This document shows positions 1 through 64,000 of a stretch of DNA of 64,000 nucleotides, one piece after another. Location of the stretch: contig NZ_FNFX01000003.1 of the NCBI RefSeq assembly GCF_900100975.1, positions 372,001 through 436,000 on the forward strand. Reading direction: 5' to 3'. Under the pieces are notes generated by a model. It searched no databases and was not told the origin of the DNA. It saw only the letters and a list, made by a program, of their open reading frames with translations. Each line of letters begins with the position of its first letter. Positions within the stretch are counted from its first letter, which is position 1. Source of the stretch: Methylophilus rhizosphaerae. Its GTDB lineage: Bacteria > Pseudomonadota > Gammaproteobacteria > Burkholderiales > Methylophilaceae. Made by a program: the position numbers and the translations under genes.

Positions 1-261
1 ACCCGTGACTTTTTCTATTCGGAAGGCGACCTGGCCAAGTGGTCCAGTTACAAGCGCCAGATACAGGCAGCCAAACCCAAGGTGAGCATTAACCTGGCCG
101 ACATCAGCATGTTCACTTACCCCAATGCCAAACAGAACATGGTGGTGGTCGATTTCGAACAGGAATATATCAGCCCTGCCTTACGCAATGTAATGAAAAA
201 ACGCCAGTACTGGGTGCAGGAAAACGGGCAATGGAAAATTTTATACGAAGGATCAGCTTGA
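1..261 (+). CDS. C-terminal part of an L,D-transpeptidase-associated NTF2-like (Cds6-type) protein, partial
   Basis: The frame is open from the first base to a TGA at 259-261 (86 residues visible), so the gene begins outside the window. The segment has an aromatic start (RDFFYSEG), a K/R-rich helix (WSSYKRQIQAAKPK), then alternating strands ending in QYWVQENGQWKILYEG. This is the pattern of the small NTF2-like domain at the C terminus of Cds6-type YkuD L,D-transpeptidases. The catalytic domain, if present, is upstream and unseen, so enzymatic function is inferred. Its stop overlaps the ATG of the next gene by one base, indicating translational coupling with the periplasmic cyclophilin. Confidence 0.6.
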   Translation, partial: TRDFFYSEGDLAKWSSYKRQIQAAKPKVSINLADISMFTYPNAKQNMVVVDFEQEYISPALRNVMKKRQYWVQENGQWKILYEGSA

Positions 262-830
262 TGAAATTATTGACATGGGCCATCGGCGCGAGCATGTTGC
301 TGGCGGTATCGGCAGCCAATGCCGCGACCCAGGTAGCATTTGAAACCAACCAGGGCAGTTTTACGGTGGAAGTTTACGCCGATAAGGCACCCAAGACGGT
401 GGAGAACTTTCTGCAATATGTGAAAGACGGCTTTTATACCAATACCATTTTCCACCGCGTGATTGGTCGCTTCATGATCCAGGGTGGCGGATTTGACCGT
501 GAACTGAATGAGAAGCCAACCCGCGCCGCCATTATCAATGAATCTAATAATGGCCTGATCAACCAGACCGGTACCATTGCCATGGCACGTACGCCGGACC
601 CTAACTCGGCCACTGCACAGTTTTTTATCAACGTGGCGGATAACCAGTTCCTGAATTACACCAGCCCGGAGCCGGACATGATTGGCTACTGCGTGTTCGG
701 CAAAGTCATTTCCGGCATGGATGTGGTGTTCAAAATCAGTAACCTGCCGACCAATACTCAGCGTGGCATGTCTGATGTACCGATTCGTAGCGTGATCATC
801 AAACGCGCCACCATTGTCAGCGGTAAGTAA
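261..830 (+). CDS. ppiA: Periplasmic peptidyl-prolyl cis-trans isomerase (cyclophilin, PpiA type)
   Basis: Cyclophilin of 189 residues that should catalyse proline isomerisation in exported proteins. The ATG at 261 is chosen over an in-frame ATG at 231 because it gives a clean signal peptide (MKLLTWAIGASM..., cleavage after SAANA) and overlaps the upstream stop (TGATG). Core motifs are present: [15 protein letters not shown] carrying the catalytic Arg and Gln, AMARTPDPNSATAQFFIN, and YCVFGKVISGMDVV. A cytosolic paralogue follows 32 bp downstream; the two share the whole cyclophilin fold and differ mainly by the signal peptide, which suggests an old tandem duplication. Confidence 0.93.
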   Translation: MKLLTWAIGASMLLAVSAANAATQVAFETNQGSFTVEVYADKAPKTVENFLQYVKDGFYTNTIFHRVIGRFMIQGGGFDRELNEKPTRAAIINESNNGLINQTGTIAMARTPDPNSATAQFFINVADNQFLNYTSPEPDMIGYCVFGKVISGMDVVFKISNLPTNTQRGMSDVPIRSVIIKRATIVSGK

Positions 831-862
831 TTTTTGCAGTCCTTAAATAAACGGAGAATGTT

Positions 863-1357
863 TTGGTAAAACTCACGACCAATTTTGGCGATATCACTAT
901 CGAACTGTATGCGGATAAAGCCCCAGTGACCGTAGCCAACTTTTTGAGCTATGTGGAAAAAGGTTTTTATGATGGCGTGATTTTTCATCGCGTCATCAAC
1001 GACTTCATGATCCAGGGCGGCGGTTTTGATGCCAATATGAAGCAAAAGGCGACTGATGCGCCAATCAAGAATGAAGCCGACAATGGCTTGTCCAACGACA
1101 AATACACGCTTGCCATGGCGCGTACCATGATCCCGGATTCTGCTTCTGCCCAATTCTTTATCAATGTGAAAGATAATGACTTCCTCAACTTCACTGCCCC
1201 CACCACGCAAGGCTGGGGCTACTGTGTGTTTGGTAAAGTGGTGGAAGGAACTGAGGTAGTCGATAAGATCAAGGCCGTGGCGACGACCAGCCGTGCGGGT
1301 CACCAGGATGTGCCTGTTGATGCGGTCATCATTGAAAAAGCGGTTGTTGTCGCTTAA
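863..1357 (+). CDS. ppiB: Cytoplasmic peptidyl-prolyl cis-trans isomerase (cyclophilin, PpiB type)
   Basis: A 164-residue cyclophilin without a signal peptide, so a cytoplasmic foldase. Catalytic segments are [33 protein letters not shown] and [11 protein letters not shown]. The start is a TTG at 863: an ATG at 858 is followed two codons later by a stop in its frame, while ACGGAGAA at 851-858 is a well placed ribosome binding site for the TTG. lpxH begins 3 bp after its stop, so the genes are probably co-transcribed. Confidence 0.95.
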
Positions 1358-1360
1358 GGC

Positions 1361-2104
1361 ATGACCACCTGGATCATTTCCGATCTGCACTTGTGTGCGC
1401 AAAGGCCTGCGGTAACGCAGGCTTTTTTGCATTGGCTGGAAACCGAAGCCAGCCAGGCAGAAGCACTGTATATCCTGGGCGATTTCTTTGAAGCCTGGGT
1501 AGGGGATGATGTACTGGGCGACGCGCAGTATGGCGCTGAGTACCAGTCTGTGGTGCACGCCTTGCGCACATTGTCAGACAGCGGTGTCAGGCTTTATTTC
1601 ATGCATGGCAACCGGGATTTCCTGATTGGCGAACGGTTTGCACAGGCTTGTGGCTTGCAGCTACTGGCTGATCCAACCATGCTGGTCTCAGGTAATAAAC
1701 GCATTCTCCTGGCGCATGGCGATGCGCTATGTACTGACGATATTGCTTACCAGCAGTTCCGCCAACAGGTACGCGATCCACAATGGCAGCAAGCATTTCT
1801 GGCACAATCCCTGGCTGCGCGTATTGCCTTTGCCGAACAGGCGCGCAGTCAAAGCGCAGAAAATAAAGCCATGCAATCCATGGAAATTATGGATGTGAAT
1901 GCACACGCTGTTGCAGCGCTGATTCGGGATAATGGCTATCCTGAAATTCTGGTGCATGGACATACGCATAGGCCATATATCCATACACTGGAGATTGACA
2001 GGCATGTTTGCCAGCGCTGGGTGCTGGGAGACTGGCATGAAACAGCAGTCGTGTGTCGTTTAGATGCTGAACATATCCAACTGCTTACCCTGCCGTTGAA
2101 TTAA
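1361..2104 (+). CDS. lpxH: UDP-2,3-diacylglucosamine diphosphatase LpxH
   Basis: Peripheral inner-membrane metallophosphoesterase that cleaves UDP-2,3-diacylglucosamine to lipid X and UMP in lipid A synthesis. At 247 residues it has the usual length. All calcineurin-like metal motifs are visible: SDLHL (residues 7-11), GDFFEAWVGDD (40-50), GNRDF (83-87), HGD (119-121) and HGHTH (199-203). It follows ppiB by 3 bp without its own strong ribosome binding site, suggesting coupling, and is closed by the strong hairpin at 2115-2152. Confidence 0.95.
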   Translation: MTTWIISDLHLCAQRPAVTQAFLHWLETEASQAEALYILGDFFEAWVGDDVLGDAQYGAEYQSVVHALRTLSDSGVRLYFMHGNRDFLIGERFAQACGLQLLADPTMLVSGNKRILLAHGDALCTDDIAYQQFRQQVRDPQWQQAFLAQSLAARIAFAEQARSQSAENKAMQSMEIMDVNAHAVAALIRDNGYPEILVHGHTHRPYIHTLEIDRHVCQRWVLGDWHETAVVCRLDAEHIQLLTLPLN

Positions 2105-2114
2105 GCCATGAAAA

Positions 2115-2152
2115 GATAATAAAAAAGCGCCCACAGGCGCTTTTTTATTATC
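2115..2152. terminator. Bidirectional rho-independent terminator between lpxH and nusB
   Basis: Perfect inverted repeat: GATAAT-A6-GCGCC, a four-base loop (CACA), then GGCGC-T6-ATTATC. The A6/T6 tracts make it work in both directions, serving lpxH on the plus strand and nusB on the minus strand. Confidence 0.93.
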
Positions 2153-2166
2153 AGACATGATCCGTA

Positions 2167-2655
2167 TTACTTTTTGGCCTGGTTGCCGAATTCGTGCGGA
2201 CGTACCTGCGCCGCAATTTTATCCAGGACGCCATTGATGTATTTGTGACCGTCAATACCGCCATAGGATTTGGCGAGTTCCACGCCTTCGTTAATGGCGA
2301 CGCGGTATGGAATGCTGACATCAAACATTAATTCATAGCCAGAAATGCGTAACACCGCATGTTCAATCGGGCTCAGTTCGTCCAGCTGGCGATCTATAAA
2401 CTGGCCGATCATGGCATCGACGTCGGCGGTATGATCCAGTACGCCTGTCAGCAACTGTTTGAAGTAGGCTTCATCCGCCTTGGAGTAATCCGGATCATCC
2501 AGGCTATCCAGGCGCAGTTGCTTGACGTCGCCGGCATTCATGCGGTTGCGATACAGCGCCTTTAGCGCAAGTTCGCGCGATTTACGGCGGTTTTTGCTGC
2601 CCCTGTTTTTTGCCGGCGAGGCCTGGCTTTTGTCAGCCGCTTGGTCCTGGCTCAT
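2167..2655 (-). CDS. nusB: Transcription antitermination factor NusB
   Basis: All-helical RNA-binding protein that acts with NusE and BoxA RNA in rRNA antitermination. The 162 residues begin with a basic disordered tail ([14 protein letters not shown]), then the NusB core with [37 protein letters not shown] and the C-terminal [11 protein letters not shown]. Its start overlaps the ribH stop (ATGA, 2652-2655), the common ribH-nusB pairing, so it is translated from the same message. The extended N-terminal tail is longer than in E. coli NusB. Confidence 0.95.
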
Positions 2656-3101
2656 AGTGCGTTCACCAGGTTAACCATTTCAATGGCGACCTGCGCAGCT
2701 TCCGCCCCTTTGATGGCCATGCGGGCTTCTGCCTGTTCGTCGTTTTCAGTGGTCAGGATAGCATTGGCGACCGGTACGCCGGTATCGCGTTGCACTTCAG
2801 AGATGCCGCGCGCAGATTCGTTGGCGACCACTTCAAAGTGGTAAGTTTCGCCACGGATAATCGCTCCCAGGGCAATCAGGCCATCATAGGATTCGCTGAG
2901 CGCCATGTGTTGCAAAATCAGGGGGCTTTCCAGCGCACCTGGTACCGTCGCCAGCGTGATATCGTCGGCTTTGACGCCCAGTTTCAACAGTTCCTGTTCA
3001 CAGGCTTGCAGCAGGCCGGCACCGATATTGTCGTTAAAGCGGGAAAGAACGATACCGATTTTTTTGCCGGTACCATCCAGGTTGGGGGAGATTTTGTTCA
3101 C
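2652..3101 (-). CDS. ribH: 6,7-dimethyl-8-ribityllumazine synthase RibH
   Basis: Penultimate enzyme of riboflavin synthesis, condensing 5-amino-6-ribitylaminouracil with 3,4-dihydroxy-2-butanone-4-phosphate; forms icosahedral shells in many bacteria. In 149 residues it has RFN (21-23), VPGALE (53-58), [12 protein letters not shown] with the catalytic His88, and [13 protein letters not shown]. The start is a GTG at 3101 with a weak upstream ribosome site; no better start gives the family N terminus. It heads a ribH-nusB unit. No FMN riboswitch motif is visible in the 140 bp upstream. Confidence 0.95.
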
Positions 3102-3198
3102 TTGGGAATCCGTGGGCTAATACTGAAACCGCTATTTTAACTCAAAACGGCCTGCCCCGCGCCTGAGGGTGCAGAGTCAGCTAAAAGGGGAGGGGGTA

Positions 3199-3234
3199 CA
3201 GGCAAATGAGTGGTTAAAAACCATCATTTGCCTG
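3199..3234. other. Long stable hairpin between the OFA transporter gene and ribH
   Basis: CAGGCAAATG (3199-3208) pairs with CATTTGCCTG (3225-3234), and TGGTT (3211-3215) with AACCA (3219-3223), separated only by a small AG/T internal loop. On the minus strand the loop supplies a run of five T, but no T tract follows the stem. It lies 11 bp past the transporter stop and 97 bp before the ribH start, so a terminator or mRNA 3'-end stabiliser for the transporter transcript is the simplest reading. Confidence 0.5.
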
Positions 3235-3245
3235 CACGGTGCCTG

Positions 3246-4910
3246 TCAGGCAAATAATGCCCAGGCTTTCTGCCCGGTCATGCAGATACCATAAGCAATG
3301 GGGATCAGCACCGCCAGCCAGGCGAACCTGACCAGCCAGTCAGTGCCTTGCGGTGCGCCATTGAGGGGTTTGGCTACCTTGACACTCGCCTCTTTAGGCT
3401 TGCTTGCCGCTTGCTCGGCTGCCAGTTCGGCATCGGTCATAAAGTATTTACTGTCCACCGGCTTCACCAGCAAGTTGGCGATAAATCCGATGCCCAGCAA
3501 TCCTGCCAGAGTCAGAAAGATAGGGCCATAAATGTCAGCGAAAGGGACTTTTGCCTCCAGGCGCATATCATGCATGTAATTGACGATGACTGGCCCCACA
3601 ATACCGGCGGTAGACCAGGCGGTGAGGATGCGGCCGTGAATGGCGCCGACAAACTGCGTGCCAAACAGGTCGGCCAGATAGGCGGGAATGGTCGAAAATC
3701 CCCCGCCGTACATGGAAGCAATCACGCAGAGGACGACCAGGAACAGTCCCAGATGCTGCTGGTTCGCCGCATAGGTTGCCGTGACATACATCAGGGCACC
3801 CAGCACGAAGAATATGAAGTAGGTATTGCGGCGGCCCAGTTTGTCTGACGAAGTGGCCCACCCCAGGCGGCCGAGAATATTGAAGACGGAAACCAGTCCA
3901 ACAAACCCTGCACCCATGGCTGCAGCGGCAACTGTCAAAGACTCATCCGCCTTGATATCGGCAAACCCCAGTGCCGGTTGGCCAACCAGTTGCCCGCCAA
4001 AGGTCTCCTGTAGCATGGGGGCCGCCGCACCAATAATACCAATCGCCGCGGACACATTCATGCAAAGCATTAGCCATAGCAGCCAGAATTGCGGCGTTTT
4101 ATGTGCCTTGTCCAAATGTACATGGCGGTTAACGACCATGCGATGGTGCTGTTGATCTGGCGGTGTCCAGCCTTCCGGTTTCCAGTTGGCTGCCGGAATA
4201 CGGTAACCCAATGAGCCGCAGGTCATGAAAATGGCATAGACGATGGCCAGTACCACGAACGTTTGCCAGACGCCGGGTTCAGTCGGCGTGGCAAACAGGT
4301 TCATCAGTTTTGTCGCCAGCGGCGAGCCTATCATGGCGCCGCCGCCAAATCCCATGATTGCCATGCCGGTTGCCATGCCGCGCCGGTCGGGAAACCACTT
4401 AATCAGGGTGGAAACCGGCGAGATATAGCCGAGGCCGAGGCCGATGCCACCGATGACACCGCTACCCAGCCACATCATCCAGAGCTGGTGGTGGTAAACG
4501 CCCAGCGCTGAAATCAGCAAGCCACCACACCAGCAAAGCATGGAGACCAGGCCGGCTTTGCGCGGACCTGCGCGTTCCAGCCAACCTCCCCACAGTGCTG
4601 CCGAGCAGCCGAGTAATACAAAGAATAAGGTATACATCCAGCCCAGGTCGAACTGGGTCCAGTTGCAATCTGTGGCGAACAGGGCCGTGCCGGTGCCGGC
4701 GATCTTTTCGCTGAACGTGGTTGCCCCTGCGGCGCAGGTTGCGACTGGCGACCCATCCGCATTGGTGAGCGCAGTGCCCAGCGGTTTCCAGAACACGCTG
4801 AAGCCATAGGCCATGCCGATGGATAAATGCACGGCCAGTGCCGCTGGCGGAACCAGCCAGCGGTTAAAGTTCTTGCCTGCTGTGATATGTTCTTTTGATA
4901 AGTTAAACAA
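3246..4910 (-). CDS. OFA-family MFS transporter (oxalate/formate antiporter-like)
   Basis: Twelve-helix major facilitator of the oxalate/formate antiporter family with an extra C-terminal membrane segment. Diagnostic stretches are the MFS motif A (GGWLERAGPRKAG) after helix 2 and the OFA signature around MYGGGFSTIPAYLADLFG ... GAIHGRILTAWSTAG. Start: TTG at 4910 (554 residues), preceded at 9 bp by AGGGG; an upstream TTG at 4964 would add 18 residues without a ribosome site. Substrate cannot be read from sequence: OFA members carry oxalate, formate or other small monocarboxylates. It is divergent from phoB, and the Pho box at 4999-5027 lies between them, so phosphate control is possible. Confidence 0.88.
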   Translation of the reverse strand: MFNLSKEHITAGKNFNRWLVPPAALAVHLSIGMAYGFSVFWKPLGTALTNADGSPVATCAAGATTFSEKIAGTGTALFATDCNWTQFDLGWMYTLFFVLLGCSAALWGGWLERAGPRKAGLVSMLCWCGGLLISALGVYHHQLWMMWLGSGVIGGIGLGLGYISPVSTLIKWFPDRRGMATGMAIMGFGGGAMIGSPLATKLMNLFATPTEPGVWQTFVVLAIVYAIFMTCGSLGYRIPAANWKPEGWTPPDQQHHRMVVNRHVHLDKAHKTPQFWLLWLMLCMNVSAAIGIIGAAAPMLQETFGGQLVGQPALGFADIKADESLTVAAAAMGAGFVGLVSVFNILGRLGWATSSDKLGRRNTYFIFFVLGALMYVTATYAANQQHLGLFLVVLCVIASMYGGGFSTIPAYLADLFGTQFVGAIHGRILTAWSTAGIVGPVIVNYMHDMRLEAKVPFADIYGPIFLTLAGLLGIGFIANLLVKPVDSKYFMTDAELAAEQAASKPKEASVKVAKPLNGAPQGTDWLVRFAWLAVLIPIAYGICMTGQKAWALFA

Positions 4911-4998
4911 GATGCTCTGCCCCTTTATTTTTATGCTGTAACATCTTGTTACAATTTGTTGCAAAAGGCAATGTACACAAATTTAAATTTATGTGAGC

Positions 4999-5027
4999 TT
5001 GTCATGAAAATGTCATAATACATTCAT
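4999..5027 (+). promoter_or_regulatory. Pho box (three 7-bp repeats at 11-bp spacing) upstream of phoB
   Basis: TTGTCAT (4999-5005), ATGTCAT (5010-5016) and CATTCAT (5021-5027) are separated by exactly four A/T-rich bases each. The PhoB consensus is CTGTCAT repeats with 4-bp spacers, so this is a good match with a third, weaker repeat. It lies 56 bp before the phoB start and 88 bp before the divergent transporter start. Confidence 0.85.
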
Positions 5028-5083
5028 AAACTGGCGAGCAAATACAAAAGCACATTGTGTGAATATTGCTTAAAAGGAGTCTC

Positions 5084-5788
5084 ATGGCAGCAGCAAATAT
5101 TTTGGTAGTAGAAGATGAGCCGGCCATTCAGGAATTGCTGGCATTGAACATCAAACAGGCGGGGCACCATGCTATCCGTGCCACCAGTGTGGAGCATGCG
5201 CAAATGCTATTGCGCGAAACCATGCCGGACCTGATCTTGCTGGACTGGATGTTGCCAGGGATGAGTGGCATTGAGTTTGCCCGCCGCCTCAAGTCCGATG
5301 GCTTGACCAAAGAAGTCCCGATTATCATGCTGACCGCCCGGGGTGACGAATTCGATAAAGTGCGCGGCCTGGAAGTGGGCGCAGATGATTATGTGACCAA
5401 GCCATTCAGTCCGCGTGAACTGAATGCACGCATCAAGGCCGTATTGCGTCGTCGTGCGCCGCAAATGACCGATGACCCGATTGAGGTGGCTGGGCTGCAC
5501 CTGGATCCTACGACACACCGCGTGACCGGTCATAATGTCCATATTCCGCTTGGACCCACCGAGTTCAAGTTGCTGCACTTTTTTATGACCAATCCTGAAC
5601 GTGTACACAGCCGCACACAATTGCTGGATAAAGTCTGGGGTGATCGCGTTTTTGTGGAAGACCGTACGGTGGACGTGCATATCCGCCGCTTGCGTAATGC
5701 GCTGATTGCCTCCAGCCACCAGGACATGATCCAGACGGTACGTGGTTCAGGTTACCGATTTTCAGTGCATACAGATCCGGCCAGTTAG
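5084..5788 (+). CDS. phoB: Phosphate regulon response regulator PhoB
   Basis: OmpR-family response regulator, 234 residues. The receiver domain shows the acidic pocket E10-D11, phospho-acceptor D54 ([11 protein letters not shown]), T84 and K106 (YVTKPFSP); the winged-helix DNA-binding domain follows, with [27 protein letters not shown] and a closing TVRGSGYRF. The start at 5084 follows AAAAGGAG; the longer in-frame ATG at 5066 has no ribosome site. PhoB is recognised by the overall sequence and by the upstream Pho box, implying autoregulation. The usual partner phoR is not next to it: a membrane glycosyltransferase follows. Confidence 0.9.
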
Positions 5789-5801
5789 CCATTTGTTGAG
5801 G

Positions 5802-5839
5802 CGCCTCCGGCAGTGACATAATTTTTTTGTCAGGAGGCG
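5802..5839 (+). terminator. Possible imperfect hairpin after phoB
   Basis: CGCCTCC (5802-5808) pairs with GGAGGCG (5833-5839), and TGAC (5814-5817) with GTCA (5829-5832), with the T7 run in the loop rather than after the stem. It is not a textbook terminator but may mark the end of the phoB transcript. Confidence 0.35.
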
Positions 5840-5910
5840 TTCGCACACCTATCTTACTGGTGTGGTGTCGTGATACGCTTCCGAATTCGTTTTTCACGAT
5901 CACACTGCCT

Positions 5911-7539
5911 ATGATGCCTCCTCCTGCCCGGTCTTTTCCTGCTGCCATCCTGCCATGGGCGATGCGCTGCTTTTGGCTGGGACTGATTGTGTGGATTGCT
6001 TTGACCTTCCGCCAGCACGGTATCAGTAATGACGAGTATGTGCAGCATACTTACGGGCAGATGCTGCTGGACTGGTACCACTCCGGTTTTACCGACCAGG
6101 ATGCATTCCACTACCGTAACCTGCATCTCTATGGCGGCCTGTTCGATATTATTGCCGCCGCGCTGGATCCTTATATTCCCATCATGATCTGGGATATCCG
6201 TCACCTGTTGTCAGCCTTGTTTGGCTTGCTCGGTTTTTATGGCGTTTCCCGTTTTGCCAGCCTGTTAGGCGGCCAGCGCCTGGCCTTGCTTTCCATGTGG
6301 ATGCTGTTCCTGACGGTTTCGTGGTCTGGCACCATGTTTACACACACCAAAGACGTGCCATTTGCTGCATGCATGCTATGGACGCTGTATGCGACCGCAC
6401 TCGTGGTGCGCGAGATGGAAAATGTCAGTGGCAAGGCGATTGTCCTGCTGGGATTTTCTGTCGGCGGCGCACTGGGTTTGCGGGTCGGTGGCGCATTTGC
6501 CGTCATCTATCTTATCCTGCTGGTGATGTGGCGGGTGTGGCTGGATCACCGGCATACCGGTTCCCCCGTATGGTCACGCTTGTTTCGCATGGTGCTGATA
6601 TTGTTGCCAGCTGCGGTGCTGGCGTTTGTCTTTATGGCCATCTGCTGGCCATGGAGCGTGATTGAAGCCGATAACCTGCTGGAAGCAGCCAAGTCCTTCT
6701 CGCATTTTGATTTTAATATGCAGACCATTGCGAATGGTGTGGTGTACAACATCAGTGATGTGCCGCGCACTTATTTGCTTCAGTATTTAGCCGTGAAGCT
6801 GCCGGAAGCGGGATTGTTAGGCCTGGCTAGCCTGCCTGTGCTGTGGCTGGCCTGCAGGCGATGCCTGGCATTGGTAGACATGAAAACGCGCATGACCATG
6901 CATACGCTATTGCTGGGCATCCTGTTTCCGTTACTGTTTGTCATGGAAGACAGGCCTGCGCTTTATAACGGCGTGCGACACTTCACCTTCCTGCTGCCAT
7001 TACTGGCAATATTGTCTGCCTGGGGGGTGTTGGCCACCTGGCAGGCATTGACCAATAGCCGCCTGCATGGCCGTCTGGCTTATCGGGCAGTGTGGGCTGG
7101 TATTGTGGCTGGTTTGATGCTGGTGACACTGGTGGATATTATCCAGTTACATCCTTATGAATACGTGCGACTCAACCGCCTGGCGGGTGACCAGAAACAG
7201 GCTCAGTTCAAGTGGGAGGGCGATTACTGGTCCAGCGCCTTGCGTGAAGCCACCGACCAGTTGCTGGAGATGAAGTTACCTGTGCGCTCGCAGCCTTACT
7301 GGGTGGGTGCATGCGTGGATACGCCGCAAATTGAACCTTATCTTGACGGGCGCTTCAGTGTCACGCGCAAATGGGATGAAGCCGATTTTTACCTGTCTAC
7401 CACCAATATGCATTGCCATGAAGTCATGCAGGGCAAAGTAATCATCAATATCCAGCGGCAGGGCATGTCACTGGCCGTGGTGAAAGACCGCCGCATGCTG
7501 AATGGTGCAGATCGTTCGGCAACCCCTGCCAAAAATTAA
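5911..7539 (+). CDS. GT39/ArnT-like integral membrane glycosyltransferase
   Basis: A 542-residue protein with about ten to twelve hydrophobic helices and, in the first extracytoplasmic loop, the acidic motif SNDEYVQHTYG typical of GT-C enzymes (PMT/ArnT-like) that take sugars from polyprenyl-phosphate donors on the periplasmic face. The end is a soluble tail of about 100 residues. The start is unsettled: no in-frame codon has a good ribosome site, ATG 5911 being the first ATG and TTG 5827 the longest option. The next genes encode a polyprenyl-phosphate glycosyltransferase-like GT2 and a GtrA flippase-like protein, which fits donor synthesis, flipping and transfer. The acceptor is unknown. Confidence 0.7.
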   Translation: MMPPPARSFPAAILPWAMRCFWLGLIVWIALTFRQHGISNDEYVQHTYGQMLLDWYHSGFTDQDAFHYRNLHLYGGLFDIIAAALDPYIPIMIWDIRHLLSALFGLLGFYGVSRFASLLGGQRLALLSMWMLFLTVSWSGTMFTHTKDVPFAACMLWTLYATALVVREMENVSGKAIVLLGFSVGGALGLRVGGAFAVIYLILLVMWRVWLDHRHTGSPVWSRLFRMVLILLPAAVLAFVFMAICWPWSVIEADNLLEAAKSFSHFDFNMQTIANGVVYNISDVPRTYLLQYLAVKLPEAGLLGLASLPVLWLACRRCLALVDMKTRMTMHTLLLGILFPLLFVMEDRPALYNGVRHFTFLLPLLAILSAWGVLATWQALTNSRLHGRLAYRAVWAGIVAGLMLVTLVDIIQLHPYEYVRLNRLAGDQKQAQFKWEGDYWSSALREATDQLLEMKLPVRSQPYWVGACVDTPQIEPYLDGRFSVTRKWDEADFYLSTTNMHCHEVMQGKVIINIQRQGMSLAVVKDRRMLNGADRSATPAKN

Positions 7540-7586
7540 GCGCAATCCGCTACAATCTCAATCAGTTCACTGCCGGACGTCATGCC

Positions 7587-8603
7587 ATGACCATTACCGA
7601 TTCTGCCCGCCTAACCGCCCAGCCACATATTACGGTCATGGTGCCGGCTTACAATGAGGAAAAAAACATTGCGCAGACATTGCGGAATATTTGCGACGTA
7701 TTGCAGCAAATGTCATCGCACTGGGATATTGTCGTGGTCGACGATGGCAGCCATGACCGGACGGCGCACGTGGTGCAGTCGCTGGTCGCGTCCTGCCGTG
7801 TGACACTGGTCAGGTTCTCGCGCAATTTCGGCAAGGAAAATGCCATCAGTGCCGGGTTTAACTACGCCAAAGGTGATCTGGTGATTTGCATGGATGCCGA
7901 TGGCCAGCACGCGTCAGAGTTGATGCTGACCATGCTGAAAAGATGGCGTGAAGGTTATGACATGGTGTACGCGGTACGCCAGGACAGGGCACAGGAATCT
8001 TCCTTCAAGTTATGGGGTTCCCGCCTGTTTTACCGCATGATGAGTGCCAGCAGCCATATTGATATTCCACGTGATGCCGGCGATTTCCGCCTGATGGACC
8101 GCAAAGTGGTGGATGCCTTGTGCGCATTGCCCGAGCGCAACCGTTTTATGAAAGGCATTTATGCCTGGGTGGGATACAAATCGATAGGTATTCCCTACAT
8201 TCCATTACCCAGATTGCATGGCGAAAGTGCCTATTCCAAACTCAAGCTGATTGCCCTGGCCTGGACCGGCATTACCGGATTCTCGGTCTTGCCCTTGCGC
8301 CTGGCCAGCCTGACCGGCGCCATTCTTGCGATCATTGCCTTTGCCTATGGCGCAGTGGTGGTGATTGATACCTTGTTCTTTCATGAGTCCGTGCCCGGTT
8401 GGCCGACAGTGGTGGCGAGCATGATGTTCTTTGCTGGCGTACAGCTATTGTTTATTGGTGTACTGGGCGAATACCTGGCACGTGTCTATGACGAGGTGAA
8501 AGGCCGCCCGCCCTATATCGTGGCAGAAGTAGTGCAGCCGGAGGAGGCTGCCCAACCAGCCGTCAGGCCTGCACGTCGCCGCAAACCGGCTACTGATGCC
8601 TGA
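7587..8603 (+). CDS. GT2 family glycosyltransferase, polyprenyl-phosphate sugar synthase-like (GtrB/DPM1 type)
   Basis: Cytoplasmic GT-A domain followed by two membrane helices, 338 residues, the architecture of GtrB and ArnC. Visible motifs: VPAYNEEKNI, VVDDGSHDRT, SRNFGKENAISAG, the catalytic DADGQH, and DAGDFRLMDRKVVDAL. The two helices lie near residues 230-265 and 268-300, with a basic tail. It probably transfers a sugar from a nucleotide donor to undecaprenyl phosphate. Its end overlaps the GtrA gene by 8 bp. The sugar cannot be deduced. Confidence 0.88.
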   Translation: MTITDSARLTAQPHITVMVPAYNEEKNIAQTLRNICDVLQQMSSHWDIVVVDDGSHDRTAHVVQSLVASCRVTLVRFSRNFGKENAISAGFNYAKGDLVICMDADGQHASELMLTMLKRWREGYDMVYAVRQDRAQESSFKLWGSRLFYRMMSASSHIDIPRDAGDFRLMDRKVVDALCALPERNRFMKGIYAWVGYKSIGIPYIPLPRLHGESAYSKLKLIALAWTGITGFSVLPLRLASLTGAILAIIAFAYGAVVVIDTLFFHESVPGWPTVVASMMFFAGVQLLFIGVLGEYLARVYDEVKGRPPYIVAEVVQPEEAAQPAVRPARRRKPATDA

Positions 8604-8985
8604 GCCATCCATGCGTGCTTCGGTCCTGGGTTTTATCGGTGTCGGCGCATTGGCCGCGGGTGTGCATTATGTGGTGGCATTACTTGCGCATGGCCTGGGG
8701 TTGCAACCGGCCAATGCCAACTGGCTGGGATTCTTTTGCGCATTCCCCGTCAGCTATAGCGGGCATCGCGTGTGGTCGTTCCGCGGCACGCAAGCCAGCC
8801 ATCAGCAAGCCTTTCCCAGGTTTTTTAGCGTTGCTTTGCTGGGCTTCCTCGGGAACCAGGCATTATTGTGGTTGGTGCTTACTTACACGTCACTGCCGTT
8901 CTGGCTTGTGTTAGGCGCCATTATGGTGGTAGTGGCAGCCAGCACCTGGCTATTAAGTCGATTCTGGGCGTTTCACCATGTTTAA
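8596..8985 (+). CDS. GtrA family membrane protein (putative lipid-linked sugar flippase)
   Basis: Small protein of 129 residues with four membrane segments and the GtrA hallmarks: FIGVGALAAGVHYVVA near the N terminus, NWLGFFCAFPVSYSGHRVWSF between helices 2 and 3, and a final WLLSRFWAF. GtrA proteins are thought to move polyprenyl-phosphate-linked sugars across the inner membrane. It overlaps the GT2 gene by 8 bp; an ATG at 8611 is an alternative start. Pairing with GtrB-like and GT39-like proteins gives a complete three-part glycosylation unit. Confidence 0.88.
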   Translation: MPEPSMRASVLGFIGVGALAAGVHYVVALLAHGLGLQPANANWLGFFCAFPVSYSGHRVWSFRGTQASHQQAFPRFFSVALLGFLGNQALLWLVLTYTSLPFWLVLGAIMVVVAASTWLLSRFWAFHHV

Positions 8986-8993
8986 AGGATGCC

Positions 8994-9827
8994 ATGGCTA
9001 AGGTCATTATCTGTGCGGATGACTTTGCGCAATCTGCGGCGATCAATGCCGCGATTCTTGCATTGATTGAAAAAGGTATCGTCACCGCCACCTCCTGCAT
9101 GACGCTGAGTCCTGCATGGCGGCAAAGCGCCGGACAGCTAACCGCGGGCATTCGTGCCCGAGCCGATATCGGCCTGCACCTGGACTTCACCCAGTTCTCC
9201 CGCACTATCCGCTTGCCGCATCCACAACTGGTATTACGCAGTTTATTGCGGTTACTCGATGCAAGCGCGATACGTGCCAATATCCGGCAGCAACTGGATG
9301 CCTTTGAGCAGGCGACCGGCACGCCACCCGATTATGTCGATGGCCACCTGCATGTGCATCAGCTGCCTGTCATCCGGCATGCGCTATTAACGGAAATGCA
9401 GCAGCGCTATGGGGCGATGCCTGCATCACAACGGCCGTGGTTACGTATCTCCAGCCCGCCGGCTGGGAGTGGTTTCAAGGCGCGCATGATTCACTGGCTG
9501 GGTGCCAGTGCTTTACAGCGCGCAGCCACGGCTGCCGGTTTCCGCGTTTCACCGTGTTTGCTGGGGGTGTACGATTTCCAGGGGGATATGACTGCATACC
9601 AGGCGCATTGGGCAACTTGGTCCAGGCAGTTGCATCAATATGTGCATGCACAGGGGAACAGTCTGCCGCCAGTACTAATGTGCCACCCATCCAACCCTGA
9701 AAATGGGGTGGATGAGCAGGATGCGATTGCCAATGCCAGGGTGATTGAATGGCAAGTGATGCAATCTGCGGATTTTGCTACCTGGCTGTCGCAAGCCGAT
9801 ATTCAAGCAGTGAAAGGGTCGCATTGA
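8994..9827 (+). CDS. ChbG/HpnK (YdjC) family deacetylase
   Basis: Metal-dependent carbohydrate-type deacetylase of 277 residues. The YdjC metal site is visible: CADDFAQS near residue 8 (Asp-Asp), GLHLDFT near 57, and DGHLHVHQLP near 118; the family's late MCHPSNP follows near 225. Start ATG 8994 has AAAGGA upstream and gives the family N terminus MAKVIICADDF. Members act on N-acetylated sugars or glycolipids, including hopanoid-linked ones (HpnK). Its place after the flippase suggests trimming of an acetylated sugar in the same glycolipid pathway. The TTGA overlap with lnt indicates coupling. Confidence 0.85.
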   Translation: MAKVIICADDFAQSAAINAAILALIEKGIVTATSCMTLSPAWRQSAGQLTAGIRARADIGLHLDFTQFSRTIRLPHPQLVLRSLLRLLDASAIRANIRQQLDAFEQATGTPPDYVDGHLHVHQLPVIRHALLTEMQQRYGAMPASQRPWLRISSPPAGSGFKARMIHWLGASALQRAATAAGFRVSPCLLGVYDFQGDMTAYQAHWATWSRQLHQYVHAQGNSLPPVLMCHPSNPENGVDEQDAIANARVIEWQVMQSADFATWLSQADIQAVKGSH

Positions 9828-11302
9828 ACAAGTGGATTCATTGGGCGCAATCTGCGCCAAGCTGGCAGCGTGCCATCCTCGCCGTCTTGCTCGGCGCACT
9901 CACGGTATTGGGTTTCGCACCCTATTATTTATTCTGGTTGCCATGGCTGTCTTTGGCTATATTGCTATGGCTATGGCAACACGCCAGTACCGCCGGGCAA
10001 GTCTTTAAATTAGGTTTCGCCTTCGGCCTTGGTCTATATTGCGCAGGCATTTACTGGATCTACATCAGCCTGCATACCTTTGGTGGCATGCCATGGTGGT
10101 TTGCCGGATTTAGTACCTTCTGCCTGTGTGCATTTATGGCATTGTTCCCGGCATTGGCCGGTTACCTGGCAACACGCCTGGGCAAGCTGTTGTGGACGGC
10201 TCCCGTGCTGTGGGCACTCTCAGACTGGGTGCGTGGCTGGATTTTCACCGGTTTCCCCTGGCTCACGCTGGGCTATAGCCAGGCGCCTGATAGCCCGCTA
10301 GCGGGTTTTTTGCCGGTGATGGGCGTATACGGTGTCTCAGCCCTGGTCATGCTGGTTGCGGCGAATATCGTAGCGATTGCCATGCAGCGTGACCGTGTAC
10401 CTGCTGCGGTTATCCTGGCTGTTTTGCTGATAGGGGGCAGCGCGCTGACCATGGTGCCATGGACCCGACCCGTCGGCCCGCCTGTCAGCGTCGCGTTATT
10501 GCAAGGCAATATCGGCCAGACCATCAAATGGTCTCCCGAGCATGCCGAGCAGACCCTGAAACAATATCTGGATATGGTGAGGCAGGCGCAGGCGCAATTG
10601 ATTGTATTGCCCGAAACCGCGCTGCCCGTTTTGGTGGAACAACTGGCCCCAGCGTACCTGGATGCGCTCAAGCAACATGCCCGGCAGCAGCAGGGTGATT
10701 TGCTGGTCGGGGTCGTGGAATCCAGGCAGGGTGAATACTTCAATAGTGCGCTGAGCCTGGGGGCATCACCTTCGCAAGCCTATTCTAAAAGCCACCTGGT
10801 GCCGTTTGGGGAGTATATCCCCCTTAAAAGCATATTCGGCTGGATTTACCGCGACTGGTTGCATATGCCGCTTAGTGATTTATCCCGCGGTACTTCCAAA
10901 GAGCCCCTGCTTATCGCCGGGCAAAAAGTTGGTGTGAATATCTGTTACGAGGATGTATTCGGTGAGGAGATTGCCCGGCAACTGCCGCAGGCCGAGTTAC
11001 TGGTGAATATCAGCAACGATGCCTGGTACGGGCAATCGTTTGCGGCAGAGCAGCATATGCAGTTCAGCCAGGTGCGCGCGCTGGAAACCGGGCGTATGGT
11101 GTTACGCAGTACCAATACCGGGGCGACGGCGATTATCGATAAGAATGGCCAGGTATTGCAGCATGCGGTACATGACCAGGCGGTGATATTAACGGGTGAA
11201 GCGCAGAGTTATCGTGGACAGACGCCTTATGTTTGGTGGAGGAACTGGGCGTTTCTGGTGTTGAGTGTTGGTGGGTTGTTGTGGATTGGGTTTAGAAGGT
11301 AA
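9824..11302 (+). CDS. lnt: Apolipoprotein N-acyltransferase Lnt
   Basis: Inner-membrane nitrilase-fold enzyme that N-acylates the lipid-modified Cys of lipoproteins. Start TTG 9824 overlaps the upstream stop (TTGA) and is preceded by AAAGGG, giving 492 residues. The N-terminal half has about six helices; the periplasmic nitrilase domain shows the triad: Glu264 (VLPETALP), Lys322 (YSKSHLVPFGEY) and Cys374 (VNICYEDVFG). A last helix sits at the C terminus. In many betaproteobacteria lnt follows corC/ybeX; here it follows a glycolipid module instead. Confidence 0.95.
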   Translation: MNKWIHWAQSAPSWQRAILAVLLGALTVLGFAPYYLFWLPWLSLAILLWLWQHASTAGQVFKLGFAFGLGLYCAGIYWIYISLHTFGGMPWWFAGFSTFCLCAFMALFPALAGYLATRLGKLLWTAPVLWALSDWVRGWIFTGFPWLTLGYSQAPDSPLAGFLPVMGVYGVSALVMLVAANIVAIAMQRDRVPAAVILAVLLIGGSALTMVPWTRPVGPPVSVALLQGNIGQTIKWSPEHAEQTLKQYLDMVRQAQAQLIVLPETALPVLVEQLAPAYLDALKQHARQQQGDLLVGVVESRQGEYFNSALSLGASPSQAYSKSHLVPFGEYIPLKSIFGWIYRDWLHMPLSDLSRGTSKEPLLIAGQKVGVNICYEDVFGEEIARQLPQAELLVNISNDAWYGQSFAAEQHMQFSQVRALETGRMVLRSTNTGATAIIDKNGQVLQHAVHDQAVILTGEAQSYRGQTPYVWWRNWAFLVLSVGGLLWIGFRR

Positions 11303-11789
11303 TTCTTTTTATTTGTGATTGCTTTGTGAGGTAAGCCTGTCATTCTGGCGCAGGCCAGAATCCAGGCAGGGTGCAATTGAACCACTGGTTGATTGTTAGG
11401 TTTTTTGAATCTGTTTTTATCTGCGTGTATTTGCGTTCATCGGCGGCTAATAGAATTGGTTTTTGTTGTTGAGAGCATGCGTTTCGTCTGTAGGCGACCT
11501 TCTTTCTTATGCTTGTCCATAAGAAAGAAGGCAAAGAACAGGACACCCCAACTTCCGCTTGTTCCCTGCGTTGCCCGTCAAAATAAGCGGTCGCGAAACT
11601 CAACCTAGCGGGCTGCCCACCCCGCAGCCCACCGCGGGATTCGGACAGACGCTCCCTTCACCTTATTTTGCCTGCGCTACTCGGCGCGGCAGATGGGGCC
11701 CCTGAAACCCAGTGAGCGCCACCATTTTTGGTTGTTAGCAGCAAACCACAGGTTGAGACCTTGCAAACTTTGATGTTGTTAGTGAAGAA
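11303..11789. other. Gene-free 487-bp region between convergent lnt and the efflux operon, containing repeat-like hairpins
   Basis: No convincing reading frame. It holds a short hairpin (ATTCTGGC-gcag-GCCAGAAT, 11342-11361), the perfect 14-bp stem at 11498-11531, then about 250 bp with GC-rich blocks and no clear codon pattern. The CCTTCTTTCTTATG/CATAAGAAAGAAGG style of palindrome followed by a GGCAAAGAA... tract resembles dispersed intergenic repeats of proteobacteria. Further copies are not visible in this window. Confidence 0.5.
11498..11531. repeat. Perfect 14-bp palindrome, repeat-like hairpin and possible bidirectional terminator
   Basis: CCTTCTTTCTTATG (11498-11511), loop CTTGTC, CATAAGAAAGAAGG (11518-11531). 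It lies between the ends of two convergent transcription units, where it could stop both. Its purine/pyrimidine strand bias and the flanking tract resemble dispersed proteobacterial repeats more than a classic terminator, as there is no T run. Confidence 0.6.
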
Positions 11790-14700
11790 TTATTTTCTGA
11801 CGGGTTCCGTTTCCTCATTGCCAAAAAAATGCTGATACAAAATCGGCAATACAAACAACGTCAAAAATGTTGCCGTAATTAACCCACCAATCACCACAAT
11901 CGCCAGTGGCCGTTGAATCTCCGCCCCTGGCCCCGTGGCAAACAGCAATGGAATCAATCCAAATGCCGTAATACTGGCTGTCATCAGCACGGGCCGCAGC
12001 CGTCGCCTGGCGCCTTCATAGGCAATGTTGCTGGCTTGCATGCCTTGTGCTGCCAGATGCTGGAAATGGCTCACCATGACCACGCCATTGAGCACAGCAA
12101 TGCCTAGCAGCGCTATAAAGCCAACCGAGGCAGGCACTGACAGGTATTCTCCTGACAGCCACAGCGCAAATACGCCGCCTATCATGGCGAACGGGATATT
12201 GGCCAGTATCAGTAACGCTTTGGGCAGGGAGCCAAAAGTCATGAATAACAGCAGGGCGATGAGGACGATGGCGATCGGGATGACGATGCTAAGGCGTGCC
12301 GCGGCGCGTTGCTGGTTCTCGAACTGGCCACCCCAGACCAGCCAGTAGCCTTCTGGCAATTTGACTTGTTGCTCGACTTTCTGCCGGGCTTCTTCAACAA
12401 AACTGACCAGGTCGCGGTCTTTGACGTTGGCGGTGACGACGACCATGCGATTGCCACGTTCACGGTCTATCTTGACCGGGCCTTCTTCGCGGACGATATT
12501 GGCGACGCTGGAGAGCGGCACGGTACCACCTTGCGGCAGCGTGAGCACGAGCTGGCTGAAGTCCGAGGCGGATTCGCGTACAACCTGGCTACCGCGCAGC
12601 AATACCGGGGTGCGACGGTTGCCCTCTAGCACGATGCCCAGCGGTTTGCCTTCGAGCTGGCTTTGCAGCAGGGCGTTAATATCGGCCACACTGAGTCCCA
12701 GCCTGCCAGCGGCCACACGGTCTATCCTGATTTGCAGGTATTGCACGCCGCTGTTTTGCGGCGTGTAGACATCCTGGTTGCCGGGCACGGATTCCAGCAC
12801 CTTGATGATTTCCTGCGCTTTCTGGTTAAGTACATTGAGGTCGGCACCAAAGATTTTCAACGCCAGGTCGCCACGTACGCCAAGGATCATTTCATTCACG
12901 CGCATTTCGATGGGTTGCGTGAAGTTGTAATCCAGTCCGGGGACGCTCTGCATGACTTTGCGCAGTTTTTCGATCAGGGCGGCCTTGTCTGGCACCTGCC
13001 ATTGGTCGCGGGGTTTGAGGACGAGGAAATTATCACTCTGGTTGATGCCCATGGGGTCCAGCCCCAGCTCATCCGACCCGGCACGCGAATATACGCCCTG
13101 GATCTCCGGTACTTGTTGCAACAGGGTTTGTTGCAAATGGCTATCCGTGGCCACGCTTTGCGACAAGGCGATAGACGGCAGTTTTTCGGTGCCGATAATG
13201 ACATCACCTTCGTCCATGGTCGGCATAAAGGTTTTGCCTATGCGTGGGTAGACCACGACTGTCAGCGCCAGCAGGATGGCCGCTACCAGTAGCACGGGAC
13301 GTTTGTGTTGCATGGTGGTGCTCAGGCTGCGGGCATACCAGCAATTGAGGTGGCGGATCAGCCATGGCTCTTCAGCGGCATGGCCCTGGATCAGGAAGGA
13401 TGCCAGCACCGGGATGATGGTGAGCGATAGCAGCAGCGAGGAACCCAGCGCAAACATGATGCTCAACGCAACCGGCGCGAACAGTTTGCCCTCCAGTCCT
13501 TGCAAGGTCAGCAAGGGTAAAAACACCGTAATAATAATCACGATGCCTGCGCTGACGGGGACGCTGACCTCACGCATGGCGGCAAGGATAATACTGAGCT
13601 TGCCTTGGGCAGGTGTTTGTTGCGCGTGGACCAGATGCTCGACGATGTTTTCCACCACCACGACGGCAGAGTCGACCAGCATGCCGATGGCAATCGCCAG
13701 GCCGCCCAATGACATCAGGTTGGCTGACATGCCGTATCGCTGCATCAGCCAGAACGTCGCCAGCATGGACAATGGCAGCGCGCAGGCCACGGTGAGCGCT
13801 GCGCGCAGGTTGCCCAGGAACAATACCAGTAATACCAGCACCAGCACGATGGCTTCCAGCAATGCTTTATTCACGGTGTGTACGGCACGTTCGACCAGGT
13901 CGCCGCGGTCGTAAAACACTTCAATCTTGACGCCTTTGGGCAATGCTGGCGCGATTTCCGCCAGCTTGGCGCGCACGCCTTCTACCACTTGCCGTGCGTT
14001 GGCACCACGCAGGCCCAACACCAGGCCCTCGACAGCTTCGCCTTTGCCATTGCGGCTGACGGCGCCATAACGCGTTAGTTCGCCGATACGTACTTCCGCT
14101 ACATCACCTATGCGTACCGGGCTGCCTTGGTGACCTTTGAGGACGGTGTTGCGCACATCGTCCAGCGTCTTGAAGGCGCCTTCGGCGCGCACCAGCAATG
14201 ACTCTTCGCCATCTTGCAGGCGGCCTGCGCCATCATTGTGGTTATTGTCGCTGATGGCTTGTTGTAACTCACTGAGGGCGATGCCACGTGCCTGCAGTCT
14301 GGCATTGTCGGGCACGATTTCAAAACTACGCACCAGCCCGCCCAGCGCATTGACGTCGGCGACGCCGGGCACCGTGCGCAGGCGCGGACGGATGACCCAG
14401 TCCAGCAGGGAGCGTTTTTCCTGCAGGCTGAGGCTGTCTGATTCAATGGTGAACATAAACATCTCACCCAGCGGTGTGGTCATGGGCGCAATGCCGCCCG
14501 ATACTTGGTCGGGTAAATTGGGCCAGGCGTTATTCAGCCGCTCGGTGACTTGCTGGCGTGCCCAGTAAATGTCCGTGCCGTCCTCAAAGTCGATGGTGAT
14601 GTCAGTCAGCGCGTATTTGGCGACTGCGCGCAAACTGCTCTGTTTGGGGATGCCAAGCATCTCGACCTCAACCGGTGCGGTAATCCTCGCCTCAACTTCT

Positions 14701-14876
14701 TCCGGCGTCATGCCTGGTGATTTGATGATGATTTTGACCTGCGTCGACGAGACGTCCGGAAAAGCGTCAATCGGGATGGTTTGATAAGCGGTCCAGCCTG
14801 CGAACAACAAACCGATGGCGAATACGCAGATCAGCAACCTTTGCTTGAGTGAGGTTTCTATGAGCCAGTTTAGCAT
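11790..14876 (-). CDS. Heavy-metal efflux RND pump, CzcA/CusA family
   Basis: Inner-membrane proton-driven antiporter of 1028 residues, the usual length. It starts with the HME-RND signature MLNWLIETSLKQRLL, then IDAFPDVSSTQVKI and GMTPEEVEARIT in the first periplasmic loop; the fourth membrane helix carries GMLVDSAVVVVEN with the proton-relay Asp and Glu. This differs from the AMVDAAIVMIEN pattern of the CusA copper/silver pumps and from the IVDGAV pattern of CzcA, so the metal is not settled. It is last in a four-gene operon, 3 bp after the fusion-protein gene. Confidence 0.92.
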   Translation of the reverse strand: MLNWLIETSLKQRLLICVFAIGLLFAGWTAYQTIPIDAFPDVSSTQVKIIIKSPGMTPEEVEARITAPVEVEMLGIPKQSSLRAVAKYALTDITIDFEDGTDIYWARQQVTERLNNAWPNLPDQVSGGIAPMTTPLGEMFMFTIESDSLSLQEKRSLLDWVIRPRLRTVPGVADVNALGGLVRSFEIVPDNARLQARGIALSELQQAISDNNHNDGAGRLQDGEESLLVRAEGAFKTLDDVRNTVLKGHQGSPVRIGDVAEVRIGELTRYGAVSRNGKGEAVEGLVLGLRGANARQVVEGVRAKLAEIAPALPKGVKIEVFYDRGDLVERAVHTVNKALLEAIVLVLVLLVLFLGNLRAALTVACALPLSMLATFWLMQRYGMSANLMSLGGLAIAIGMLVDSAVVVVENIVEHLVHAQQTPAQGKLSIILAAMREVSVPVSAGIVIIITVFLPLLTLQGLEGKLFAPVALSIMFALGSSLLLSLTIIPVLASFLIQGHAAEEPWLIRHLNCWYARSLSTTMQHKRPVLLVAAILLALTVVVYPRIGKTFMPTMDEGDVIIGTEKLPSIALSQSVATDSHLQQTLLQQVPEIQGVYSRAGSDELGLDPMGINQSDNFLVLKPRDQWQVPDKAALIEKLRKVMQSVPGLDYNFTQPIEMRVNEMILGVRGDLALKIFGADLNVLNQKAQEIIKVLESVPGNQDVYTPQNSGVQYLQIRIDRVAAGRLGLSVADINALLQSQLEGKPLGIVLEGNRRTPVLLRGSQVVRESASDFSQLVLTLPQGGTVPLSSVANIVREEGPVKIDRERGNRMVVVTANVKDRDLVSFVEEARQKVEQQVKLPEGYWLVWGGQFENQQRAAARLSIVIPIAIVLIALLLFMTFGSLPKALLILANIPFAMIGGVFALWLSGEYLSVPASVGFIALLGIAVLNGVVMVSHFQHLAAQGMQASNIAYEGARRRLRPVLMTASITAFGLIPLLFATGPGAEIQRPLAIVVIGGLITATFLTLFVLPILYQHFFGNEETEPVRK

Positions 14877-14879
14877 GTG

Positions 14880-15968
14880 CTACTCCCCGCCCAAGCCAAG
14901 CCAGTGGCCTTTCAAGGCGGCCACGCCTTGCACGGCGATGGCCTCATTGCCACGCAAGTCTGCTTGTACGGTTAATTGTTGGTCTTGTTCCAGCATGACT
15001 TTCACCGGCGTCACGGCCACCCCCCTGGCCTGCTGCACAAATATCACCGCTTGCTCGCCTTGCCTGGCGACCGCGCTTCTGGGCACGGCAAAGCTGCCTT
15101 GCGTAGTCTGTTCGACCAGCGCCACATCGACCATCTGCCCGACGGATAATTGTTCGGCGCCCTGGCTGATAGAGGCCCGCACTTGTGTGGTCTGGTTGTT
15201 TTTGTTCAACTGCCGCAACACGGTATCGACCCTGGCGGTCAGGTTTTGTTTGGGCAAGCGCACCATGGCACCGGGGCTTAGTTGCTGTGCCTGTGCGATC
15301 GGCACTTGTATCATCAGCCATAGCGGTGTCGGGTTGCTGATGGTGTAGATCGGCATCGCCATATCCACACGCGCGCCGACTGGCTGTTGTTGCTCCATAA
15401 TCTGGCCGCTGATAGGCGCGATAATCGCCATGCCGTTTTGCATGCTGCGCCTTTGCGCCAGTTGCTGGATTTGGCGCTCACTCATGCCCGCCAGTTTCAA
15501 GGTCTGTTTGCGCTCGTGCATCAGCGCCTGGCTGGTTTCATACGCGCTTTGTGTTTCCTGGAGGCGGCGCTGGGCAATAATGCCATCTTTAAACAATTCC
15601 TGATCGCGTTTGAGCGCCTGCTCGTGCAACCTGGCTTGGGTGTCACTCTGCAAATAGTTGCTTTGCAAGGCCACCAGGTCCGGGCTGCTGAGTTGGCCGA
15701 TGACCTGGCCTTGTTTGACGGTGTCGCCCACGCTGACGGTGAGTCGCGTAATCAAGCCGCCCTGTGGCGCCGTGACGACGCGGGTTTGCGTCGGCGGTAA
15801 CACCACTTCTGCCGGGTAGCTGGCGGATAGGCCCTCTTGCTGGGGTTGTAAATGACCCCATTGCACCTGCATCTGTTTCAATTGTGCCGGTGAGAGCGGT
15901 AACAGGGTGGCTGCTGAGGTGTTCAGCGACAGGCAAAACAAGCTGATTAAAAAAAGAATTCTTTTCAT
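14880..15968 (-). CDS. Periplasmic adaptor (membrane fusion) subunit of heavy-metal RND efflux, CzcB type
   Basis: HlyD-family adaptor, 362 residues. ATG 15968 is chosen because it yields a signal peptide (MKRILFLISLFCLSLNTSAA), follows TAGGAG, and overlaps the upstream stop (ATGA). Beta-barrel and lipoyl parts are visible as VVTAPQGGLITRLTVSVGDTVKQGQVIGQL (read as separate halves of the lipoyl domain) and IIAPISGQIMEQ, flanking a helical hairpin around residues 115-185. No His-rich metal-binding N or C extension is seen, unlike CusB or classical CzcB. Confidence 0.9.
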   Translation of the reverse strand: MKRILFLISLFCLSLNTSAATLLPLSPAQLKQMQVQWGHLQPQQEGLSASYPAEVVLPPTQTRVVTAPQGGLITRLTVSVGDTVKQGQVIGQLSSPDLVALQSNYLQSDTQARLHEQALKRDQELFKDGIIAQRRLQETQSAYETSQALMHERKQTLKLAGMSERQIQQLAQRRSMQNGMAIIAPISGQIMEQQQPVGARVDMAMPIYTISNPTPLWLMIQVPIAQAQQLSPGAMVRLPKQNLTARVDTVLRQLNKNNQTTQVRASISQGAEQLSVGQMVDVALVEQTTQGSFAVPRSAVARQGEQAVIFVQQARGVAVTPVKVMLEQDQQLTVQADLRGNEAIAVQGVAALKGHWLGLGGE

Positions 15969-17242
15969 GGCAGGACTCCTACGGCCTGGTTGTATCTGGC
16001 AATGTTCCATTGCACTTGTAGCTGCTGGCTGCTCAAGCTGCGTTCAGCTTCAAAGGCCAGTAATTGCAGGCGTAATAATTGGTTGAGATCGAGTTCGCCC
16101 AGGCGATAGGCTTTGCGGGCCAGGCTGGCATTCTCGCTGGCGATGGCTTGCTGTTGCTGGATCAGTGTCAGTTCCTGGCGGCTGACATGCAGGTTATGCT
16201 CGGCTTCGTGCAGGTTGTTCTCCAACTGTCGGCGCAAGGTTTCCAGCTGGGTACGCGCATCGCCTATGTTTTGCTCGGCATTGGCCAGCAAGGGCGCGCG
16301 CTGCACTTCGCTTTGCAGCGGAATATTGATAGCCACGCCCATGCTGGCGTTATAGGCATAGTCAAAACCACCCTGGATAGTGCGCGTGCTGAGCGTGAGT
16401 TGCGGATTCTGCCGCTGCTCTATCATGGTCAGGTCGCGTTGGCCTTCTGCCAGCTTGAGCCTGGCTTGCGCGGCTTGCCAGTAAGGCGAGTCGGCATAAT
16501 CTTCGCGAGTGGACAGCGGCTCTTCCAGCCTGGCTGGCATTTCGTTGAGCCCCGTGAGTTGCTGGTAACGGAATTGCGCATGCATGAGTTCGGCCTGCGC
16601 CGTGACGCGCTGGCGTTCGGCCTGCAGGGTTTCCTGCTCGGCCTGCATGATATCCAGCCGGGCCACTTCGCCTGCCTTAAAGCGTTTCTGCACATCTTCG
16701 GCAATGCTGCGCATGGTGTTACGGCGGTTTTCAACCAGCCCGACATCGTTGCGGCGCATGGCAATCTCCCACACGGCATTGCGTAACAGGTCTGCGGCCA
16801 GTTGCTGCAAGCCAGCGCGGTCTTGCGACAGGCTGTCATCGGCCAGGCTGGCCACCTGACCGCGCGCCTGCCGCTGCCCGGGTAGCCAGATGGGGATTTG
16901 TACCTGCGCCTGCCACTCACGCTCGTCGCGGTTGCTGAGCAGTGCGTCGTTCTGGTGGGAGAATCCCACCGAAGGGGCTTGTGGCAGCCAGCTGTTGGCC
17001 ATAATCTTGCGTGCCTGCACCATGTGCTGGTGCGCGGCCAGCAAGGCTTGCTGCGGATGGATAGCCACTACCTGCTGCAATACTTGGTGCAAACTTAAAT
17101 GTGGATTGGCTGAAACGGTATCGTTATGGTCATTACCCTGCTGGCTCATGCTTTCGGCCATGACAGGCACTACATGGCAAACCGTGAGCCATGCAAACCA
17201 TATGATTAGGAAGCGATACGCCCCCCTGCATAAATGAAACAT
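15965..17242 (-). CDS. Outer-membrane factor of heavy-metal RND efflux, CzcC/TolC type
   Basis: TolC-family channel of 425 residues with a signal peptide ending near VMAES. Two outer-membrane-efflux repeats can be traced: the first from LSLHQVLQQVVAIHP with paired long helices, the second from ESANLLAR-like helices around GVAINIPLQSEVQRAPLL to AYRLGELDLNQLLRLQ. The second gene of the operon; its stop overlaps the adaptor start by 4 bp. Together with the pump and adaptor it forms a tripartite CBA system. Confidence 0.9.
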   Translation of the reverse strand: MFHLCRGAYRFLIIWFAWLTVCHVVPVMAESMSQQGNDHNDTVSANPHLSLHQVLQQVVAIHPQQALLAAHQHMVQARKIMANSWLPQAPSVGFSHQNDALLSNRDEREWQAQVQIPIWLPGQRQARGQVASLADDSLSQDRAGLQQLAADLLRNAVWEIAMRRNDVGLVENRRNTMRSIAEDVQKRFKAGEVARLDIMQAEQETLQAERQRVTAQAELMHAQFRYQQLTGLNEMPARLEEPLSTREDYADSPYWQAAQARLKLAEGQRDLTMIEQRQNPQLTLSTRTIQGGFDYAYNASMGVAINIPLQSEVQRAPLLANAEQNIGDARTQLETLRRQLENNLHEAEHNLHVSRQELTLIQQQQAIASENASLARKAYRLGELDLNQLLRLQLLAFEAERSLSSQQLQVQWNIARYNQAVGVLP

Positions 17243-17304
17243 ACATACTCCTGAACAAAACAGGCAAACCGATGGCTAATGCCGCCGGTGCAACAGGTGA
17301 ATGT

Positions 17305-17736
17305 TCAGGCGTGTGGAGGGCCGCGCGGGCTGTGGCGCGTGAGGGGAAAGGCGTGTTGCGGGTGATCGTTCTGCGGTCGCTGGCACTGGCGGCGTGGCAG
17401 CAGCAGGCACAATGACAGCAAGAGCAGGCCGGGCAGGATGGCTACGAAAAAATTGGCGTGCGCATCAATCAGCGATAATAAGGTATTGCTTTCACTGATG
17501 GCCTGGCCCAACTCTATGATCTGCCCATGCGATTTTCCTGAGTGCATATGCCAGTGAAACGGATGCCTGGATGCTTCCGTTTCTGTATGCAAGGCCGGAA
17601 TATCGACCATATGCATGTGCGGGCCATCATCGGCAGCGGTATCGCCTGCAGCATGGGCATGCAAGAGTGGCGCAATGGTTTGCAGCAAGGCAAACCATAA
17701 CGTCAGCAACAACACCCATGTGCGGTAGGATTTCAT
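17305..17736 (-). CDS. His-rich membrane-anchored protein heading the metal efflux operon
   Basis: Unrecognised 143-residue protein. A signal or anchor helix (residues 7-24) is followed by a short periplasmic domain with ten histidines between residues 26 and 70 (HAHAAGD, PHMHMVD, HPFHWHMHSGKSH), a second membrane helix near 96-114, and a basic cytoplasmic tail. The His pairs at spacing two suggest metal binding. As first gene of the operon, 62 bp before the outer-membrane factor, it probably buffers or senses periplasmic metal for the pump. The same position is taken by small His-rich proteins in other czc/cus loci. Confidence 0.65.
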   Translation of the reverse strand: MKSYRTWVLLLTLWFALLQTIAPLLHAHAAGDTAADDGPHMHMVDIPALHTETEASRHPFHWHMHSGKSHGQIIELGQAISESNTLLSLIDAHANFFVAILPGLLLLSLCLLLPRRQCQRPQNDHPQHAFPLTRHSPRGPPHA

Positions 17737-17886
17737 GCGCCTAATCTATCAAATTTTGCGGGATGCCACAATCGCAAAAAACCGTAAAAAACCCATCTCA
17801 TGCTCTTAACGGGACAGCAATGCGATTTCTTAACCTAGTCTGAATCAGGTAAAATATTCGTTTTACAATCAATCCGATCAGGCGTC

Positions 17887-18831
17887 ATGGTGCTGACCTT
17901 TCAACAGATTATTTTAAAGCTTCAGGAATACTGGGACAAACAAGGCTGCACGTTGCTGCAACCTTACGATATGGAAGTCGGTGCAGGCACCAGCCATACC
18001 GCCACTTTTTTACGCGCACTGGGCCCTGAACCCTGGAAGGCTGCCTATGTGCAACCCAGCCGCCGCCCCAAAGATGGCCGCTACGGCGAAAACCCTAACC
18101 GCTTGCAGCATTACTACCAATACCAGGTAGTGCTCAAACCGGCCCCGGCCAATATCCTGGAACTGTACCTCGGCTCGCTTGAAGCGTTGGGCTTTAACCT
18201 CAAGGAAAACGATATCCGCTTTGTAGAGGATGACTGGGAAAACCCGACACTGGGCGCCTGGGGCCTGGGCTGGGAGGTCTGGCTCAATGGCATGGAAGTG
18301 ACACAATTCACCTATTTCCAGCAAGTGGGCGGCATCAACTGTAAACCGATCACCGGTGAAATCACCTATGGCCTGGAGCGCCTGGCCATGTACCTGCAAG
18401 GCGTGGAAAATGTCTATGACCTCGAATATTCGCCGGGTGTGAAGTATGGTGACGTGTTCCACCAGAATGAGGTTGAGCAATCGACTTATAATTTTGAGCA
18501 TTCCGATGCCGATTTCCTGTTCACGGCGTTTAATGCGCACGAAAAACAAGCCAAGCACCTGATGGAAGTGAAGCTGGCCTTGCCTGCTTACGAACAAGTG
18601 CTGAAAGCGGCACACACTTTTAACCTGCTCGACGCGCGTGGTGCGATTTCCGTCACCGAGCGTGCGGCCTACATTGGCCGTATCCGTACCCTGGCCCGCG
18701 CCGTGGCTGCCAGCTACCTCGATAGCCGCGCCCGCCTGGGCTTCCCGATGGCGCCAAAAGAATGGGCTGATGAAGTTATCGCCAAACTTGAGAGCGAACA
18801 AGCCGAACAAAACAAGAAAGCCGCCGCATGA
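17887..18831 (+). CDS. glyQ: Glycyl-tRNA synthetase alpha subunit
   Basis: Class II synthetase catalytic subunit, 314 residues, the bacterial alpha2beta2 form. It starts with [19 protein letters not shown] and contains the class II motifs: motif 1 region [21 protein letters not shown], motif 2 around [20 protein letters not shown], and motif 3 [13 protein letters not shown]. Its end overlaps glyS by 4 bp (ATGA). The upstream 150 bp separates it from the divergent metal efflux operon. Confidence 0.97.
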
Positions 18832-20927
18832 GTACCCGCAACCTGTTAGTTGAATTATTTGTAGAAGAACTGCCGCCCAAGGTATTGAAAAAGCTGGGTG
18901 AGTCTTTCAGTGGTGTGCTGGCTGAGAGCCTGCAAGCCTCCGGCCTGTTGGCGGATGGCAGCGCGGTGACTACTTTTGCATCCCCGCGCCGTCTGGCGGC
19001 GCATATCACGCAGGTGTCTGCAAAAGCGGCCGATAAACAAGTCGCGCAAAAACTGATGCCAGCGACGGTTGGCCTGGATGCCAATGGTCATGCCACTCCA
19101 GCCTTGCTGAAAAAATTGCAGGCCTTGGGCGAAGATGAAAGTGCCGTTGCCAAACTGCGCAAAGAAAATGATGGCAAGGCGGATGTGTTGTTCCTGGATG
19201 CGACGCAAGCAGGTGCCACCTTGCAGGAAGGCCTGCAAAAAGCGCTGGATGAGACGCTGGCCAAATTGCCTATTCCCAAGGTCATGACTTACCAGATTAA
19301 TGATGGCTGGCAGAGCGTGAACTTTGTGCGTCCGGCGCATGGCCTGGTGGCTTTGCATGGTAGCGAAATCGTGCCTGTTTCCACGCTGGGTTTAACGGCT
19401 GGAAATACGACACAAGGTCACCGTTTTGAAGCAAAAAATCCAGTGGTCACGATTACTTCTGCCGACACCTATGCGCAGCAATTGAATGATGAAGGTGCCG
19501 TAATTGCCGGTTTTGATGCGCGTCGTGCCGAGATTGTGAAGCAACTGCAAGCTGCGGCCGCCAAGCAAGGCTTGAAACCGATTGATGACGATGCCTTGCT
19601 GGACGAAGTGACTGCGCTGGTGGAGCGCCCTAACGTATTGCTGGGCCAGTTTGAAGAAGAGTTTTTACAGGTGCCGCAAGAGTGCCTGATTCTGACCATG
19701 AAGGCCAACCAGAAATATTTCCCGTTGCTGGATGCAAGCGGCAAACTGACTAATAAGTTTTTAATTGTATCCAACATCAACCCGGCCGATGCCAGCAAGG
19801 TCATTGGTGGCAACGAGCGCGTGGTGCGTCCACGTCTGGCCGATGCCAAATTCTTCTTTGACCAGGACCGTAAAAAGACGCTGGAAAGCCGTTTGCCTGG
19901 CCTGGGTAAAGTGGTTTACCACAACAAGCTGGGTTCACAAGGGGAGCGCAATGCGCGCGTGGTGGCGATTGCTTCTGCCATTGCCCAGCACATTGGTGGT
20001 GACGGTTTTGTCGCCAAAGTGGCGCAAGCCGCACGTTTGTCCAAGATTGACTTGCTGACTGATATGGTCGGTGAGTTCCCGGAGCTGCAAGGCATCATGG
20101 GTCGTTACTACGCCCAGCACGAAGGCATGGCTGATGACGTGGCGTATGCGATTGAAGATCATTACCGTCCACGCTTTGCCGGTGACGAACTGCCGCGTAG
20201 CCAGGTCGGTGTGGTGGTGGCCTTGGCGGACAAGCTGGAAACTTTGGCGGGCCTGTTCAGCATCGGTGAAAAACCGACTGGGGATAAGGATCCGTTTGCC
20301 TTGCGTCGCCAGGCACTGGGCATTTTGCGCATGCTGATGGAAACCGACTTGCCATTGGCCTTTGACCAGTTGATCGCACAAACACTGAGCGTATTTAATG
20401 GTGGCCAGGAAGTAGCTGAAGCCATCAAGGCATTCTGCTTTGACCGGCTGGCCGTGAACCTGCGTGACCAGGGGGCGAGCGCGCAAGAGGTGGATGCGGT
20501 ACTGTCATTGTCACCGAATCAATTAGCCGAAGTGCCACGCCGCTTAAGCGCAGTGCAGGCATTTGCCAACCTGGCGGAAGCACCTGCGCTGGCAGCTGCC
20601 AACAAGCGCGTATCTAACATCCTGAAAAAAGTGGAAGGCGAAGTAAAAGCCGAAGTAAAGGTTGAGTTACTGCAAGAGCCTGCCGAGAAGGCCCTGCACC
20701 AGGCGCTGGCTGCAACCAAGCCTAAAGCCGACCAGCTGTTTGAAACTGGCGATTACACAGCTTCATTGCAGGCACTGGCAAACCTCAAGGCACCGGTTGA
20801 TACCTTCTTTGATGAAGTGATGGTGAATGCCGATGATCCTGCACTCAAGGCCAATCGCCTGGGCCTGCTGGCAACCCTGCACCAGGCCATGAACCGCGTG
20901 GCAGATTTGTCCAAACTGGCAAGTTGA
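18828..20927 (+). CDS. glyS: Glycyl-tRNA synthetase beta subunit
   Basis: The 699-residue tRNA-binding and accessory subunit. Recognised by [18 protein letters not shown] at the N terminus, the [11 protein letters not shown] motif, [38 protein letters not shown], the HD-like [15 protein letters not shown] region (here [20 protein letters not shown]) and the C-terminal DALR-type anticodon-binding helices. Coupled to glyQ by an ATGA overlap; gmhB follows after 25 bp. Confidence 0.97.
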
Positions 20928-20952
20928 TCAAGTTGCCGTCAGGAGTTTATGC

Positions 20953-21495
20953 ATGAAATTAGTCATTCTTGACCGTGACGGCGTGATTAACCGCGACAGC
21001 GCGACCTTTATCAAGAATCCCAATGAGTGGATTCCGATTCCTGGCAGCCTGGAAGCGATTGCGCTGCTCAACCAGCATGGGTACCGCGTGGCAGTGGCGA
21101 CCAATCAATCGGGCATTGCGCGTGGCTATTTCGATATGGCCACGCTGAATGCCATTCACGACAAAATGCATAAAGCGCTGGCACAAGTAGGTGGCCGTAT
21201 TGATGCGGTGTTTTATTGCCCGCATGCGGCCGATGATCATTGTAGTTGCCGCAAGCCAAAAACTGGCATGCTGGAAGAAATCAGCCGCCGTTTTAACATC
21301 GAGTTGAATAAAGTGCCCGGTGTAGGCGATGCACTGCGTGACTTGCAGGCATTTGCCAACGCCGGCTGCCAGCCTTATCTGGTGCGTACTGGGAAAGGTG
21401 AAGAAACCTATAACCTGTCTGACGTCCCCGAGAATACCATCGTGGTTGCCGATCTGGCAGCGGCTGTGCAAGACATTATTGCAGGTGACAGATAA
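20953..21495 (+). CDS. gmhB: D-glycero-beta-D-manno-heptose-1,7-bisphosphate 7-phosphatase GmhB
   Basis: HAD-superfamily phosphatase of LPS inner-core heptose synthesis, 180 residues. The nucleophile motif LDRDGVIN has D7 and D9; the second motif is VATNQSG; the zinc-binding loop CPHAADDHCSCRKP distinguishes GmhB from histidinol phosphatases; the last Asp motif is at PGVGDALRDLQAF, where the family usually has VGD(S/R)xxD. A ribosome site AGGAG precedes the ATG. It overlaps plsC by one base (TAATG). Confidence 0.93.
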   Translation: MKLVILDRDGVINRDSATFIKNPNEWIPIPGSLEAIALLNQHGYRVAVATNQSGIARGYFDMATLNAIHDKMHKALAQVGGRIDAVFYCPHAADDHCSCRKPKTGMLEEISRRFNIELNKVPGVGDALRDLQAFANAGCQPYLVRTGKGEETYNLSDVPENTIVVADLAAAVQDIIAGDR

Positions 21496-22208
21496 TGCAG
21501 AAAGCCGTGTTGTATGTGCGGGCTTTGCTGTTTTATACCGGCTTGGTTGCACTGACGATTCCATTTTCCTTACTGGCGATTTTGCTGACGCCGCTACCGG
21601 CAGTGACGCGTTCGCGCTGGGTCAGTGGCTGGGCGTATGGCGTGTTGTGGTGGCTCAAAGTGACGTGCAATCTGCGTTATGAGGTGACCGGGCGTGAACA
21701 TATTCCTGCCGGTGCGCATATTATCCTGGCGAAACATCAGTCGGCCTGGGAAACCATAGGGTTGCAGTGTATTTTCCCGCCGCAAATCTGGGTAATGAAA
21801 AAAGAATTACTGATGATTCCTTTCCTGGGCTGGGCATTTTGGGCGCTGGATGCGATTCCGATTGATCGCAGTGCTGGTCGCGAGGCATTGAAGAAACTGG
21901 TCAACAATGGCAAAGACAGATTGCGACAGGGATTAAGTGTGGTGATTTTCCCGGAAGGCACCCGCACGGCGCCTGGTCAGCGTGGCAAGTATCACATCGG
22001 TGGTGCCTGGCTGGCATCGCATAGCGAAACTACCGTGGTGCCGGTGGCGCATAATGCTGGCCGCTTCTGGCGCAAAAATTCCATCCTTAAATATCCAGGC
22101 GTCATCCAGGTGGTCATTGGCCAGCCCATTGATACCAAAGGCCTCAAGCCAGATGCTATCAATAAACAGGTCGAAGACTGGATTGAAGCCGAGATGTTAA
22201 ACCTGTGA
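21495..22208 (+). CDS. plsC: 1-acyl-sn-glycerol-3-phosphate acyltransferase
   Basis: Membrane-bound lysophosphatidic acid acyltransferase, 237 residues. One hydrophobic helix (residues 8-30) precedes the acyltransferase motifs: HQSAWET (H-x4-E where many PlsC have H-x4-D), AIPIDRSAGREAL, and FPEGTRTAPGQRG. The Glu variant is common in betaproteobacterial homologues. It lies between gmhB and a YgjP-like gene with overlaps of 1 and 4 bp, so the three are probably one transcript. Confidence 0.93.
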   Translation: MQKAVLYVRALLFYTGLVALTIPFSLLAILLTPLPAVTRSRWVSGWAYGVLWWLKVTCNLRYEVTGREHIPAGAHIILAKHQSAWETIGLQCIFPPQIWVMKKELLMIPFLGWAFWALDAIPIDRSAGREALKKLVNNGKDRLRQGLSVVIFPEGTRTAPGQRGKYHIGGAWLASHSETTVVPVAHNAGRFWRKNSILKYPGVIQVVIGQPIDTKGLKPDAINKQVEDWIEAEMLNL

Positions 22209-22918
22209 TCGAGCAACGCTTGCAATTGCCCAATGGGCAAAGCATCCAATACCTGCTCGACCTGCGTGCACGCAGAACCATAGGCCTTAAAATCACGGCC
22301 AATGGCCTGGTGGTGCATGCCCCCAAACGTATTTCAGCCACGCAGCTACAGCAAGTCTTATTGGAAAAATCGGGCTGGATACAGCAAAAACTGGCTTTGC
22401 GTGAAGCGAACCAGGTGGCGCCCATGCAGTGGCTGGATGGTGAACCCTTGCTGTTTATGGGGCAGGATATTGTGCTGACGCTGCAACAGCATGCCACCAA
22501 TAAAGCGGTGACACTGCAAGGCAACCAGTTGCTGGTCCGGTCGCCGCAGAGCGACCAGCCAGCGTTCGTCGCACGCAAAGTGCTGCAATGGTATGCGCAG
22601 CAGGCGTTGCCGGATTTTAAGCGCAGGGTTGAGTTGATCGCTGCGCAGATGGGCGAAAAGATTACTTCTGTTGCGCTTTCTAATGCCAGATCGCGCTGGG
22701 GTAGCTGTAACAGCCGCAAGCAAATCCGCCTCAACTGGCGGCTGATACAAGCACCGCCGCATATCATTCAATATGTGGTTTGCCACGAAATGGCCCATCT
22801 CAGGGAAATGAACCATTCCGCCAGGTTCTATGCCGTACAGGAAAGCCTGTTTCCCCATCACCTGCAAGCCGAAAAAGAACTCAAGGCCTTGTCTGCGATT
22901 TTGCATCGCATGGCCTGA
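22205..22918 (+). CDS. YgjP-like M48-type metallopeptidase (DUF45)
   Basis: A 237-residue protein with a DUF45 layout: an N-terminal beta-rich part (RRTIGLKITANGLVVHAPKR), then SRWGSCNSRKQIRLNWRL and the zinc motif VCHEMAHLREMNHS, where HExxH plus a downstream His form the metal site. This domain is often called SprT/YgjP-like and is found beside type I restriction genes or as a stand-alone gene. Here it stands alone after plsC, overlapping by 4 bp. The substrate is unknown. Confidence 0.88.
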   Translation: MIEQRLQLPNGQSIQYLLDLRARRTIGLKITANGLVVHAPKRISATQLQQVLLEKSGWIQQKLALREANQVAPMQWLDGEPLLFMGQDIVLTLQQHATNKAVTLQGNQLLVRSPQSDQPAFVARKVLQWYAQQALPDFKRRVELIAAQMGEKITSVALSNARSRWGSCNSRKQIRLNWRLIQAPPHIIQYVVCHEMAHLREMNHSARFYAVQESLFPHHLQAEKELKALSAILHRMA

Positions 22919-22921
22919 CCG

Positions 22922-23857
22922 CTAACGCCGGGAAGTGGGTGTCACCACTGGCTGATGCATCGCTTTGTTGGCTAACCAGATGCCGGTGAAGATTGTCAGC
23001 ATGCCCAGCAACTGGTAGGCATGCAATGCTTCACGTAACAGCAGGCTGGAAAGCAGCGAGCCGAACACGGGCATGGCATGAATAAATACGCTCGCGCGCA
23101 CCGAGCCTACAAGTGTGACGGCTTTTGAATAGGCCAGGAAGGCAATCACGGAAGGGAAAATCCCGATATAGGCCAATATCCACCAGGTCCGGGTGTCTGT
23201 GATATGTATCGTGCTGACCTGGCTTTCCCAGGCATACAGTGGCAGCAGGAATAATAATGCAATCAGCACCTGGCATAGCATAAGTCCTGTGCGGTCTATC
23301 GTGGCCGGAATCTCCTTGGTCCACAAAGTAAACAAGGCCCAGCAAATCATGGCCAGGAAAATAATCACATCACCCGGAGCGAAAGCCAGCGTAAGCAACA
23401 CCTGCAATTCCCCGCGCGAGACGACTGTGAGGACGCCTGCGAGCGAAACCAGCAGCCCCAGCAATTGGTAAACAGCTAGTCGCTGGCGATAAAACAAAAA
23501 GCCGAAGATCGCGACCAGAAAGGGGATGAAGGAATTGAGGATGATACCGTTAGTCGCACTGGTCGTGTGTAAGCCCCAGTACACCATCAGGTTAAATGTA
23601 GCCACGCCGGTAATGGCCGTGCCTAGCACATGCCAGCGGTAAGTCAGGTAATGGGCGCGGTCACGCAAAAAAGGCTTGAGTGCGAACGGTAGCAGGCAGA
23701 GCGTGGCAAGCCCCCAGCGGATAAGCGATAGCGCCACGGGTGGTACCGAGGCGCTGACGGCGCGCCCGGCGATGAAATTACCGGCCCAGAGCAACGGCGG
23801 TAGCAGCAGTAATACTAAGATGTGCCAGTCTGGTTTGGTGCTTGAGTGATTTGCCAT
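22922..23857 (-). CDS. EamA-family (DMT superfamily) transporter
   Basis: Ten-helix drug/metabolite transporter of 311 residues built from two EamA repeats: the first begins LLPPLLWAGNFIAGRAV with RWGLATLCLLPFA, the second at LAFAPGDVIIFLAMICWALFTLWTKEI. The RWG motif and the loop ATSATNGIILNS region are typical. Substrate unknown; relatives export amino acids or other metabolites. It is convergent with the YgjP-like gene, with only 3 bp between stops, and sits alone as a transcription unit. Confidence 0.88.
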   Translation of the reverse strand: MANHSSTKPDWHILVLLLLPPLLWAGNFIAGRAVSASVPPVALSLIRWGLATLCLLPFALKPFLRDRAHYLTYRWHVLGTAITGVATFNLMVYWGLHTTSATNGIILNSFIPFLVAIFGFLFYRQRLAVYQLLGLLVSLAGVLTVVSRGELQVLLTLAFAPGDVIIFLAMICWALFTLWTKEIPATIDRTGLMLCQVLIALLFLLPLYAWESQVSTIHITDTRTWWILAYIGIFPSVIAFLAYSKAVTLVGSVRASVFIHAMPVFGSLLSSLLLREALHAYQLLGMLTIFTGIWLANKAMHQPVVTPTSRR

Positions 23858-23935
23858 GCCGATGGATGAATGAGGGATAAGCGCATGATTGTAGTAGGCA
23901 ATGCAGCTACCGGCAAAGCATGTTTTGTGAAATAG

Positions 23936-23962
23936 AAAAGGGGCTGATAGCCCCTTTTTTTG
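23936..23962. terminator. Rho-independent terminator downstream of bfd
   Basis: AAAAGGGGCT, loop GAT, AGCCCC then T8. It closes bfd on the minus strand (T4 on that strand) and would also block plus-strand read-through. Confidence 0.85.
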
Positions 23963-23975
23963 AAACTGGAGGTGA

Positions 23976-24203
23976 TCAGGCGGCGCCTAATTGTACCGGT
24001 GTTAACTGGATCAGTTTTTTCACCAGGCCAGGATGTTGTTCTGTGTGTGCTTCTTTCAGGCAGGCTTTGGCACAGCTGGCACATTTGCCGCATTCCGCGC
24101 CAACACCTAATTGTTCTTTCAGGTCCTTCACGGTTTTTGCACCATTTCTCACCGCCTGGTGAACTTGACGCTCAGTGACTGCATTACACACGCAAACGTA
24201 CAT
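23976..24203 (-). CDS. bfd: Bacterioferritin-associated ferredoxin Bfd
   Basis: [2Fe-2S] protein of 75 residues that reduces bacterioferritin haem so that stored Fe(III) can leave as Fe(II). Cluster ligands C4, C6, C38 and C41 match E. coli Bfd (MYVCVCNAVTE and ECGKCASC); two additional Cys (C44, C48) are outside that set. The start follows AGAGAGG. A perfect Fur palindrome lies 21 bp upstream, fitting induction when iron is scarce, and the bacterioferritin genes are next upstream. Confidence 0.95.
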   Translation of the reverse strand: MYVCVCNAVTERQVHQAVRNGAKTVKDLKEQLGVGAECGKCASCAKACLKEAHTEQHPGLVKKLIQLTPVQLGAA

Positions 24204-24223
24204 ATTGCCTCTCTAAAGTTACT

Positions 24224-24242
24224 AATGATAATTATTATCATT
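24224..24242. promoter_or_regulatory. Fur box upstream of bfd
   Basis: AATGATAAT-T-ATTATCATT, a perfect 19-bp palindrome and a near-perfect match to the Fur consensus GATAATGATAATCATTATC. It overlaps the expected bfd promoter, so iron-bound Fur should repress bfd. Confidence 0.93.
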
Positions 24243-24285
24243 TATTGAGAGCTTGTCAAGGTTAAACTGGTTCCCTGCAGCCAAG

Positions 24286-24307
24286 AAAAAAGCCGCTTTC
24301 GCGGCTT
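24286..24307 (-). terminator. Rho-independent terminator after the bacterioferritin operon
   Basis: On the minus strand AAGCCGC, loop GAAA, GCGGCTT followed by T residues (A run at 24286-24291 on the plus strand). It separates the bfr pair from the Fur-controlled bfd promoter. Confidence 0.88.
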
Positions 24308-24335
24308 GATTCAACGGTTGATGTGGGTACCGGGA

Positions 24336-24812
24336 TTAGTCGGATTCAATCTGGGATTGCAGGTAATTCGGCAAGGTGACGTCTGTAATCAGGCGTTGCT
24401 GGGTCTCCAGCCAGTCTATGGCCTCTTCGCAGGCTTCCAGCAATTCGGTCAGCAGGTCGCGCGTGACATAGTCCTGCAGTTTTTCGGCTTCTGCAATCGC
24501 TTCCACCAGTTGCGGGCGCTGCACCTCTTTTTCAAAGCTGAGGTCACCTTGCAGGCATTCCACTACATCTTCGCCAATCAGTAGCTTGCCAAGGTTTTGC
24601 AGGTTAGGCAGGCCATCCAGGAACAGGATGCGCTCAATCACCTCATCCGCTTCTTTCATGACGCGGATGGATTGTTTGTACTGGTAGTCGTTGAGTCTTT
24701 CCAGGCCCCATTTCCTGAACATGCGCGCATGCAGAAAGTACTGATTGATAGATGTCAGCTGGTTTTTGAGCACCTTGTTCAGTGTGCTGATAATATGTTT
24801 TCCGCCTTTCAT
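24336..24812 (-). CDS. bfr: Bacterioferritin subunit with haem ligand but degenerate ferroxidase centre
   Basis: Ferritin-fold subunit of 158 residues, clearly bacterioferritin ([32 protein letters not shown]). Set against E. coli Bfr, the haem-coordinating Met52 is kept, but the di-iron ligands are largely lost: E18 is Q, E51 is V, H54 is E, E127 is C and H130 is A; only E94 remains. The adjacent paralogue has the reverse pattern. A hetero-oligomer in which this subunit binds haem at the two-fold interface is therefore likely. AAGGAG precedes the ATG by 6 bp, and the gene follows its partner by 9 bp. Confidence 0.9.
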
Positions 24813-24821
24813 AGCAGCTCC

Positions 24822-25313
24822 TTATACGGCTGCCGCCGGGCTGTCGCCCATCTGGCTTTGGCAGTAGTTTTCAATGCCGATCAATTTGATCAGGTTCAGT
24901 TGTTTTTCCAGCCAGTAGGCATGATCCATTTCGGTGTCATCCAGTTGCACCAGCAGCATTTCGCGTGTGACAAAATCCTGCGCCTGTTCGCAGGCTTCGA
25001 TAGCGCTTTTCAGGTGTTTGACCACGGTGTATTCCAGTGCCAGGTCTGATTCCAGCATGGATTTAACGTCTTTGCCGATATGGATAGGATCGCGTTTGGC
25101 GAGGTTGGGTGTGCCTTCCAGGAACAGGATACGCTGAATGAGCGCGCGGGCATGTTCTCTTTCGTGCAGGGATTCGTGCAAGATGTGTTGCGCAATCGTG
25201 CCTAGTCCCATGTCGGCATACATTTCGCCGTGAATCAGGTACTGGTCGGTGGCGGTGAGCTCGCCTGCCAGTAAATCATTCAGAATATCTATAATTTTCT
25301 TATCGCCTCTCAT
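24822..25313 (-). CDS. bfr: Bacterioferritin subunit with intact ferroxidase centre but no haem Met
   Basis: Bacterioferritin of 163 residues and first gene of the pair. All six di-iron ligands are present: E18, E51, H54, E94, and the late ExxH E128/H131 (one-residue insertion relative to E. coli). The haem ligand position 52 is Arg. The sequence around it reads HESLHEREHAR. This subunit should oxidise Fe(II) but cannot ligate haem by Met, complementing the downstream subunit. The ribosome site AGGAG lies 6 bp before the ATG. A 21-bp palindrome (25399-25419) lies upstream. Confidence 0.92.
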   Translation of the reverse strand: MRGDKKIIDILNDLLAGELTATDQYLIHGEMYADMGLGTIAQHILHESLHEREHARALIQRILFLEGTPNLAKRDPIHIGKDVKSMLESDLALEYTVVKHLKSAIEACEQAQDFVTREMLLVQLDDTEMDHAYWLEKQLNLIKLIGIENYCQSQMGDSPAAAV

Positions 25314-25398
25314 TGCCGGCTCCTGTATGCAGTTTTGATGCTGGCTATGATACAGGAAATAGCAAGGAGTGCAATAATAAAATTAATGTAACTTATTG

Positions 25399-25419
25399 AT
25401 TTAAAATGATATTTTAAAT
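25399..25419. promoter_or_regulatory. Perfect 21-bp AT-rich palindrome upstream of the bacterioferritin operon
   Basis: ATTTAAAAT-GAT-ATTTTAAAT, 86 bp upstream of the first bfr start and 59 bp from the sco stop. The composition does not match the Fur consensus. It could be an operator for the bfr promoter or an upstream activating element; no regulator can be named. Confidence 0.45.
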
Positions 25420-25477
25420 AGTAACATAAATGAAAATCGTTCTTGACTACAAGCGCCGGTGACCGGTACAAACGTGT

Positions 25478-26071
25478 TTACATCAGCAGTTTCAAGTCAT
25501 GTGCAATGTTTGCCGGCTTTTCGCCATAACCAAGATAAATACGTGGTGCCCCGGTTTTATCAAACACATACAGGCCTGCACTATGATCCATGGTATAGCC
25601 CGACTGGCCAGGTTCGGTGACTTTGGCGGCATATACCTTGTACTCGGCCAGGTTGGCAGCCACTTCAGCTGGCGTACCGCGCAAACCGATAAAACGTGCA
25701 TCGAAGCCAGGTACAAACTGTGCCAGCACTTCCTGCGTATCACGTTCAGGATCGACAGTCACAAACAATACCTGTACATCATCGGCCTTATCACCCAGCA
25801 ATTTCATGGTTTGCTTCAGGTCACTCATGGTTGTGGGGCACACGTCCGGGCAATGCGTGTAGCCGAAAAACAGCACAACCACCTTGCCTTTGAAATCATT
25901 GATACTACGTAACTTTCCGGTGTGGTCGGTCAATGTCAGCGGTTTGCCAAAATGGGTGCCGGTCAGGTCGGTGCCGATAAAACTGGCGTGTGAGCCGCCA
26001 GGTTGGCAGCCAGCCAGCAGTCCTAGCAACATAAATCCCATGACCCATCGCCACATAAAATGTGCACGCAT
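25478..26071 (-). CDS. Sco1/SenC family copper chaperone lipoprotein
   Basis: Thioredoxin-fold protein that delivers copper to the CuA site of cytochrome oxidase. Start ATG 26071 follows AAGGA and gives a lipoprotein signal (lipobox LLAGC, Cys22), 197 residues; the longer frame to 26113 lacks this layout. Copper ligands are C74 and C78 (CPDVCP) and H163 (MDHSAGLYVFD). It stands alone here, about 21 kb from the cytochrome oxidase cluster it probably serves. Confidence 0.92.
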   Translation of the reverse strand: MRAHFMWRWVMGFMLLGLLAGCQPGGSHASFIGTDLTGTHFGKPLTLTDHTGKLRSINDFKGKVVVLFFGYTHCPDVCPTTMSDLKQTMKLLGDKADDVQVLFVTVDPERDTQEVLAQFVPGFDARFIGLRGTPAEVAANLAEYKVYAAKVTEPGQSGYTMDHSAGLYVFDKTGAPRIYLGYGEKPANIAHDLKLLM

Positions 26072-26181
26072 ATAAAAATCCTTGTAAATCAGCATTGAAA
26101 TGAATTCTAGCATAGGCGAAAAAGACGCAGTTTGGTTTACAATACCAGTTTTTCATGACTGACGGATTGAGGCGAGTTTAA

Positions 26182-27117
26182 ATGGCAATACCGAGTTCGA
26201 TGGCAGACCGTGACGGCGTTATCTGGTACGACGGCAAAATGGTCAACTGGCGTGATGCCACCACCCACGTATTAACCCACACCCTGCACTATGGCATGGG
26301 CGTGTTTGAAGGGGTGCGTGCCTACAAAACCGAGCAGGGTCCCGCGATTTTCCGCCTGCAGGAGCATACAGACCGCCTGTTCCGCAGTGCGCATATCCTG
26401 GGCATGAAAATGCCATTTGATAAAGCGACCATTTCCGAGGCACAAAAAGCAGCGGTACGCGAAAACAACCTCGAATCGGCTTACCTGCGCCCGATGGCAT
26501 TTTACGGTGCCGAAGCCATGGGTATCTCTGCCAAGACCTTGTCCACCCATGTGATCGTCGGTGCCTGGAGCTGGGGCGCTTACATGGGCGAAGAAGCGAT
26601 TACCAAAGGTATCCGCGTAAAAACTTCCTCCTTCGCACGTCACCACGTAAATATCACCATGTGTAAAGCCAAGGCTAACGGCAACTACATGAACAGTATC
26701 CTGGCCCACCAGGAAGCGGCACAGGATGGTTACCAGGAAGCATTGCTGCTGGACGTAGACGGATTTGTGGCTGAAGGCTCTGGCGAGAATATCTTTATCG
26801 TGCGTAACGGTAAATTGATTACGCCGGACCTGACATCGGCACTGGAAGGTATTACCCGCGATACCATCATTCACCTGGCGAAAGAAGAACTGGGCCTGGA
26901 AATTATTGAAAAACGTATCACGCGTGATGAGGTATATAGTGCAGATGAAGCTTTCTTCACCGGTACTGCGGCTGAAGTCACGCCTATCCGCGAGTTGGAT
27001 AACCGTGCGATTGGCGCGGGCTCACGTGGTCCAATCACCGAAAAACTGCAAAGCCTGTATTTCGATGTGGTTAAAGGTAAAAACGCCAAATACCAGCACT
27101 GGCTGACGTTGGTTTAA
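26182..27117 (+). CDS. ilvE: Branched-chain amino acid aminotransferase
   Basis: Fold type IV PLP enzyme interconverting Leu, Ile, Val and their 2-oxo acids, 311 residues. Recognised by WYDGKMVNWRDATTHVLTHTLHYG, EGVRAYKTEQGPAIFRL, the catalytic Lys in CKAKANGNYMNS, GFVAEGSGENIFIV and the FFTGTAAEVTPI phosphate-binding loop. A zinc-finger gene follows 32 bp downstream. Confidence 0.96.
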   Translation: MAIPSSMADRDGVIWYDGKMVNWRDATTHVLTHTLHYGMGVFEGVRAYKTEQGPAIFRLQEHTDRLFRSAHILGMKMPFDKATISEAQKAAVRENNLESAYLRPMAFYGAEAMGISAKTLSTHVIVGAWSWGAYMGEEAITKGIRVKTSSFARHHVNITMCKAKANGNYMNSILAHQEAAQDGYQEALLLDVDGFVAEGSGENIFIVRNGKLITPDLTSALEGITRDTIIHLAKEELGLEIIEKRITRDEVYSADEAFFTGTAAEVTPIRELDNRAIGAGSRGPITEKLQSLYFDVVKGKNAKYQHWLTLV

Positions 27118-27149
27118 TCGATTGTGTGCCGGTTTGCGGGAGAATTTGA

Positions 27150-27338
27150 ATGTCTGATGTCAAAGTGTTTGAAGTAGACGGCAAAGACTTGCCATTGCAT
27201 TGCCCGACAAATGAAGTTGCATTGTGGGCCTCACATCCCAGGGTATTCCTGGATGTAGTAAAAACGGGTGAAGTTTCGTGCCCGTATTGCGGGACGAAAT
27301 ACAGGTTGAAGCCTGGGACGCAGGTGCATCATCATTAA
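27150..27338 (+). CDS. Small CHCC zinc-finger protein (NDUFS6-like domain)
   Basis: Protein of 62 residues with ligands C18, H29, C44 and C47 (LHCPTNE, SHPRVFLD, CPYCGTKY), the zf-CHCC pattern shared with mitochondrial complex I subunit NDUFS6. Bacterial members are widespread in proteobacteria and their role is uncertain. The end has a short His run. It shares the ilvE transcript and is closed by the terminator at 27343-27369. Confidence 0.9.
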   Translation: MSDVKVFEVDGKDLPLHCPTNEVALWASHPRVFLDVVKTGEVSCPYCGTKYRLKPGTQVHHH

Positions 27339-27342
27339 GTAG

Positions 27343-27369
27343 AAAACCCACGCAAAGCGTGGGTTTTTT
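27343..27369. terminator. Bidirectional rho-independent terminator between the zinc-finger gene and murI
   Basis: AAAACCCACGC, loop AAA, GCGTGGGTTTTTT. The A and T tracts allow function in both directions for two convergent genes. Confidence 0.93.
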
Positions 27370-27389
27370 GTTGATGATTAGCGGCAATG

Positions 27390-28172
27390 CTATCTAGCGA
27401 ATGCCCACAACTGCTGCATAACCCGTTGCGTCTCTTCCGTCCCACTCGTTAGAAACACATAATCTCCAGTTTCGCTGGCGGCATTAAGCATCTGCCGTTG
27501 TTCCAATATCTGCTGCAGGCGCTTCGCCACTGCTGCTCCAGTATCGATCAATATCACATTCTGCCCCACTATTTCCTGAATATATTTACGCACAAACGGG
27601 TAGTGTGTACAGCCGAGCACGATGGTGTCCGCGCCGGCTGCCATCAGCGGTTGGCAGTATTGTTGTAATAGGGATAGTGTTTGCGGCGTATCCAGTTGAC
27701 CTTGTTCAATGCATTCCACTAATCCAACGCAGGCTTGTGTGACGATTTGCACGCCCTGGCCGTAGTGCTCCAGCAGGGCGGCGAATTGGGCACTTTTCAG
27801 GGTACCAGTGGTGGCGAGTACGCCGATGATGCCGTTATTGCTGGCCGCGGCAGCGGGTTTGACGGCGGGTTCCATGCCGATGATGGGTAAAGTGTAATGC
27901 TCGCGCATGGCGCCGATGGCGGCGGCAGTGGCCGTGTTGCAGGCAACGACCAGCGCCTTGGCACCCTGGACGATCAGCCTGTCGGCAATGGTGAAGCAGC
28001 GCTGCCGGATTTCGCTGGCAGATTTGTTGCCATAGGGCGCATGGGCGCTGTCAGCAAAATAGAGGAAATGCTCGTGTGGCAGCTGGCGGGTTAAGTGCTT
28101 GAGCACGCTGAGGCCGCCAACCCCGGAATCCATCACCCCGACCGGGGCATTGACTGCAATCGCTGGGCACAT
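27390..28172 (-). CDS. murI: Glutamate racemase
   Basis: Cofactor-independent racemase supplying D-glutamate for peptidoglycan, 260 residues. The two catalytic cysteines are C78 (VVACNTAT) and C188 (VLGCTHYPF); the substrate loop GVMDSGVGGLSVL has D15-S16, and YFADSAHAPYGNK follows. It is a single-gene unit, divergent from the cobalamin adenosyltransferase with 62 bp between starts. Confidence 0.95.
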   Translation of the reverse strand: MCPAIAVNAPVGVMDSGVGGLSVLKHLTRQLPHEHFLYFADSAHAPYGNKSASEIRQRCFTIADRLIVQGAKALVVACNTATAAAIGAMREHYTLPIIGMEPAVKPAAAASNNGIIGVLATTGTLKSAQFAALLEHYGQGVQIVTQACVGLVECIEQGQLDTPQTLSLLQQYCQPLMAAGADTIVLGCTHYPFVRKYIQEIVGQNVILIDTGAAVAKRLQQILEQRQMLNAASETGDYVFLTSGTEETQRVMQQLWAFAR

Positions 28173-28234
28173 CGAAATGGCACGGTATGATTTATAATGA
28201 CCGGATTATATCGGATTTTATACAGGTATCAGGA

Positions 28235-28786
28235 ATGGCCAATCGGCTGAGCAAGATTTACACGCGTACCGGTGATAGCGGCACGACCGGGCTGGGCGAC
28301 GGCTCGCGCGTGGCGAAATCCGACCTGCGTGTGGCAGCCATGGGTGATGTCGATGAGCTGAATGCGGTGCTCGGCATGCTGCTGGTGGAAGAACTGGACG
28401 ACGATGTGCGTGACAGCTTGCTGGCGATCCAGCATGACTTGTTCGACCTGGGCGGTGAGTTGTGCATGCCTGGGCATCATTTCATCCAGGCCGGACGTGT
28501 GACATTCCTGGAGTTGACGCTGGATGCATGGAACGAGGCACTCAGCCCGCTGAAAGAGTTTATTCTGCCTGGCGGGAGCCGCGCGGCGGCTGTCTGCCAT
28601 CTGGCACGTACGGTTTGCCGCCGTGCCGAGCGTGCGTTACATGCCCTGCATGCACATTCGCCGGTGACACCGATTTCCCTGCAATACCTCAATCGCCTGT
28701 CGGACTTGTTGTTTGTCCTCTGTCGTACCCTCAATCAGCATGCCGGCGTTCCTGATGTGCTGTGGAATAACCAACATAAACTGTAG
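28235..28786 (+). CDS. PduO-type ATP:cob(I)alamin adenosyltransferase
   Basis: Makes adenosylcobalamin from cob(I)alamin and ATP. Start ATG 28235 gives the family N terminus MANRLSKIYTRTGDSGTTGLGDGSR with the ATP-binding loop, and has AGGA upstream; an in-frame ATG at 28187 is less likely. Also present are DVDELNAVLGM and the helical segment PGGSRAAAVCHLARTVCRRAERAL. 183 residues. It lies 32 bp before pcnB; no cobalamin-dependent enzyme is nearby. Confidence 0.92.
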   Translation: MANRLSKIYTRTGDSGTTGLGDGSRVAKSDLRVAAMGDVDELNAVLGMLLVEELDDDVRDSLLAIQHDLFDLGGELCMPGHHFIQAGRVTFLELTLDAWNEALSPLKEFILPGGSRAAAVCHLARTVCRRAERALHALHAHSPVTPISLQYLNRLSDLLFVLCRTLNQHAGVPDVLWNNQHKL

Positions 28787-28818
28787 CGCCGTAGTAGTGG
28801 GCGCCTGAATATTGACCA

Positions 28819-30171
28819 ATGATTAAACAATTACTGAACAAAGTATTTCGCCGTCGTGGCGCTGCCAATGCGCAAACACCTTCTGCTACTGTAAAGGTGA
28901 TTACCGCCAGCAAACATAAAATCAACCAGAAACTGATCAGCCAGGCTGCCCTGAAAACCTGTGACGGTTTACACAAGGCCGGTTTCCAGGCTTATATTGT
29001 CGGCGGTGCCGTGCGTGATTTATTGCTGAACCATCCTCCCAAGGATTTTGATGTCGCTACGGATGCTACGCCGGAACAAGTGCACAAGACCTTCCGCCGT
29101 TCCCGCATGATTGGCCGCCGTTTCCGCCTGGTGCATGTGTTATGGGGGCAGGAGACGATAGAAGTGTCTACTTTCCGCGGCCATCACCAGAATGACGGCG
29201 ATGCGGCCACTAATGATAGCGGCCGTATTATCCGCGACAATATTTTTGGCACCATAGAAGAAGATGCGGTCCGGCGCGATTTTACCGCCAACGCCTTGTA
29301 TTACGATCCCAAGCGCCAGGAAGTACTGGATTTTCATGACGGTGTCGCCGATATCCGCGCCAAAACCCTGCGTATCATTGGCGACCCGGTCAAACGCTAC
29401 CAGGAAGACCCGGTGCGCATGCTGCGCGCCGTCCGTCTTTCCGCCAAGCTGGGCCTGAAGCTGGAGCGTGCCACCGAAGCGCCTATCCGTAAACTGGCAG
29501 ATTTACTGGAAGATGTACCCCCCAGCCGACTGTTTGATGAAATGCTTAAGTTATTTCTGTCCGGCCATGCAATTGAAAGCATCGGCGCCTTGCGTGCCCA
29601 GCATTTGCACCATGGTTTGCTGCCATTGCTGGATGTGGTACTGGAGCAACCGCTGGGTGAAAAATTTGTCATGCTGGCGCTGAAAAACACCGATGACCGT
29701 ATCCTTGCTGGCAAATCATCCAACCCAAGTTTCCTGTTCGCGACCTTGCTCTGGCATGAAGTGCTGCAAGCCTGGCAGGAAAACCAGAAGCGTGGCGAGC
29801 CGCTGATTCCGGCACTGCACGCGGCCATGAATGAAATCATTGACAAGCAGGGCGAGAAAATGGCGATCCATAATCGCTATACTGCAACCATGAAAGAAAT
29901 CTGGGCCATGCAGCCGCGCTTTGAACAGCGCTCTGGCAAGCGGCCTTATGCCTTGCTGACCAATCCGCGTTACCGGGCCGGTTATGATTTCCTGCTGTTG
30001 CGTTGTGCCTCGGGCGAGTTGCCGCAGGAACTGGGTGACTGGTGGACTCGGTTTGCCGATGCCGGTACTGAAGAACGCACCGCCATGCTGTTGCCGGATA
30101 GCGCCCCTAAAAAACGTCGCCGCAAGCCGCGCAAGAAAAAACCGGCAGCGACTCATGAGGCAGATGCTTAA
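28819..30171 (+). CDS. pcnB: Poly(A) polymerase I
   Basis: Nucleotidyltransferase that adds 3' poly(A) tails and promotes RNA decay, 450 residues. YIVGGAVRDLLLNHPPKDFDVATDATPEQV (read in two halves) carries the GGAVRD helix and the DxD metal residues; RRDFTANALYYD and RYQEDPVRMLRAVRLSAKLG identify the class II family. The C terminus is a strongly basic tail (KKRRRKPRKKKP), typical of bacterial PcnB rather than CCA-adding enzymes. Its stop overlaps the folK start (TAATG). Confidence 0.95.
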   Translation: MIKQLLNKVFRRRGAANAQTPSATVKVITASKHKINQKLISQAALKTCDGLHKAGFQAYIVGGAVRDLLLNHPPKDFDVATDATPEQVHKTFRRSRMIGRRFRLVHVLWGQETIEVSTFRGHHQNDGDAATNDSGRIIRDNIFGTIEEDAVRRDFTANALYYDPKRQEVLDFHDGVADIRAKTLRIIGDPVKRYQEDPVRMLRAVRLSAKLGLKLERATEAPIRKLADLLEDVPPSRLFDEMLKLFLSGHAIESIGALRAQHLHHGLLPLLDVVLEQPLGEKFVMLALKNTDDRILAGKSSNPSFLFATLLWHEVLQAWQENQKRGEPLIPALHAAMNEIIDKQGEKMAIHNRYTATMKEIWAMQPRFEQRSGKRPYALLTNPRYRAGYDFLLLRCASGELPQELGDWWTRFADAGTEERTAMLLPDSAPKKRRRKPRKKKPAATHEADA

Positions 30172-30671
30172 TGGCGCTGGCCCTAATCGCGCTGGGCAGT
30201 AACCTGCAACAGCCGCAAGTGCAAGTCAGCCGTGCGATACAGGTGCTGGCGCAAACACCAGGATTGACGCTGCTCAAGACTTCCAGCCTGTATGCGACCG
30301 CTCCTGTAGGCTATGACAACCAGCCTGACTTTATCAATGCCGTGATTCAGGTCGCAACAGATATTCCCGCCCCGCAGTTGATGCAGTTGCTGTTAGACAT
30401 AGAGCAAACATTTGGCCGCGAACGGCCTTTCCTCAATGCGCCACGTATCCTCGATCTGGACCTGCTGGATTATGACGGTATGCAACTGGATACCGAACTG
30501 CTCAGGCTGCCGCATCCGCGCATGCACGAACGCGGTTTTGTGGTTTTTCCGCTGGCGGAAATTCTGCCCGGTTTTGTACTGCCGGACGGAAAGTCTGTTG
30601 TAGAATGGGTAGCTGGATACCGGCACCAGGATGTGAGAAAACTGGAACGTGCGCAAACTGCCCCGAATTGA
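30171..30671 (+). CDS. folK: 2-amino-4-hydroxy-6-hydroxymethyldihydropteridine diphosphokinase
   Basis: HPPK of the folate pathway, 166 residues. Motifs: ALGSNLQQP, SSLYATAPVGYDNQPDFINAV, FGRERPFLNAPRILDLDLLDYD with the metal-binding DLDLL, and LPHPRMHERGFVVFPLAEI. Start ATG overlaps pcnB by one base. The pcnB-folK-dNK-panB order is the familiar betaproteobacterial arrangement. Confidence 0.96.
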   Translation: MALALIALGSNLQQPQVQVSRAIQVLAQTPGLTLLKTSSLYATAPVGYDNQPDFINAVIQVATDIPAPQLMQLLLDIEQTFGRERPFLNAPRILDLDLLDYDGMQLDTELLRLPHPRMHERGFVVFPLAEILPGFVLPDGKSVVEWVAGYRHQDVRKLERAQTAPN

Positions 30672-30693
30672 ATAAGCTGGACGAGCAATAAGA

Positions 30694-31332
30694 ATGTTTA
30701 ACCGTTTTCCCTATGTTGTGATTGAAGGCCCGATAGGCAGTGGCAAAACCACGCTGGCGCGCATGCTGGCCGACAAATTCTCGGTGGAACTGCTGTCCGA
30801 GAAAGCCGAAGCCAATCCGTTCCTGACGCGCTTTTACCAGGATGCCCAGCGTTATGCCCTGCCGACGCAATTGTTCTTCCTGTTCCAGCGTTCACGCCAG
30901 ATTGAAGACATGGCACAGCGCGATATGTTCGGGCAACAGACTGTGTCTGACTTTTTTCTGGAAAAAGACCCGCTTTTCGCGCGCCTGAACCTGGATGATG
31001 AAGAATATTCCCTGTATCACCAGATTTACCAGCACTTGCAGCTTAAAGCGCCCAAGCCGGACCTGGTGGTCTACCTGCAAACACCGGTGGACGCGCTGAT
31101 GGAGCGTATCGAAGAGCGCAATATCAGCTACGAGCAGGATATGCCGCGTGAATATATCGCCCGCCTGGCAGAAGCCTACAGTGAGTTTTTCCATGGCTAT
31201 GATGCTTCACCCTTGCTGATCGTGAACAACGAGAAGTTGAACATTATCAAAGACCCGGAGGCGTTCGACTTGCTGATTGAGCGGATTAACCAGATCAAGA
31301 GTAGCCGCGAGTACTTTAACCCCAACTTTTAA
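30694..31332 (+). CDS. Deoxynucleoside kinase family protein (deoxyadenosine/deoxyguanosine kinase-like)
   Basis: P-loop kinase of 212 residues. Walker A is GPIGSGKTT (residues 12-20); the dNK hallmark SDFFLEKDPLFARLNL and the lid-like arginine segment ERIEERNISYEQDMPREYI are present. Nucleoside specificity cannot be read with confidence. The conserved place between folK and panB in betaproteobacteria is not explained by either folate or pantothenate synthesis. Confidence 0.88.
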   Translation: MFNRFPYVVIEGPIGSGKTTLARMLADKFSVELLSEKAEANPFLTRFYQDAQRYALPTQLFFLFQRSRQIEDMAQRDMFGQQTVSDFFLEKDPLFARLNLDDEEYSLYHQIYQHLQLKAPKPDLVVYLQTPVDALMERIEERNISYEQDMPREYIARLAEAYSEFFHGYDASPLLIVNNEKLNIIKDPEAFDLLIERINQIKSSREYFNPNF

Positions 31333-31414
31333 ACGACAGCACGGTGCAAGTCGGGCTGTATGAGTACTGCCTGTATCTTCTTGCTGGACGTGCATCGCCA
31401 ACCCTCTTTTGAAT

Positions 31415-32224
31415 ATGCTGAAACAACTTCTGACCAAAGCAAGCGCGGGTGAAAAAATTGCCATGCTGACTTGCTATGACGCCACGTTTGCCAAGCTGAT
31501 GGCGCTGGCCGGCGTGGATGTGCTGCTGGTCGGGGATTCACTGGGCATGGTGATCCAAGGCGCGTCTGATACCCTGGGTGTCACCATGCAGGATATGCTG
31601 TATCACACGCGCATTGTGGCAAAGGGTGCACCTGATACCATCATCATGAGCGATATGCCGGCCAACAGTTATGAACACGATATGGCAGAGGCGCTGGTCA
31701 ATGCCAGGGCCCTGATTGCTGCGGGCGCGCATATTATCAAGATCGAAGGTGGTGGCCAGATGGTCGAAACGGCGCGTCATTTAGTGACTAATGGCATTCC
31801 TGTTTGTTCACACCTTGGGTTTACGCCGCAATCTGTGGAGAAACTGGGCGGTTATAAAATCCAGGGCAAAACGGCAGAGGGCGCCCAGGCCATGCTGGCG
31901 GATGCGCAGGCGATGGCTGATGCCGGTGTCAGCATGGTGCTGTTTGAAATGGTCCCGGCAGCACTTGCCATGCAGATTACTAACAACATTCCGGTGCCTA
32001 CCATAGGCATAGGTGCCGGTGCCGGTTGTAGTGGCCAGGTGCTGGTATTGCAGGACTTACTGGGCATTTATACCGGACCGGCAGGCAAGGCCCCGCAAGA
32101 CTACAAGGCGCCGCGTTTCGCAGAAAACTTTTTGCAGCAATCCGGTAGTGTGCAGCAGGCAATTGCTGCTTATGTGCAGGCGGTGAAATCCGGCCAATTC
32201 CCTGAGCAAAAGCATAGCTATTAA
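31415..32224 (+). CDS. panB: 3-methyl-2-oxobutanoate hydroxymethyltransferase
   Basis: Ketopantoate hydroxymethyltransferase, first step of pantothenate synthesis, using 5,10-methylene-THF. 269 residues from ATG 31415; a TTG at 31409 is possible, neither has a strong ribosome site. Motifs: KIAMLTCYDATFAKL, VLLVGDSLGMVIQG with the metal Asp, IIKIEGGGQM, VCSHLGFTPQ and IGIGAGAGCSGQVLVLQDLLG. An 82-bp gap separates it from the kinase gene. panC is not in the window. Confidence 0.94.
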   Translation: MLKQLLTKASAGEKIAMLTCYDATFAKLMALAGVDVLLVGDSLGMVIQGASDTLGVTMQDMLYHTRIVAKGAPDTIIMSDMPANSYEHDMAEALVNARALIAAGAHIIKIEGGGQMVETARHLVTNGIPVCSHLGFTPQSVEKLGGYKIQGKTAEGAQAMLADAQAMADAGVSMVLFEMVPAALAMQITNNIPVPTIGIGAGAGCSGQVLVLQDLLGIYTGPAGKAPQDYKAPRFAENFLQQSGSVQQAIAAYVQAVKSGQFPEQKHSY

Positions 32225-32229
32225 TTGCC

Positions 32230-32931
32230 ATGAATTTACTAGCCATTGAATCTTCAACTGAATTCCTGTCGCTGGCGCTGCAAGCTGGTACTGAGGTACA
32301 TGCGTTTCATGAGTGCACGGGTCCGGCGGCTTCGCAACGTATCCTGCCGGAAATCCAGCGCCTGCTGGCGCAGGCACATTTCACCCTGGCCGGGCTGGAT
32401 GGGATTGCCTATGGCATGGGCCCCGGCGCATTCACCGGTGTACGTGTGGCGGTAGGGGTAACACAGGGCTTGGCATTGGGTGCCGGTTTGCCGGTGGTGG
32501 GCGTAAGTTCGCTGCAAACAGTCGCACAAGCCGCCTGGCTGGAAACACAGGCGGAAAAAGTATTGGTCTGTCTGGATGCGCGTATGGGCGAGGTTTATCA
32601 CGCCGCGTTTACCCGGCAACAAAACGAATGGGTGGAAGTCTCTGCGCCTGTCGTCTGCAAACCGCACGATGTACCGGCGATTGAGGGCAATGACTGGCTG
32701 GCAGCAGGTTCGGGCTGGCGTATATTTGCCGATAGCTTATCTGGACAGTATGCAGGCAAAATTAGTCAGATACATGCCGATCTGCTACCCACAGCCCCAG
32801 CCATGTTAACACTGGCCCACCCCCGGTTTGCCGCCGGGGAAACGCAGTCTGCCGACCAGGCCGCGCCTTTGTATGTACGCAACCGGGTAGCACTGACAGC
32901 CAGTGAACGTGCGCAGGGACAAACGCTGTAA
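32230..32931 (+). CDS. tsaB: tRNA threonylcarbamoyladenosine biosynthesis protein TsaB
   Basis: ASKHA-fold partner of TsaD in t6A37 tRNA modification, 233 residues. The start MNLLAIESSTEFLSLAL holds the phosphate-1 motif; YGMGPGAFTGVRVAVGVTQGLA is the characteristic TsaB segment; ARMGEVYHAAF follows. 5 bp after panB and 9 bp before rimI, the usual tsaB-rimI pairing. Confidence 0.95.
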   Translation: MNLLAIESSTEFLSLALQAGTEVHAFHECTGPAASQRILPEIQRLLAQAHFTLAGLDGIAYGMGPGAFTGVRVAVGVTQGLALGAGLPVVGVSSLQTVAQAAWLETQAEKVLVCLDARMGEVYHAAFTRQQNEWVEVSAPVVCKPHDVPAIEGNDWLAAGSGWRIFADSLSGQYAGKISQIHADLLPTAPAMLTLAHPRFAAGETQSADQAAPLYVRNRVALTASERAQGQTL

Positions 32932-32940
32932 GATCACATC

Positions 32941-33402
32941 ATGAGCGCATTGCCACATTCCCAGCCCACGTTCCGCCCGATGTCGTATGATGACCTTGCG
33001 GCGATTTGTCGCATTGAACCAACGATTTACAGTCATCCGTGGACGCTTGGTAATTTCAGGGACTCACTGGATGCCGGGCATAGTGCCTGGGTGATGGAGA
33101 TTGCCGGGGAAATTGCGGGTTACGCCCTGGTCATGATGGTGCTGGATGAAGCACACCTGTTGAATATCAGTGTTGCCAGAGTTTTGCAGGGGCAAGGACT
33201 GGGGCGTGCTTTACTCGCGCAAATGATAGATATTTCCCGTTATCATCGTGCTGCCAATATGTTCCTCGAAGTACGTGTCAGCAATATCACGGCAATTGCC
33301 TTGTATGAGTCGGTAGGATTTTGTGAGATGGGCATCCGCCGCAATTATTATCCGACTAAACAAGGGCGCGAAGATGCCGTGCTGATGGGATTGGCACTAT
33401 GA
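32941..33402 (+). CDS. rimI: Ribosomal protein S18-alanine N-acetyltransferase RimI
   Basis: GNAT acetyltransferase, 153 residues. The acetyl-CoA loop is RVLQGQGLGRALL; strands LLNISVA and NMFLEVRVSNITAIALYESVGF are the RimI pattern, and the end FCEMGIRRNYYP...EDAVLMGLAL is typical. Sits between tsaB and a degenerate uracil-DNA-glycosylase-like gene, the order usually occupied by a real family 4 UDG. Confidence 0.95.
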   Translation: MSALPHSQPTFRPMSYDDLAAICRIEPTIYSHPWTLGNFRDSLDAGHSAWVMEIAGEIAGYALVMMVLDEAHLLNISVARVLQGQGLGRALLAQMIDISRYHRAANMFLEVRVSNITAIALYESVGFCEMGIRRNYYPTKQGREDAVLMGLAL

Positions 33403-33430
33403 ATCGCCTGAGATGGCAAAGGAGGCATGT

Positions 33431-34051
33431 GTGAGCTTGACCCGCGAAGACATATTGCGCGAACTGGAGTTACTGCCAGCCTGGCGGCCACGCATGCCTG
33501 AGGTTGCACATATGTTCCCGGTTGTGGAGAAACCATCTGGTACGCCTGTCGCAAAATCCCTGGTGGATGAGGGTAGTGTGCCGGTGGCAGAAGTGACTCC
33601 AGCTGAAGCGGAGATCACACCTTTACTGCCTGATCCCCAGCCAAGCGAATCAGCGGAAATTGTTGAAGCTAACATCATTGAGACGATCTCTGAACCATTG
33701 ATTCAATCGCCATGGCTTTTGTTATGCCCGCAAGCCAGTGATGACGCCAGCCAGGCATTATTGCAAAATATCCTGCGCGCCCTGAAGCTGCCAGTTGAGG
33801 ACGTGGTACTGCACCAGCACGCTATCTCATCCGCGCAAGTGCAAAGCCGTTTTTGTGTCTTGTTCGGGCTGGAAACCGCCAATCACTTTCTCGGCACGAC
33901 GCATGCTGACATCGCCTCGGTACGCGGACAATTGCTGGCGCATGGTGACATGCGCTATGTGATTACACATCCCCCGCAGGCCATGCTGGCGCAGCCTGCA
34001 TTGAAAAAAGAAACCTGGCATGACTTGTGTTTATTGCTGGCAGAAAAATAA
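33431..34051 (+). CDS. Degenerate family 4 uracil-DNA glycosylase-like protein
   Basis: 206 residues from GTG 33431, placed 5 bp after GGAGG and giving the N terminus MSLTREDILRELELLPAWRPR, the leader seen in family 4 UDGs of this locus. A low-complexity Pro/Glu linker follows. The C-terminal part (residues about 90-205) keeps the outline of the fold: LLLCPQASDDASQALLQNIL at the place of GEAPG, FGLETANHFLG, and VITHPPQAML...KKETWHDLCLLL. The catalytic GEAPG and the four Fe-S cysteines are absent (only three scattered Cys). It is probably not an active glycosylase. The reading frame is intact. Confidence 0.6.
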   Translation: MSLTREDILRELELLPAWRPRMPEVAHMFPVVEKPSGTPVAKSLVDEGSVPVAEVTPAEAEITPLLPDPQPSESAEIVEANIIETISEPLIQSPWLLLCPQASDDASQALLQNILRALKLPVEDVVLHQHAISSAQVQSRFCVLFGLETANHFLGTTHADIASVRGQLLAHGDMRYVITHPPQAMLAQPALKKETWHDLCLLLAEK

Positions 34052-34119
34052 ACAAGGGCCTGGTTGAAGCTGTATGCCGGATCCCCATGTAAATGACATC
34101 TATCTGAGAGGAGCATGCA

Positions 34120-34713
34120 ATGCGTCAAATTTTTAAGGTGGTTTTGTTGGCTGGCGTATTAACGCTGTCTGGTTGCGGCTATAACCAGTTCCAGAGTCTG
34201 GATGAGGAAGCCAAGGCCAGTTGGTCGGAAGTGCTGAACCAGTACCAGCGCCGGGCCGACCTGGTGCCCAACCTGGTATCTACCGTCAAAGGCTACGCCA
34301 ATCATGAAGAGAAAGTGCTGACGGAAGTGACCGAAGCACGTGCCAAAGTGGGTAGCATGCAAGTCACGCCGGAATTGCTGAATGACCCGGAGGCATTTGC
34401 CAGGTTCCAGGCGGCGCAAGGGCAACTGACCAGTGCCTTATCCCGGCTGATGGTTGTGTCAGAAAACTACCCTAACCTGAAAGCGGATGCCAGCTTCCGT
34501 GATTTACAGGCACAGCTGGAAGGGACCGAAAACCGTGTCACCGTCGCGCGTAACCGCTATATTGAAACCGTGAAGCAGTACAACATCGCGGTGCGCAGCT
34601 TCCCTAATAACCTGACTGCCATGATGTTTGGTTACCAGCCAAAACCCACCTTCACGGTAGATAACGAAAAAGCCATTTCTTCGGCCCCGAAAGTGGATTT
34701 TGGTGACAAATAA
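34120..34713 (+). CDS. LemA family lipoprotein
   Basis: 197 residues beginning with a lipoprotein signal (TLSGC, Cys19). The LemA core is clear: WSEVLNQYQRRADLVPNLVSTVKGYANHE (as consecutive segments), SRLMVVSENYPNLKADASFRDLQAQLEGTENRV and YIETVKQYN. LemA proteins are coiled-coil envelope proteins of unknown role. Start ATG follows GAGAGGAG. The next gene, a TPM-domain membrane protein, begins 6 bp downstream, a pairing seen across bacteria. Confidence 0.93.
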   Translation: MRQIFKVVLLAGVLTLSGCGYNQFQSLDEEAKASWSEVLNQYQRRADLVPNLVSTVKGYANHEEKVLTEVTEARAKVGSMQVTPELLNDPEAFARFQAAQGQLTSALSRLMVVSENYPNLKADASFRDLQAQLEGTENRVTVARNRYIETVKQYNIAVRSFPNNLTAMMFGYQPKPTFTVDNEKAISSAPKVDFGDK

Positions 34714-34719
34714 TCGCGG

Positions 34720-35604
34720 ATGGTTCTGACGTTGATGCTGCACTGGTTACGTACGCTGCTGGCCTGTTGCTTGGTGCTGCTGGGAATCTCCGGCAGCCAG
34801 GCAGCGGATGGCTTGGTGGAAATCCCGCCATTAAACAGTGCTGTCACCGACCTGACGCAGACTTTGTCTGCAGAAGAGCAGGCGGCGCTCAATGAGAAAT
34901 TGGCACAGTTCTCGCAGCAGGCTGGCTCGCAGGTCGCCGTGCTGATCCTGCCGACCACGCAGCCGGAAGATATTGCACAATTCGGTATCCGCCTGGCCGA
35001 TGCGTGGAAAATAGGCCGCGCAAAGCAGGATGATGGCGTGATTATCATCGTGGCCAAACAGGATAGAAAAATGCGTATCGAGGTCGGTTATGGCCTGGAA
35101 GGTGCCATTCCAGATGCGGTTGCCAAGCGGATTATTGCCGAACAATTGTCCCCGGCTTTCAAGCAGGGCCAGTTCTATGCCGGGCTTAACCTGGCGACCG
35201 ATACCCTGATTAAACTGATACAAGGCGAACAATTGCCCGCACCCGCCAAAACACCCGCTGTCGCAGGGCAGGGCGACCTGATGCAATGGCTACCGATATT
35301 GATGTTCGCCGCCATTATTGCCGGTGCCATTTTACGCGGCATGCTGGGCGCATTTTTTGGCAGCGCCCTGACAGGTGGCGTACTGGCCATGCTGGCTGGT
35401 TCCCTCGGGGCCACATTGTTGGTGATGGGCCTGGTCGGCCTGGCCGCGTTTGTTTTTACCCTGGCCATGGGGAGTAGCGGGCAAGGCGGATTACCGGGCG
35501 GCGGTTTTCCTGTTGGCTATGGCGGCGGTGGGCGCCATGGACCGGATATTTTCAGTGGTGGCGGTGGCGGCTTTGGTGGCGGTGGCGCGTCGGGAGACTG
35601 GTAA
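34720..35604 (+). CDS. TPM-domain (YgcG-type) membrane protein with Gly-rich tail
   Basis: 294 residues: signal peptide ending near SQAADG, a TPM phosphatase-like domain (residues 38-165; VTDLTQTLSAEEQAALNEKL, GSQVAVLILPTTQPEDI, DDGVIIIVAKQDRKMRIEVGYGLEGAIPDA), a hydrophobic region of two or three helices (about 185-250), then a Gly-rich end closing with GGGGFGGGGASGDW. Partner of LemA in this locus. The TPM domain binds metal or contributes to membrane complex repair in other systems, but its role here is not known. Confidence 0.92.
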   Translation: MVLTLMLHWLRTLLACCLVLLGISGSQAADGLVEIPPLNSAVTDLTQTLSAEEQAALNEKLAQFSQQAGSQVAVLILPTTQPEDIAQFGIRLADAWKIGRAKQDDGVIIIVAKQDRKMRIEVGYGLEGAIPDAVAKRIIAEQLSPAFKQGQFYAGLNLATDTLIKLIQGEQLPAPAKTPAVAGQGDLMQWLPILMFAAIIAGAILRGMLGAFFGSALTGGVLAMLAGSLGATLLVMGLVGLAAFVFTLAMGSSGQGGLPGGGFPVGYGGGGRHGPDIFSGGGGGFGGGGASGDW

Positions 35605-36114
35605 ATGAAGCCCATCCATCCGGCCAAACGTTTTTTACGGCATATCACCAGCCATCCGTGGCAGGTCAGGCGCTATTTTTCCGAAACAGCATTGCAACAT
35701 ATCGAGCAGGCCATCGCCGATAGCGAACGTCGGCATGCCGGGGAAGTGCGCGTGGTGATTGAATCCGGCTTACCCTTGTCTGCCATTATGCAGCGCCTGT
35801 CACCGCGGCAGCGGGCGATACAGTTATTCGGGCAACTGAATATCTGGGATACCGAACACAATAATGGCGTACTGATCTATTTAATGCTGGCAGACCGCGA
35901 TGTGGAAATTGTTGCCGACCGCGGTATCCATCGCCATGTCGGCGACCGAGGCTGGCAGCATATATGCCGGCAGATGGAAGAAATGTTTAGGAGTGGACAG
36001 TTTGAACAAGGCGTTACACACGGCATTACTGCCATTGGCCAGCATCTGGCAGATTATTTTCCGCCTGAAGCGATTCCGCGTAACGAACTCAGTAATCACG
36101 TACTGGTGCTGTAG
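35605..36114 (+). CDS. TPM-domain protein, cytoplasmic-type
   Basis: 169 residues without a signal peptide. The TPM domain spans residues 25-140: HIEQAIADSERRHAGEVRVVIE, WDTEHNNGVLIYLMLADRDVEIVADRGI and a helical end. It abuts the previous TPM gene (stop at 35604, ATG at 35605), so the three genes lemA, ygcG-like and this one form one operon. Function unknown. Confidence 0.9.
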   Translation: MKPIHPAKRFLRHITSHPWQVRRYFSETALQHIEQAIADSERRHAGEVRVVIESGLPLSAIMQRLSPRQRAIQLFGQLNIWDTEHNNGVLIYLMLADRDVEIVADRGIHRHVGDRGWQHICRQMEEMFRSGQFEQGVTHGITAIGQHLADYFPPEAIPRNELSNHVLVL

Positions 36115-36706
36115 CTTGTTACTGGTCGGTATGCCAGCCCGGGCAGACCTGCAGGATATCAACCGCATTTACCACACTGAACCCAGCCTGGCGGCGTTTG
36201 AAATCTGCCAGGGTGGCGGCTGTGCCCATTCCGATATGTTGCAACTCAGCCAGCCTGAATGGGAGAACGTGCTGCGCATATTCACCTCTCAGTCAGAGAC
36301 AGCTGAACAGGAGCGTGCCCGGATTGCAGCGGCCATTGGCATGCTGGAAGATATCGTCGGCACCAAAACAGGCACCGCTGCGGACAGGGCAGGGACTTTT
36401 GGCAATAGCGAATACCAGCACCAGCAGGATTGTAATGACGAAGCCATTAACAGCACCACCTATATGCGTCTGATGCAGCAGGCCGGCCTGATCCGCTTCC
36501 ATACGATTCTGGACACGCGTACCCGCAAATTCTTCTTCAGCGGCTGGCCGCATACCACGGCGGTGATTCGGGAGAACGACAGCAACGCCGAGTATGCGGT
36601 GGATAGCTGGTTTTATGATAACGGCCATCCTGCCACCATCGTGCCGATGGCACAGTGGAAAGATGGCTATATTCCCGAAGACAGCCCCATCCGACACCGC
36701 GAATAA
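36002..36706 (+). CDS. Conserved secreted protein of unknown function
   Basis: I do not recognise this protein. The mature part, ADLQDINRIYHTEPS ... IPEDSPIRHRE (about 190 residues), is acidic and has single motifs such as CQGGGCAH and DTRTRKFFFSGWPH. A signal-like stretch (KRFRVTNSVITYWCCSLLL...PARA) lies in frame just before it but overlaps the TPM gene. The start is unsettled: TTG 36002 has AGGAG nine bases upstream but overlaps the TPM gene by 113 bp; TTG 36116 and ATG 36131 avoid the overlap but lose the signal. Codon quality is best after 36116. Confidence 0.7.
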   Translation: MNKALHTALLPLASIWQIIFRLKRFRVTNSVITYWCCSLLLVGMPARADLQDINRIYHTEPSLAAFEICQGGGCAHSDMLQLSQPEWENVLRIFTSQSETAEQERARIAAAIGMLEDIVGTKTGTAADRAGTFGNSEYQHQQDCNDEAINSTTYMRLMQQAGLIRFHTILDTRTRKFFFSGWPHTTAVIRENDSNAEYAVDSWFYDNGHPATIVPMAQWKDGYIPEDSPIRHRE

Positions 36707-36784
36707 AGCTGCCATATCTGCTGACTATCGTTGTATTAAAGGCTAAAATCTTGCCTTTAGATTCCTGATTAGAAACACATTCTT

Positions 36785-38497
36785 ATGCGCGCCTCACAAT
36801 TTTTCATTGCCACCCAAAAAGAAGCTCCTTCCGATGCCGAACTGATCAGCCATAAACTGATGGTGCGTGCCGGGTTGATCAAAAAACTGGGCAGCGGTTT
36901 GTATAGCTGGATGCCACTGGGTTTACGCGTATTGCGCAAAGTGGAAAACATCGTGCGTGACGAAATGAACAAGGCCGGTGCGCTGGAGCTGCTGATGCCT
37001 GCAGTGCAACCGAAAGAACTATGGGAAGAAACCGGCCGCTGGGCCGTATTTGGCCCGCAGATGCTGAAAATCCGCGACAGGCACGAGCGTGACTTCTGTT
37101 TTGGTCCTACGCATGAGGAAGTGATTACTGACATCGCCCGCAAGGAAATCAGCAGCTACAAACAATTGCCGCTGAACTTCTACCAGATCCAGACCAAATT
37201 CCGTGACGAGATCCGTCCGCGCTTTGGCGTGATGCGCGCACGTGAGTTCCTGATGAAAGATGCCTATTCTTTCCATACCAGTGCGGATTGCCTGGTCAAC
37301 ACTTACAACACCATGCACACTGCTTACAGCAATGTGTTTACGCGGCTGGGCCTGAAATTCCGTGCGGTCAGGGCTGACTCAGGAGCCATCGGTGGTGATG
37401 GTTCGCAGGAATTTCATGTGCTGGCAGATAGCGGTGAAGACGCATTGGCTTACTGTGAGCAGTCTGAGTACGCTGCCAATGTGGAAATGGCCGAAGCCAT
37501 TGCAACCGGTAGCCGTGCTGCGGCAACGGAAACCATGCACGAAGTGGATACCCCCAAGCAGACCAGTTGTGAGGATGTGGCCAAGTTGCTGGAAATTCCG
37601 GTCAGCAAAACGGTGAAGTCCGTGGCACTGATGGTGGATGATGTGTTTACGCTGGCGTTACTGCGTGGCGACCACCAGTTGAACGAAATTAAATTCGGCA
37701 AAATTGAAGGGGTACAGAATTTCCGCCTGGCGACCGAAGAAGAAATCCGTGGCAACCTGGGTTGCCCACCCGGTTTTATCGGCCCGGTTGGTGTCAGCGG
37801 TCAGGTGCGTGTGATTGCAGACAAAACAGTCGCTTTGATGAGTGATTTTGTCTGTGGTGCCAATAAACCCAAATTCCACCTGGCGAGTGTCAATTTTGGC
37901 CGCGACTTAGCCGAGCCATCCGTGGTGGCTGATATCCGCAATGTGGTGGAAGGGGACGCCAGCCCGGACGGCAAAGGCACATTGAGTTTGTGCCGCGGCA
38001 TTGAAGTGGGCCATATTTTCCAGTTGGGCACCAAATATTCAGAAGCCATGCAAGCGACTTACCTGGACGAAAACGGGCAGTCGCAGGTGATGCAAATGGG
38101 CTGTTACGGTATTGGTGTTTCTCGTATCGTTGGCGCGGCAATTGAGCAAGGCAACGATGACAAAGGTATTATCTTCCCGCGCAATATGGCGCCATTCGAT
38201 GTAGTGATCTGCCCGATTGGCCTGGACAAGAGCGAAGCCGTGAAGCAGGCAGCGGAAGATATTTACCGTCAGTTGCAACAGGCAGGAGTGGATGTATTGT
38301 TGGATGACCGTGTTGAGCGTCCTGGCGTGATGTTTGCCGAAAGTGACCTGATGGGAATTCCGCATCGCCTGGTGATCGGTGATCGCGGGCTGGCAGAAGG
38401 CAAAGTGGAATATAAAGGCCGTACCGATGCCGAGGCACAAAACTTGCAAGCGACTGACTGCGTTACGTTTTTACGTGACAAACTTGGTCAATCATAA
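36785..38497 (+). CDS. proS: Prolyl-tRNA synthetase (bacterial type with editing domain)
   Basis: Class II synthetase of 570 residues. N terminus [46 protein letters not shown] (in segments) is the bacterial ProRS start; motif 2 lies at [26 protein letters not shown], and motif 3 at [17 protein letters not shown]. The YbaK-like INS editing domain sits near residues 235-385 ([38 protein letters not shown]). The C-terminal anticodon-binding domain begins at [13 protein letters not shown]. Confidence 0.97.
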
Positions 38498-38559
38498 GAA
38501 GGTGATTTCTCCTTCTGTTTTGACGTCTGACCATTTTTCTATTGGATAGAATAGGCAGC

Positions 38560-39186
38560 ATGAACAAAACAACGCTTTTATTTTTCTGGATGCTGGCTGG
38601 CCTGTTAGGGTCATCCGTCTCCATGGCTGGCAACCAGCAGGAAGAGCCGTTGGCAAATAATGTCAGGGCGCTGATGCAGAAATCGGTCAGTGATGTGGCA
38701 GCGCCACGCTTGCTGTTTGATTCTGAACAATTGGCGCAGGCCTGGTTGCAGGAGATGTCCGGGCGCCTGGTAAAGCGCATGCCGGATGCGCAATATCGTG
38801 AGGATTTTCTCAAGTCTGTGCATTATGAGGCCACCCGTGCTGGGCTGGACCCGCAACTGGTGCTGGGGTTGATCCAGGTTGAGAGCGGTTTCAAAAAGTA
38901 TGCGGTTTCCAGCGTGGGTGCACGCGGATATATGCAGGTGATGCCGTTCTGGGTCAGAAGTATAGGTGCCAGTGAGCACAACCTGTTCGACATGCGCCTT
39001 AACCTGCGTTACGGTTGTACCATTCTGCGCCATTACCTGGATATTGAGCATGGCGATTATTACCGCGCCCTGGGCCGCTATAACGGCAGTCTGGGCAAGC
39101 CGGAATATCCTAAGCTGGTGGTAGGCGCCTGGCGCAATTACTGGCATTTTTCGCCATCGGTTACGGTGAATATGGCCAGCCAGTAA
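38560..39186 (+). CDS. Lytic transglycosylase (SLT domain, family 1)
   Basis: 208 residues from ATG 38560, with a signal peptide ending near SVSMAG. The SLT domain starts with SVHYEATRAGLDPQLVLGLI; the catalytic Glu108 is in IQVESGFKKYAVSSVGARGYMQVMPFW, followed by NLRYGCTILRHYL and ALGRYNGSLGKPEYP. It cleaves peptidoglycan glycan strands to 1,6-anhydro products. The in-frame TTG at 38542 is rejected because it would interrupt the signal. Closed by the terminator at 39209-39238. Confidence 0.92.
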   Translation: MNKTTLLFFWMLAGLLGSSVSMAGNQQEEPLANNVRALMQKSVSDVAAPRLLFDSEQLAQAWLQEMSGRLVKRMPDAQYREDFLKSVHYEATRAGLDPQLVLGLIQVESGFKKYAVSSVGARGYMQVMPFWVRSIGASEHNLFDMRLNLRYGCTILRHYLDIEHGDYYRALGRYNGSLGKPEYPKLVVGAWRNYWHFSPSVTVNMASQ

Positions 39187-39208
39187 GTACAGTTGAATGA
39201 ATCTGTAT

Positions 39209-39238
39209 AAAAAAGCCGCGCAATTGCGCGGCTTTTTT
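39209..39238. terminator. Strong bidirectional terminator after the lytic transglycosylase gene
   Basis: A6, GCCGCGCAA/TTGCGCGGC perfect palindrome, T6. Sits between two convergent genes. Confidence 0.93.
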
Positions 39239-39254
39239 GTTTGTGGATTGCCGC

Positions 39255-40127
39255 TTATTTCACAACCTTGAATCCGTAGTAGGTACCGAATTCGCCTTCG
39301 TTTTCGTGATAAACGAACATCATGCCGTTGGTGTAACCCAGGCCATTGAAGTGGTTTTGTGAGCGCAGTTTCATCGTGGCAGGTAACGCGCTTTTGCCGA
39401 CATAATGCCCAGTCAGGTCAAAAATCAGTACGGCTTTATGGTCAACATCGAGCAAAGCCAATTCGTTGCCAGTGACGCCGGTAAAGGCAATAAAGTGATC
39501 GCTGATATCATCGTGGGCGACGTGTGCCGCAGCAAAATCCAGTTTGATTTCCTTGAGTTTCTCGCGCTGTTTCGGGTCTACTACAAACACCAGGTTGCCA
39601 TGTTCCTGCTTGGCATAATACTGGTTGCTGGCAGGATCATAGCTGGGCATGGTGCCTGCATCGCCGAAGGCGGGATTAAACTGCGCAACGTCGCCCGAGC
39701 TACTCAATATCTCACCGTTATCGTTGACTTCCAGGCTGTAAATGCCCGTGTTCGGCATAAACCCCACGGCACTGGAAATATTGTAGGTGATGGTTTCCAG
39801 TTTGTTCGAGTTCGCGTTGTAGTAAAGCGAGCGGTTATCAAAACCGGGCCTGGCCGAATTCACATACTGGCCTGTTGCGGTAAAGGCATGCACTTCCGAC
39901 TTGGAAATTGGCGCTTCGAATTCACTGCCCATAGGTGCCAGACCGCCATCGGCAATGTAGTAATGCTGGTTGCCCGGTAAATAGGCCACTGTCATCGGGC
40001 GCGTGGTCGGTTTTTTGGTTAAAGGAATTTTCACGCCGACTTCCGCCTCCGGCAGGATATCTGCATGGCTAGTCAGTGACAGGCAGAGCAACATCAGCCC
40101 GCCCAGTGTTGTTGTCTTGAATTGCAT
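39255..40127 (-). CDS. Secreted protein of unknown function, beta-propeller-like
   Basis: 290 residues with a signal peptide (MQFKTTTLGGLMLLCLSLTSHA). I do not recognise the family. The mature protein has repeated short strands with aromatic and acidic turns: VAYLPGNQHYYIADGG, HAFTATGQYVNSARP, VFVVDPKQREKLKEI, ALLDVDHKAVLIFDLTGHYVG, a layout like YVTN or NHL propeller blades. No catalytic motif can be named. It stands alone and converges with the transglycosylase gene; queA follows upstream on the same strand with 57 bp between. Confidence 0.75.
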   Translation of the reverse strand: MQFKTTTLGGLMLLCLSLTSHADILPEAEVGVKIPLTKKPTTRPMTVAYLPGNQHYYIADGGLAPMGSEFEAPISKSEVHAFTATGQYVNSARPGFDNRSLYYNANSNKLETITYNISSAVGFMPNTGIYSLEVNDNGEILSSSGDVAQFNPAFGDAGTMPSYDPASNQYYAKQEHGNLVFVVDPKQREKLKEIKLDFAAAHVAHDDISDHFIAFTGVTGNELALLDVDHKAVLIFDLTGHYVGKSALPATMKLRSQNHFNGLGYTNGMMFVYHENEGEFGTYYGFKVVK

Positions 40128-40184
40128 AGCTCCGTAACCCAGTTTTTATATGAATGATGTAAACGTTATTCTAACCGCCGCGGT

Positions 40185-41222
40185 TTACTTTTTCGATACT
40201 GCACGTGTAATCAGCATGGCATCGCCATAACTGAAAAAACGGTAGGATTGCTTAATGGCATGTGCGTAAGCCTGGCGCATCAGGTCGTAGCCGCCAAATG
40301 CCGAGACCAGCATCATCAAGGTACTTTTGGGCAGGTGGAAATTGGTGATCAGGCGGTCAACCAGTTTGAATTCGAAGCCGGGCGTAATAAAAATATCCGT
40401 TTCGCCATGGTGCGCAAACAGCTTGCCTGCATGGGCGGCGCTTTCCAGCGTGCGCAAGGAAGTCGTACCCACTGCGGTCACGCGTTTCCCGTTAGCACGC
40501 GCTTCCAGGATGGCGTCTATCGTCTGCTCCGGCAAATGATATACCTCGCTATGCATGTGATGCTCGGCGATATTGTCTACTTTTACTGGTTGGAACGTGC
40601 CAGCACCGACATGCAAGGTGACATAGTGCACCTGCACGCCTTTAGCGATCAGGGATTGCAATAGCGCTTCATCAAAATGCAGTCCTGCCGTCGGTGCCGC
40701 AACGGCACCTTCATGCCTGGCAAACACAGTCTGGTAACGTGTGCTGTCTGTGGTATCCGCTGTATGTTCAATATAAGGTGGTAAAGGTAGTTGCCCGTAG
40801 CGCTCAAGGAAGTCATACCACGATTCATTACCCAGTAAACGGATATGGAACATATCCATGTGGCGTCCAAGCACTTCTGCCTGGTAATCGCCTGGCAGAT
40901 GCAACAGGCCGCCAGCCTTGGGTGAGCGCGAAGATTTGATTTGCGCGTAAGCCTCCTGCGCATTGAGCACGCGATCTATCATGACCTCAATCTGGCCACC
41001 GGTGGCTTTTTGCCCGAACAATCTTGCTTTGATCACTTTTGTATCATTAAGAACCAATACATCGCCAGCCTCAAAATGATCACCGATCTGGCGGAAAAAA
41101 CTGTCCTGGATCGAATGATTCGTGGCATTCACTTCGAGTAAACGGCTTTCTGAACGATGCGGTAAAGGGTGTTGTGCAATCAGGTCTGGCGGTAGATAAA
41201 AATCGAAATCTAGAGTTCTCAT
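40185..41222 (-). CDS. queA: S-adenosylmethionine:tRNA ribosyltransferase-isomerase
   Basis: Adds the cyclopentenediol precursor to preQ1-tRNA in queuosine synthesis; 345 residues. Recognised by DFDFYLPPDLIAQHPLPHRSESRLL, FEAGDVLVLNDTKVIKARLFG, AAPTAGLHFDEALL, HVGAGTFQPVKVD and the C-terminal FGGYDLMRQAYAHAI. The usual downstream tgt is not adjacent here; an unrelated secreted protein gene follows. tRNA-Leu lies divergently 52 bp away. Confidence 0.96.
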   Translation of the reverse strand: MRTLDFDFYLPPDLIAQHPLPHRSESRLLEVNATNHSIQDSFFRQIGDHFEAGDVLVLNDTKVIKARLFGQKATGGQIEVMIDRVLNAQEAYAQIKSSRSPKAGGLLHLPGDYQAEVLGRHMDMFHIRLLGNESWYDFLERYGQLPLPPYIEHTADTTDSTRYQTVFARHEGAVAAPTAGLHFDEALLQSLIAKGVQVHYVTLHVGAGTFQPVKVDNIAEHHMHSEVYHLPEQTIDAILEARANGKRVTAVGTTSLRTLESAAHAGKLFAHHGETDIFITPGFEFKLVDRLITNFHLPKSTLMMLVSAFGGYDLMRQAYAHAIKQSYRFFSYGDAMLITRAVSKK

Positions 41223-41244
41223 AAAGCAAAATTATGGTTATAAT
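41216..41244 (+). promoter_or_regulatory. Sigma-70 type promoter for tRNA-Leu
   Basis: TTCTCA (41216-41221), 17-bp spacer, then a perfect TATAAT (41239-41244). The predicted start is about 24 bp before the tRNA. The -35 overlaps the first codons of the divergent queA. Confidence 0.7.
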
Positions 41245-41274
41245 AGCGGTTTGTTGTCCAACATTATATCCCAT

Positions 41275-41359
41275 GCCGGGATGGCGGAACTGGTAGACGC
41301 ACTGGACTCAAAATCCAGCGCCGCAAGGCGTGCCGGTTCGATTCCGGCTCCCGGCACCA
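41275..41359 (+). tRNA. tRNA-Leu (anticodon CAA)
   Basis: 85 nt with encoded CCA. Acceptor GCCGGGA pairs with TCCCGGC; D arm GGCGGAACTGGTAGACGC; anticodon stem CTGGA/TCCAG around the loop CTCAAAA (anticodon CAA); a long variable arm (GCGCCGCAAGGCGT), as expected for leucine; T arm GCCGG-TTCGATT-CCGGC. Confidence 0.97.
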
Positions 41360-41692
41360 TTTGGACATCCAACGCAGCCCTAATGCAATGAAAAATCCCG
41401 TAAATCAATAGATTACGGGATTTTTTTACGTCTATAGCAGCGATAAATGATAGTGTCGATGATGGTGAAGCGACCCTTGCTGTCATGTCACTCAACGACG
41501 CTGATGGCTTAGACCCGACACTCCTTTGAATGCCGGGTTTTTAGTTTATATCTTCACTTTCCAGGCACATTCATTGTGAATGTGTTTCTGTCCTGTCTGC
41601 ATAAATCCAGGCCCTGCATCAACCGAACCTCAGGCCAGCGTCTTGGCAGGACTTGCCTGCCTTAGCCGCTCAGGTCTGATGGCTTGTTATCC
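41360..41692. other. Gene-free region between tRNA-Leu and the TonB receptor gene
   Basis: Apart from the tRNA terminator it holds no supportable gene. A weak hairpin (ACCCG/CGGGT followed by TTTTT, 41513-41546) could be a second terminator for plus-strand read-through, and there is a short CATTC(A)TTGTGAATG inverted repeat near 41570. Nothing matches an integrase or attachment duplication of the tRNA 3' end. Confidence 0.5.
41391..41427 (+). terminator. Rho-independent terminator of tRNA-Leu
   Basis: AAAAATCCCGTAA pairs with TTACGGGATTTTT and is followed by T residues (T7 at 41421-41427). It begins 31 bp after the tRNA CCA. Confidence 0.9.
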
Positions 41693-44600
41693 CTATGGTT
41701 TAGGGTCGAATTCATAAGTCAGTGTCAACCATGCTGCGCGAGGTGCCCCTGGCGCTACGAAAGTCGTATTCTGCCAATCCCTGGAGTTGTAATTGAATCC
41801 ACTGGTACCAATTGCGCCATTGATGGATGGAGAGAACGGGTTAGCGCCTAGTTGGCTGGCGGAGTAATACTTGCGATTAAATAAGTTATTAATCTGGAGC
41901 CCAAGCGTTAATCCCTTATCGAGCTTGTAGCTGGTATTTAGGTTGAATATGGCATAGCCAGGTGTACTGCCATCCTGACTGAATGGTTGACCCACAGTTG
42001 TAGATGGCTGGGCATCACACTGGAAATAGCCGGTAAAGTCGCCAGTGACAGGGTCAAATGCAGGATTACAGCTGGCAGCAATCTGACCCGCTTGCTGTGC
42101 CGCCGGCCCTTTATGGTGCTCGTTGTTTTCATTGCCACGAGAAATCGCGCTGGAGCGCATGATCATATTCAGGCCAATTTTCCAGCGATCGGTCACGCGG
42201 TAATTGAGGGACACATTCAGGTTATGCAAAGGCACGCCAGGCATGCGGCTGCCTGGCTTGATCTTGTATTGGCGAAAACTGGATTGACCGTATTTGTTGT
42301 AATAAGCGGCGTTGTGGGGAAATTCCAGATGATAACCTCCGTCAGGGTCCTCGACATATTGATACATGCCTGGGCCAACCCCATTATTGGGGTCAAAGTT
42401 AGTGCTGCTGTTGGACAGGTTGAACATATGGAAGGCGCTTTCGAACGTGGCGCTGGTCAGGCTGTAATTCACGGAAATATCCAGGTCGCCGACATTCCCT
42501 GCAAATCCTAGCTCTAACCCTTGGCGGCGTGTGTCGCCGATGGTGTCGAAATAATTGCGGGAAGAAGACAGGCTGGTAAAGTAAATATCGTCTTTCAGGT
42601 CGGTCTGGAAAGCGCTGATATTCCATTTCCATTGATTGGGAAAAATGCCGCGGGCGCCGAGCTCACTGGTGGTGGCCTTGATTTGGGGCAGGTAAGGGTC
42701 ACCGGAAAGTTGGGAGGGTAGGGTACATGCACCCGCACTCTGTAATGCAGGATCGCTGCTGTAGGCGCAACCAAGCTCAATCACGGAAGGTGCGCGTGTT
42801 CCCTGGCTCCAGTTTCCATACAGGTTTATGTTCTCTTGCGGTGAATAACTTGCGCCTAGTGATGGGTTAAGGGAATAGTAAGAAAACTTTTCCTTATGCC
42901 CATCCAGGCTGGAACGGTCACCGAAGTTGCCATTAGGACGATAGTAGCCATTCAGCCCGCTTGCCTGGGCGTCATCTGTAAGTGTGCTCGTGGCATTAGG
43001 CGTTGTCGGGCAATTGGTGGGATCCTGGCATAGAATGATATCTGGGTTGGCGGCAAAGTCTTTCAGGTTGTGCAGTTCGGCAAAACCGGCAGCCGTTCGC
43101 GATTTCAGGTTATTGGTCACCGTTGTCTTGTTATAACGCGCAGAGGCCGAGAAATTCCATTTTTCGACAGGCGTCCATGTTTCGCTGAAATAAAGGCTGG
43201 AGGTCCTGGAGTTGCCATCGAACGCATTGTTGGTGATGTCATGCGACGCTGCATAAAATTCCGGAGAAATATTGGCCGGATCAAGATATACATTGTGGGA
43301 TGCATCAATCAGGCCCAGGCGTGAAACGCTGCTGTAGGTTGCTTTTGCAGAATCCAGGGATAAGCCGACCATGAATTTGTGTTTCTCGAGATTCCAGTTG
43401 AACTGCATGGCGCCACCATTGGTCACTTGGTCAATGGTGGTTGTATCAATCTGGCCAATGGGGGTTCCGTTGATGACTCCTGTCCCATTTCCCCCGTACC
43501 CGGCGTCGCCATTCGCACCATTCCGCATCTTCAATTGTTCCAGGATAGCTTGTCTGGTACTGGGATTGCATACTCCAGATGCATTGGTCGGGTTGTTAAT
43601 GGGAGGCAAAGGGGTAAACCCATCAGACGTATCCCATTTACCATCTCCGTCTGCATCCAGATATTGGCACAAGGGGAGGTTATTCGCTGGTGTTGAAGTT
43701 TCCCTGCCGAAATCATAAGTACCGACCATGTCCGGGAAAGCCTGGTAAAAATCGCCATTGACCGATTTGCGCTTGCTCTCCCTGTGATAGACCTGGGTGG
43801 TGATGTTGAAGGTGTCAGAAACATCGAAAGCACTTGCAAGCTGCAGTTGCAGTAACTTATTTTTTGTTTCATCGGGGGAGGTGAATACGCTTTTCGGTCT
43901 TTGGTCGTATAGCTCCTTGGGAATCAAGCCATTGCCGACCAGGTCATTGCCTGCATATAAAGAAGACAGGCCTAGTTTCAACTTGTCATTGCGCCATTCT
44001 GCCTTGCCGAATAACTGGTTTACCTTGGAAGGCGAATTGTCACGCCATCCGTTTTCATCAAAGATATTTGCTGCCACATAACCAGCGATTACGCCATTGT
44101 TCCCGCCAGCTTCGGCCTGCAGTTGTTTCCTGTCAAAAGAACCGCCGGTGAGTTTTGCCGTCAGGACATCGCCGTCGAACCCGCTTTTGGTACGTACCGA
44201 GAGGGCCCCACCCAGGGTATTCAACCCAAACACCGGATTGGATCCGGGAAAGACGTCTACACTGGCCAGGGCCATCATGGGGATCATGTCCCAGTTGACA
44301 ACATCGCCGAAAGGCTCATTGACGCGGACACCATCGAAAAATACGGATAACCCTTGCGGGGTACCCAGCTGGGGGCCTGCCGTGAAGCCACGATAGGTCA
44401 CATCCATCTGGAACGGATTTCCCTGATAGTCATTGGTGTTCACCGATTGCAATTTTGAATTCATGAGCCCGGCAAGACTGAGCTCATTTGACTCTTTGAT
44501 TTCCTGGGCGCTGATGCTCTGCACATTACCTGGGATCTGTTCTTTTGTGAGCCCAAGACCGGGCATGGGGCCTGTTTCATAAAAGCGTTTGCCTCTGACT

Positions 44601-45010
44601 GTTACTTCATCCAGTTGCAGCCGGGTTGAGGTGTCCTGTGACACAGGCTGGATGACGACAGCATCTTCATCCATGGTGGCTTGCAAACCACTTCCTTGCA
44701 GTAATTGTTTCAGTGCTTCAATCGGTGATATCAAGCCTTTGACGGCTGGGGCTATCTTGTTTTTAGCCAGGGCGCTGTCAAAGGCGATATTCAGGCCTGT
44801 GGTATTGGCCAGCTGCTTGATGGAGCGATCAAGCGGTTGTGACGGTATATTGAACTGCCTGACAGATTTTCCCTGGTTCGCCGTTGGCAATTCGGTATTA
44901 AGGCTGGCTGCCTGAAGATTGCCGTTTGTTGCCAGCAGGATTGCTGTCAGTGGCAAGCCTGCCATGGCAAGTAAGCGGCGAGGTTGTGTGCGTCCGGATT
45001 GCATGTTCAT
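41693..45010 (-). CDS. TonB-dependent outer-membrane receptor with N-terminal STN signalling domain
   Basis: 1105 residues, much larger than FecA-type receptors (about 770). Signal peptide to about residue 35, STN domain (51-121: RQFNIPSQPLDRSIKQLANTTG ... ATMDEDAVVIQP), TonB-box-like LDEVTV near 133, plug domain from about 150 (IPGNVQSISAQEIKESNE, GGALSVRTKSGF), then a long 22-strand barrel with large loops. The end is LTYEFDPKP, four residues past the usual aromatic end. STN plus the FecI/FecR genes directly upstream show a cell-surface signalling receptor. Substrate unknown: iron, copper, lanthanide or other chelates are all possible. Confidence 0.9.
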   Translation of the reverse strand: MNMQSGRTQPRRLLAMAGLPLTAILLATNGNLQAASLNTELPTANQGKSVRQFNIPSQPLDRSIKQLANTTGLNIAFDSALAKNKIAPAVKGLISPIEALKQLLQGSGLQATMDEDAVVIQPVSQDTSTRLQLDEVTVRGKRFYETGPMPGLGLTKEQIPGNVQSISAQEIKESNELSLAGLMNSKLQSVNTNDYQGNPFQMDVTYRGFTAGPQLGTPQGLSVFFDGVRVNEPFGDVVNWDMIPMMALASVDVFPGSNPVFGLNTLGGALSVRTKSGFDGDVLTAKLTGGSFDRKQLQAEAGGNNGVIAGYVAANIFDENGWRDNSPSKVNQLFGKAEWRNDKLKLGLSSLYAGNDLVGNGLIPKELYDQRPKSVFTSPDETKNKLLQLQLASAFDVSDTFNITTQVYHRESKRKSVNGDFYQAFPDMVGTYDFGRETSTPANNLPLCQYLDADGDGKWDTSDGFTPLPPINNPTNASGVCNPSTRQAILEQLKMRNGANGDAGYGGNGTGVINGTPIGQIDTTTIDQVTNGGAMQFNWNLEKHKFMVGLSLDSAKATYSSVSRLGLIDASHNVYLDPANISPEFYAASHDITNNAFDGNSRTSSLYFSETWTPVEKWNFSASARYNKTTVTNNLKSRTAAGFAELHNLKDFAANPDIILCQDPTNCPTTPNATSTLTDDAQASGLNGYYRPNGNFGDRSSLDGHKEKFSYYSLNPSLGASYSPQENINLYGNWSQGTRAPSVIELGCAYSSDPALQSAGACTLPSQLSGDPYLPQIKATTSELGARGIFPNQWKWNISAFQTDLKDDIYFTSLSSSRNYFDTIGDTRRQGLELGFAGNVGDLDISVNYSLTSATFESAFHMFNLSNSSTNFDPNNGVGPGMYQYVEDPDGGYHLEFPHNAAYYNKYGQSSFRQYKIKPGSRMPGVPLHNLNVSLNYRVTDRWKIGLNMIMRSSAISRGNENNEHHKGPAAQQAGQIAASCNPAFDPVTGDFTGYFQCDAQPSTTVGQPFSQDGSTPGYAIFNLNTSYKLDKGLTLGLQINNLFNRKYYSASQLGANPFSPSINGAIGTSGFNYNSRDWQNTTFVAPGAPRAAWLTLTYEFDPKP

Positions 45011-45084
45011 TCTCCCTGATTTTGCGATTTGATATCGCTATAACTGTTGATCAGGAAAAACACTGATGTCCGGATAAAAATAAA

Positions 45085-46098
45085 TTATTGCGTCACTGTT
45101 TTTTTGGCCGGTATTGCTGTTATCAAGGTCTGCTCCGGCGTGGTGACTACTTTCACTGGCGCCATGTTAGGCAATTGCCTGAGGAATGTTTCGATACTTT
45201 GCGATTTGATAACCGCCGTAATCTGGTGGTTGTTGCCGGTGTCGCTTTGGGCGATGACAGGCGCTTTGCGATAGCGTGAGAGCGTTTCGGCAATCTCATC
45301 GATACCGGCCTGATCAAAAGTGATCACGCCTTTTTCAAAGGTAAATGCATCGGTGGCCTGGCGGATAGTTTTCAGTGGATTAGCCGCATCCGCACGCACC
45401 TCTGCAACTTCTCCGTTATGGAGCATTATTGGTGTACTGGTTTCGTTCTGTGAGTCTTGTTTCTCGACCTTGACCAAGCCATGATCAACACTGATGCGGA
45501 TCAACTTCTGCATACGGTTGACCGCAAAGCGTGTGCCCAGGACGCTGACGCGTGCAGATCCGCTATCGACGATAAAGGGGCGTGATTCATCGCGGGCGAC
45601 TTCAAAAATGGCCTCGCCGCGCTTGAGCTTGACCAGGCGATGATCACGGTAATAACTCACTTCGATATCGGTACCGGTATTCATGGTCAGCAGCGTACCG
45701 TCTTCCAATCGTTGCGACTTGATATCACCTAATTCCGTCTGCGCGGCTAACTGCATGACGGGTTGCGATTGCCAAAACTGGTAGGCAAAAATACTGCCGA
45801 TGCCAAGTGTCAGTGCGCCCAGCACACCAGCGGCAGTTTTTTTGAATCGATGGCTGCGCTCGAGTTTATTGAAATAGTTTTTCTGCTCCATGGCAGTTGC
45901 GAGTGTTTCAAGCGCCACCGGCGAATCAAAGCTATCCCATAACCTTGAGACCTCACTATACGCCTCCTGATTGGCTGCACTTTCCATAAGCCAGCTTTCA
46001 AAACGGCTTCGCTCACTGTCCTCCACCTCGGCATGTTGCATGCGCAGGAACCATTGGATGGCGGCTTGCTTGGATTTTTTGAAATGCGCTGCTGCCAT
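45085..46098 (-). CDS. FecR-family anti-sigma regulator
   Basis: 337 residues from ATG 46098. The N-terminal cytosolic domain (AAIQWFLRMQHAEVEDSERSRFESWL ... AYSEVSRLWD) binds the sigma factor, one membrane helix lies near residues 85-105 (AAGVLGALTLGIGSIFAYQFW), followed by the FecR domain (TLLTMNTGTDIEVSYY, GEAIFEVARDESRPF, VSVLGTRFAV) and a C-terminal STN-like domain that meets the receptor. The longer open frame to 46359 lies over the sigma gene and is rejected. 4 bp after the sigma gene, 74 bp before the receptor. Confidence 0.92.
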   Translation of the reverse strand: MAAAHFKKSKQAAIQWFLRMQHAEVEDSERSRFESWLMESAANQEAYSEVSRLWDSFDSPVALETLATAMEQKNYFNKLERSHRFKKTAAGVLGALTLGIGSIFAYQFWQSQPVMQLAAQTELGDIKSQRLEDGTLLTMNTGTDIEVSYYRDHRLVKLKRGEAIFEVARDESRPFIVDSGSARVSVLGTRFAVNRMQKLIRISVDHGLVKVEKQDSQNETSTPIMLHNGEVAEVRADAANPLKTIRQATDAFTFEKGVITFDQAGIDEIAETLSRYRKAPVIAQSDTGNNHQITAVIKSQSIETFLRQLPNMAPVKVVTTPEQTLITAIPAKKTVTQ

Positions 46099-46102
46099 AT
46101 TG

Positions 46103-46615
46103 TTAGCGGATGAATTCCTGTGCTTCCAGCAGATCAGCCATGGCGCGCAACAGATGGCGTTGTACCATATTGACGGTAATAGATAATTTATTGGCAATCT
46201 CCTGTTGAGATAACCCTTCAATACGAAATAACCAGAATGTTTCTTTGCAGCGTGCGGGCAACCCGTCAATGACTCTCTGCAATGCTTCCAGGCGTTGTTT
46301 GATTTGTACCAGTTCTTCCGGGGAGGGTGATAAGGATACCAACGGATTGCCCGCCCCATCGCTTCCCATTTCTTCCGGCGTCAACAAAGGCAGGAAACGA
46401 CGCGATGACTTAAACTCGTCGAGGGTCAGGTTGCGGGCAATCATTCTCAAATACGCATGAGGTTTCTCATCACGACCAGCAGAGGATGTCAGCGCAAATC
46501 GAAGAAGCGCATCATGAAGGATATCGCAGGCACGATGATGGCAGCGTGTTTCCTTATAAATATTGGGTAACAAATTGCTGTATGCCCAATATAAATCTAT
46601 ACCGTGCCAGTACAT
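46103..46615 (-). CDS. ECF sigma factor, FecI type
   Basis: 170 residues with sigma region 2 (HHRACDILHDALLRFAL, AYLRMIARNLTLDEFKSSRR) and region 4 (LPARCKETFWLFRIEGLSQQEIANKLSITVNMVQRHLLRAM), the pattern of FecI-like sigma factors controlled by FecR and an STN receptor. First gene of the unit; the receptor promoter is its expected target. No Fur palindrome is visible in the 460 bp upstream, unlike at bfd. Confidence 0.92.
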   Translation of the reverse strand: MYWHGIDLYWAYSNLLPNIYKETRCHHRACDILHDALLRFALTSSAGRDEKPHAYLRMIARNLTLDEFKSSRRFLPLLTPEEMGSDGAGNPLVSLSPSPEELVQIKQRLEALQRVIDGLPARCKETFWLFRIEGLSQQEIANKLSITVNMVQRHLLRAMADLLEAQEFIR

Positions 46616-47082
46616 TTCTTAATGACGATCTGATCAAGCAGTGCTAAAGAAAAAAACGAACGGTGCATAGGTACGCCTTGACAAGCTAATACCATTGAAA
46701 CAGCAAAATTTATACCATTCAGGTGCTGTCCTCCTGACCTTTGTTTTTAAGTTAATATGGAATTTTTCTTAAGTTTAAGAGTGGTTGTATAGATGAATGT
46801 TGGTTGCTCACAGCCACCAACTTAATTGGATTGAAGTACTGGTATCTCGCTTGGCCTTAATCTTTTAGATTGCTGCAAAAATGATTATGTGGTGACCCAT
46901 TGAGCCTTGTCTGAGGGTGTATGTGCAGTTGCAGTTAAGTTGCTGAAAATTTACATTGCTGACACCACGCGCCACATTTTTTATCTTGTCACTATGGCGC
47001 GCTTATGCTAACGTGACATGTGTAACAAATTTGTAACTAAACGTAATTTAGTTGCTACAAACTAAATTCTGGGTTGGCAAAC
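46616..47082. other. Gene-free divergent intergenic region between the sigma-factor unit and the cytochrome oxidase cluster
   Basis: About 470 bp, AT-richer than its flanks. It holds two exact ATACCATT direct repeats 23 bp apart (46689-46696 and 46712-46719) upstream of the sigma gene, and the inverted repeat at 47030-47061 just before DUF2244. No reading frame or tRNA is supportable. Promoters for both directions are expected here, but no clear -35/-10 pair stands out. Confidence 0.5.
47030..47061. promoter_or_regulatory. Inverted repeat upstream of the cytochrome oxidase cluster
   Basis: TTTGTA-ACTAAA, spacer CGTAA, TTTAGT-tgc-TACAAA: 12 paired bases with a 3-nt bulge. It ends 22 bp before the DUF2244 ATG, so it could be an operator or an mRNA leader hairpin. 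No known consensus recognised. Confidence 0.5.
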
Positions 47083-47547
47083 ATGTTATCCATCTGTGAA
47101 ACACAATGCATAGCGAAACCGAATGCTTCAGCTTCAGTGGCAAGTGTCTGTAAGTTGCTACTAAGCCTCATTGTGTTTTCAGGTCTGATTGCACTGGGGT
47201 TTATGCATATTGGTGCCTGGATGGTGTTTCCATTTGCCGGTTTGGAATTGGTGTTAGTGGTTCTGGCATTTGTGGTGGTGTTGCGCCACAGAGATGATTA
47301 CGAAAAGATCACTCTTGCCGAGGACTATGTTGAAATCGAACAATGTGTGTTGGGAAAAGTAAAGCACATCCGGTTTCAGCGATATTGGACCCGGGTAACG
47401 CTCAGGGAAGGTGAGAACGGTAAAACGTCACTGTGGCTTGGGTCCCATAATCAAGAAGTCGAGTTTGGTCGTGATACCATGAGCAACGCGCAACGTGATG
47501 AACTGGTATCGCATCTCAAGCGAACACTTCAGAAACTAAATAACTAG
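47083..47547 (+). CDS. DUF2244 membrane protein preceding the cytochrome oxidase genes
   Basis: 154 residues from ATG 47083 (a TTG at 47074 would add three). Two membrane helices (about residues 21-43 and 45-67) are followed by a soluble C-terminal domain (ITLAEDYVEIEQCVLGKVKHIRF ... LWLGSHNQEVEFGR). DUF2244 genes are regularly found in front of ctaC in betaproteobacteria and alphaproteobacteria; their role is unknown but likely linked to oxidase biogenesis. 17 bp before ctaC. Confidence 0.88.
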   Translation: MLSICETQCIAKPNASASVASVCKLLLSLIVFSGLIALGFMHIGAWMVFPFAGLELVLVVLAFVVVLRHRDDYEKITLAEDYVEIEQCVLGKVKHIRFQRYWTRVTLREGENGKTSLWLGSHNQEVEFGRDTMSNAQRDELVSHLKRTLQKLNN

Positions 47548-47564
47548 ATTTTGGAGCAGATTAG

Positions 47565-48731
47565 ATGCAAGGGATGAAGAAACTCGGGGCAAGTGCGTTC
47601 GCATTGTTTTATTCATTGAGCGCACGGGCTGACTATACGTTCAATTTCCCAGAGCCGGTTACACCGATGGCACTGGATACGCTACACGTTCATAACAAAT
47701 TCATGCTGATTACCGCCGTTATTTTTGTGGTGGTATTGGCAATCATGATTTACTCCATTGTGAAGCACCGCCATGACAAGGGTTACAAACCTGTCGTGGA
47801 CAAGGCGCCTTCCACAGCCATGGAAATTTTCTGGACACTGGTGCCATTTGCCATTCTGCTACTGATCGACTTTGTCATTATGGGGATTCCGGCTTACCAC
47901 AGTGTGGTTGTGATGGAAGATACACGTGACCAGTCCACGATGGTGATCAAGATTACCGGCTCACAATGGCGCTGGCAGTATGAGTATCTGGATGGAGATG
48001 CCAAAGGCATCAAATTCGTGAGCAACCTGACCACGACCAACGGTCAGATGCATAATGAAGAAGATAAAGGCGAACATTACCTGCTGGAAGTGGATAATCC
48101 GCTGGTGCTGCCTGTGGGGGAAAAAGTCCGTATCCTGATGACGGCTGCGGATGTCTTGCATAACTGGTGGGTGCCACAATTTGGTTCTGCCCGTGTGGCT
48201 GTTCCTGGTTTTATCCGCGAAACCTGGGTGCAGGTTGAAAAACCGGGAGTTTATCGCGGGCAATGTAAAGAGCTCTGTGGCAAGGGGCACGGTTACATGC
48301 CGGTGGTGGTTAACGCGATCTCTAAAGAAGAGTTTGCCGAGTGGGCAAATAAAAAACAAGAGGAGCAAAAAGCCGCCAATGATGTCAAAGAAATGACCAA
48401 GGACGAGTTACTGGCACAAGGTAAGACCGTGTACGAGAAAAACTGTGCGGTATGCCACCAGGTGACCGGTGCAGGCTTGCCGCCAGCTTTCCCTGCGCTG
48501 ACAGGCAGCAAGATTGCGACCGGCCCGATTTTTGGTGCAGATGGCAAATACCAGAAGGATAGTCACCTTGACCGCGTGCTGAATGGTAAAGGCGTCATGC
48601 CGGCATGGAAAGCAACGTTGAACGACACCGAAATTGCTGCTGTGATGACGTATGAGCGGAATGCCTTGGGGAATGCTGCTTCTGTAGATGCTGTGGTGCA
48701 ACCTGCACAAGTAAAAGCAGCACGTGAATAA
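47565..48731 (+). CDS. ctaC: Cytochrome c oxidase subunit II with fused cytochrome c domain
   Basis: 388 residues: signal peptide, two membrane helices, the cupredoxin domain with CuA ligands (His in VLHNWWVP, then GQCKELCGKGHGYMP with two Cys, His and Met), and a C-terminal cytochrome c domain with CAVCH and distal Met in KGVMPAW. The fused haem c (caa3-type layout) is common in betaproteobacteria and receives electrons from soluble cytochrome c. 27 bp before ctaD. Confidence 0.96.
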   Translation: MQGMKKLGASAFALFYSLSARADYTFNFPEPVTPMALDTLHVHNKFMLITAVIFVVVLAIMIYSIVKHRHDKGYKPVVDKAPSTAMEIFWTLVPFAILLLIDFVIMGIPAYHSVVVMEDTRDQSTMVIKITGSQWRWQYEYLDGDAKGIKFVSNLTTTNGQMHNEEDKGEHYLLEVDNPLVLPVGEKVRILMTAADVLHNWWVPQFGSARVAVPGFIRETWVQVEKPGVYRGQCKELCGKGHGYMPVVVNAISKEEFAEWANKKQEEQKAANDVKEMTKDELLAQGKTVYEKNCAVCHQVTGAGLPPAFPALTGSKIATGPIFGADGKYQKDSHLDRVLNGKGVMPAWKATLNDTEIAAVMTYERNALGNAASVDAVVQPAQVKAARE

Positions 48732-48758
48732 TATTTGAGAGATTTTAGGAGAGCAACG

Positions 48759-50351
48759 ATGAGTACTACGACTGTAGCACATCACGATGAGCATCAGGAG
48801 CATCCTACCGGCATCATGCGTTGGTTGACAACGACCAACCATAAAGACATCGGTACCATGTATCTGACATTCTCGCTGGTGATGTTTTTGGTTGGCGGCT
48901 GTATGATTTTGGGCATTCGTGCCGAACTATTTAAACCAGGATTGCAGTTGATGAATCCTGAGTTTTTCAACCAATTGATTGGCGTGCACGCGCTGATTAT
49001 GATTTTCGCGGCGTTGATGCCGGCGGCGACAGGATTTGCCAACTGGATGTTGCCGTTGCAACTTGGTGCACCGGACATGGCCTTGCCTCGCTTGAATAAC
49101 TGGGGTTTCTGGATTCTGCCGCCATCAGCCGTCTTGCTAACCTTGCCTTTTACCCTGGCATTGTTTGGGATCGGTGATGGGGCTCTGGCAACTGGCTGGA
49201 CATTTTATCCACCGCTTTCTATCCAGGGTGGCCTGGGCGTGGATTTTGCCATTTTTGCGATTCACCTGCTGGGTATCTCATCGGTACTGGGCTCCATCAA
49301 TATCATCGTGACTATTTTCAATATGCGTGCACCAGGCATGACATTAATGAAAATGCCACTGTTTGCATGGGGCTGGCTGATCACCGCTTTCCTGCTGATT
49401 GCTACTATTCCTGTGTTGGCTGGTGCAGTGACGATGTTACTGACAGACCGCCACTTCGGCACACACTTCTTTAATGCTGCTGGTGGTGGTGATCCGATTA
49501 TGTTCCAGCATTTGTTCTGGTTCTTTGGTCACCCTGAAGTGTATATCCTGCTGTTGCCTGTCTGGGGTTTCATTCCACAAATTCTGCAGACATTCAGCCG
49601 CAAACCCATGTATGGCTATAAAGCACAAGTGTATTCCCTGTGGGGGATCGGCGCATTGTCCGTGGTTGTCTGGGCACACCACTTCTTTGCTGCGGGGATG
49701 CCTGTACCTGCCTTGCTTTATTTCATGTATAGCACAATGGCGATTTCATTACCGCTGGCGGTATTGTTCTATTGCTGGATTCGTACCATGTGGAAAGGCT
49801 CCATGAGCTTTGAAACACCCATGCTGTTCACCGTTGGCTGGATTATCCTGTTCGGCATAGGCGGCCTGACCGGCCTGGTGCTGGCGGACGTGGCGGCCGA
49901 TGCGCAATACCATAACAGCTATTTTGTGGTGGCTCACTTCCATTACACCCTGTTTGCCGGAGGCATCATGGGCATCATGGCGGGTGTGTATTACTGGTTG
50001 CCAAAAATGACCGGTCACATGTACAACGAGAAACTGGGTAAATTGCATTTCTGGCTGACCGCCATTTCTTTCAATGTGACCTTTATTCCGCAGTTCTTCG
50101 TTGGCCTGGCAGGGATGCCACGCCGTATCCCTGACTATGCATTGCAGTTTGCCGAGTTCAACATGATCTCCTCGATTGGGGCTTTTGTGCTGGGCTTGTC
50201 ACAACTGCTGCTGGTCTACAACATTATCAGTTGTGTACGTGGTGGCCAGAAAGCGACTGACCGTGTCTGGGAAGGTGCGGTAGGCCTGGAGTGGACGTTG
50301 CCTTCTCCTCCGCCATATCACAGCTTTACCGAGCAACCGGTAGTGAAATAG
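48759..50351 (+). CDS. ctaD: Cytochrome c oxidase subunit I
   Basis: Haem-copper oxidase catalytic subunit, 530 residues, twelve helices. ATG 48759 follows AGGAGAGC; the N terminus has a short His/Glu-rich segment. Haem a ligands are in GVHALIM and HFHYTL; CuB ligands are in FGHPEVYILLLPVWG (with the cross-linked Tyr) and WAHHFFAAGMP. The D- and K-channel residues typical of A1-type enzymes (around NxxxxxxN-like and the EVY Glu) look intact. Confidence 0.97.
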   Translation: MSTTTVAHHDEHQEHPTGIMRWLTTTNHKDIGTMYLTFSLVMFLVGGCMILGIRAELFKPGLQLMNPEFFNQLIGVHALIMIFAALMPAATGFANWMLPLQLGAPDMALPRLNNWGFWILPPSAVLLTLPFTLALFGIGDGALATGWTFYPPLSIQGGLGVDFAIFAIHLLGISSVLGSINIIVTIFNMRAPGMTLMKMPLFAWGWLITAFLLIATIPVLAGAVTMLLTDRHFGTHFFNAAGGGDPIMFQHLFWFFGHPEVYILLLPVWGFIPQILQTFSRKPMYGYKAQVYSLWGIGALSVVVWAHHFFAAGMPVPALLYFMYSTMAISLPLAVLFYCWIRTMWKGSMSFETPMLFTVGWIILFGIGGLTGLVLADVAADAQYHNSYFVVAHFHYTLFAGGIMGIMAGVYYWLPKMTGHMYNEKLGKLHFWLTAISFNVTFIPQFFVGLAGMPRRIPDYALQFAEFNMISSIGAFVLGLSQLLLVYNIISCVRGGQKATDRVWEGAVGLEWTLPSPPPYHSFTEQPVVK

Positions 50352-50424
50352 GAGCGTATCAGGCCGTTCAGGGAGCAACTGGGTGGCCTGATGATCCGGT
50401 AAAAGTATTGCAGGAATCAGAATT

Positions 50425-50526
50425 TTGAGCGAACAGAAGCAAAGAAATAGCAGGAAAATTGCCTGGATATTGGCAGGTGTGGCGATTGCATGGTATTTGA
50501 TTTCCATGTTCACCGTCTGGAAATAA
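50425..50526 (+). CDS. 33-residue cytochrome oxidase small assembly protein
   Basis: A short frame below usual size cut-offs: TTG 50425 to TAA 50524-50526, MSEQKQRNSRKIAWILAG then one membrane helix to FTVWK. Gly/Ala-rich helix with a basic N-terminal part implies a single-pass protein with a cytoplasmic N terminus. AGGA lies ten bases upstream. Small single-helix proteins at this place (between ctaD and ctaG) are known in betaproteobacterial oxidase clusters and are annotated as cytochrome oxidase small assembly proteins. Confidence 0.82.
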   Translation: MSEQKQRNSRKIAWILAGVAIAWYLISMFTVWK

Positions 50527-50545
50527 ATTTGTTTGAAGACGTATA

Positions 50546-51079
50546 GTGGTGAATCAACAGCAATCGCAGGCTAATAAAAAACTGGCGTTAAAACTGGTGT
50601 GGGTTATTGCTGGCGCGCTGGTGTTTGCCTTTGCCCTGGTACCTTTATATGACGTAATTTGCTCGGTCACCGGCCTGAATGGTAAGACAAGTAATACTGC
50701 CACGACAGCCACGGCACAAAAGGTAGATACGTCGCGGGAGGTAACGGTGCAGTTTGTGTCCTCCGTGATGTCTGGGCTGGGGTGGAATTTTTACCCCAAA
50801 CAAAACAGTGTTACGGTACATCCCGGCCAAGTGACATCGGTCATGTTTGAAGCAAAAAACATTACCAATGAAGTGGTGGTCGGGCAGGCGATACCGAGTG
50901 TGACACCAGGGATAGCATCTGCACATTTGAAAAAAATTGAGTGTTTCTGTTTTACGCGGCAGTCACTCAAGCCAGGAGAGATGAAAGAGTTACCGCTCAG
51001 ATTTTTTGTGAGTACAGATTTGCCGCCGGAAGTACATGAATTGACCCTGTCATATTCGTTCTTCCCGGTGAGTGAATAA
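50546..51079 (+). CDS. ctaG: Cytochrome c oxidase assembly protein CtaG/Cox11
   Basis: 177 residues; copper chaperone for CuB of subunit I. One membrane helix (LVWVIAGALVFAFALVPLYDVIC), periplasmic domain with the invariant CFCF motif (KIECFCFTRQSLKPGE) and PLRFFV. Starts at GTG 50546 or the adjacent GTG 50549; neither has a strong ribosome site, so translation may depend on the small upstream gene. Confidence 0.94.
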   Translation: MVNQQQSQANKKLALKLVWVIAGALVFAFALVPLYDVICSVTGLNGKTSNTATTATAQKVDTSREVTVQFVSSVMSGLGWNFYPKQNSVTVHPGQVTSVMFEAKNITNEVVVGQAIPSVTPGIASAHLKKIECFCFTRQSLKPGEMKELPLRFFVSTDLPPEVHELTLSYSFFPVSE

Positions 51080-51128
51080 GATGAACATGTAATTGAATTA
51101 TAAAAATCAAGTGATTGGGAGTTAATGC

Positions 51129-52061
51129 ATGGCAAGTCATTCAGAGAATCATTATTTCGTACCACATGGCAGTGTCTATCCCGCACTCATTTCTGTTGGC
51201 CTGTTATCCATGGCCAGCGGGTTTGTGTTTAATGTCACGGGCTCTGATCTGCGTGGGGATGGATCACTCAGAAATCCGACGCTGGATTACCTGGCAACGC
51301 CCGGCAAATACATGATGTATTTGGGGCTGTTCATCATTCTGTTCATGATGTTCAAGTGGCTGAGTGATGTGGTAACCGAAAGTATGACCGGGCAATATAA
51401 AAAATGGGAAGATAAATCATTCCGTATCGGCATGATTGTCTTTATCTGCTCCGAGGTTGCCTTTTTTGCCGCCTTCTTCGGCGCGCTGTTCTACATGCGC
51501 ATACTGGCAGTGCCGGATTTGGCTTCTTATGCCCCGGATATTACCCCGTATAAAGACTTCCTGAGTACATGGCCATCTCAGGGACCAGGAGGTGTAGTTC
51601 TGGGCGAGACTTACAAACCTAATCCTGACTTCCATCCCATGACCTGGAGTGGGTTGCCACTGATTAATACGCTGTTGTTGCTAAGTTCCGGTGCGACGAT
51701 TACCTGGGCGCATTGGGGATTGATTAAAAACAATCGCAGACAGTTGATTATTGGCCTGTTCCTGACCATTGCACTGGGGGTGACTTTCCTCTGTTGCCAG
51801 GCTGCCGAATATCATCATGCCTACACTGAAATGGGGCTGACACTGAAATCCGGTGCGTATGGTGCGACTTTCTTTATGCTGACCGGTTTCCATGGCTTTC
51901 ACGTGACAGTCGGGACATTGATGTTGATCGTCATCTGGTTGCGCAGTATCAAGGGCCACTTCACGCCAGAACATCACTTTGGTTTTGAAGGCGTGGCCTG
52001 GTACTGGCACTTTGTGGATGTAGTGTGGTTAGGCCTGTATATCTTTGTTTACATGCTCTAG
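51129..52061 (+). CDS. ctaE: Cytochrome c oxidase subunit III
   Basis: 310 residues and seven helices. N terminus MASHSENHYFVPHGSVYPALIS; further hallmarks are EVAFFAAFFGALFY, SGLPLINTLLLLSSGATITWAHW, FFMLTGFHGFHVTVG and WYWHFVDVVWLGLYIFVYML. About 30 residues longer than E. coli-type subunits because of the insertion around TYKPNPDFHPMTWS. ATG follows GGGAG. Closed by the terminator at 52070-52094. Confidence 0.96.
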   Translation: MASHSENHYFVPHGSVYPALISVGLLSMASGFVFNVTGSDLRGDGSLRNPTLDYLATPGKYMMYLGLFIILFMMFKWLSDVVTESMTGQYKKWEDKSFRIGMIVFICSEVAFFAAFFGALFYMRILAVPDLASYAPDITPYKDFLSTWPSQGPGGVVLGETYKPNPDFHPMTWSGLPLINTLLLLSSGATITWAHWGLIKNNRRQLIIGLFLTIALGVTFLCCQAAEYHHAYTEMGLTLKSGAYGATFFMLTGFHGFHVTVGTLMLIVIWLRSIKGHFTPEHHFGFEGVAWYWHFVDVVWLGLYIFVYML

Positions 52062-52069
52062 TCAAAACA

Positions 52070-52094
52070 AAAAGGGCGCCTAGAGCGCCCTTTT
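52070..52094. terminator. Bidirectional terminator after ctaE
   Basis: AAAAGGGCGC, loop CTAGA, GCGCCCTTTT. Lies between the convergent ctaE and DUF2909 genes. Confidence 0.88.
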
Positions 52095-52118
52095 ATATAC
52101 CGCCTGCATTCATTGAAA

Positions 52119-52319
52119 CTAAAGTGTATGGCCGATATAACCAAATTGGGCAGCGACAATCAGCAGCAGGAATAAAAAGAGAGACAGGCCAATACGCACA
52201 GTCAATGCTTTGACAGTGCGATCTGAACCGCGTTTGTCCTTGAGTAAAAAAACCAAGGCTGAGAGCAGGCTGCCAATGATGACAAGCAGGATAAGAACAG
52301 TAGCAATTTTAATAAGCAT
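52119..52319 (-). CDS. DUF2909 twin-transmembrane protein
   Basis: 66 residues from ATG 52319 (preceded by AAGGA at 9 bp): two membrane helices separated by a short basic loop (DKRGSDRTVKAL). DUF2909 is regularly found inside betaproteobacterial cytochrome oxidase clusters, on the strand opposite to SURF1 as here. Role in oxidase assembly is inferred from position only. Confidence 0.85.
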   Translation of the reverse strand: MLIKIATVLILLVIIGSLLSALVFLLKDKRGSDRTVKALTVRIGLSLFLFLLLIVAAQFGYIGHTL

Positions 52320-52368
52320 GGTGTGAGTCCTTGATAGGGTAGGCACATTATGGGCTGTAAGTAGGAAA

Positions 52369-53100
52369 ATGCAAATACCTCTGGGAAGTTACGTATTAAA
52401 GCCAAGGCCAGTTGTCATATTGGTCGTGGCGCTCATGATGGCGACCTGCCTGAAGCTGGGTTTCTGGCAGTGGCACAAGGCTGAGCAGAAGCAGGCGATT
52501 ACGCGGGCATTAACGCATGGAAAACAGGATGTCATTGCATTGATTGCGCAGCAACTGAATGCCGCCAGTGTAGAAGCATTGCATACGCTGACGGTGCAGC
52601 TCACAGGACATTATCTGGCAGAGTACAGTTTCTTTCTTGATAACCAGGTTGAGCAGGAGCAAGCCGGGTTTCACGTGGTAACGCCTTTTTTGCTCGATGA
52701 CGGGCATACCGCGATACTGGTGAACCGGGGCTGGATAGCCGGTTTTGCCAACCACCAGCAGGTGCCGGTTGTTAACACCAGCCAGGCGCAACAAACCATC
52801 CGCGGAATGTGGTGGCACCAGACAAAAACCGCCTTTCAGTTAGGTAAGCCCGAGCAGCGATGGAATCAGGTGCAACAAGTCATCGATTTCAAGCAACTGC
52901 AACAGCATATCCCTTATCTCCTTGTGCCTGGCGCCATATTAAAACTGGATCCTGCCGTGGTGCAGGATGGTTTTGTCCGACATTGGGATGTTCCTGCCGG
53001 CCAGGTGGAGAAACATTTAAGTTATGCTTACCAGTGGTTCGGCTTTGCGGTGGCAAGCCTGCTGATAGGGTTGTATCAAATGGTGGAGAAACGGCATTAA
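52369..53100 (+). CDS. SURF1 family protein
   Basis: 243 residues with helices at both ends, the SURF1 layout. The N-terminal motif is LKLGFWQWHKAEQKQ; also present are LDNQVEQEQAGFHVVTPFLL and ILVNRGWI, and the C-terminal YAYQWFGFAVASLLIG. SURF1 helps haem a delivery to subunit I. The next gene begins 1 bp after its stop. Confidence 0.93.
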   Translation: MQIPLGSYVLKPRPVVILVVALMMATCLKLGFWQWHKAEQKQAITRALTHGKQDVIALIAQQLNAASVEALHTLTVQLTGHYLAEYSFFLDNQVEQEQAGFHVVTPFLLDDGHTAILVNRGWIAGFANHQQVPVVNTSQAQQTIRGMWWHQTKTAFQLGKPEQRWNQVQQVIDFKQLQQHIPYLLVPGAILKLDPAVVQDGFVRHWDVPAGQVEKHLSYAYQWFGFAVASLLIGLYQMVEKRH

Positions 53101-53101
53101 G

Positions 53102-53722
53102 ATGGCACAAAAAGAAACAGATCCGGCAGCATTAGACGATGCTGCGCAGCAGCGTAAAGGGCGCATGATTTTTCTGTTGCTGGCTATTTTCTTCATCGTG
53201 CCATTGCTGGTAGTCATTGCCATGATCAAGCTGGACTGGCGTCCGGTAGGTAAAAGTTATGGCCAGTTGATTCATCCACCGGTCTCGATTGCCTCTACGA
53301 CACATTGGGAAAGTGACAGGCATGAAGCCATGCCGGCCTTCTGGCAGGACAAATGGAATATCGTGCTGATTGCACGTGAGTGCGACGCTTCATGCATGCA
53401 ACGCCTGTACGATTTAAGGCAAATCTATGTTTCACTCTACAAGGACATGATCCGGGTGCAGCGCGTGCTGATTACCCAGCAGGCAGATACGCGGCCGATT
53501 CGTGAGCGTTATCCCGATTTGCTGATTATCAATGGGGAAGCTACACAGATTGCTGATCTCGGGCGCCTGTTGAGTGGTGGTGGGCAGAATACGCTGGATG
53601 CGCAACGTGTTTATTTTATCGATCCGCTAGGTAATATCATGATGCAGTACTCGCTGGAACAAGAAGCCAAATGGATACGCAAAGATTTGATGAAGTTACT
53701 GAAAGCTTCCTGGGCGGGTTGA
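53102..53722 (+). CDS. Membrane-anchored thioredoxin-like protein with CxxxC, oxidase-cluster associated
   Basis: 206 residues: N-terminal membrane helix (23-43) then a periplasmic domain with CDASC (C94 and C98) at the place of the Sco copper motif, DLRQIYVSLYKD, and a Sco-like YFIDPLGNIMMQYS strand that lacks the Sco His. It looks like a divergent Sco or thioredoxin relative. Homologues at this place in betaproteobacterial oxidase clusters are annotated only as transmembrane proteins. Packed between SURF1 (1 bp) and ctaA (1 bp), so certainly co-expressed. Confidence 0.75.
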   Translation: MAQKETDPAALDDAAQQRKGRMIFLLLAIFFIVPLLVVIAMIKLDWRPVGKSYGQLIHPPVSIASTTHWESDRHEAMPAFWQDKWNIVLIARECDASCMQRLYDLRQIYVSLYKDMIRVQRVLITQQADTRPIRERYPDLLIINGEATQIADLGRLLSGGGQNTLDAQRVYFIDPLGNIMMQYSLEQEAKWIRKDLMKLLKASWAG

Positions 53723-53723
53723 T

Positions 53724-54698
53724 ATGTTTAAATCATTGAGTATGCTGGCGGCCATACTGGCGTTTTGCGTGGTAGTGTTGGGATCCTATGTGCGTTTGTC
53801 CGATGCCGGACTGGGATGCCCTGACTGGCCGGGCTGCTATGGGGCGATGACGGTGCCACAGAGCGAGTCGGCCATTCAGGCCGCGCAGCAGGTCTATCCT
53901 GACAAACCGCTGGAACATGCCAAGGCCTGGAAGGAAATGGCGCACCGTTACCTCGCCGGAAGTTTGGGCCTGTTAATTGTAGGGTTAGCCTGGCTGGCTT
54001 ACCGCAACCGGGACACGATCAAAACGGCATGGCCGCTATCTGCTGTCCTGGTCGTGCTGATTGTAATGCAGGCGTTACTGGGCATGTGGACAGTAACGCT
54101 GCTATTGAAACCCGTGATTGTGACCCTGCATTTGCTCGGCGGGATGAGTACCTTGGTAATCCTGTGCTGGATTGCCATACGTAACCATACGACACCATCG
54201 ATTGCCTTACCTGCAAATCAGCAATGGTGGCTGCGTATGGCATTACTGATATGGTTGCTGCAAGTGATGCTGGGTGGCTGGACCAGCAGCAATTATGCCG
54301 CCCTGGCCTGTACCGACTTCCCTACCTGTCATGGCTTGTGGTGGCCGGAAATGGATTTCGCGGACGCGTTTCATATCACGCGTGCCCTGGGTGAAAGCCG
54401 GGATGGTGGTCAATTGCATTTGAGTGCGCTCACCGCCATTCAATGGGTTCACCGCCTGGGCGCACTGGTGGTCCTGGCCTGGGGTGTGGCCAGTGTGAAG
54501 ATCCTGTTGCAGCGCCCAACAGGCCGCTGCCTGGCCTGGATAGTGCTCATGGTCTTGTTACTGCAAGTCAGCCTCGGCATTGCCAATTTATTGTTACAAC
54601 TCCCGTTGGTGTTAGCGGTCTTGCATAACGCAGGTGCTGCATTACTGGGAGTCAGCCTGGTGGCTGTGAATGCCAGATTAATCAATACATCCTATTAA
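53724..54698 (+). CDS. ctaA: Haem A synthase CtaA/Cox15
   Basis: 324 residues, eight helices. Converts haem O to haem A. Contains [21 protein letters not shown] with the Cys pair, [15 protein letters not shown] with haem-ligand His, [22 protein letters not shown] with the second Cys pair and [10 protein letters not shown]. 19 bp before ctaB. Confidence 0.96.
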
Positions 54699-54717
54699 AA
54701 CGTTGGGGGATTCAATC

Positions 54718-55614
54718 ATGCAAACGACCTGGATAGCACAACTGGCGACAGCCAAAATGAGTGTGCACCATTTTTACGCGCTATGTAAGCCGCGTGTCAC
54801 GGCCTTGATCGTGTTTACTGCCATCATTGGCATGTTTATGGCCACACCCGGCATGGTATCGCTGCAGATATTGCTGGCATCTACGATAGGGATTGCGTTT
54901 GCTTCCGGGGCAGCCGCGGCGTTTAACTGCTTAATTGAGCACAAGATTGATGCCATGATGGCGCGCACACGGGCACGTCCTTTGCCTACCGGGCAGCTGT
55001 CGCAGATGGAAACCCTGCTATTTGCCAGTGTGCTCGGTGGCATCGGTTTAACTATGCTGTATTACTGGGTCAATCCACTCACCATGTGGCTGACATTGGG
55101 CACATTTGTCGGCTATGCCGTGATTTATACCGTATTTCTCAAGCCGGCCACGCCGATGAATATCGTGATTGGCGGCGCGTCCGGTGCCATGCCACCCATC
55201 CTGGGCTGGGCAGCGGTCAACAATACCGTTTCGCCCGAAGCGCTGGTGATGTTCCTGATTATTTTCGCCTGGACGCCGCCGCATTTCTGGGCGCTGGCGT
55301 TATACCGCCGTGAAGAATATGCGAAAGTTGGCATGCCCATGCTGCCCGTGACGCATGGTGAAAAGTTCACACTGCTGCATATTGTGCTGTATACCGTGAT
55401 TCTGGTGGTGGTGTCCCTGATGCCTTATGGGCTGGGCATGAGCGGCTGGTTGTACCTGGCTTCTGCCGCCTGTTTGAATGCGATATTCCTTTATTACGTG
55501 ATCGCGTTGTATCGCCACTATTCCGATGCGCTGGCCAAAACCACTTTCAAATATTCCATTCTTTATCTCAGCCTGATTTTTGCGGCCTTGTTGCTGGATC
55601 ATTATCTGGTTTAA
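54718..55614 (+). CDS. ctaB: Protoheme IX farnesyltransferase (haem O synthase)
   Basis: UbiA-family prenyltransferase, 298 residues, nine helices. ATG 54718; the in-frame TTG 54703 has no ribosome site. Motifs: [42 protein letters not shown] with the first Asp-rich motif ([11 protein letters not shown]), and [28 protein letters not shown], the second one. Last gene of the oxidase cluster; the terminator at 55631-55660 follows. Confidence 0.96.
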
Positions 55615-55630
55615 GGGTACAGCGGATATC

Positions 55631-55660
55631 AATAGCAGCTTTATACGCTGCTATTTTTTT
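55631..55660 (+). terminator. Rho-independent terminator of the ctaA-ctaB unit
   Basis: AATAGCAGC, loop TTTATAC, GCTGCTATT followed by further T residues to 55660. Confidence 0.9.
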
Positions 55661-55754
55661 GTCCAAATTATGCCGCCTTTGGTGAAGCGAAGCCGCGCTG
55701 CAGTGCAATTGATTTACTTTGTACTGGCAAGTCGCCTGGGAGATGGGCGTTTAC

Positions 55755-55788
55755 CAAAAAGAAACACCTGCAGCATCGCTGCAGGTGT
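55755..55788 (-). terminator. Rho-independent terminator downstream of the PsiF-like gene
   Basis: ACACCTGCAGC, loop ATC, GCTGCAGGTGT (55764-55788); on the minus strand it is followed by TTTCTTTTTGG. Confidence 0.8.
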
Positions 55789-55809
55789 GATTGGAGGGAG
55801 GATGAGAGA

Positions 55810-56097
55810 TTAGCTGCCGGACAGGCAGGATTTCATAAAGGCTTTGCGTTCGTCCCCTGTAAGCGCCTTGGCTTTGGCATCGGCATTGCAGGTTTTCATT
55901 TTGTTTTGTTGCTTGGTCAATCCGCTATCTGCACTGTCGCTGGACAAACAGGATTTCATAAAGGCTTTGCGTTCATCACCAGTGAGGGCTTTGGTTTTTG
56001 CGTCAGCATTACAGGTTTTCATTTTTTCCTGTTGCTGACCGGCAGAGACTGACATACAGACACAGGAAAGCAACAAGGCCAAAAGTAGTTTTTTCAT
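55810..56097 (-). CDS. PsiF-family small secreted protein (two repeats)
   Basis: 95 residues with a signal peptide (MKKLLLALLLSCVCMSVSAG) and two near-identical repeats, KMKTCNADAKTKALTGDERK and KMKTCNADAKAKALTGDERK, each ending AFMKSCLS. Two Cys per repeat probably form a disulphide. E. coli PsiF is phosphate-starvation induced, but no clear Pho box is visible upstream here (the nearest is the one at phoB). Function unknown. Confidence 0.9.
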   Translation of the reverse strand: MKKLLLALLLSCVCMSVSAGQQQEKMKTCNADAKTKALTGDERKAFMKSCLSSDSADSGLTKQQNKMKTCNADAKAKALTGDERKAFMKSCLSGS

Positions 56098-56198
56098 GAA
56101 AAATCTCCCATCAATATTTTGTTAACGATCAGGTCGCTGTATCGCAAGCCTGTGGTTGCCATTCTGACACAGCGCCGAATCCGTTGGTAAAAAATAAA

Positions 56199-56226
56199 CA
56201 ACCCGGCACTTGCCGGGTTGTTTTTT
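56199..56226. terminator. Rho-independent terminator after the PQQ-type dehydrogenase gene
   Basis: CAACCCGGCA, loop CT, TGCCGGGTTG with T6 on the plus strand and an AT-rich run on the minus strand. It closes the minus-strand dehydrogenase unit. Confidence 0.85.
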
Positions 56227-56242
56227 GATGCGCCAGTGAATC

Positions 56243-58180
56243 TTAGTGAAGTGGCAGGCGATGTAATGTACCCGCCTTCATATCCGGGATCAGTAATGAC
56301 TGGCCGTCGGCAGACAGGCTGATGTCTGCCGCAGACTGGTAACCCTGGATAATACGTTGCGGTGTGGCCTTAGGCTCTACCAGTTGCCAGACATTGCCTT
56401 GCGCCCAGTCACTGATGTATAGCATGCCGTTGGCATCCCTGATCAGGCCATCGGCACCGCCAAAGCCCTGGTTCAGCAGACTGACAGATGGCTTGGTGCC
56501 CAGCTGTACCCTGAACAGTTTGCCAGTCCCGAAATCAGCCACTAACAGGCTATCGGGACCATCCATCAGTAAACCGTTAGGGCGTTTAATACCGGCATTG
56601 CCTTTGAGGACTTCCGTCACTTTACCGGCAGGCGTGATTTTGAAAATCCCCGCGCCTTTGCCATTATCATCGCCACTGTCAGACACGTAGACATTGCCCA
56701 GGCCATCGATTTCGACATCATTCAGGAAGACCGGTTTACGCGGAAACGCGCTGGTAGCCGCAAACACGGTTTGCTGGCCGGATTGCGCATCTACCCGTAC
56801 TACGCGGTCCATATCGGCGACATACAGCTGGTTGTCAAACATATCCAGGCCTTTGGGGTCGTTCAGGCCTTCTGCCAGGGCTTTACGCGAACCATCCGGG
56901 CTGATCTGGGTAATTTTGCCATCGCCCAGTTTGCCGAATTCGCCAATTTCGGAGATGTAGGTGATACCGCTCGGAGCCGCAAATACGGATTCCGGCATCT
57001 GGAAGCCTGTCAATGTGGTGTTGTCTGCAGCAGCAACAGGTGTAGCAGCTTGCGTCTTGCCATCATAGCTGATGCGGTAAATCACACCATTGAAGTCATC
57101 CGAAACCAGCAGGGAACCATCCGGCAGTTGCAGGACATCTGTCGGGCGACCCCACATTTCGCCTTCGGCACTCAGCCAGCCGTCAATGAACACTTTGGTT
57201 TCTTTCACCTGTTTCTGCTCATCGAAAGTGACACGAACCAGTTGGTAGCCAACTGGTTCCTTGCGGTTCCAGGAGCCGTGCTGTGCGATCACGGCATTGC
57301 CCTGGTATTCAGCCGGGAATTGTTTGCCGGTATAAAACTTGAAACCCAGGTTGGCACTGTGCGCCTGGAACTCTGCCACTGGTTTTGTCACTCCAGTGGG
57401 AGGCGTCTTGTTTTTCCAGTTCGGGTCACGTGCATCGCCCCCGGCAAAATAGGGGAAGCCGAAATGTAATCCTGCCTTAGGTGCGGCATTCAATTCGTCA
57501 TGCGGAATGTCTGCCCCCAGCAGGTCAACGCCATTATCGGTGAAAAACAAGGTATTGGTGCCAGGCTGGAAATCCATCCCCTCGGAGTTGCGCACGCCTT
57601 TGGCGAAAGTCTCGACCTGGCTGCCATCTGGGTTCATGCGGATAATGGAAGCCTCTATGCCCACCGGGTCGCAGATGTTGCAAGGTGCCCCCAGCGATAC
57701 ATACAGTTTGTTGTCCGGGCCGACGGTCAGGTAACGCCAGCCGTGATGTGCTTTGTTGGGCAGCTTGTCGTAAATGACTTCACGCATGGCTTTAAATGGC
57801 AGGGTCAGGTCAAAATCGGGTGCGGCATAGCGCGTGATGCGGTTTTGCTCTGCGACATACAGGTGGCCATCGACCATGGCCACGCCATTACCGACATTCA
57901 GGTCATCCAGAATAGCGACTACCTGATCAGCCTTGTGGTCCTTGTTCTTATCGACGACGGCGTAAACTTTGCTGCCGCGTGTGCCCACATAGATATTGCC
58001 ATTGGTGCCCAATGCCATCTGGCGCGCGCCGGGCACTTCGGCATAAATGTCGACATGGAAACCGTCAGGTACATGCAGCTTGCTGAGGTTGGCGCGTACA
58101 TCCTGAATATCTGCCCAGGCATTGACTGCCACGGCGGTAAACAGGGTACCGATCAGGCTTTTTATAAATTGATGCTTCAT
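56243..58180 (-). CDS. PQQ-type sugar dehydrogenase fused to an SMP-30/gluconolactonase-like domain
   Basis: 645 residues with a signal peptide (ending AVNAWA). Residues about 30-385 match the soluble PQQ sugar/sorbosone dehydrogenase propeller: LHVPDGFHVDIYAEVPGARQM, KAHHGWRYLTVGPDNKLYVSLGAPCNICDP, NSEGMDFQPG, FTDNGVDLLGADIPHDELN, IAQHGSWNR and WGRPTDVLQLPDGSLLVSDD. Residues about 395-645 read as a second propeller of SMP-30/NHL type (MPESVF, DVEIDGLGNVYVSDSGD, KRPNGLLMDG, GADGLIRDANGMLYISDW). Such a lactonase-like domain could hydrolyse the lactone the first domain makes. The start is ATG 58180, AAGGA upstream; GTG 58183 is adjacent. Substrate unknown. Confidence 0.8.
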   Translation of the reverse strand: MKHQFIKSLIGTLFTAVAVNAWADIQDVRANLSKLHVPDGFHVDIYAEVPGARQMALGTNGNIYVGTRGSKVYAVVDKNKDHKADQVVAILDDLNVGNGVAMVDGHLYVAEQNRITRYAAPDFDLTLPFKAMREVIYDKLPNKAHHGWRYLTVGPDNKLYVSLGAPCNICDPVGIEASIIRMNPDGSQVETFAKGVRNSEGMDFQPGTNTLFFTDNGVDLLGADIPHDELNAAPKAGLHFGFPYFAGGDARDPNWKNKTPPTGVTKPVAEFQAHSANLGFKFYTGKQFPAEYQGNAVIAQHGSWNRKEPVGYQLVRVTFDEQKQVKETKVFIDGWLSAEGEMWGRPTDVLQLPDGSLLVSDDFNGVIYRISYDGKTQAATPVAAADNTTLTGFQMPESVFAAPSGITYISEIGEFGKLGDGKITQISPDGSRKALAEGLNDPKGLDMFDNQLYVADMDRVVRVDAQSGQQTVFAATSAFPRKPVFLNDVEIDGLGNVYVSDSGDDNGKGAGIFKITPAGKVTEVLKGNAGIKRPNGLLMDGPDSLLVADFGTGKLFRVQLGTKPSVSLLNQGFGGADGLIRDANGMLYISDWAQGNVWQLVEPKATPQRIIQGYQSAADISLSADGQSLLIPDMKAGTLHRLPLH

Positions 58181-58295
58181 CACGTGTGTATCCTTTCTCC
58201 AACAATATTGAAATCAATGCAAGTGTGGATAGCATAGTGTACGCAGTCCGGGAGGTTGGCGAAAGTTTGAAAAATATTAAATGATTGCCTGTTTC

Positions 58296-58311
58296 TATTG
58301 GAGAATAGATT
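58296..58311. promoter_or_regulatory. Putative regulator site A (TATTGGAGAATAGATT), upstream of the AraC-type gene
   Basis: 16-bp segment closely matching the one at 59395-59410 (13 of 16 identical). It lies 55 bp before the araC-type start. An ATGATTGCC block 7 bp upstream (58281-58289) recurs in inverse form (GGCAATCAT, 59368-59376) at the other site. A shared binding site for the neighbouring AraC regulator is the natural reading. Confidence 0.45.
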
Positions 58312-58366
58312 AGTCCCGGTATTTTGTACTATGATTAATGCCTAATTGTTTTAACGGGTGGGGTAT

Positions 58367-59320
58367 ATGAGCAATGTTGACTGCTGGACGGCGCATGACA
58401 GGGACAGGACGATTTCGCTGCTATCCAGCCTGACACCAAACGAAGGCTTCACCCTGACGGCGCTGGATGGTGTCAAACTAATGCGCTGGAACCGGGCCAT
58501 TCCCCGCAGCCCGGTGTTTTATGAACCCAGTATTGTCTTTGTCTGCCAGGGCAGAAAGATCGGTTATCTCGGTGGTGAAGTCTACCAGTACAACCCACAG
58601 CAATTTCTGGTATTGTCAGTACCATTGCCATTCGAAAGTGAAACCGTTGCCTCGCTGGAGGAACCTTTACTGGCAATTTCGATTCGCATCAATTTATCCA
58701 TGGTTTCAGAGTTGCTGTTGAGCCTGGCACATGGCACACCGATGAAAATCAACGGTAAAAGCGGCATTACCTCTACGCCGCTGGATGCGCGATTATCAAA
58801 CGCGGTGGTCAGGTTGCTGGAATGCCTGCAATCGAAAACGGAAGCGACTGTGCTGGGGCAGGCCATTATCCGCGAAATCCACTTCCGTATTTTGCAGACG
58901 TCGCAGGCATCGGCCATCCTGGCGGCCCACAGCACACATAGCAATATGGGCAAGATCAGCAAGGCATTGCGACTGATTCATGCGGAGTATGACAAGGCAC
59001 TCAATGTGGATAAGCTGGCATCGGAATCGACCATGAGTGTACCTGCCTTTCATGCAGCATTCCGGGATGTAACGGCGACGTCGCCTATCCAGTACCTGAA
59101 AATGACCCGTTTGCACAAGGCACGGCTGTTGATGGTGCAGGATGGCTTGAGTGCCACATTGGCGGCCAGCAGGGTAGGGTATGAGAGCGCGTCACAGTTC
59201 AGCCGCGAATTCAAGCGCATGTTTGGTAAAAGCCCGATGGAGGAGGTGGGTGCCGTGCGTAGTGCCCTGATGATGACGCCTAGCGATGCTGAAGCAGCCT
59301 ATGTCACGTTGCAGCAGTAA
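58367..59320 (+). CDS. AraC-family regulator with N-terminal cupin-like (AraC_N) domain
   Basis: 317 residues from ATG 58367. The N-terminal part (FYEPSIVFVCQGRKIGYLGGEVYQYNPQQFLVLSVPLPFE in segments) is the AraC_N domain found in YqhC-like regulators; the C-terminal double helix-turn-helix contains IQYLKMTRLHKARLLM and VGYESASQFSREFKRMFGKSP. Members sense aldehydes or other electrophiles in E. coli (YqhC controls yqhD). It is upstream of and co-directional with an alcohol dehydrogenase gene 171 bp away, which fits that role. Confidence 0.88.
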   Translation: MSNVDCWTAHDRDRTISLLSSLTPNEGFTLTALDGVKLMRWNRAIPRSPVFYEPSIVFVCQGRKIGYLGGEVYQYNPQQFLVLSVPLPFESETVASLEEPLLAISIRINLSMVSELLLSLAHGTPMKINGKSGITSTPLDARLSNAVVRLLECLQSKTEATVLGQAIIREIHFRILQTSQASAILAAHSTHSNMGKISKALRLIHAEYDKALNVDKLASESTMSVPAFHAAFRDVTATSPIQYLKMTRLHKARLLMVQDGLSATLAASRVGYESASQFSREFKRMFGKSPMEEVGAVRSALMMTPSDAEAAYVTLQQ

Positions 59321-59394
59321 TGCTCACAGACGCCAGCATAGATGCCTGAAAGAAAATAATAGCTTTAGGCAATCATTCAAGAAAAGCTGGCAAT

Positions 59395-59410
59395 TATTGG
59401 AAGATCGATT
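59395..59410. promoter_or_regulatory. Putative regulator site B (TATTGGAAGATCGATT), upstream of the alcohol dehydrogenase gene
   Basis: Matches site A at 13 of 16 positions and sits 81 bp before the adh start. The inverse block GGCAATCAT is at 59368-59376. See site A. Confidence 0.45.
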
Positions 59411-59491
59411 CTTTTAGACTTGTAACATGTGCACCGGAAGGAAGTAATCCCCGGTATTTCCAGTAATGGATTAATCAAGATGGAGATGACG

Positions 59492-60535
59492 ATGAAAACA
59501 GCCGCCTATGGTGTGCAGAATGCCACCACCCCTGTTGCCCCGATGAGCATAGAACGCCGTGAACCAGGCCCGCATGATGTATTGATTGATATCGAGTATT
59601 GCGGCATCTGCCACTCTGATATTCACCAGGCCAGAAACGAGTGGGGCGGTGGTTCTTTGTACCCTATGGTGCCAGGCCATGAAATTGTGGGCCGTGTAAA
59701 CAAAGTGGGTAACCATGTCACCAGGTTCAAACCGGGCCAGCTGGTCGGTGTCGGCTGCCTGGTGGACTCCTGCGGGCAGTGTGAGGAGTGCCATGCGGGT
59801 GAAGAGCAATATTGTGATGGGTCTGTATTCACGTATAACGCCAAGGATCCCAGACATGGCGGCCTGACCTTTGGTGGCTACGCAGAACGCATCACTGTAG
59901 ACGAGAAATTTGTGGTCAGCGTACCGGAAAACCTGGATACCAAAGCGGTCGCCCCCCTGCTATGCGCCGGTATTACCTTGTATTCCCCGCTCAGGCACTG
60001 GAATGTACAACCAGGCCAGAAAGTCGGCATCATCGGCCTTGGTGGCCTGGGGCACATGGGAGTGAAACTGGCGGCTGCCATGGGCGCGCACGTGGTGATG
60101 ATTACCACCTCTGCCAGCAAAGCGGCAGACGCGACCAAACTGGGCGCACACGAAGTATTGATTTCAAAAAATGCAGATGACATGGCCAAACATGCTGCCA
60201 GTTTTGACCTGATTATTGATACGGTGCCGGTTGCCCATGACCTAAACCCTTACATCGGTTTGCTCAAGCGTGACAAAACCATTGTACTGGTGGGTCCACT
60301 GGACCCGGTAGACGTGCATGGTGCCAACCTCATCACCAAACGCCGCCAGGTGGCCGGCTCCTTGATTGGCGGGATTGCCGAAACCCAGGAGATGCTGGAC
60401 TTCTGTGGCAAACACAATATTGTCAGCGATGTTGAAATGATCAATGCCAATTATATTAACGAAGCATACGAGCGCATGCTCAAGAGCGATGTGAAATACC
60501 GTTTTGTGATTGATATCGGTTCCCTGAAAGCTTAA
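59492..60535 (+). CDS. Zinc-dependent alcohol/aldehyde dehydrogenase, YahK/cinnamyl type
   Basis: MDR-family NADP-type alcohol dehydrogenase, 347 residues from ATG 59492 (GGAG at 59482-59485); upstream in-frame ATGs at 59480, 59486 would add a few residues. Catalytic zinc ligands C37 (CGICHSD), H62 with E63 (GHEIVG) and the Cys in LLCAGIT; structural zinc C94, C97, C100 and C108 (CGQCEECHAGEEQYC). The nucleotide fold is GLGGLGHMGVK. Downstream of an AraC-type regulator gene, an arrangement like yqhC-yqhD, suggesting aldehyde detoxification. Confidence 0.93.
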   Translation: MKTAAYGVQNATTPVAPMSIERREPGPHDVLIDIEYCGICHSDIHQARNEWGGGSLYPMVPGHEIVGRVNKVGNHVTRFKPGQLVGVGCLVDSCGQCEECHAGEEQYCDGSVFTYNAKDPRHGGLTFGGYAERITVDEKFVVSVPENLDTKAVAPLLCAGITLYSPLRHWNVQPGQKVGIIGLGGLGHMGVKLAAAMGAHVVMITTSASKAADATKLGAHEVLISKNADDMAKHAASFDLIIDTVPVAHDLNPYIGLLKRDKTIVLVGPLDPVDVHGANLITKRRQVAGSLIGGIAETQEMLDFCGKHNIVSDVEMINANYINEAYERMLKSDVKYRFVIDIGSLKA

Positions 60536-60551
60536 AAAGCGATTGCGATGC

Positions 60552-60581
60552 AAAGCCCTGTTCGGTTGAACAGGGCTTTTT
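60552..60581 (+). terminator. Rho-independent terminator of the alcohol dehydrogenase gene
   Basis: AAAGCCCTGTTC, loop GGTT, GAACAGGGCTTTTT. A 12-bp stem with T5. Confidence 0.93.
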
Positions 60582-60610
60582 ACTGTCATCAAGAGGCGTT
60601 TATTTTAGGC

Positions 60611-60639
60611 TTGCAATTAGTTTGATCCCATACTATAAT
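60611..60639 (+). promoter_or_regulatory. Sigma-70 promoter of the marR-type gene, overlapping the MarR element
   Basis: TTGCAA (60611-60616), 17-bp spacer, perfect TATAAT (60634-60639). Predicted transcription start is about 60646-60647, only three or four bases before ATG 60650, so the message may be leaderless. Confidence 0.8.
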
Positions 60640-60649
60640 GTTCCATACT
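60615..60649. promoter_or_regulatory. 35-bp element upstream of marR-type gene (copy 1)
   Basis: Begins AATTAGTTTGATCCCATACT and ends CCATACT at the ATG 60650. It is identical at 29 of 35 positions to the element at 61166-61200. Inside it CCATACTAT occurs twice at a 15-bp interval (60628-60636 and 60643-60651). The position over the -10 region and start fits autorepression by MarR. Confidence 0.8.
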
Positions 60650-61153
60650 ATGTTGCTGCTAAAAGAATTACCTACTTCCGGAAGCCTGGAAAAGTTTGTG
60701 ACGCGGTATCCCGGCACAGATATTTCCGCCATTTCTGACTTTGTCAGCATTTTACGGGCGGCATCGGATATTTCATCTGCGCTGGACGCGTTGCTGGCCC
60801 GACACGGGCTGTTACAAGGTCGCTGGTGGGTGCTGGTGCTATTGATGCGCCAGGATGACCTGACCTCCTCACCTTCGGACCTGGCAGATAAAGCCGGGGT
60901 GACCAAGGCAACCATGACCGGCTTTATTGATGGTCTGGAGCGTGAAGGGCTGGTGTCACGCTTTATGGATACGAGGGACAGGCGCAAATTCCTGATCCGC
61001 TTATCGGTCGCCGGGCAACGGAAACTGGATGAGGTCATGCCAGATTATGTGCAATGTGTGACCCGGTTTATGAATGTGCTGGAAAAAGCACAGCGGCAGG
61101 CGCTGGTTGCTGATCTTTCCACGCTGGCCAGCCGTGTTGATTTGATTAAATAA
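60650..61153 (+). CDS. MarR-family transcriptional regulator
   Basis: 167 residues from ATG 60650; an in-frame ATG at 60638 is inside the promoter -10 box and is rejected. Winged helix: QGRWWVLVLLMRQDD, SPSDLADKAGVTKATMTGFIDGLEREGLVSRF then wing MDTRDRRKFLIRLS with the RDRR arm. The marR gene and the two following efflux genes share the same 35-bp upstream element, so this protein probably represses both in response to a small aromatic or phenolic ligand. Confidence 0.9.
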   Translation: MLLLKELPTSGSLEKFVTRYPGTDISAISDFVSILRAASDISSALDALLARHGLLQGRWWVLVLLMRQDDLTSSPSDLADKAGVTKATMTGFIDGLEREGLVSRFMDTRDRRKFLIRLSVAGQRKLDEVMPDYVQCVTRFMNVLEKAQRQALVADLSTLASRVDLIK

Positions 61154-61165
61154 AAATTTTTATTT

Positions 61166-61200
61166 AATTAGTTTGATTCCGTACTATTAATTGCCATACT
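61166..61200. promoter_or_regulatory. 35-bp element upstream of the efflux operon (copy 2)
   Basis: Begins AATTAGTTTGATTCCGTACT and ends CCATACT two bases before the ATG 61203. 29 of 35 positions match copy 1; the paired half motif recurs as CCGTACTAT and CCATACTTT at the same 15-bp interval. Weak -10-like TACTAT lies at 61182-61187. Confidence 0.8.
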
Positions 61201-61202
61201 TT

Positions 61203-62690
61203 ATGCATGCCCCTTTTGCTTTGCCGATCACACGCTCGCTGCCACATTTGCCTGCCCCAGGGATGCGCTGGCTAGCCTGGTTACTGGCAGTGTTATTAAA
61301 TGGTTGTATCAGTTTTAAAGACATCATCCCTGCATCGCAGCCGGTGGCGCAGGATCAATTGTCGCTGGGTAAAGCAATTGAAGATGCGCCTGCCATGGCG
61401 TGGCCAAGCGAGCGCTGGTGGCAGGCCTATCAGGATCCGCAGCTGGATCATCTGGTCGAGAAAGCCCTGCATGATCATCCTGACCTGAAAAAAGCCACGG
61501 CACGCGTTGCACTGTCTACCGCGATGGCGGAGCAGGCGCATGCTGCGACCTTGCCAACGATTGGCGGCAATGCCAGTTCGTCGCGCGAGCGTTTTACCGA
61601 GTTGAGCTTTATTCCTCCTCCCTGGGCCGGGCGCTTCAACTGGAATAACGAAGCTACGGTATCGCTGTCTTATGACCTGGATGTTTGGAAACAGCATGAA
61701 TCGACCTGGCTGGCGGCGCTGGATGAAACGCGGGTTGCCGAAGCCGAAAAGCAGCAGGTTAATATTGCACTGACGGCCGCGCTGGTCAAAAGTTATATCC
61801 GGCTGGCTGCCGAGTTCCAGTGGCGCGACCTGGCGCAGGAGGAGCTGGATGATTTACGCCACGAGATGCGTATTGCCAACAAGGCGCTGGCTGCCGGGTT
61901 GAACACGCAATTAAACCTGAGCCGGCTAGAGGCAACGCTACCGGCCGCGCAGAACAAGGTTACCCAGATTGACCTGCACCTGGCCTTGCTGAAAAACCAG
62001 ATTGCCGCGCTCAGCGGGGAGGGGCCGGGTGCTGGTGACAGTATTACGCGGCCAACCTTGCATTTATCTGCCACGATAGGCTTGCCGGACCACCTGTCTG
62101 CCAACCTGCTTGGCCGCCGTCCGGATATTGTGGCCGCCAGGTGGCGGGTCGAGGCGACACAAAAGCATATTCAAAGTGCCAAGGCAGCGTTTTACCCGAA
62201 TATTAACTTGTTGTCCTATGCCGGATTCCAGGCGCTAGCATTTTCTGGTCTGTTTTCCAGTGCCGGCCTGGTAGGCAGTATTGGTCCTGCGCTGTCACTG
62301 CCTATTTTTGATGGCGGCAAGCGGCGTGCTAATTTGTCGGCTGAAACAGCCATGTATGACATGGCAGTAGAAGATTACAACGCGACTATCCTCAAGGCGC
62401 TGGAAGGAATTGCTAACCAGTTGTCTGTCTGGAATGCCGTGAGAGTCGAAACGGAGAGCACGCAGCAGGCACTGGAAAAAACTGAGCAGGCGCATCGCCT
62501 GGCCGTGAAAAATTACCAGGCTGGTTTGAGCAACCTGCTTGAGAGCTTGCAAACCAATACACTGGTCCTGCAACAGAAGGCTATCCTGGTCGGGCAGGAT
62601 GCTAGCCGGCTGGAAACGTATGCAGCGCTGATGCTGGCACTGGGTGGAGGGGTGATTGATGCGGAACATGCAGCTCAGGCCATACATTAA
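61203..62690 (+). CDS. NodT-family outer-membrane efflux lipoprotein
   Basis: 495 residues, TolC-like outer-membrane channel of the NodT type. Lipobox LLNGC lies at residues 31-35 if translation starts at ATG 61203; a start at ATG 61263 would make a shorter, more typical signal peptide. Two OEP repeats: WWQAYQDPQLDHLVEKALHDHPDLK in the first half, LLGRRPDIVAARWRVEATQKHIQSAKAAFYPNI and SLPIFDGGKRRANLSAETAMYD in the second. It is directly followed by the FUSC gene, with a 32-bp overlap, so the two form an efflux pair. Confidence 0.9.
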   Translation: MHAPFALPITRSLPHLPAPGMRWLAWLLAVLLNGCISFKDIIPASQPVAQDQLSLGKAIEDAPAMAWPSERWWQAYQDPQLDHLVEKALHDHPDLKKATARVALSTAMAEQAHAATLPTIGGNASSSRERFTELSFIPPPWAGRFNWNNEATVSLSYDLDVWKQHESTWLAALDETRVAEAEKQQVNIALTAALVKSYIRLAAEFQWRDLAQEELDDLRHEMRIANKALAAGLNTQLNLSRLEATLPAAQNKVTQIDLHLALLKNQIAALSGEGPGAGDSITRPTLHLSATIGLPDHLSANLLGRRPDIVAARWRVEATQKHIQSAKAAFYPNINLLSYAGFQALAFSGLFSSAGLVGSIGPALSLPIFDGGKRRANLSAETAMYDMAVEDYNATILKALEGIANQLSVWNAVRVETESTQQALEKTEQAHRLAVKNYQAGLSNLLESLQTNTLVLQQKAILVGQDASRLETYAALMLALGGGVIDAEHAAQAIH

Positions 62691-64000
62691 GCGCGGCTTG
62701 CACCACCTGGCCAGCGCCATGGCACTCCTCGGCCAGGGGGCACGGTTGGTAATCACCTGTCTACAGCAGGCTGGCGCGGAGTGGTACCGGCAGGATTTTC
62801 CGTTGATCGGGTATTTGTTCAAATACCTGCTGGCCGCGTTGCTGGCGCTATGGGTAGCGCTGAAAATGGAAATGGACCAGCCGGCTACCGCTTTGTTGAC
62901 GGTGATCATTGTCATGCACTTCCGTTCCGGCATGGTCATCACCAAAAGTTATTACCGCCTGCTGGGTACTGTGGTTGGCATCCTGTTTTCCATGCTGCTG
63001 GTGGCCTGGTTTTCCCAGGACCGCTTCCCGTTCTTTATCGCTGCCGCACTCTGGATTGGCTTATGTACAGCAGGCTCGCTGGCCTACCGCAATTTCCAGT
63101 CCTACGGTTTTGTGCTGGCCGGTTATACCTTATGCATTGTGGGCTTGCCGGCGACGCAGGCGCCCTGGCACACGTTCCAGATCGCCTCGACCCGCCTGTC
63201 AGAAATCGGTGTCGGCCTGCTCAGTGCGACTCTGGTCAGCGAACTGATCTTGCCACAGCGGTTGTGGGAAAACATCCTGGCAATGGTGCGTGGCAAGTTC
63301 CGCGATTTTTGCGAGTTACTCGGGTCCGGCGCGCCCACTGGCCTGAACCAGCCTTTTTTAACGGTGATGCAGGATTTCTACCAACTGGAGTCGTTCCGTT
63401 CGTCGGTACAATTTGAAACCGATGATGCGCGCTTGCATAGCACCACCATCAATCGGCTGAATGTGCAGTTCATGGCGGTTTCCACCGGCTATGTCATGTT
63501 CCAGCGCCTGGTACAGAGATTGCAGGCTGGTGGGCGAACAGCGGAAGCGACAGCGTTGCTGGCATTGATGCAACCGCTGGCTGCGGCCATCCTGATTGAT
63601 GGTCGCTGTGCCGGTAATGCACAGGAGCTGGTAACTGTGCAACAGGCGGTAAGCGCGTTCCAGCAGCACTTTGATACCGCTTTCCGCCAGCAACAGCAAG
63701 CGCTGGTAACGGCTCCTGACCTGGATTGGCTGGAAATGGAGGCTGGTGCCGAGCTGTTGCAAAGATTGGCCGCAGCGTTGTCCGGCTACCTGGATACTTA
63801 TGGCACGCTGCTTGCCCGTGCACGTCCGCAACAGGTCGAAACACGTGAATTCGCTGCGGAGCAGTTGTACCTGCATATCGACTGGTTGCCGGTTTCCATC
63901 GCTGCGCTACGGGGTGCACTGACCCTGTTAATCATTGCCGGGATGTGGATGGCGGTAGACTGGCCATCAGGTATCCTGGCCATGACAATGGGTGTAGTGA
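62659..64000 (+). CDS. FUSC-family inner-membrane efflux protein (aromatic acid exporter type), partial
   Basis: Open from ATG 62659 (GGAGG eight bases upstream) to the right edge of the window, 447 codons seen; the end is outside. The FUSC membrane part is clear: YLFKYLLAALLALWVALKMEMDQP, FRSGMVITKSYYRLLGTVVGIL, then several helices to about residue 205, a long cytoplasmic helical region, and a second hydrophobic region starting LRGALTLLIIAGMWMAVDWPSG. Members (AaeB, fusaric acid resistance) export aromatic carboxylic acids with a membrane fusion protein, whose gene probably follows. Confidence 0.9.
   Translation, partial: MRNMQLRPYIKRGLHHLASAMALLGQGARLVITCLQQAGAEWYRQDFPLIGYLFKYLLAALLALWVALKMEMDQPATALLTVIIVMHFRSGMVITKSYYRLLGTVVGILFSMLLVAWFSQDRFPFFIAAALWIGLCTAGSLAYRNFQSYGFVLAGYTLCIVGLPATQAPWHTFQIASTRLSEIGVGLLSATLVSELILPQRLWENILAMVRGKFRDFCELLGSGAPTGLNQPFLTVMQDFYQLESFRSSVQFETDDARLHSTTINRLNVQFMAVSTGYVMFQRLVQRLQAGGRTAEATALLALMQPLAAAILIDGRCAGNAQELVTVQQAVSAFQQHFDTAFRQQQQALVTAPDLDWLEMEAGAELLQRLAAALSGYLDTYGTLLARARPQQVETREFAAEQLYLHIDWLPVSIAALRGALTLLIIAGMWMAVDWPSGILAMTMGVV

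Follow-up and report, generated by a model that had tools for sequence, protein, structure and literature searches.

A tandem pair of bacterioferritin genes in Methylophilus rhizosphaerae probably encodes one cage with divided labour

Two adjacent bacterioferritin genes in the window (the whole stretch of 64,000 nucleotides that was analysed) probably encode the two subunits of a single hetero-24-meric bacterioferritin of the tandem type, in which the jobs of the cage are split between a haem-free ferroxidase subunit (HF) and a haem-binding subunit (HB). From the homology to solved and tested hetero-bacterioferritins, which gives good support to the divided hetero-24-mer expected in a preliminary description of this DNA, we put the probability of this reading at roughly 0.88.

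In the proposed cage, the di-iron ferroxidase centres would sit in homodimers of HF, which would also deposit the mineral. Homodimers of HB would hold the bis-Met52 haem together with the docking site for the bacterioferritin-associated ferredoxin, Bfd. When iron is scarce, electrons would pass from the [2Fe-2S] cluster of Bfd to the HB haem, leading to iron release, and bfd is seemingly under its own Fur-controlled promoter. HB would be a haem-bearing, ferroxidase-dead subunit, with a role like that of the mammalian L chain plus haem. To our knowledge, mammalian H/L ferritin has neither haem nor a Bfd route, i.e., the likeness is one of role only.

The gene pair and its active sites

The bfr gene for HF (24822..25313, minus strand, 163 amino acids) was recognised by its open reading frame, residues, profile score and Foldseek match, and the bfr gene for HB (24336..24812, minus strand, 158 amino acids) by its open reading frame, residues and profile score. 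The two genes obtain 156.6 and 212.5 bits with the bacterioferritin profile TIGR00754, for which the curated cut-off is 125.55. They are separated by a 9-nt spacer (24813..24821, minus strand) with a GGAG (TAAGGAGCTGCTATG at 24824-24810) that we take to be a ribosome-binding motif, so both subunits are presumably made from a single mRNA.

In E. coli Bfr numbering, HF has E18, H46, H50, E51, R52, H54 and E94. Thus, the ferroxidase ligands E18, E51, H54 and E94 are retained, and an arginine is found where the haem ligand Met52 is expected. Helix D of HF reads DTEMDH, with E128 and H131 in its own numbering, and is one residue longer than in E. coli. HB has Q18, K46, R50, V51, M52, E54 and E94; E. 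coli positions 127 and 130 are occupied by Cys and Ala (128 and 131 in the numbering of HB). Five of the six ferroxidase ligands of HB are gone, with E94 as the sole survivor, and H46 and D50 are gone too. All residues named in the preliminary description, as well as both open reading frames, agree with this alignment to E. coli Bfr; its site list was right in what it contained but passed over the missing H46/D50 of HB and the helix D insertion of HF. It had also counted the late ExxH pair among the sites kept in HF. The pair is indeed present, but as evidence of activity it is weak, since iron staining was not visibly changed by mutation of E128 and H131 in the Shewanella counterpart of HF (PMC12120770).

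No ferroxidase ligand of HB is restored by a proper alignment. Between HB and E. coli Bfr there are no gaps up to residue 94 and then one extra residue near 99, and HB is 56-60% identical to the Bfr of E. coli and of P. aeruginosa. As HB contains no His after residue 28, a late ExxH is impossible in any register. A misalignment hiding the ligands was therefore dropped.

The structural model of HF (pLDDT 93.6) has SoBfr1 of Shewanella (9iig_A) as its best Foldseek match, with a TMq of 0.93 and an rmsd of 0.6 Å, followed by the Acinetobacter Ftn of 9bts. The model of HB is only moderately confident (pLDDT 71.9, best match PaBfrB at 2.9 Å rmsd), so it is used to confirm the fold and no geometry is argued from it.

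Distribution and selection

In the genome (2.76 Mb, 99.99% complete) no further Bfr genes were found beyond HF and HB, and a homo-bacterioferritin elsewhere that would make the split moot was thus rejected. The third ferritin-domain match of the genome contains the stretch FHWNVTGP and is presumably a Dps-like protein. Among 21 other genomes of the genus, both genes are present in 15 and neither in 6 (some of these are incomplete, 82-99%), while a single gene is found in none. That the two are present or absent together argues that the pairing is not due to chance. Elsewhere in the family, 15 more genomes were covered: both genes occur in two, a lone haem-binding Bfr in one, and the other 12 gave no match at E 1e-10. 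Relatives of HB were also searched for in viral contigs, and none were found.

The HB site pattern QKRVMEECA is identical in 14 of 16 congeners, the window counted in; the two that deviate (L049 and L050) have another residue at position 18, and in one of them 130 is changed as well. The median pairwise dN/dS in 16 congeners is 0.027 for HB (from 95 usable pairs of 120) and 0.048 for HF (from 101 of 120); with synonymous sites almost saturated (median dS > 1), both are rough. These values speak against decaying copies, including a pseudogene in the case of HB, and for purifying selection on both genes.

Relation to known hetero-bacterioferritins

Judged by sequence, HF and HB are a tandem hetero-bacterioferritin, a kind that is already known. 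As in the TD type (PMC12120770), the bfr genes are adjacent on the same strand, one product lacks Met52 but has the ferroxidase ligands, the partner has Met52 and an impaired ferroxidase centre, and the identity between the two is 39%, i.e., not above 45%. The TD type is further marked by a single 24-mer in which homodimers of both subunits are joined, with haem confined to the Met52 subunit and most of the ferroxidase activity in the other, features that are predicted for HF and HB. Split pairs are known in Neisseria and Magnetospirillum according to the preliminary description. For Bfr1/Bfr2 of Magnetospirillum the split is established by experiment, and the same paper cites Neisseria gonorrhoeae and M. 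magnetotacticum as further species with tandem bfr genes (PMC6529640).

In Magnetospirillum gryphiswaldense the haem-free gene comes first, as in the window (PMC12120770), and the division of labour is the same as proposed for the window; its Bfr2 has Q18, as HB does, and has also lost the residues at 54 and 131 (PMC6529640). However, the replacements differ, being A54 and M131 in Bfr2 and E54 and A131 in HB. SoBfr12 of Shewanella (PDB 9IIG), which cryo-EM shows to be a 12+12 cage, is likewise encoded by tandem genes for a haem-free ferroxidase subunit and a Met52 subunit with an impaired centre, and bfd is often found close to the bfr operon (PMC12120770), just as bfd adjoins the bfr pair in the window. 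The gene order in Shewanella is opposite to that of the window, and SoBfr2 keeps E18, H54 and E127 with D51 and V94, whereas HB keeps only E94.

Haem-free and haem dimers also share one 24-mer in Pseudomonas FtnA/BfrB and Acinetobacter Ftn/Bfr (PMC8945002; PDB 9BTS). Bfd of P. aeruginosa docks to the haem dimers alone, as predicted for the cage of the window, but the genes of that species are dispersed and ferroxidase centres are present in both subunit types (PMC8945002). A cage shared by an active and a ferroxidase-dead subunit is also known from mammalian H/L ferritin, a comparison made in PMC12120770. Another heterooligomeric bacterioferritin, PDB 9h1u, has been solved, and its chains are of three different sequences, present in 8, 4 and 12 copies; our literature search found no paper on bacterioferritin 9H1U.

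HF and HB could instead assemble apart from each other into two homo-24-mers, with HF as an iron-storing ferritin free of haem and HB as a bacterioferritin that has haem only and some other task. When alone, Bfr2 of Magnetospirillum is found mainly as oligomers, and each of the two subunits there interacts with itself (PMC6529640), and the low identity of HF and HB would also fit separate cages. However, the genes lie 9 nt apart and are found as a unit in the genus, and both subunits are needed for function in Magnetospirillum and Shewanella (PMC6529640, PMC12120770). We regard separate cages as improbable and prefer a single hetero-24-mer.

Ligand loss in tandem pairs

Loci were taken from a class search (match in 110 of 274 genomes, best 30 matches used), from a search of relatives (match in 30 of 61 genomes, all used) and from a scan of named genomes with the HF alignment (best 80 of 587 kept). 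The extracted loci contain 88 tandem pairs, 29 HB alone and 22 HF alone, where the type was assigned by the higher score to the window HF or HB and not by residue 52, and alone means without a partner inside flanks of 1.5-2.5 kb. The 88 pairs include 16 from the genus of the window and at least one identical couple (L035/L092), and as the sample was drawn by close matches, pairs of other kinds are under-represented.

All 88 paired HF have E18/E51/H54/E94 intact and none has Met52. Met52 is present in all 88 paired HB; the four core ligands are intact in two of these (L008 and L031), and at least two of the four are lost in the other 86. In HB without a tandem partner, the four core ligands are intact in 29/29, with Thr at 127 in seven. 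When six ligands are counted, the paired HB have lost none (2 loci), two (5), three (17), four (39), five (20) or all six (5). The near-complete erosion of HB, earlier singled out as the notable point of the pair, is thus nothing unusual: 86/88 tandem HB partners have lost ligands and 5/88 have lost all six. Ligand loss is the rule for the haem-binding partner among the tandem pairs examined.

Some individual loci deserve mention. L008 and L031, where the haem-binding partner of the tandem pair keeps a complete ferroxidase centre, are possibly younger pairings. L112 (Methylocucumis oryzae, 2501-2983) encodes an HF-type protein with both Met52 and the ferroxidase ligands, the sole Met52 among 110 HF. 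In L073 (Methylophilaceae MAG P-RSF-NP-02, 2996-3358) the HB frame stops early, before helix D, which might reflect faulty assembly or a damaged gene. The genomes of at least three of the 29 intact lone HB (L016, L017 and L018) have a second, weaker Bfr-like match on another stretch, perhaps a dispersed HF. Together with the mixed cage of P. aeruginosa, where both subunits are active, these second matches indicate, against the divided cage proposed here, that a mixed cage need not divide labour.

Because HB keeps E94, with E54 and C128 as further potential metal ligands, residual or other metal binding by HB is possible. Even less probable than separate cages is that these residues form another, rebuilt metal site and that the site is not dead. 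E54 and E94 are kept in all tabulated HB of the window clade, where Cys is also frequent at 127. However, Cys127 is replaced by Ser or Ala in the relatives L051, L067, L053 and L076, K46/R50 put positive charge where H46/D50 stood, and E94 is also lost in many other clades. A ferroxidase-dead HB is the reading that we retain. Among eroded HB in general, positions 46 and 50 often carry Lys46 and Lys or Arg50 in place of His46/Asp50, i.e., the inner iron site has turned from acidic to basic.

Evolution of the split

A first tree was built from 107 HB and rooted with 6 HF, omitting ten congeners and retaining the ligand columns. In it, 75 of the 76 eroded HB fall into one clade with an SH-aLRT of 96, and L090 lies outside. 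When 14 ligand and near-ligand columns were removed and E. coli Bfr was added, erosion required 3 changes (2-4 in bootstrap trees) compared to 32 in shuffles; the starred branches force at least 2 changes, and the bootstrap had not converged. As erosion takes few changes on the tree, the split appears to be old and shared, and to have arisen a few times at most in this sample. E18 is kept in all tabulated window-clade HB outside the genus and also in the congeners L049 and L050, so Q18 looks like a late step, special to the genus of the window.

The HF sequences are split off from five HB and E. coli Bfr by a branch with an SH-aLRT of 100. The genes of L051, from a genome of the same family as the window, and L067 (Methylobacillus rhizosphaerae) are sisters in both trees, with a support of 97 for HB and 100 for HF. 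In the 78 pairs kept for gene order, HF comes first in 25 and HB in 53, and 3 changes of order are needed on the HF tree, which is a quick tree with many forks open. One suggestion is that the haem-free subunit can arise from either of the two copies; the paper that makes it also places haem-free subunits in a distinct clade (PMC12120770). From our trees, which were built without the Magnetospirillum gryphiswaldense sequences, a few order switches within one HF lineage seem to fit better than either copy turning haem-free. This is not a refutation, and the sample is biased against haem-free subunits of independent origin.

Charge reversal at the dimer interface

The least expected part of the pair, and one that is new here, is the reversal of charges at positions 30 and 56, with E30/R56 in HF and R30/D56 in HB. 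Arg30-Asp56 is an inter-chain salt bridge in E. coli Bfr (PMC3728335) as well as in PaFtnA and PaBfrB (PMC12120770). Among 117 HB, D56 is found in 117 and position 30 is Arg in 115 and Lys in 2. E30 occurs in 42 of 110 HF, all 42 with Lys or Arg at 56, while a basic residue at 56 is found in only six of the 68 HF without E30. Five of these six are K30/K56, where a salt bridge does not fit. In the window clade E30 goes with Arg or Lys56 in 31/31 HF (with L087, these make up the tabulated HF group of 32).

On an HF tree built without columns 30 and 56 (210 branches, many weakly supported), 8 of the 9 gains or losses of an acid at 30 share both branch and direction with a gain or loss of a base at 56. 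An independent-pairs test on the starred branches has two pairs only and thus no power to reach significance. Among 11183 column pairs scored by APC-corrected mutual information in 100 HF, 30-56 comes out on top, and in the set of 79 HF that do not belong to the window clade it is second, again of 11183. The predicted helices of the HF model span 5-34 and 38-64, and within one subunit the two positions should lie far apart along the antiparallel helices, so the covariation is best explained by a contact across the dimer. The second strongest covarying pair in the 100 HF is 22/52, occurring as M22/K52, V22/R52, and R22/A52 or T52. Residue 52 is the lost haem ligand, and the old haem pocket may have been repacked in correlated ways.

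We suggest, tentatively and at somewhat less than even odds, that the reversed 30/56 bridge makes the dimer interfaces of HF and HB in this clade orthogonal so that the cage self-sorts into homodimers, and that the reversal arose several times independently in HF. In a mixed dimer, E30 would face D56 and R30 would face R56. This clash would sort the subunits into homodimers before assembly and leave the bis-Met haem site whole, so that no site would be lost to a Met/Arg combination. Sorting does not require the reversal, as SoBfr1 (H30/A56, different from the E30/R56 of HF) and Acinetobacter Ftn (R30/D56) also homodimerise; the reversal may only strengthen it. Salt bridges between dimers are compared in PMC12120770; neither the charge reversal nor the sorting proposal was found in the accessible parts of that paper or in related titles and abstracts. 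Least probable of all are mixed HF-HB dimers with the haem between Met52 and R52: SoBfr1 and SoBfr2 have nearly identical folds, but no heterodimers were seen in SoBfr12 (PMC12120770), the spectra of mixed P. aeruginosa Bfr are bis-Met, and the reversed 30/56 would bring like charges together.

Bfd and regulation

The bfd gene (23976..24203, minus strand, 75 amino acids) obtains 47.5 bits with PF04324 (cut-off 26) and 49.9 bits with PRK10509, below the cut-off of 75 for the latter. It lies 132 bp downstream of the bfr pair, with a predicted terminator in between and a promoter-like site with a Fur-like box of its own; in the TD type, bfd is often a near neighbour that is transcribed apart from the bfr genes (PMC12120770). 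The putative terminator, a hairpin followed by a T tract 3' of the pair (24290..24307, minus strand), comes from a consensus scan that gave 4 such sites in 1.9 kb compared to 2.3 in shuffles, and is weak alone. The promoter-like site, TTGACA-17-AATAAT (24259-24231, minus strand), has 11/12 matches. It is overlapped by a Fur-box-like palindrome (24221..24239, unstranded) with 16/19 matches to what we take to be the Fur consensus, a score found in none of 100 window shuffles. The box 5' of bfd has 2-3 mismatches in 16/16 congeners; in seven other scored window-clade named loci it has 5-9 mismatches in six and 3 in L073. As the box is weak outside the genus and its near kin, Fur control at this site would be limited to these.

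Upstream of bfr, the best match to a Fur box has 7 mismatches, which is equalled in 369 of 1000 shuffles. A possible bfr promoter, TTGCAC-16-TATCAT (25347..25374, minus strand), was found by eye and missed by the consensus scan, and its -10-like part is kept in congeners. An AT-rich block 5' of bfr (25388..25445, minus strand), also noted by eye, is conserved in 16 congeners while the DNA farther upstream is not, and is perhaps a regulator site.

The Bfd-docking residues of Bfr are L68, P69, N70, Q72, L78, L79, G80 and E81 (PMC12261321). HB of the window has L68, P69, N70, Q72, L78, I79, G80 and E81, and HF has T68, A72, H78 and K81. In the 88 paired HB, the docking residues at 68, 69, 70, 72 and 81 are kept in 87, 88, 88, 88 and 86, and in the 88 paired HF Leu68 is found in none and Lys81 in 51. 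As the docking residues are kept in HB, and HF is without Leu68 and mostly without Glu81, iron release should run via HB. In P. aeruginosa, Bfd did not bind FtnA when examined by SPR (PMC8945002).

Conclusions

The eroded ferroxidase centre appears to be widespread and old among haem-binding subunits that stand in tandem with a haem-free partner, and not a local oddity of this pair. It goes together with the loss of the Bfd-docking residues in the haem-free partner. If the charge reversal steers dimer sorting, it would help to explain how haem sites stay intact in mixed ferritin cages, and the 30/56 reversal would then give an easy way to design protein cages of two components.
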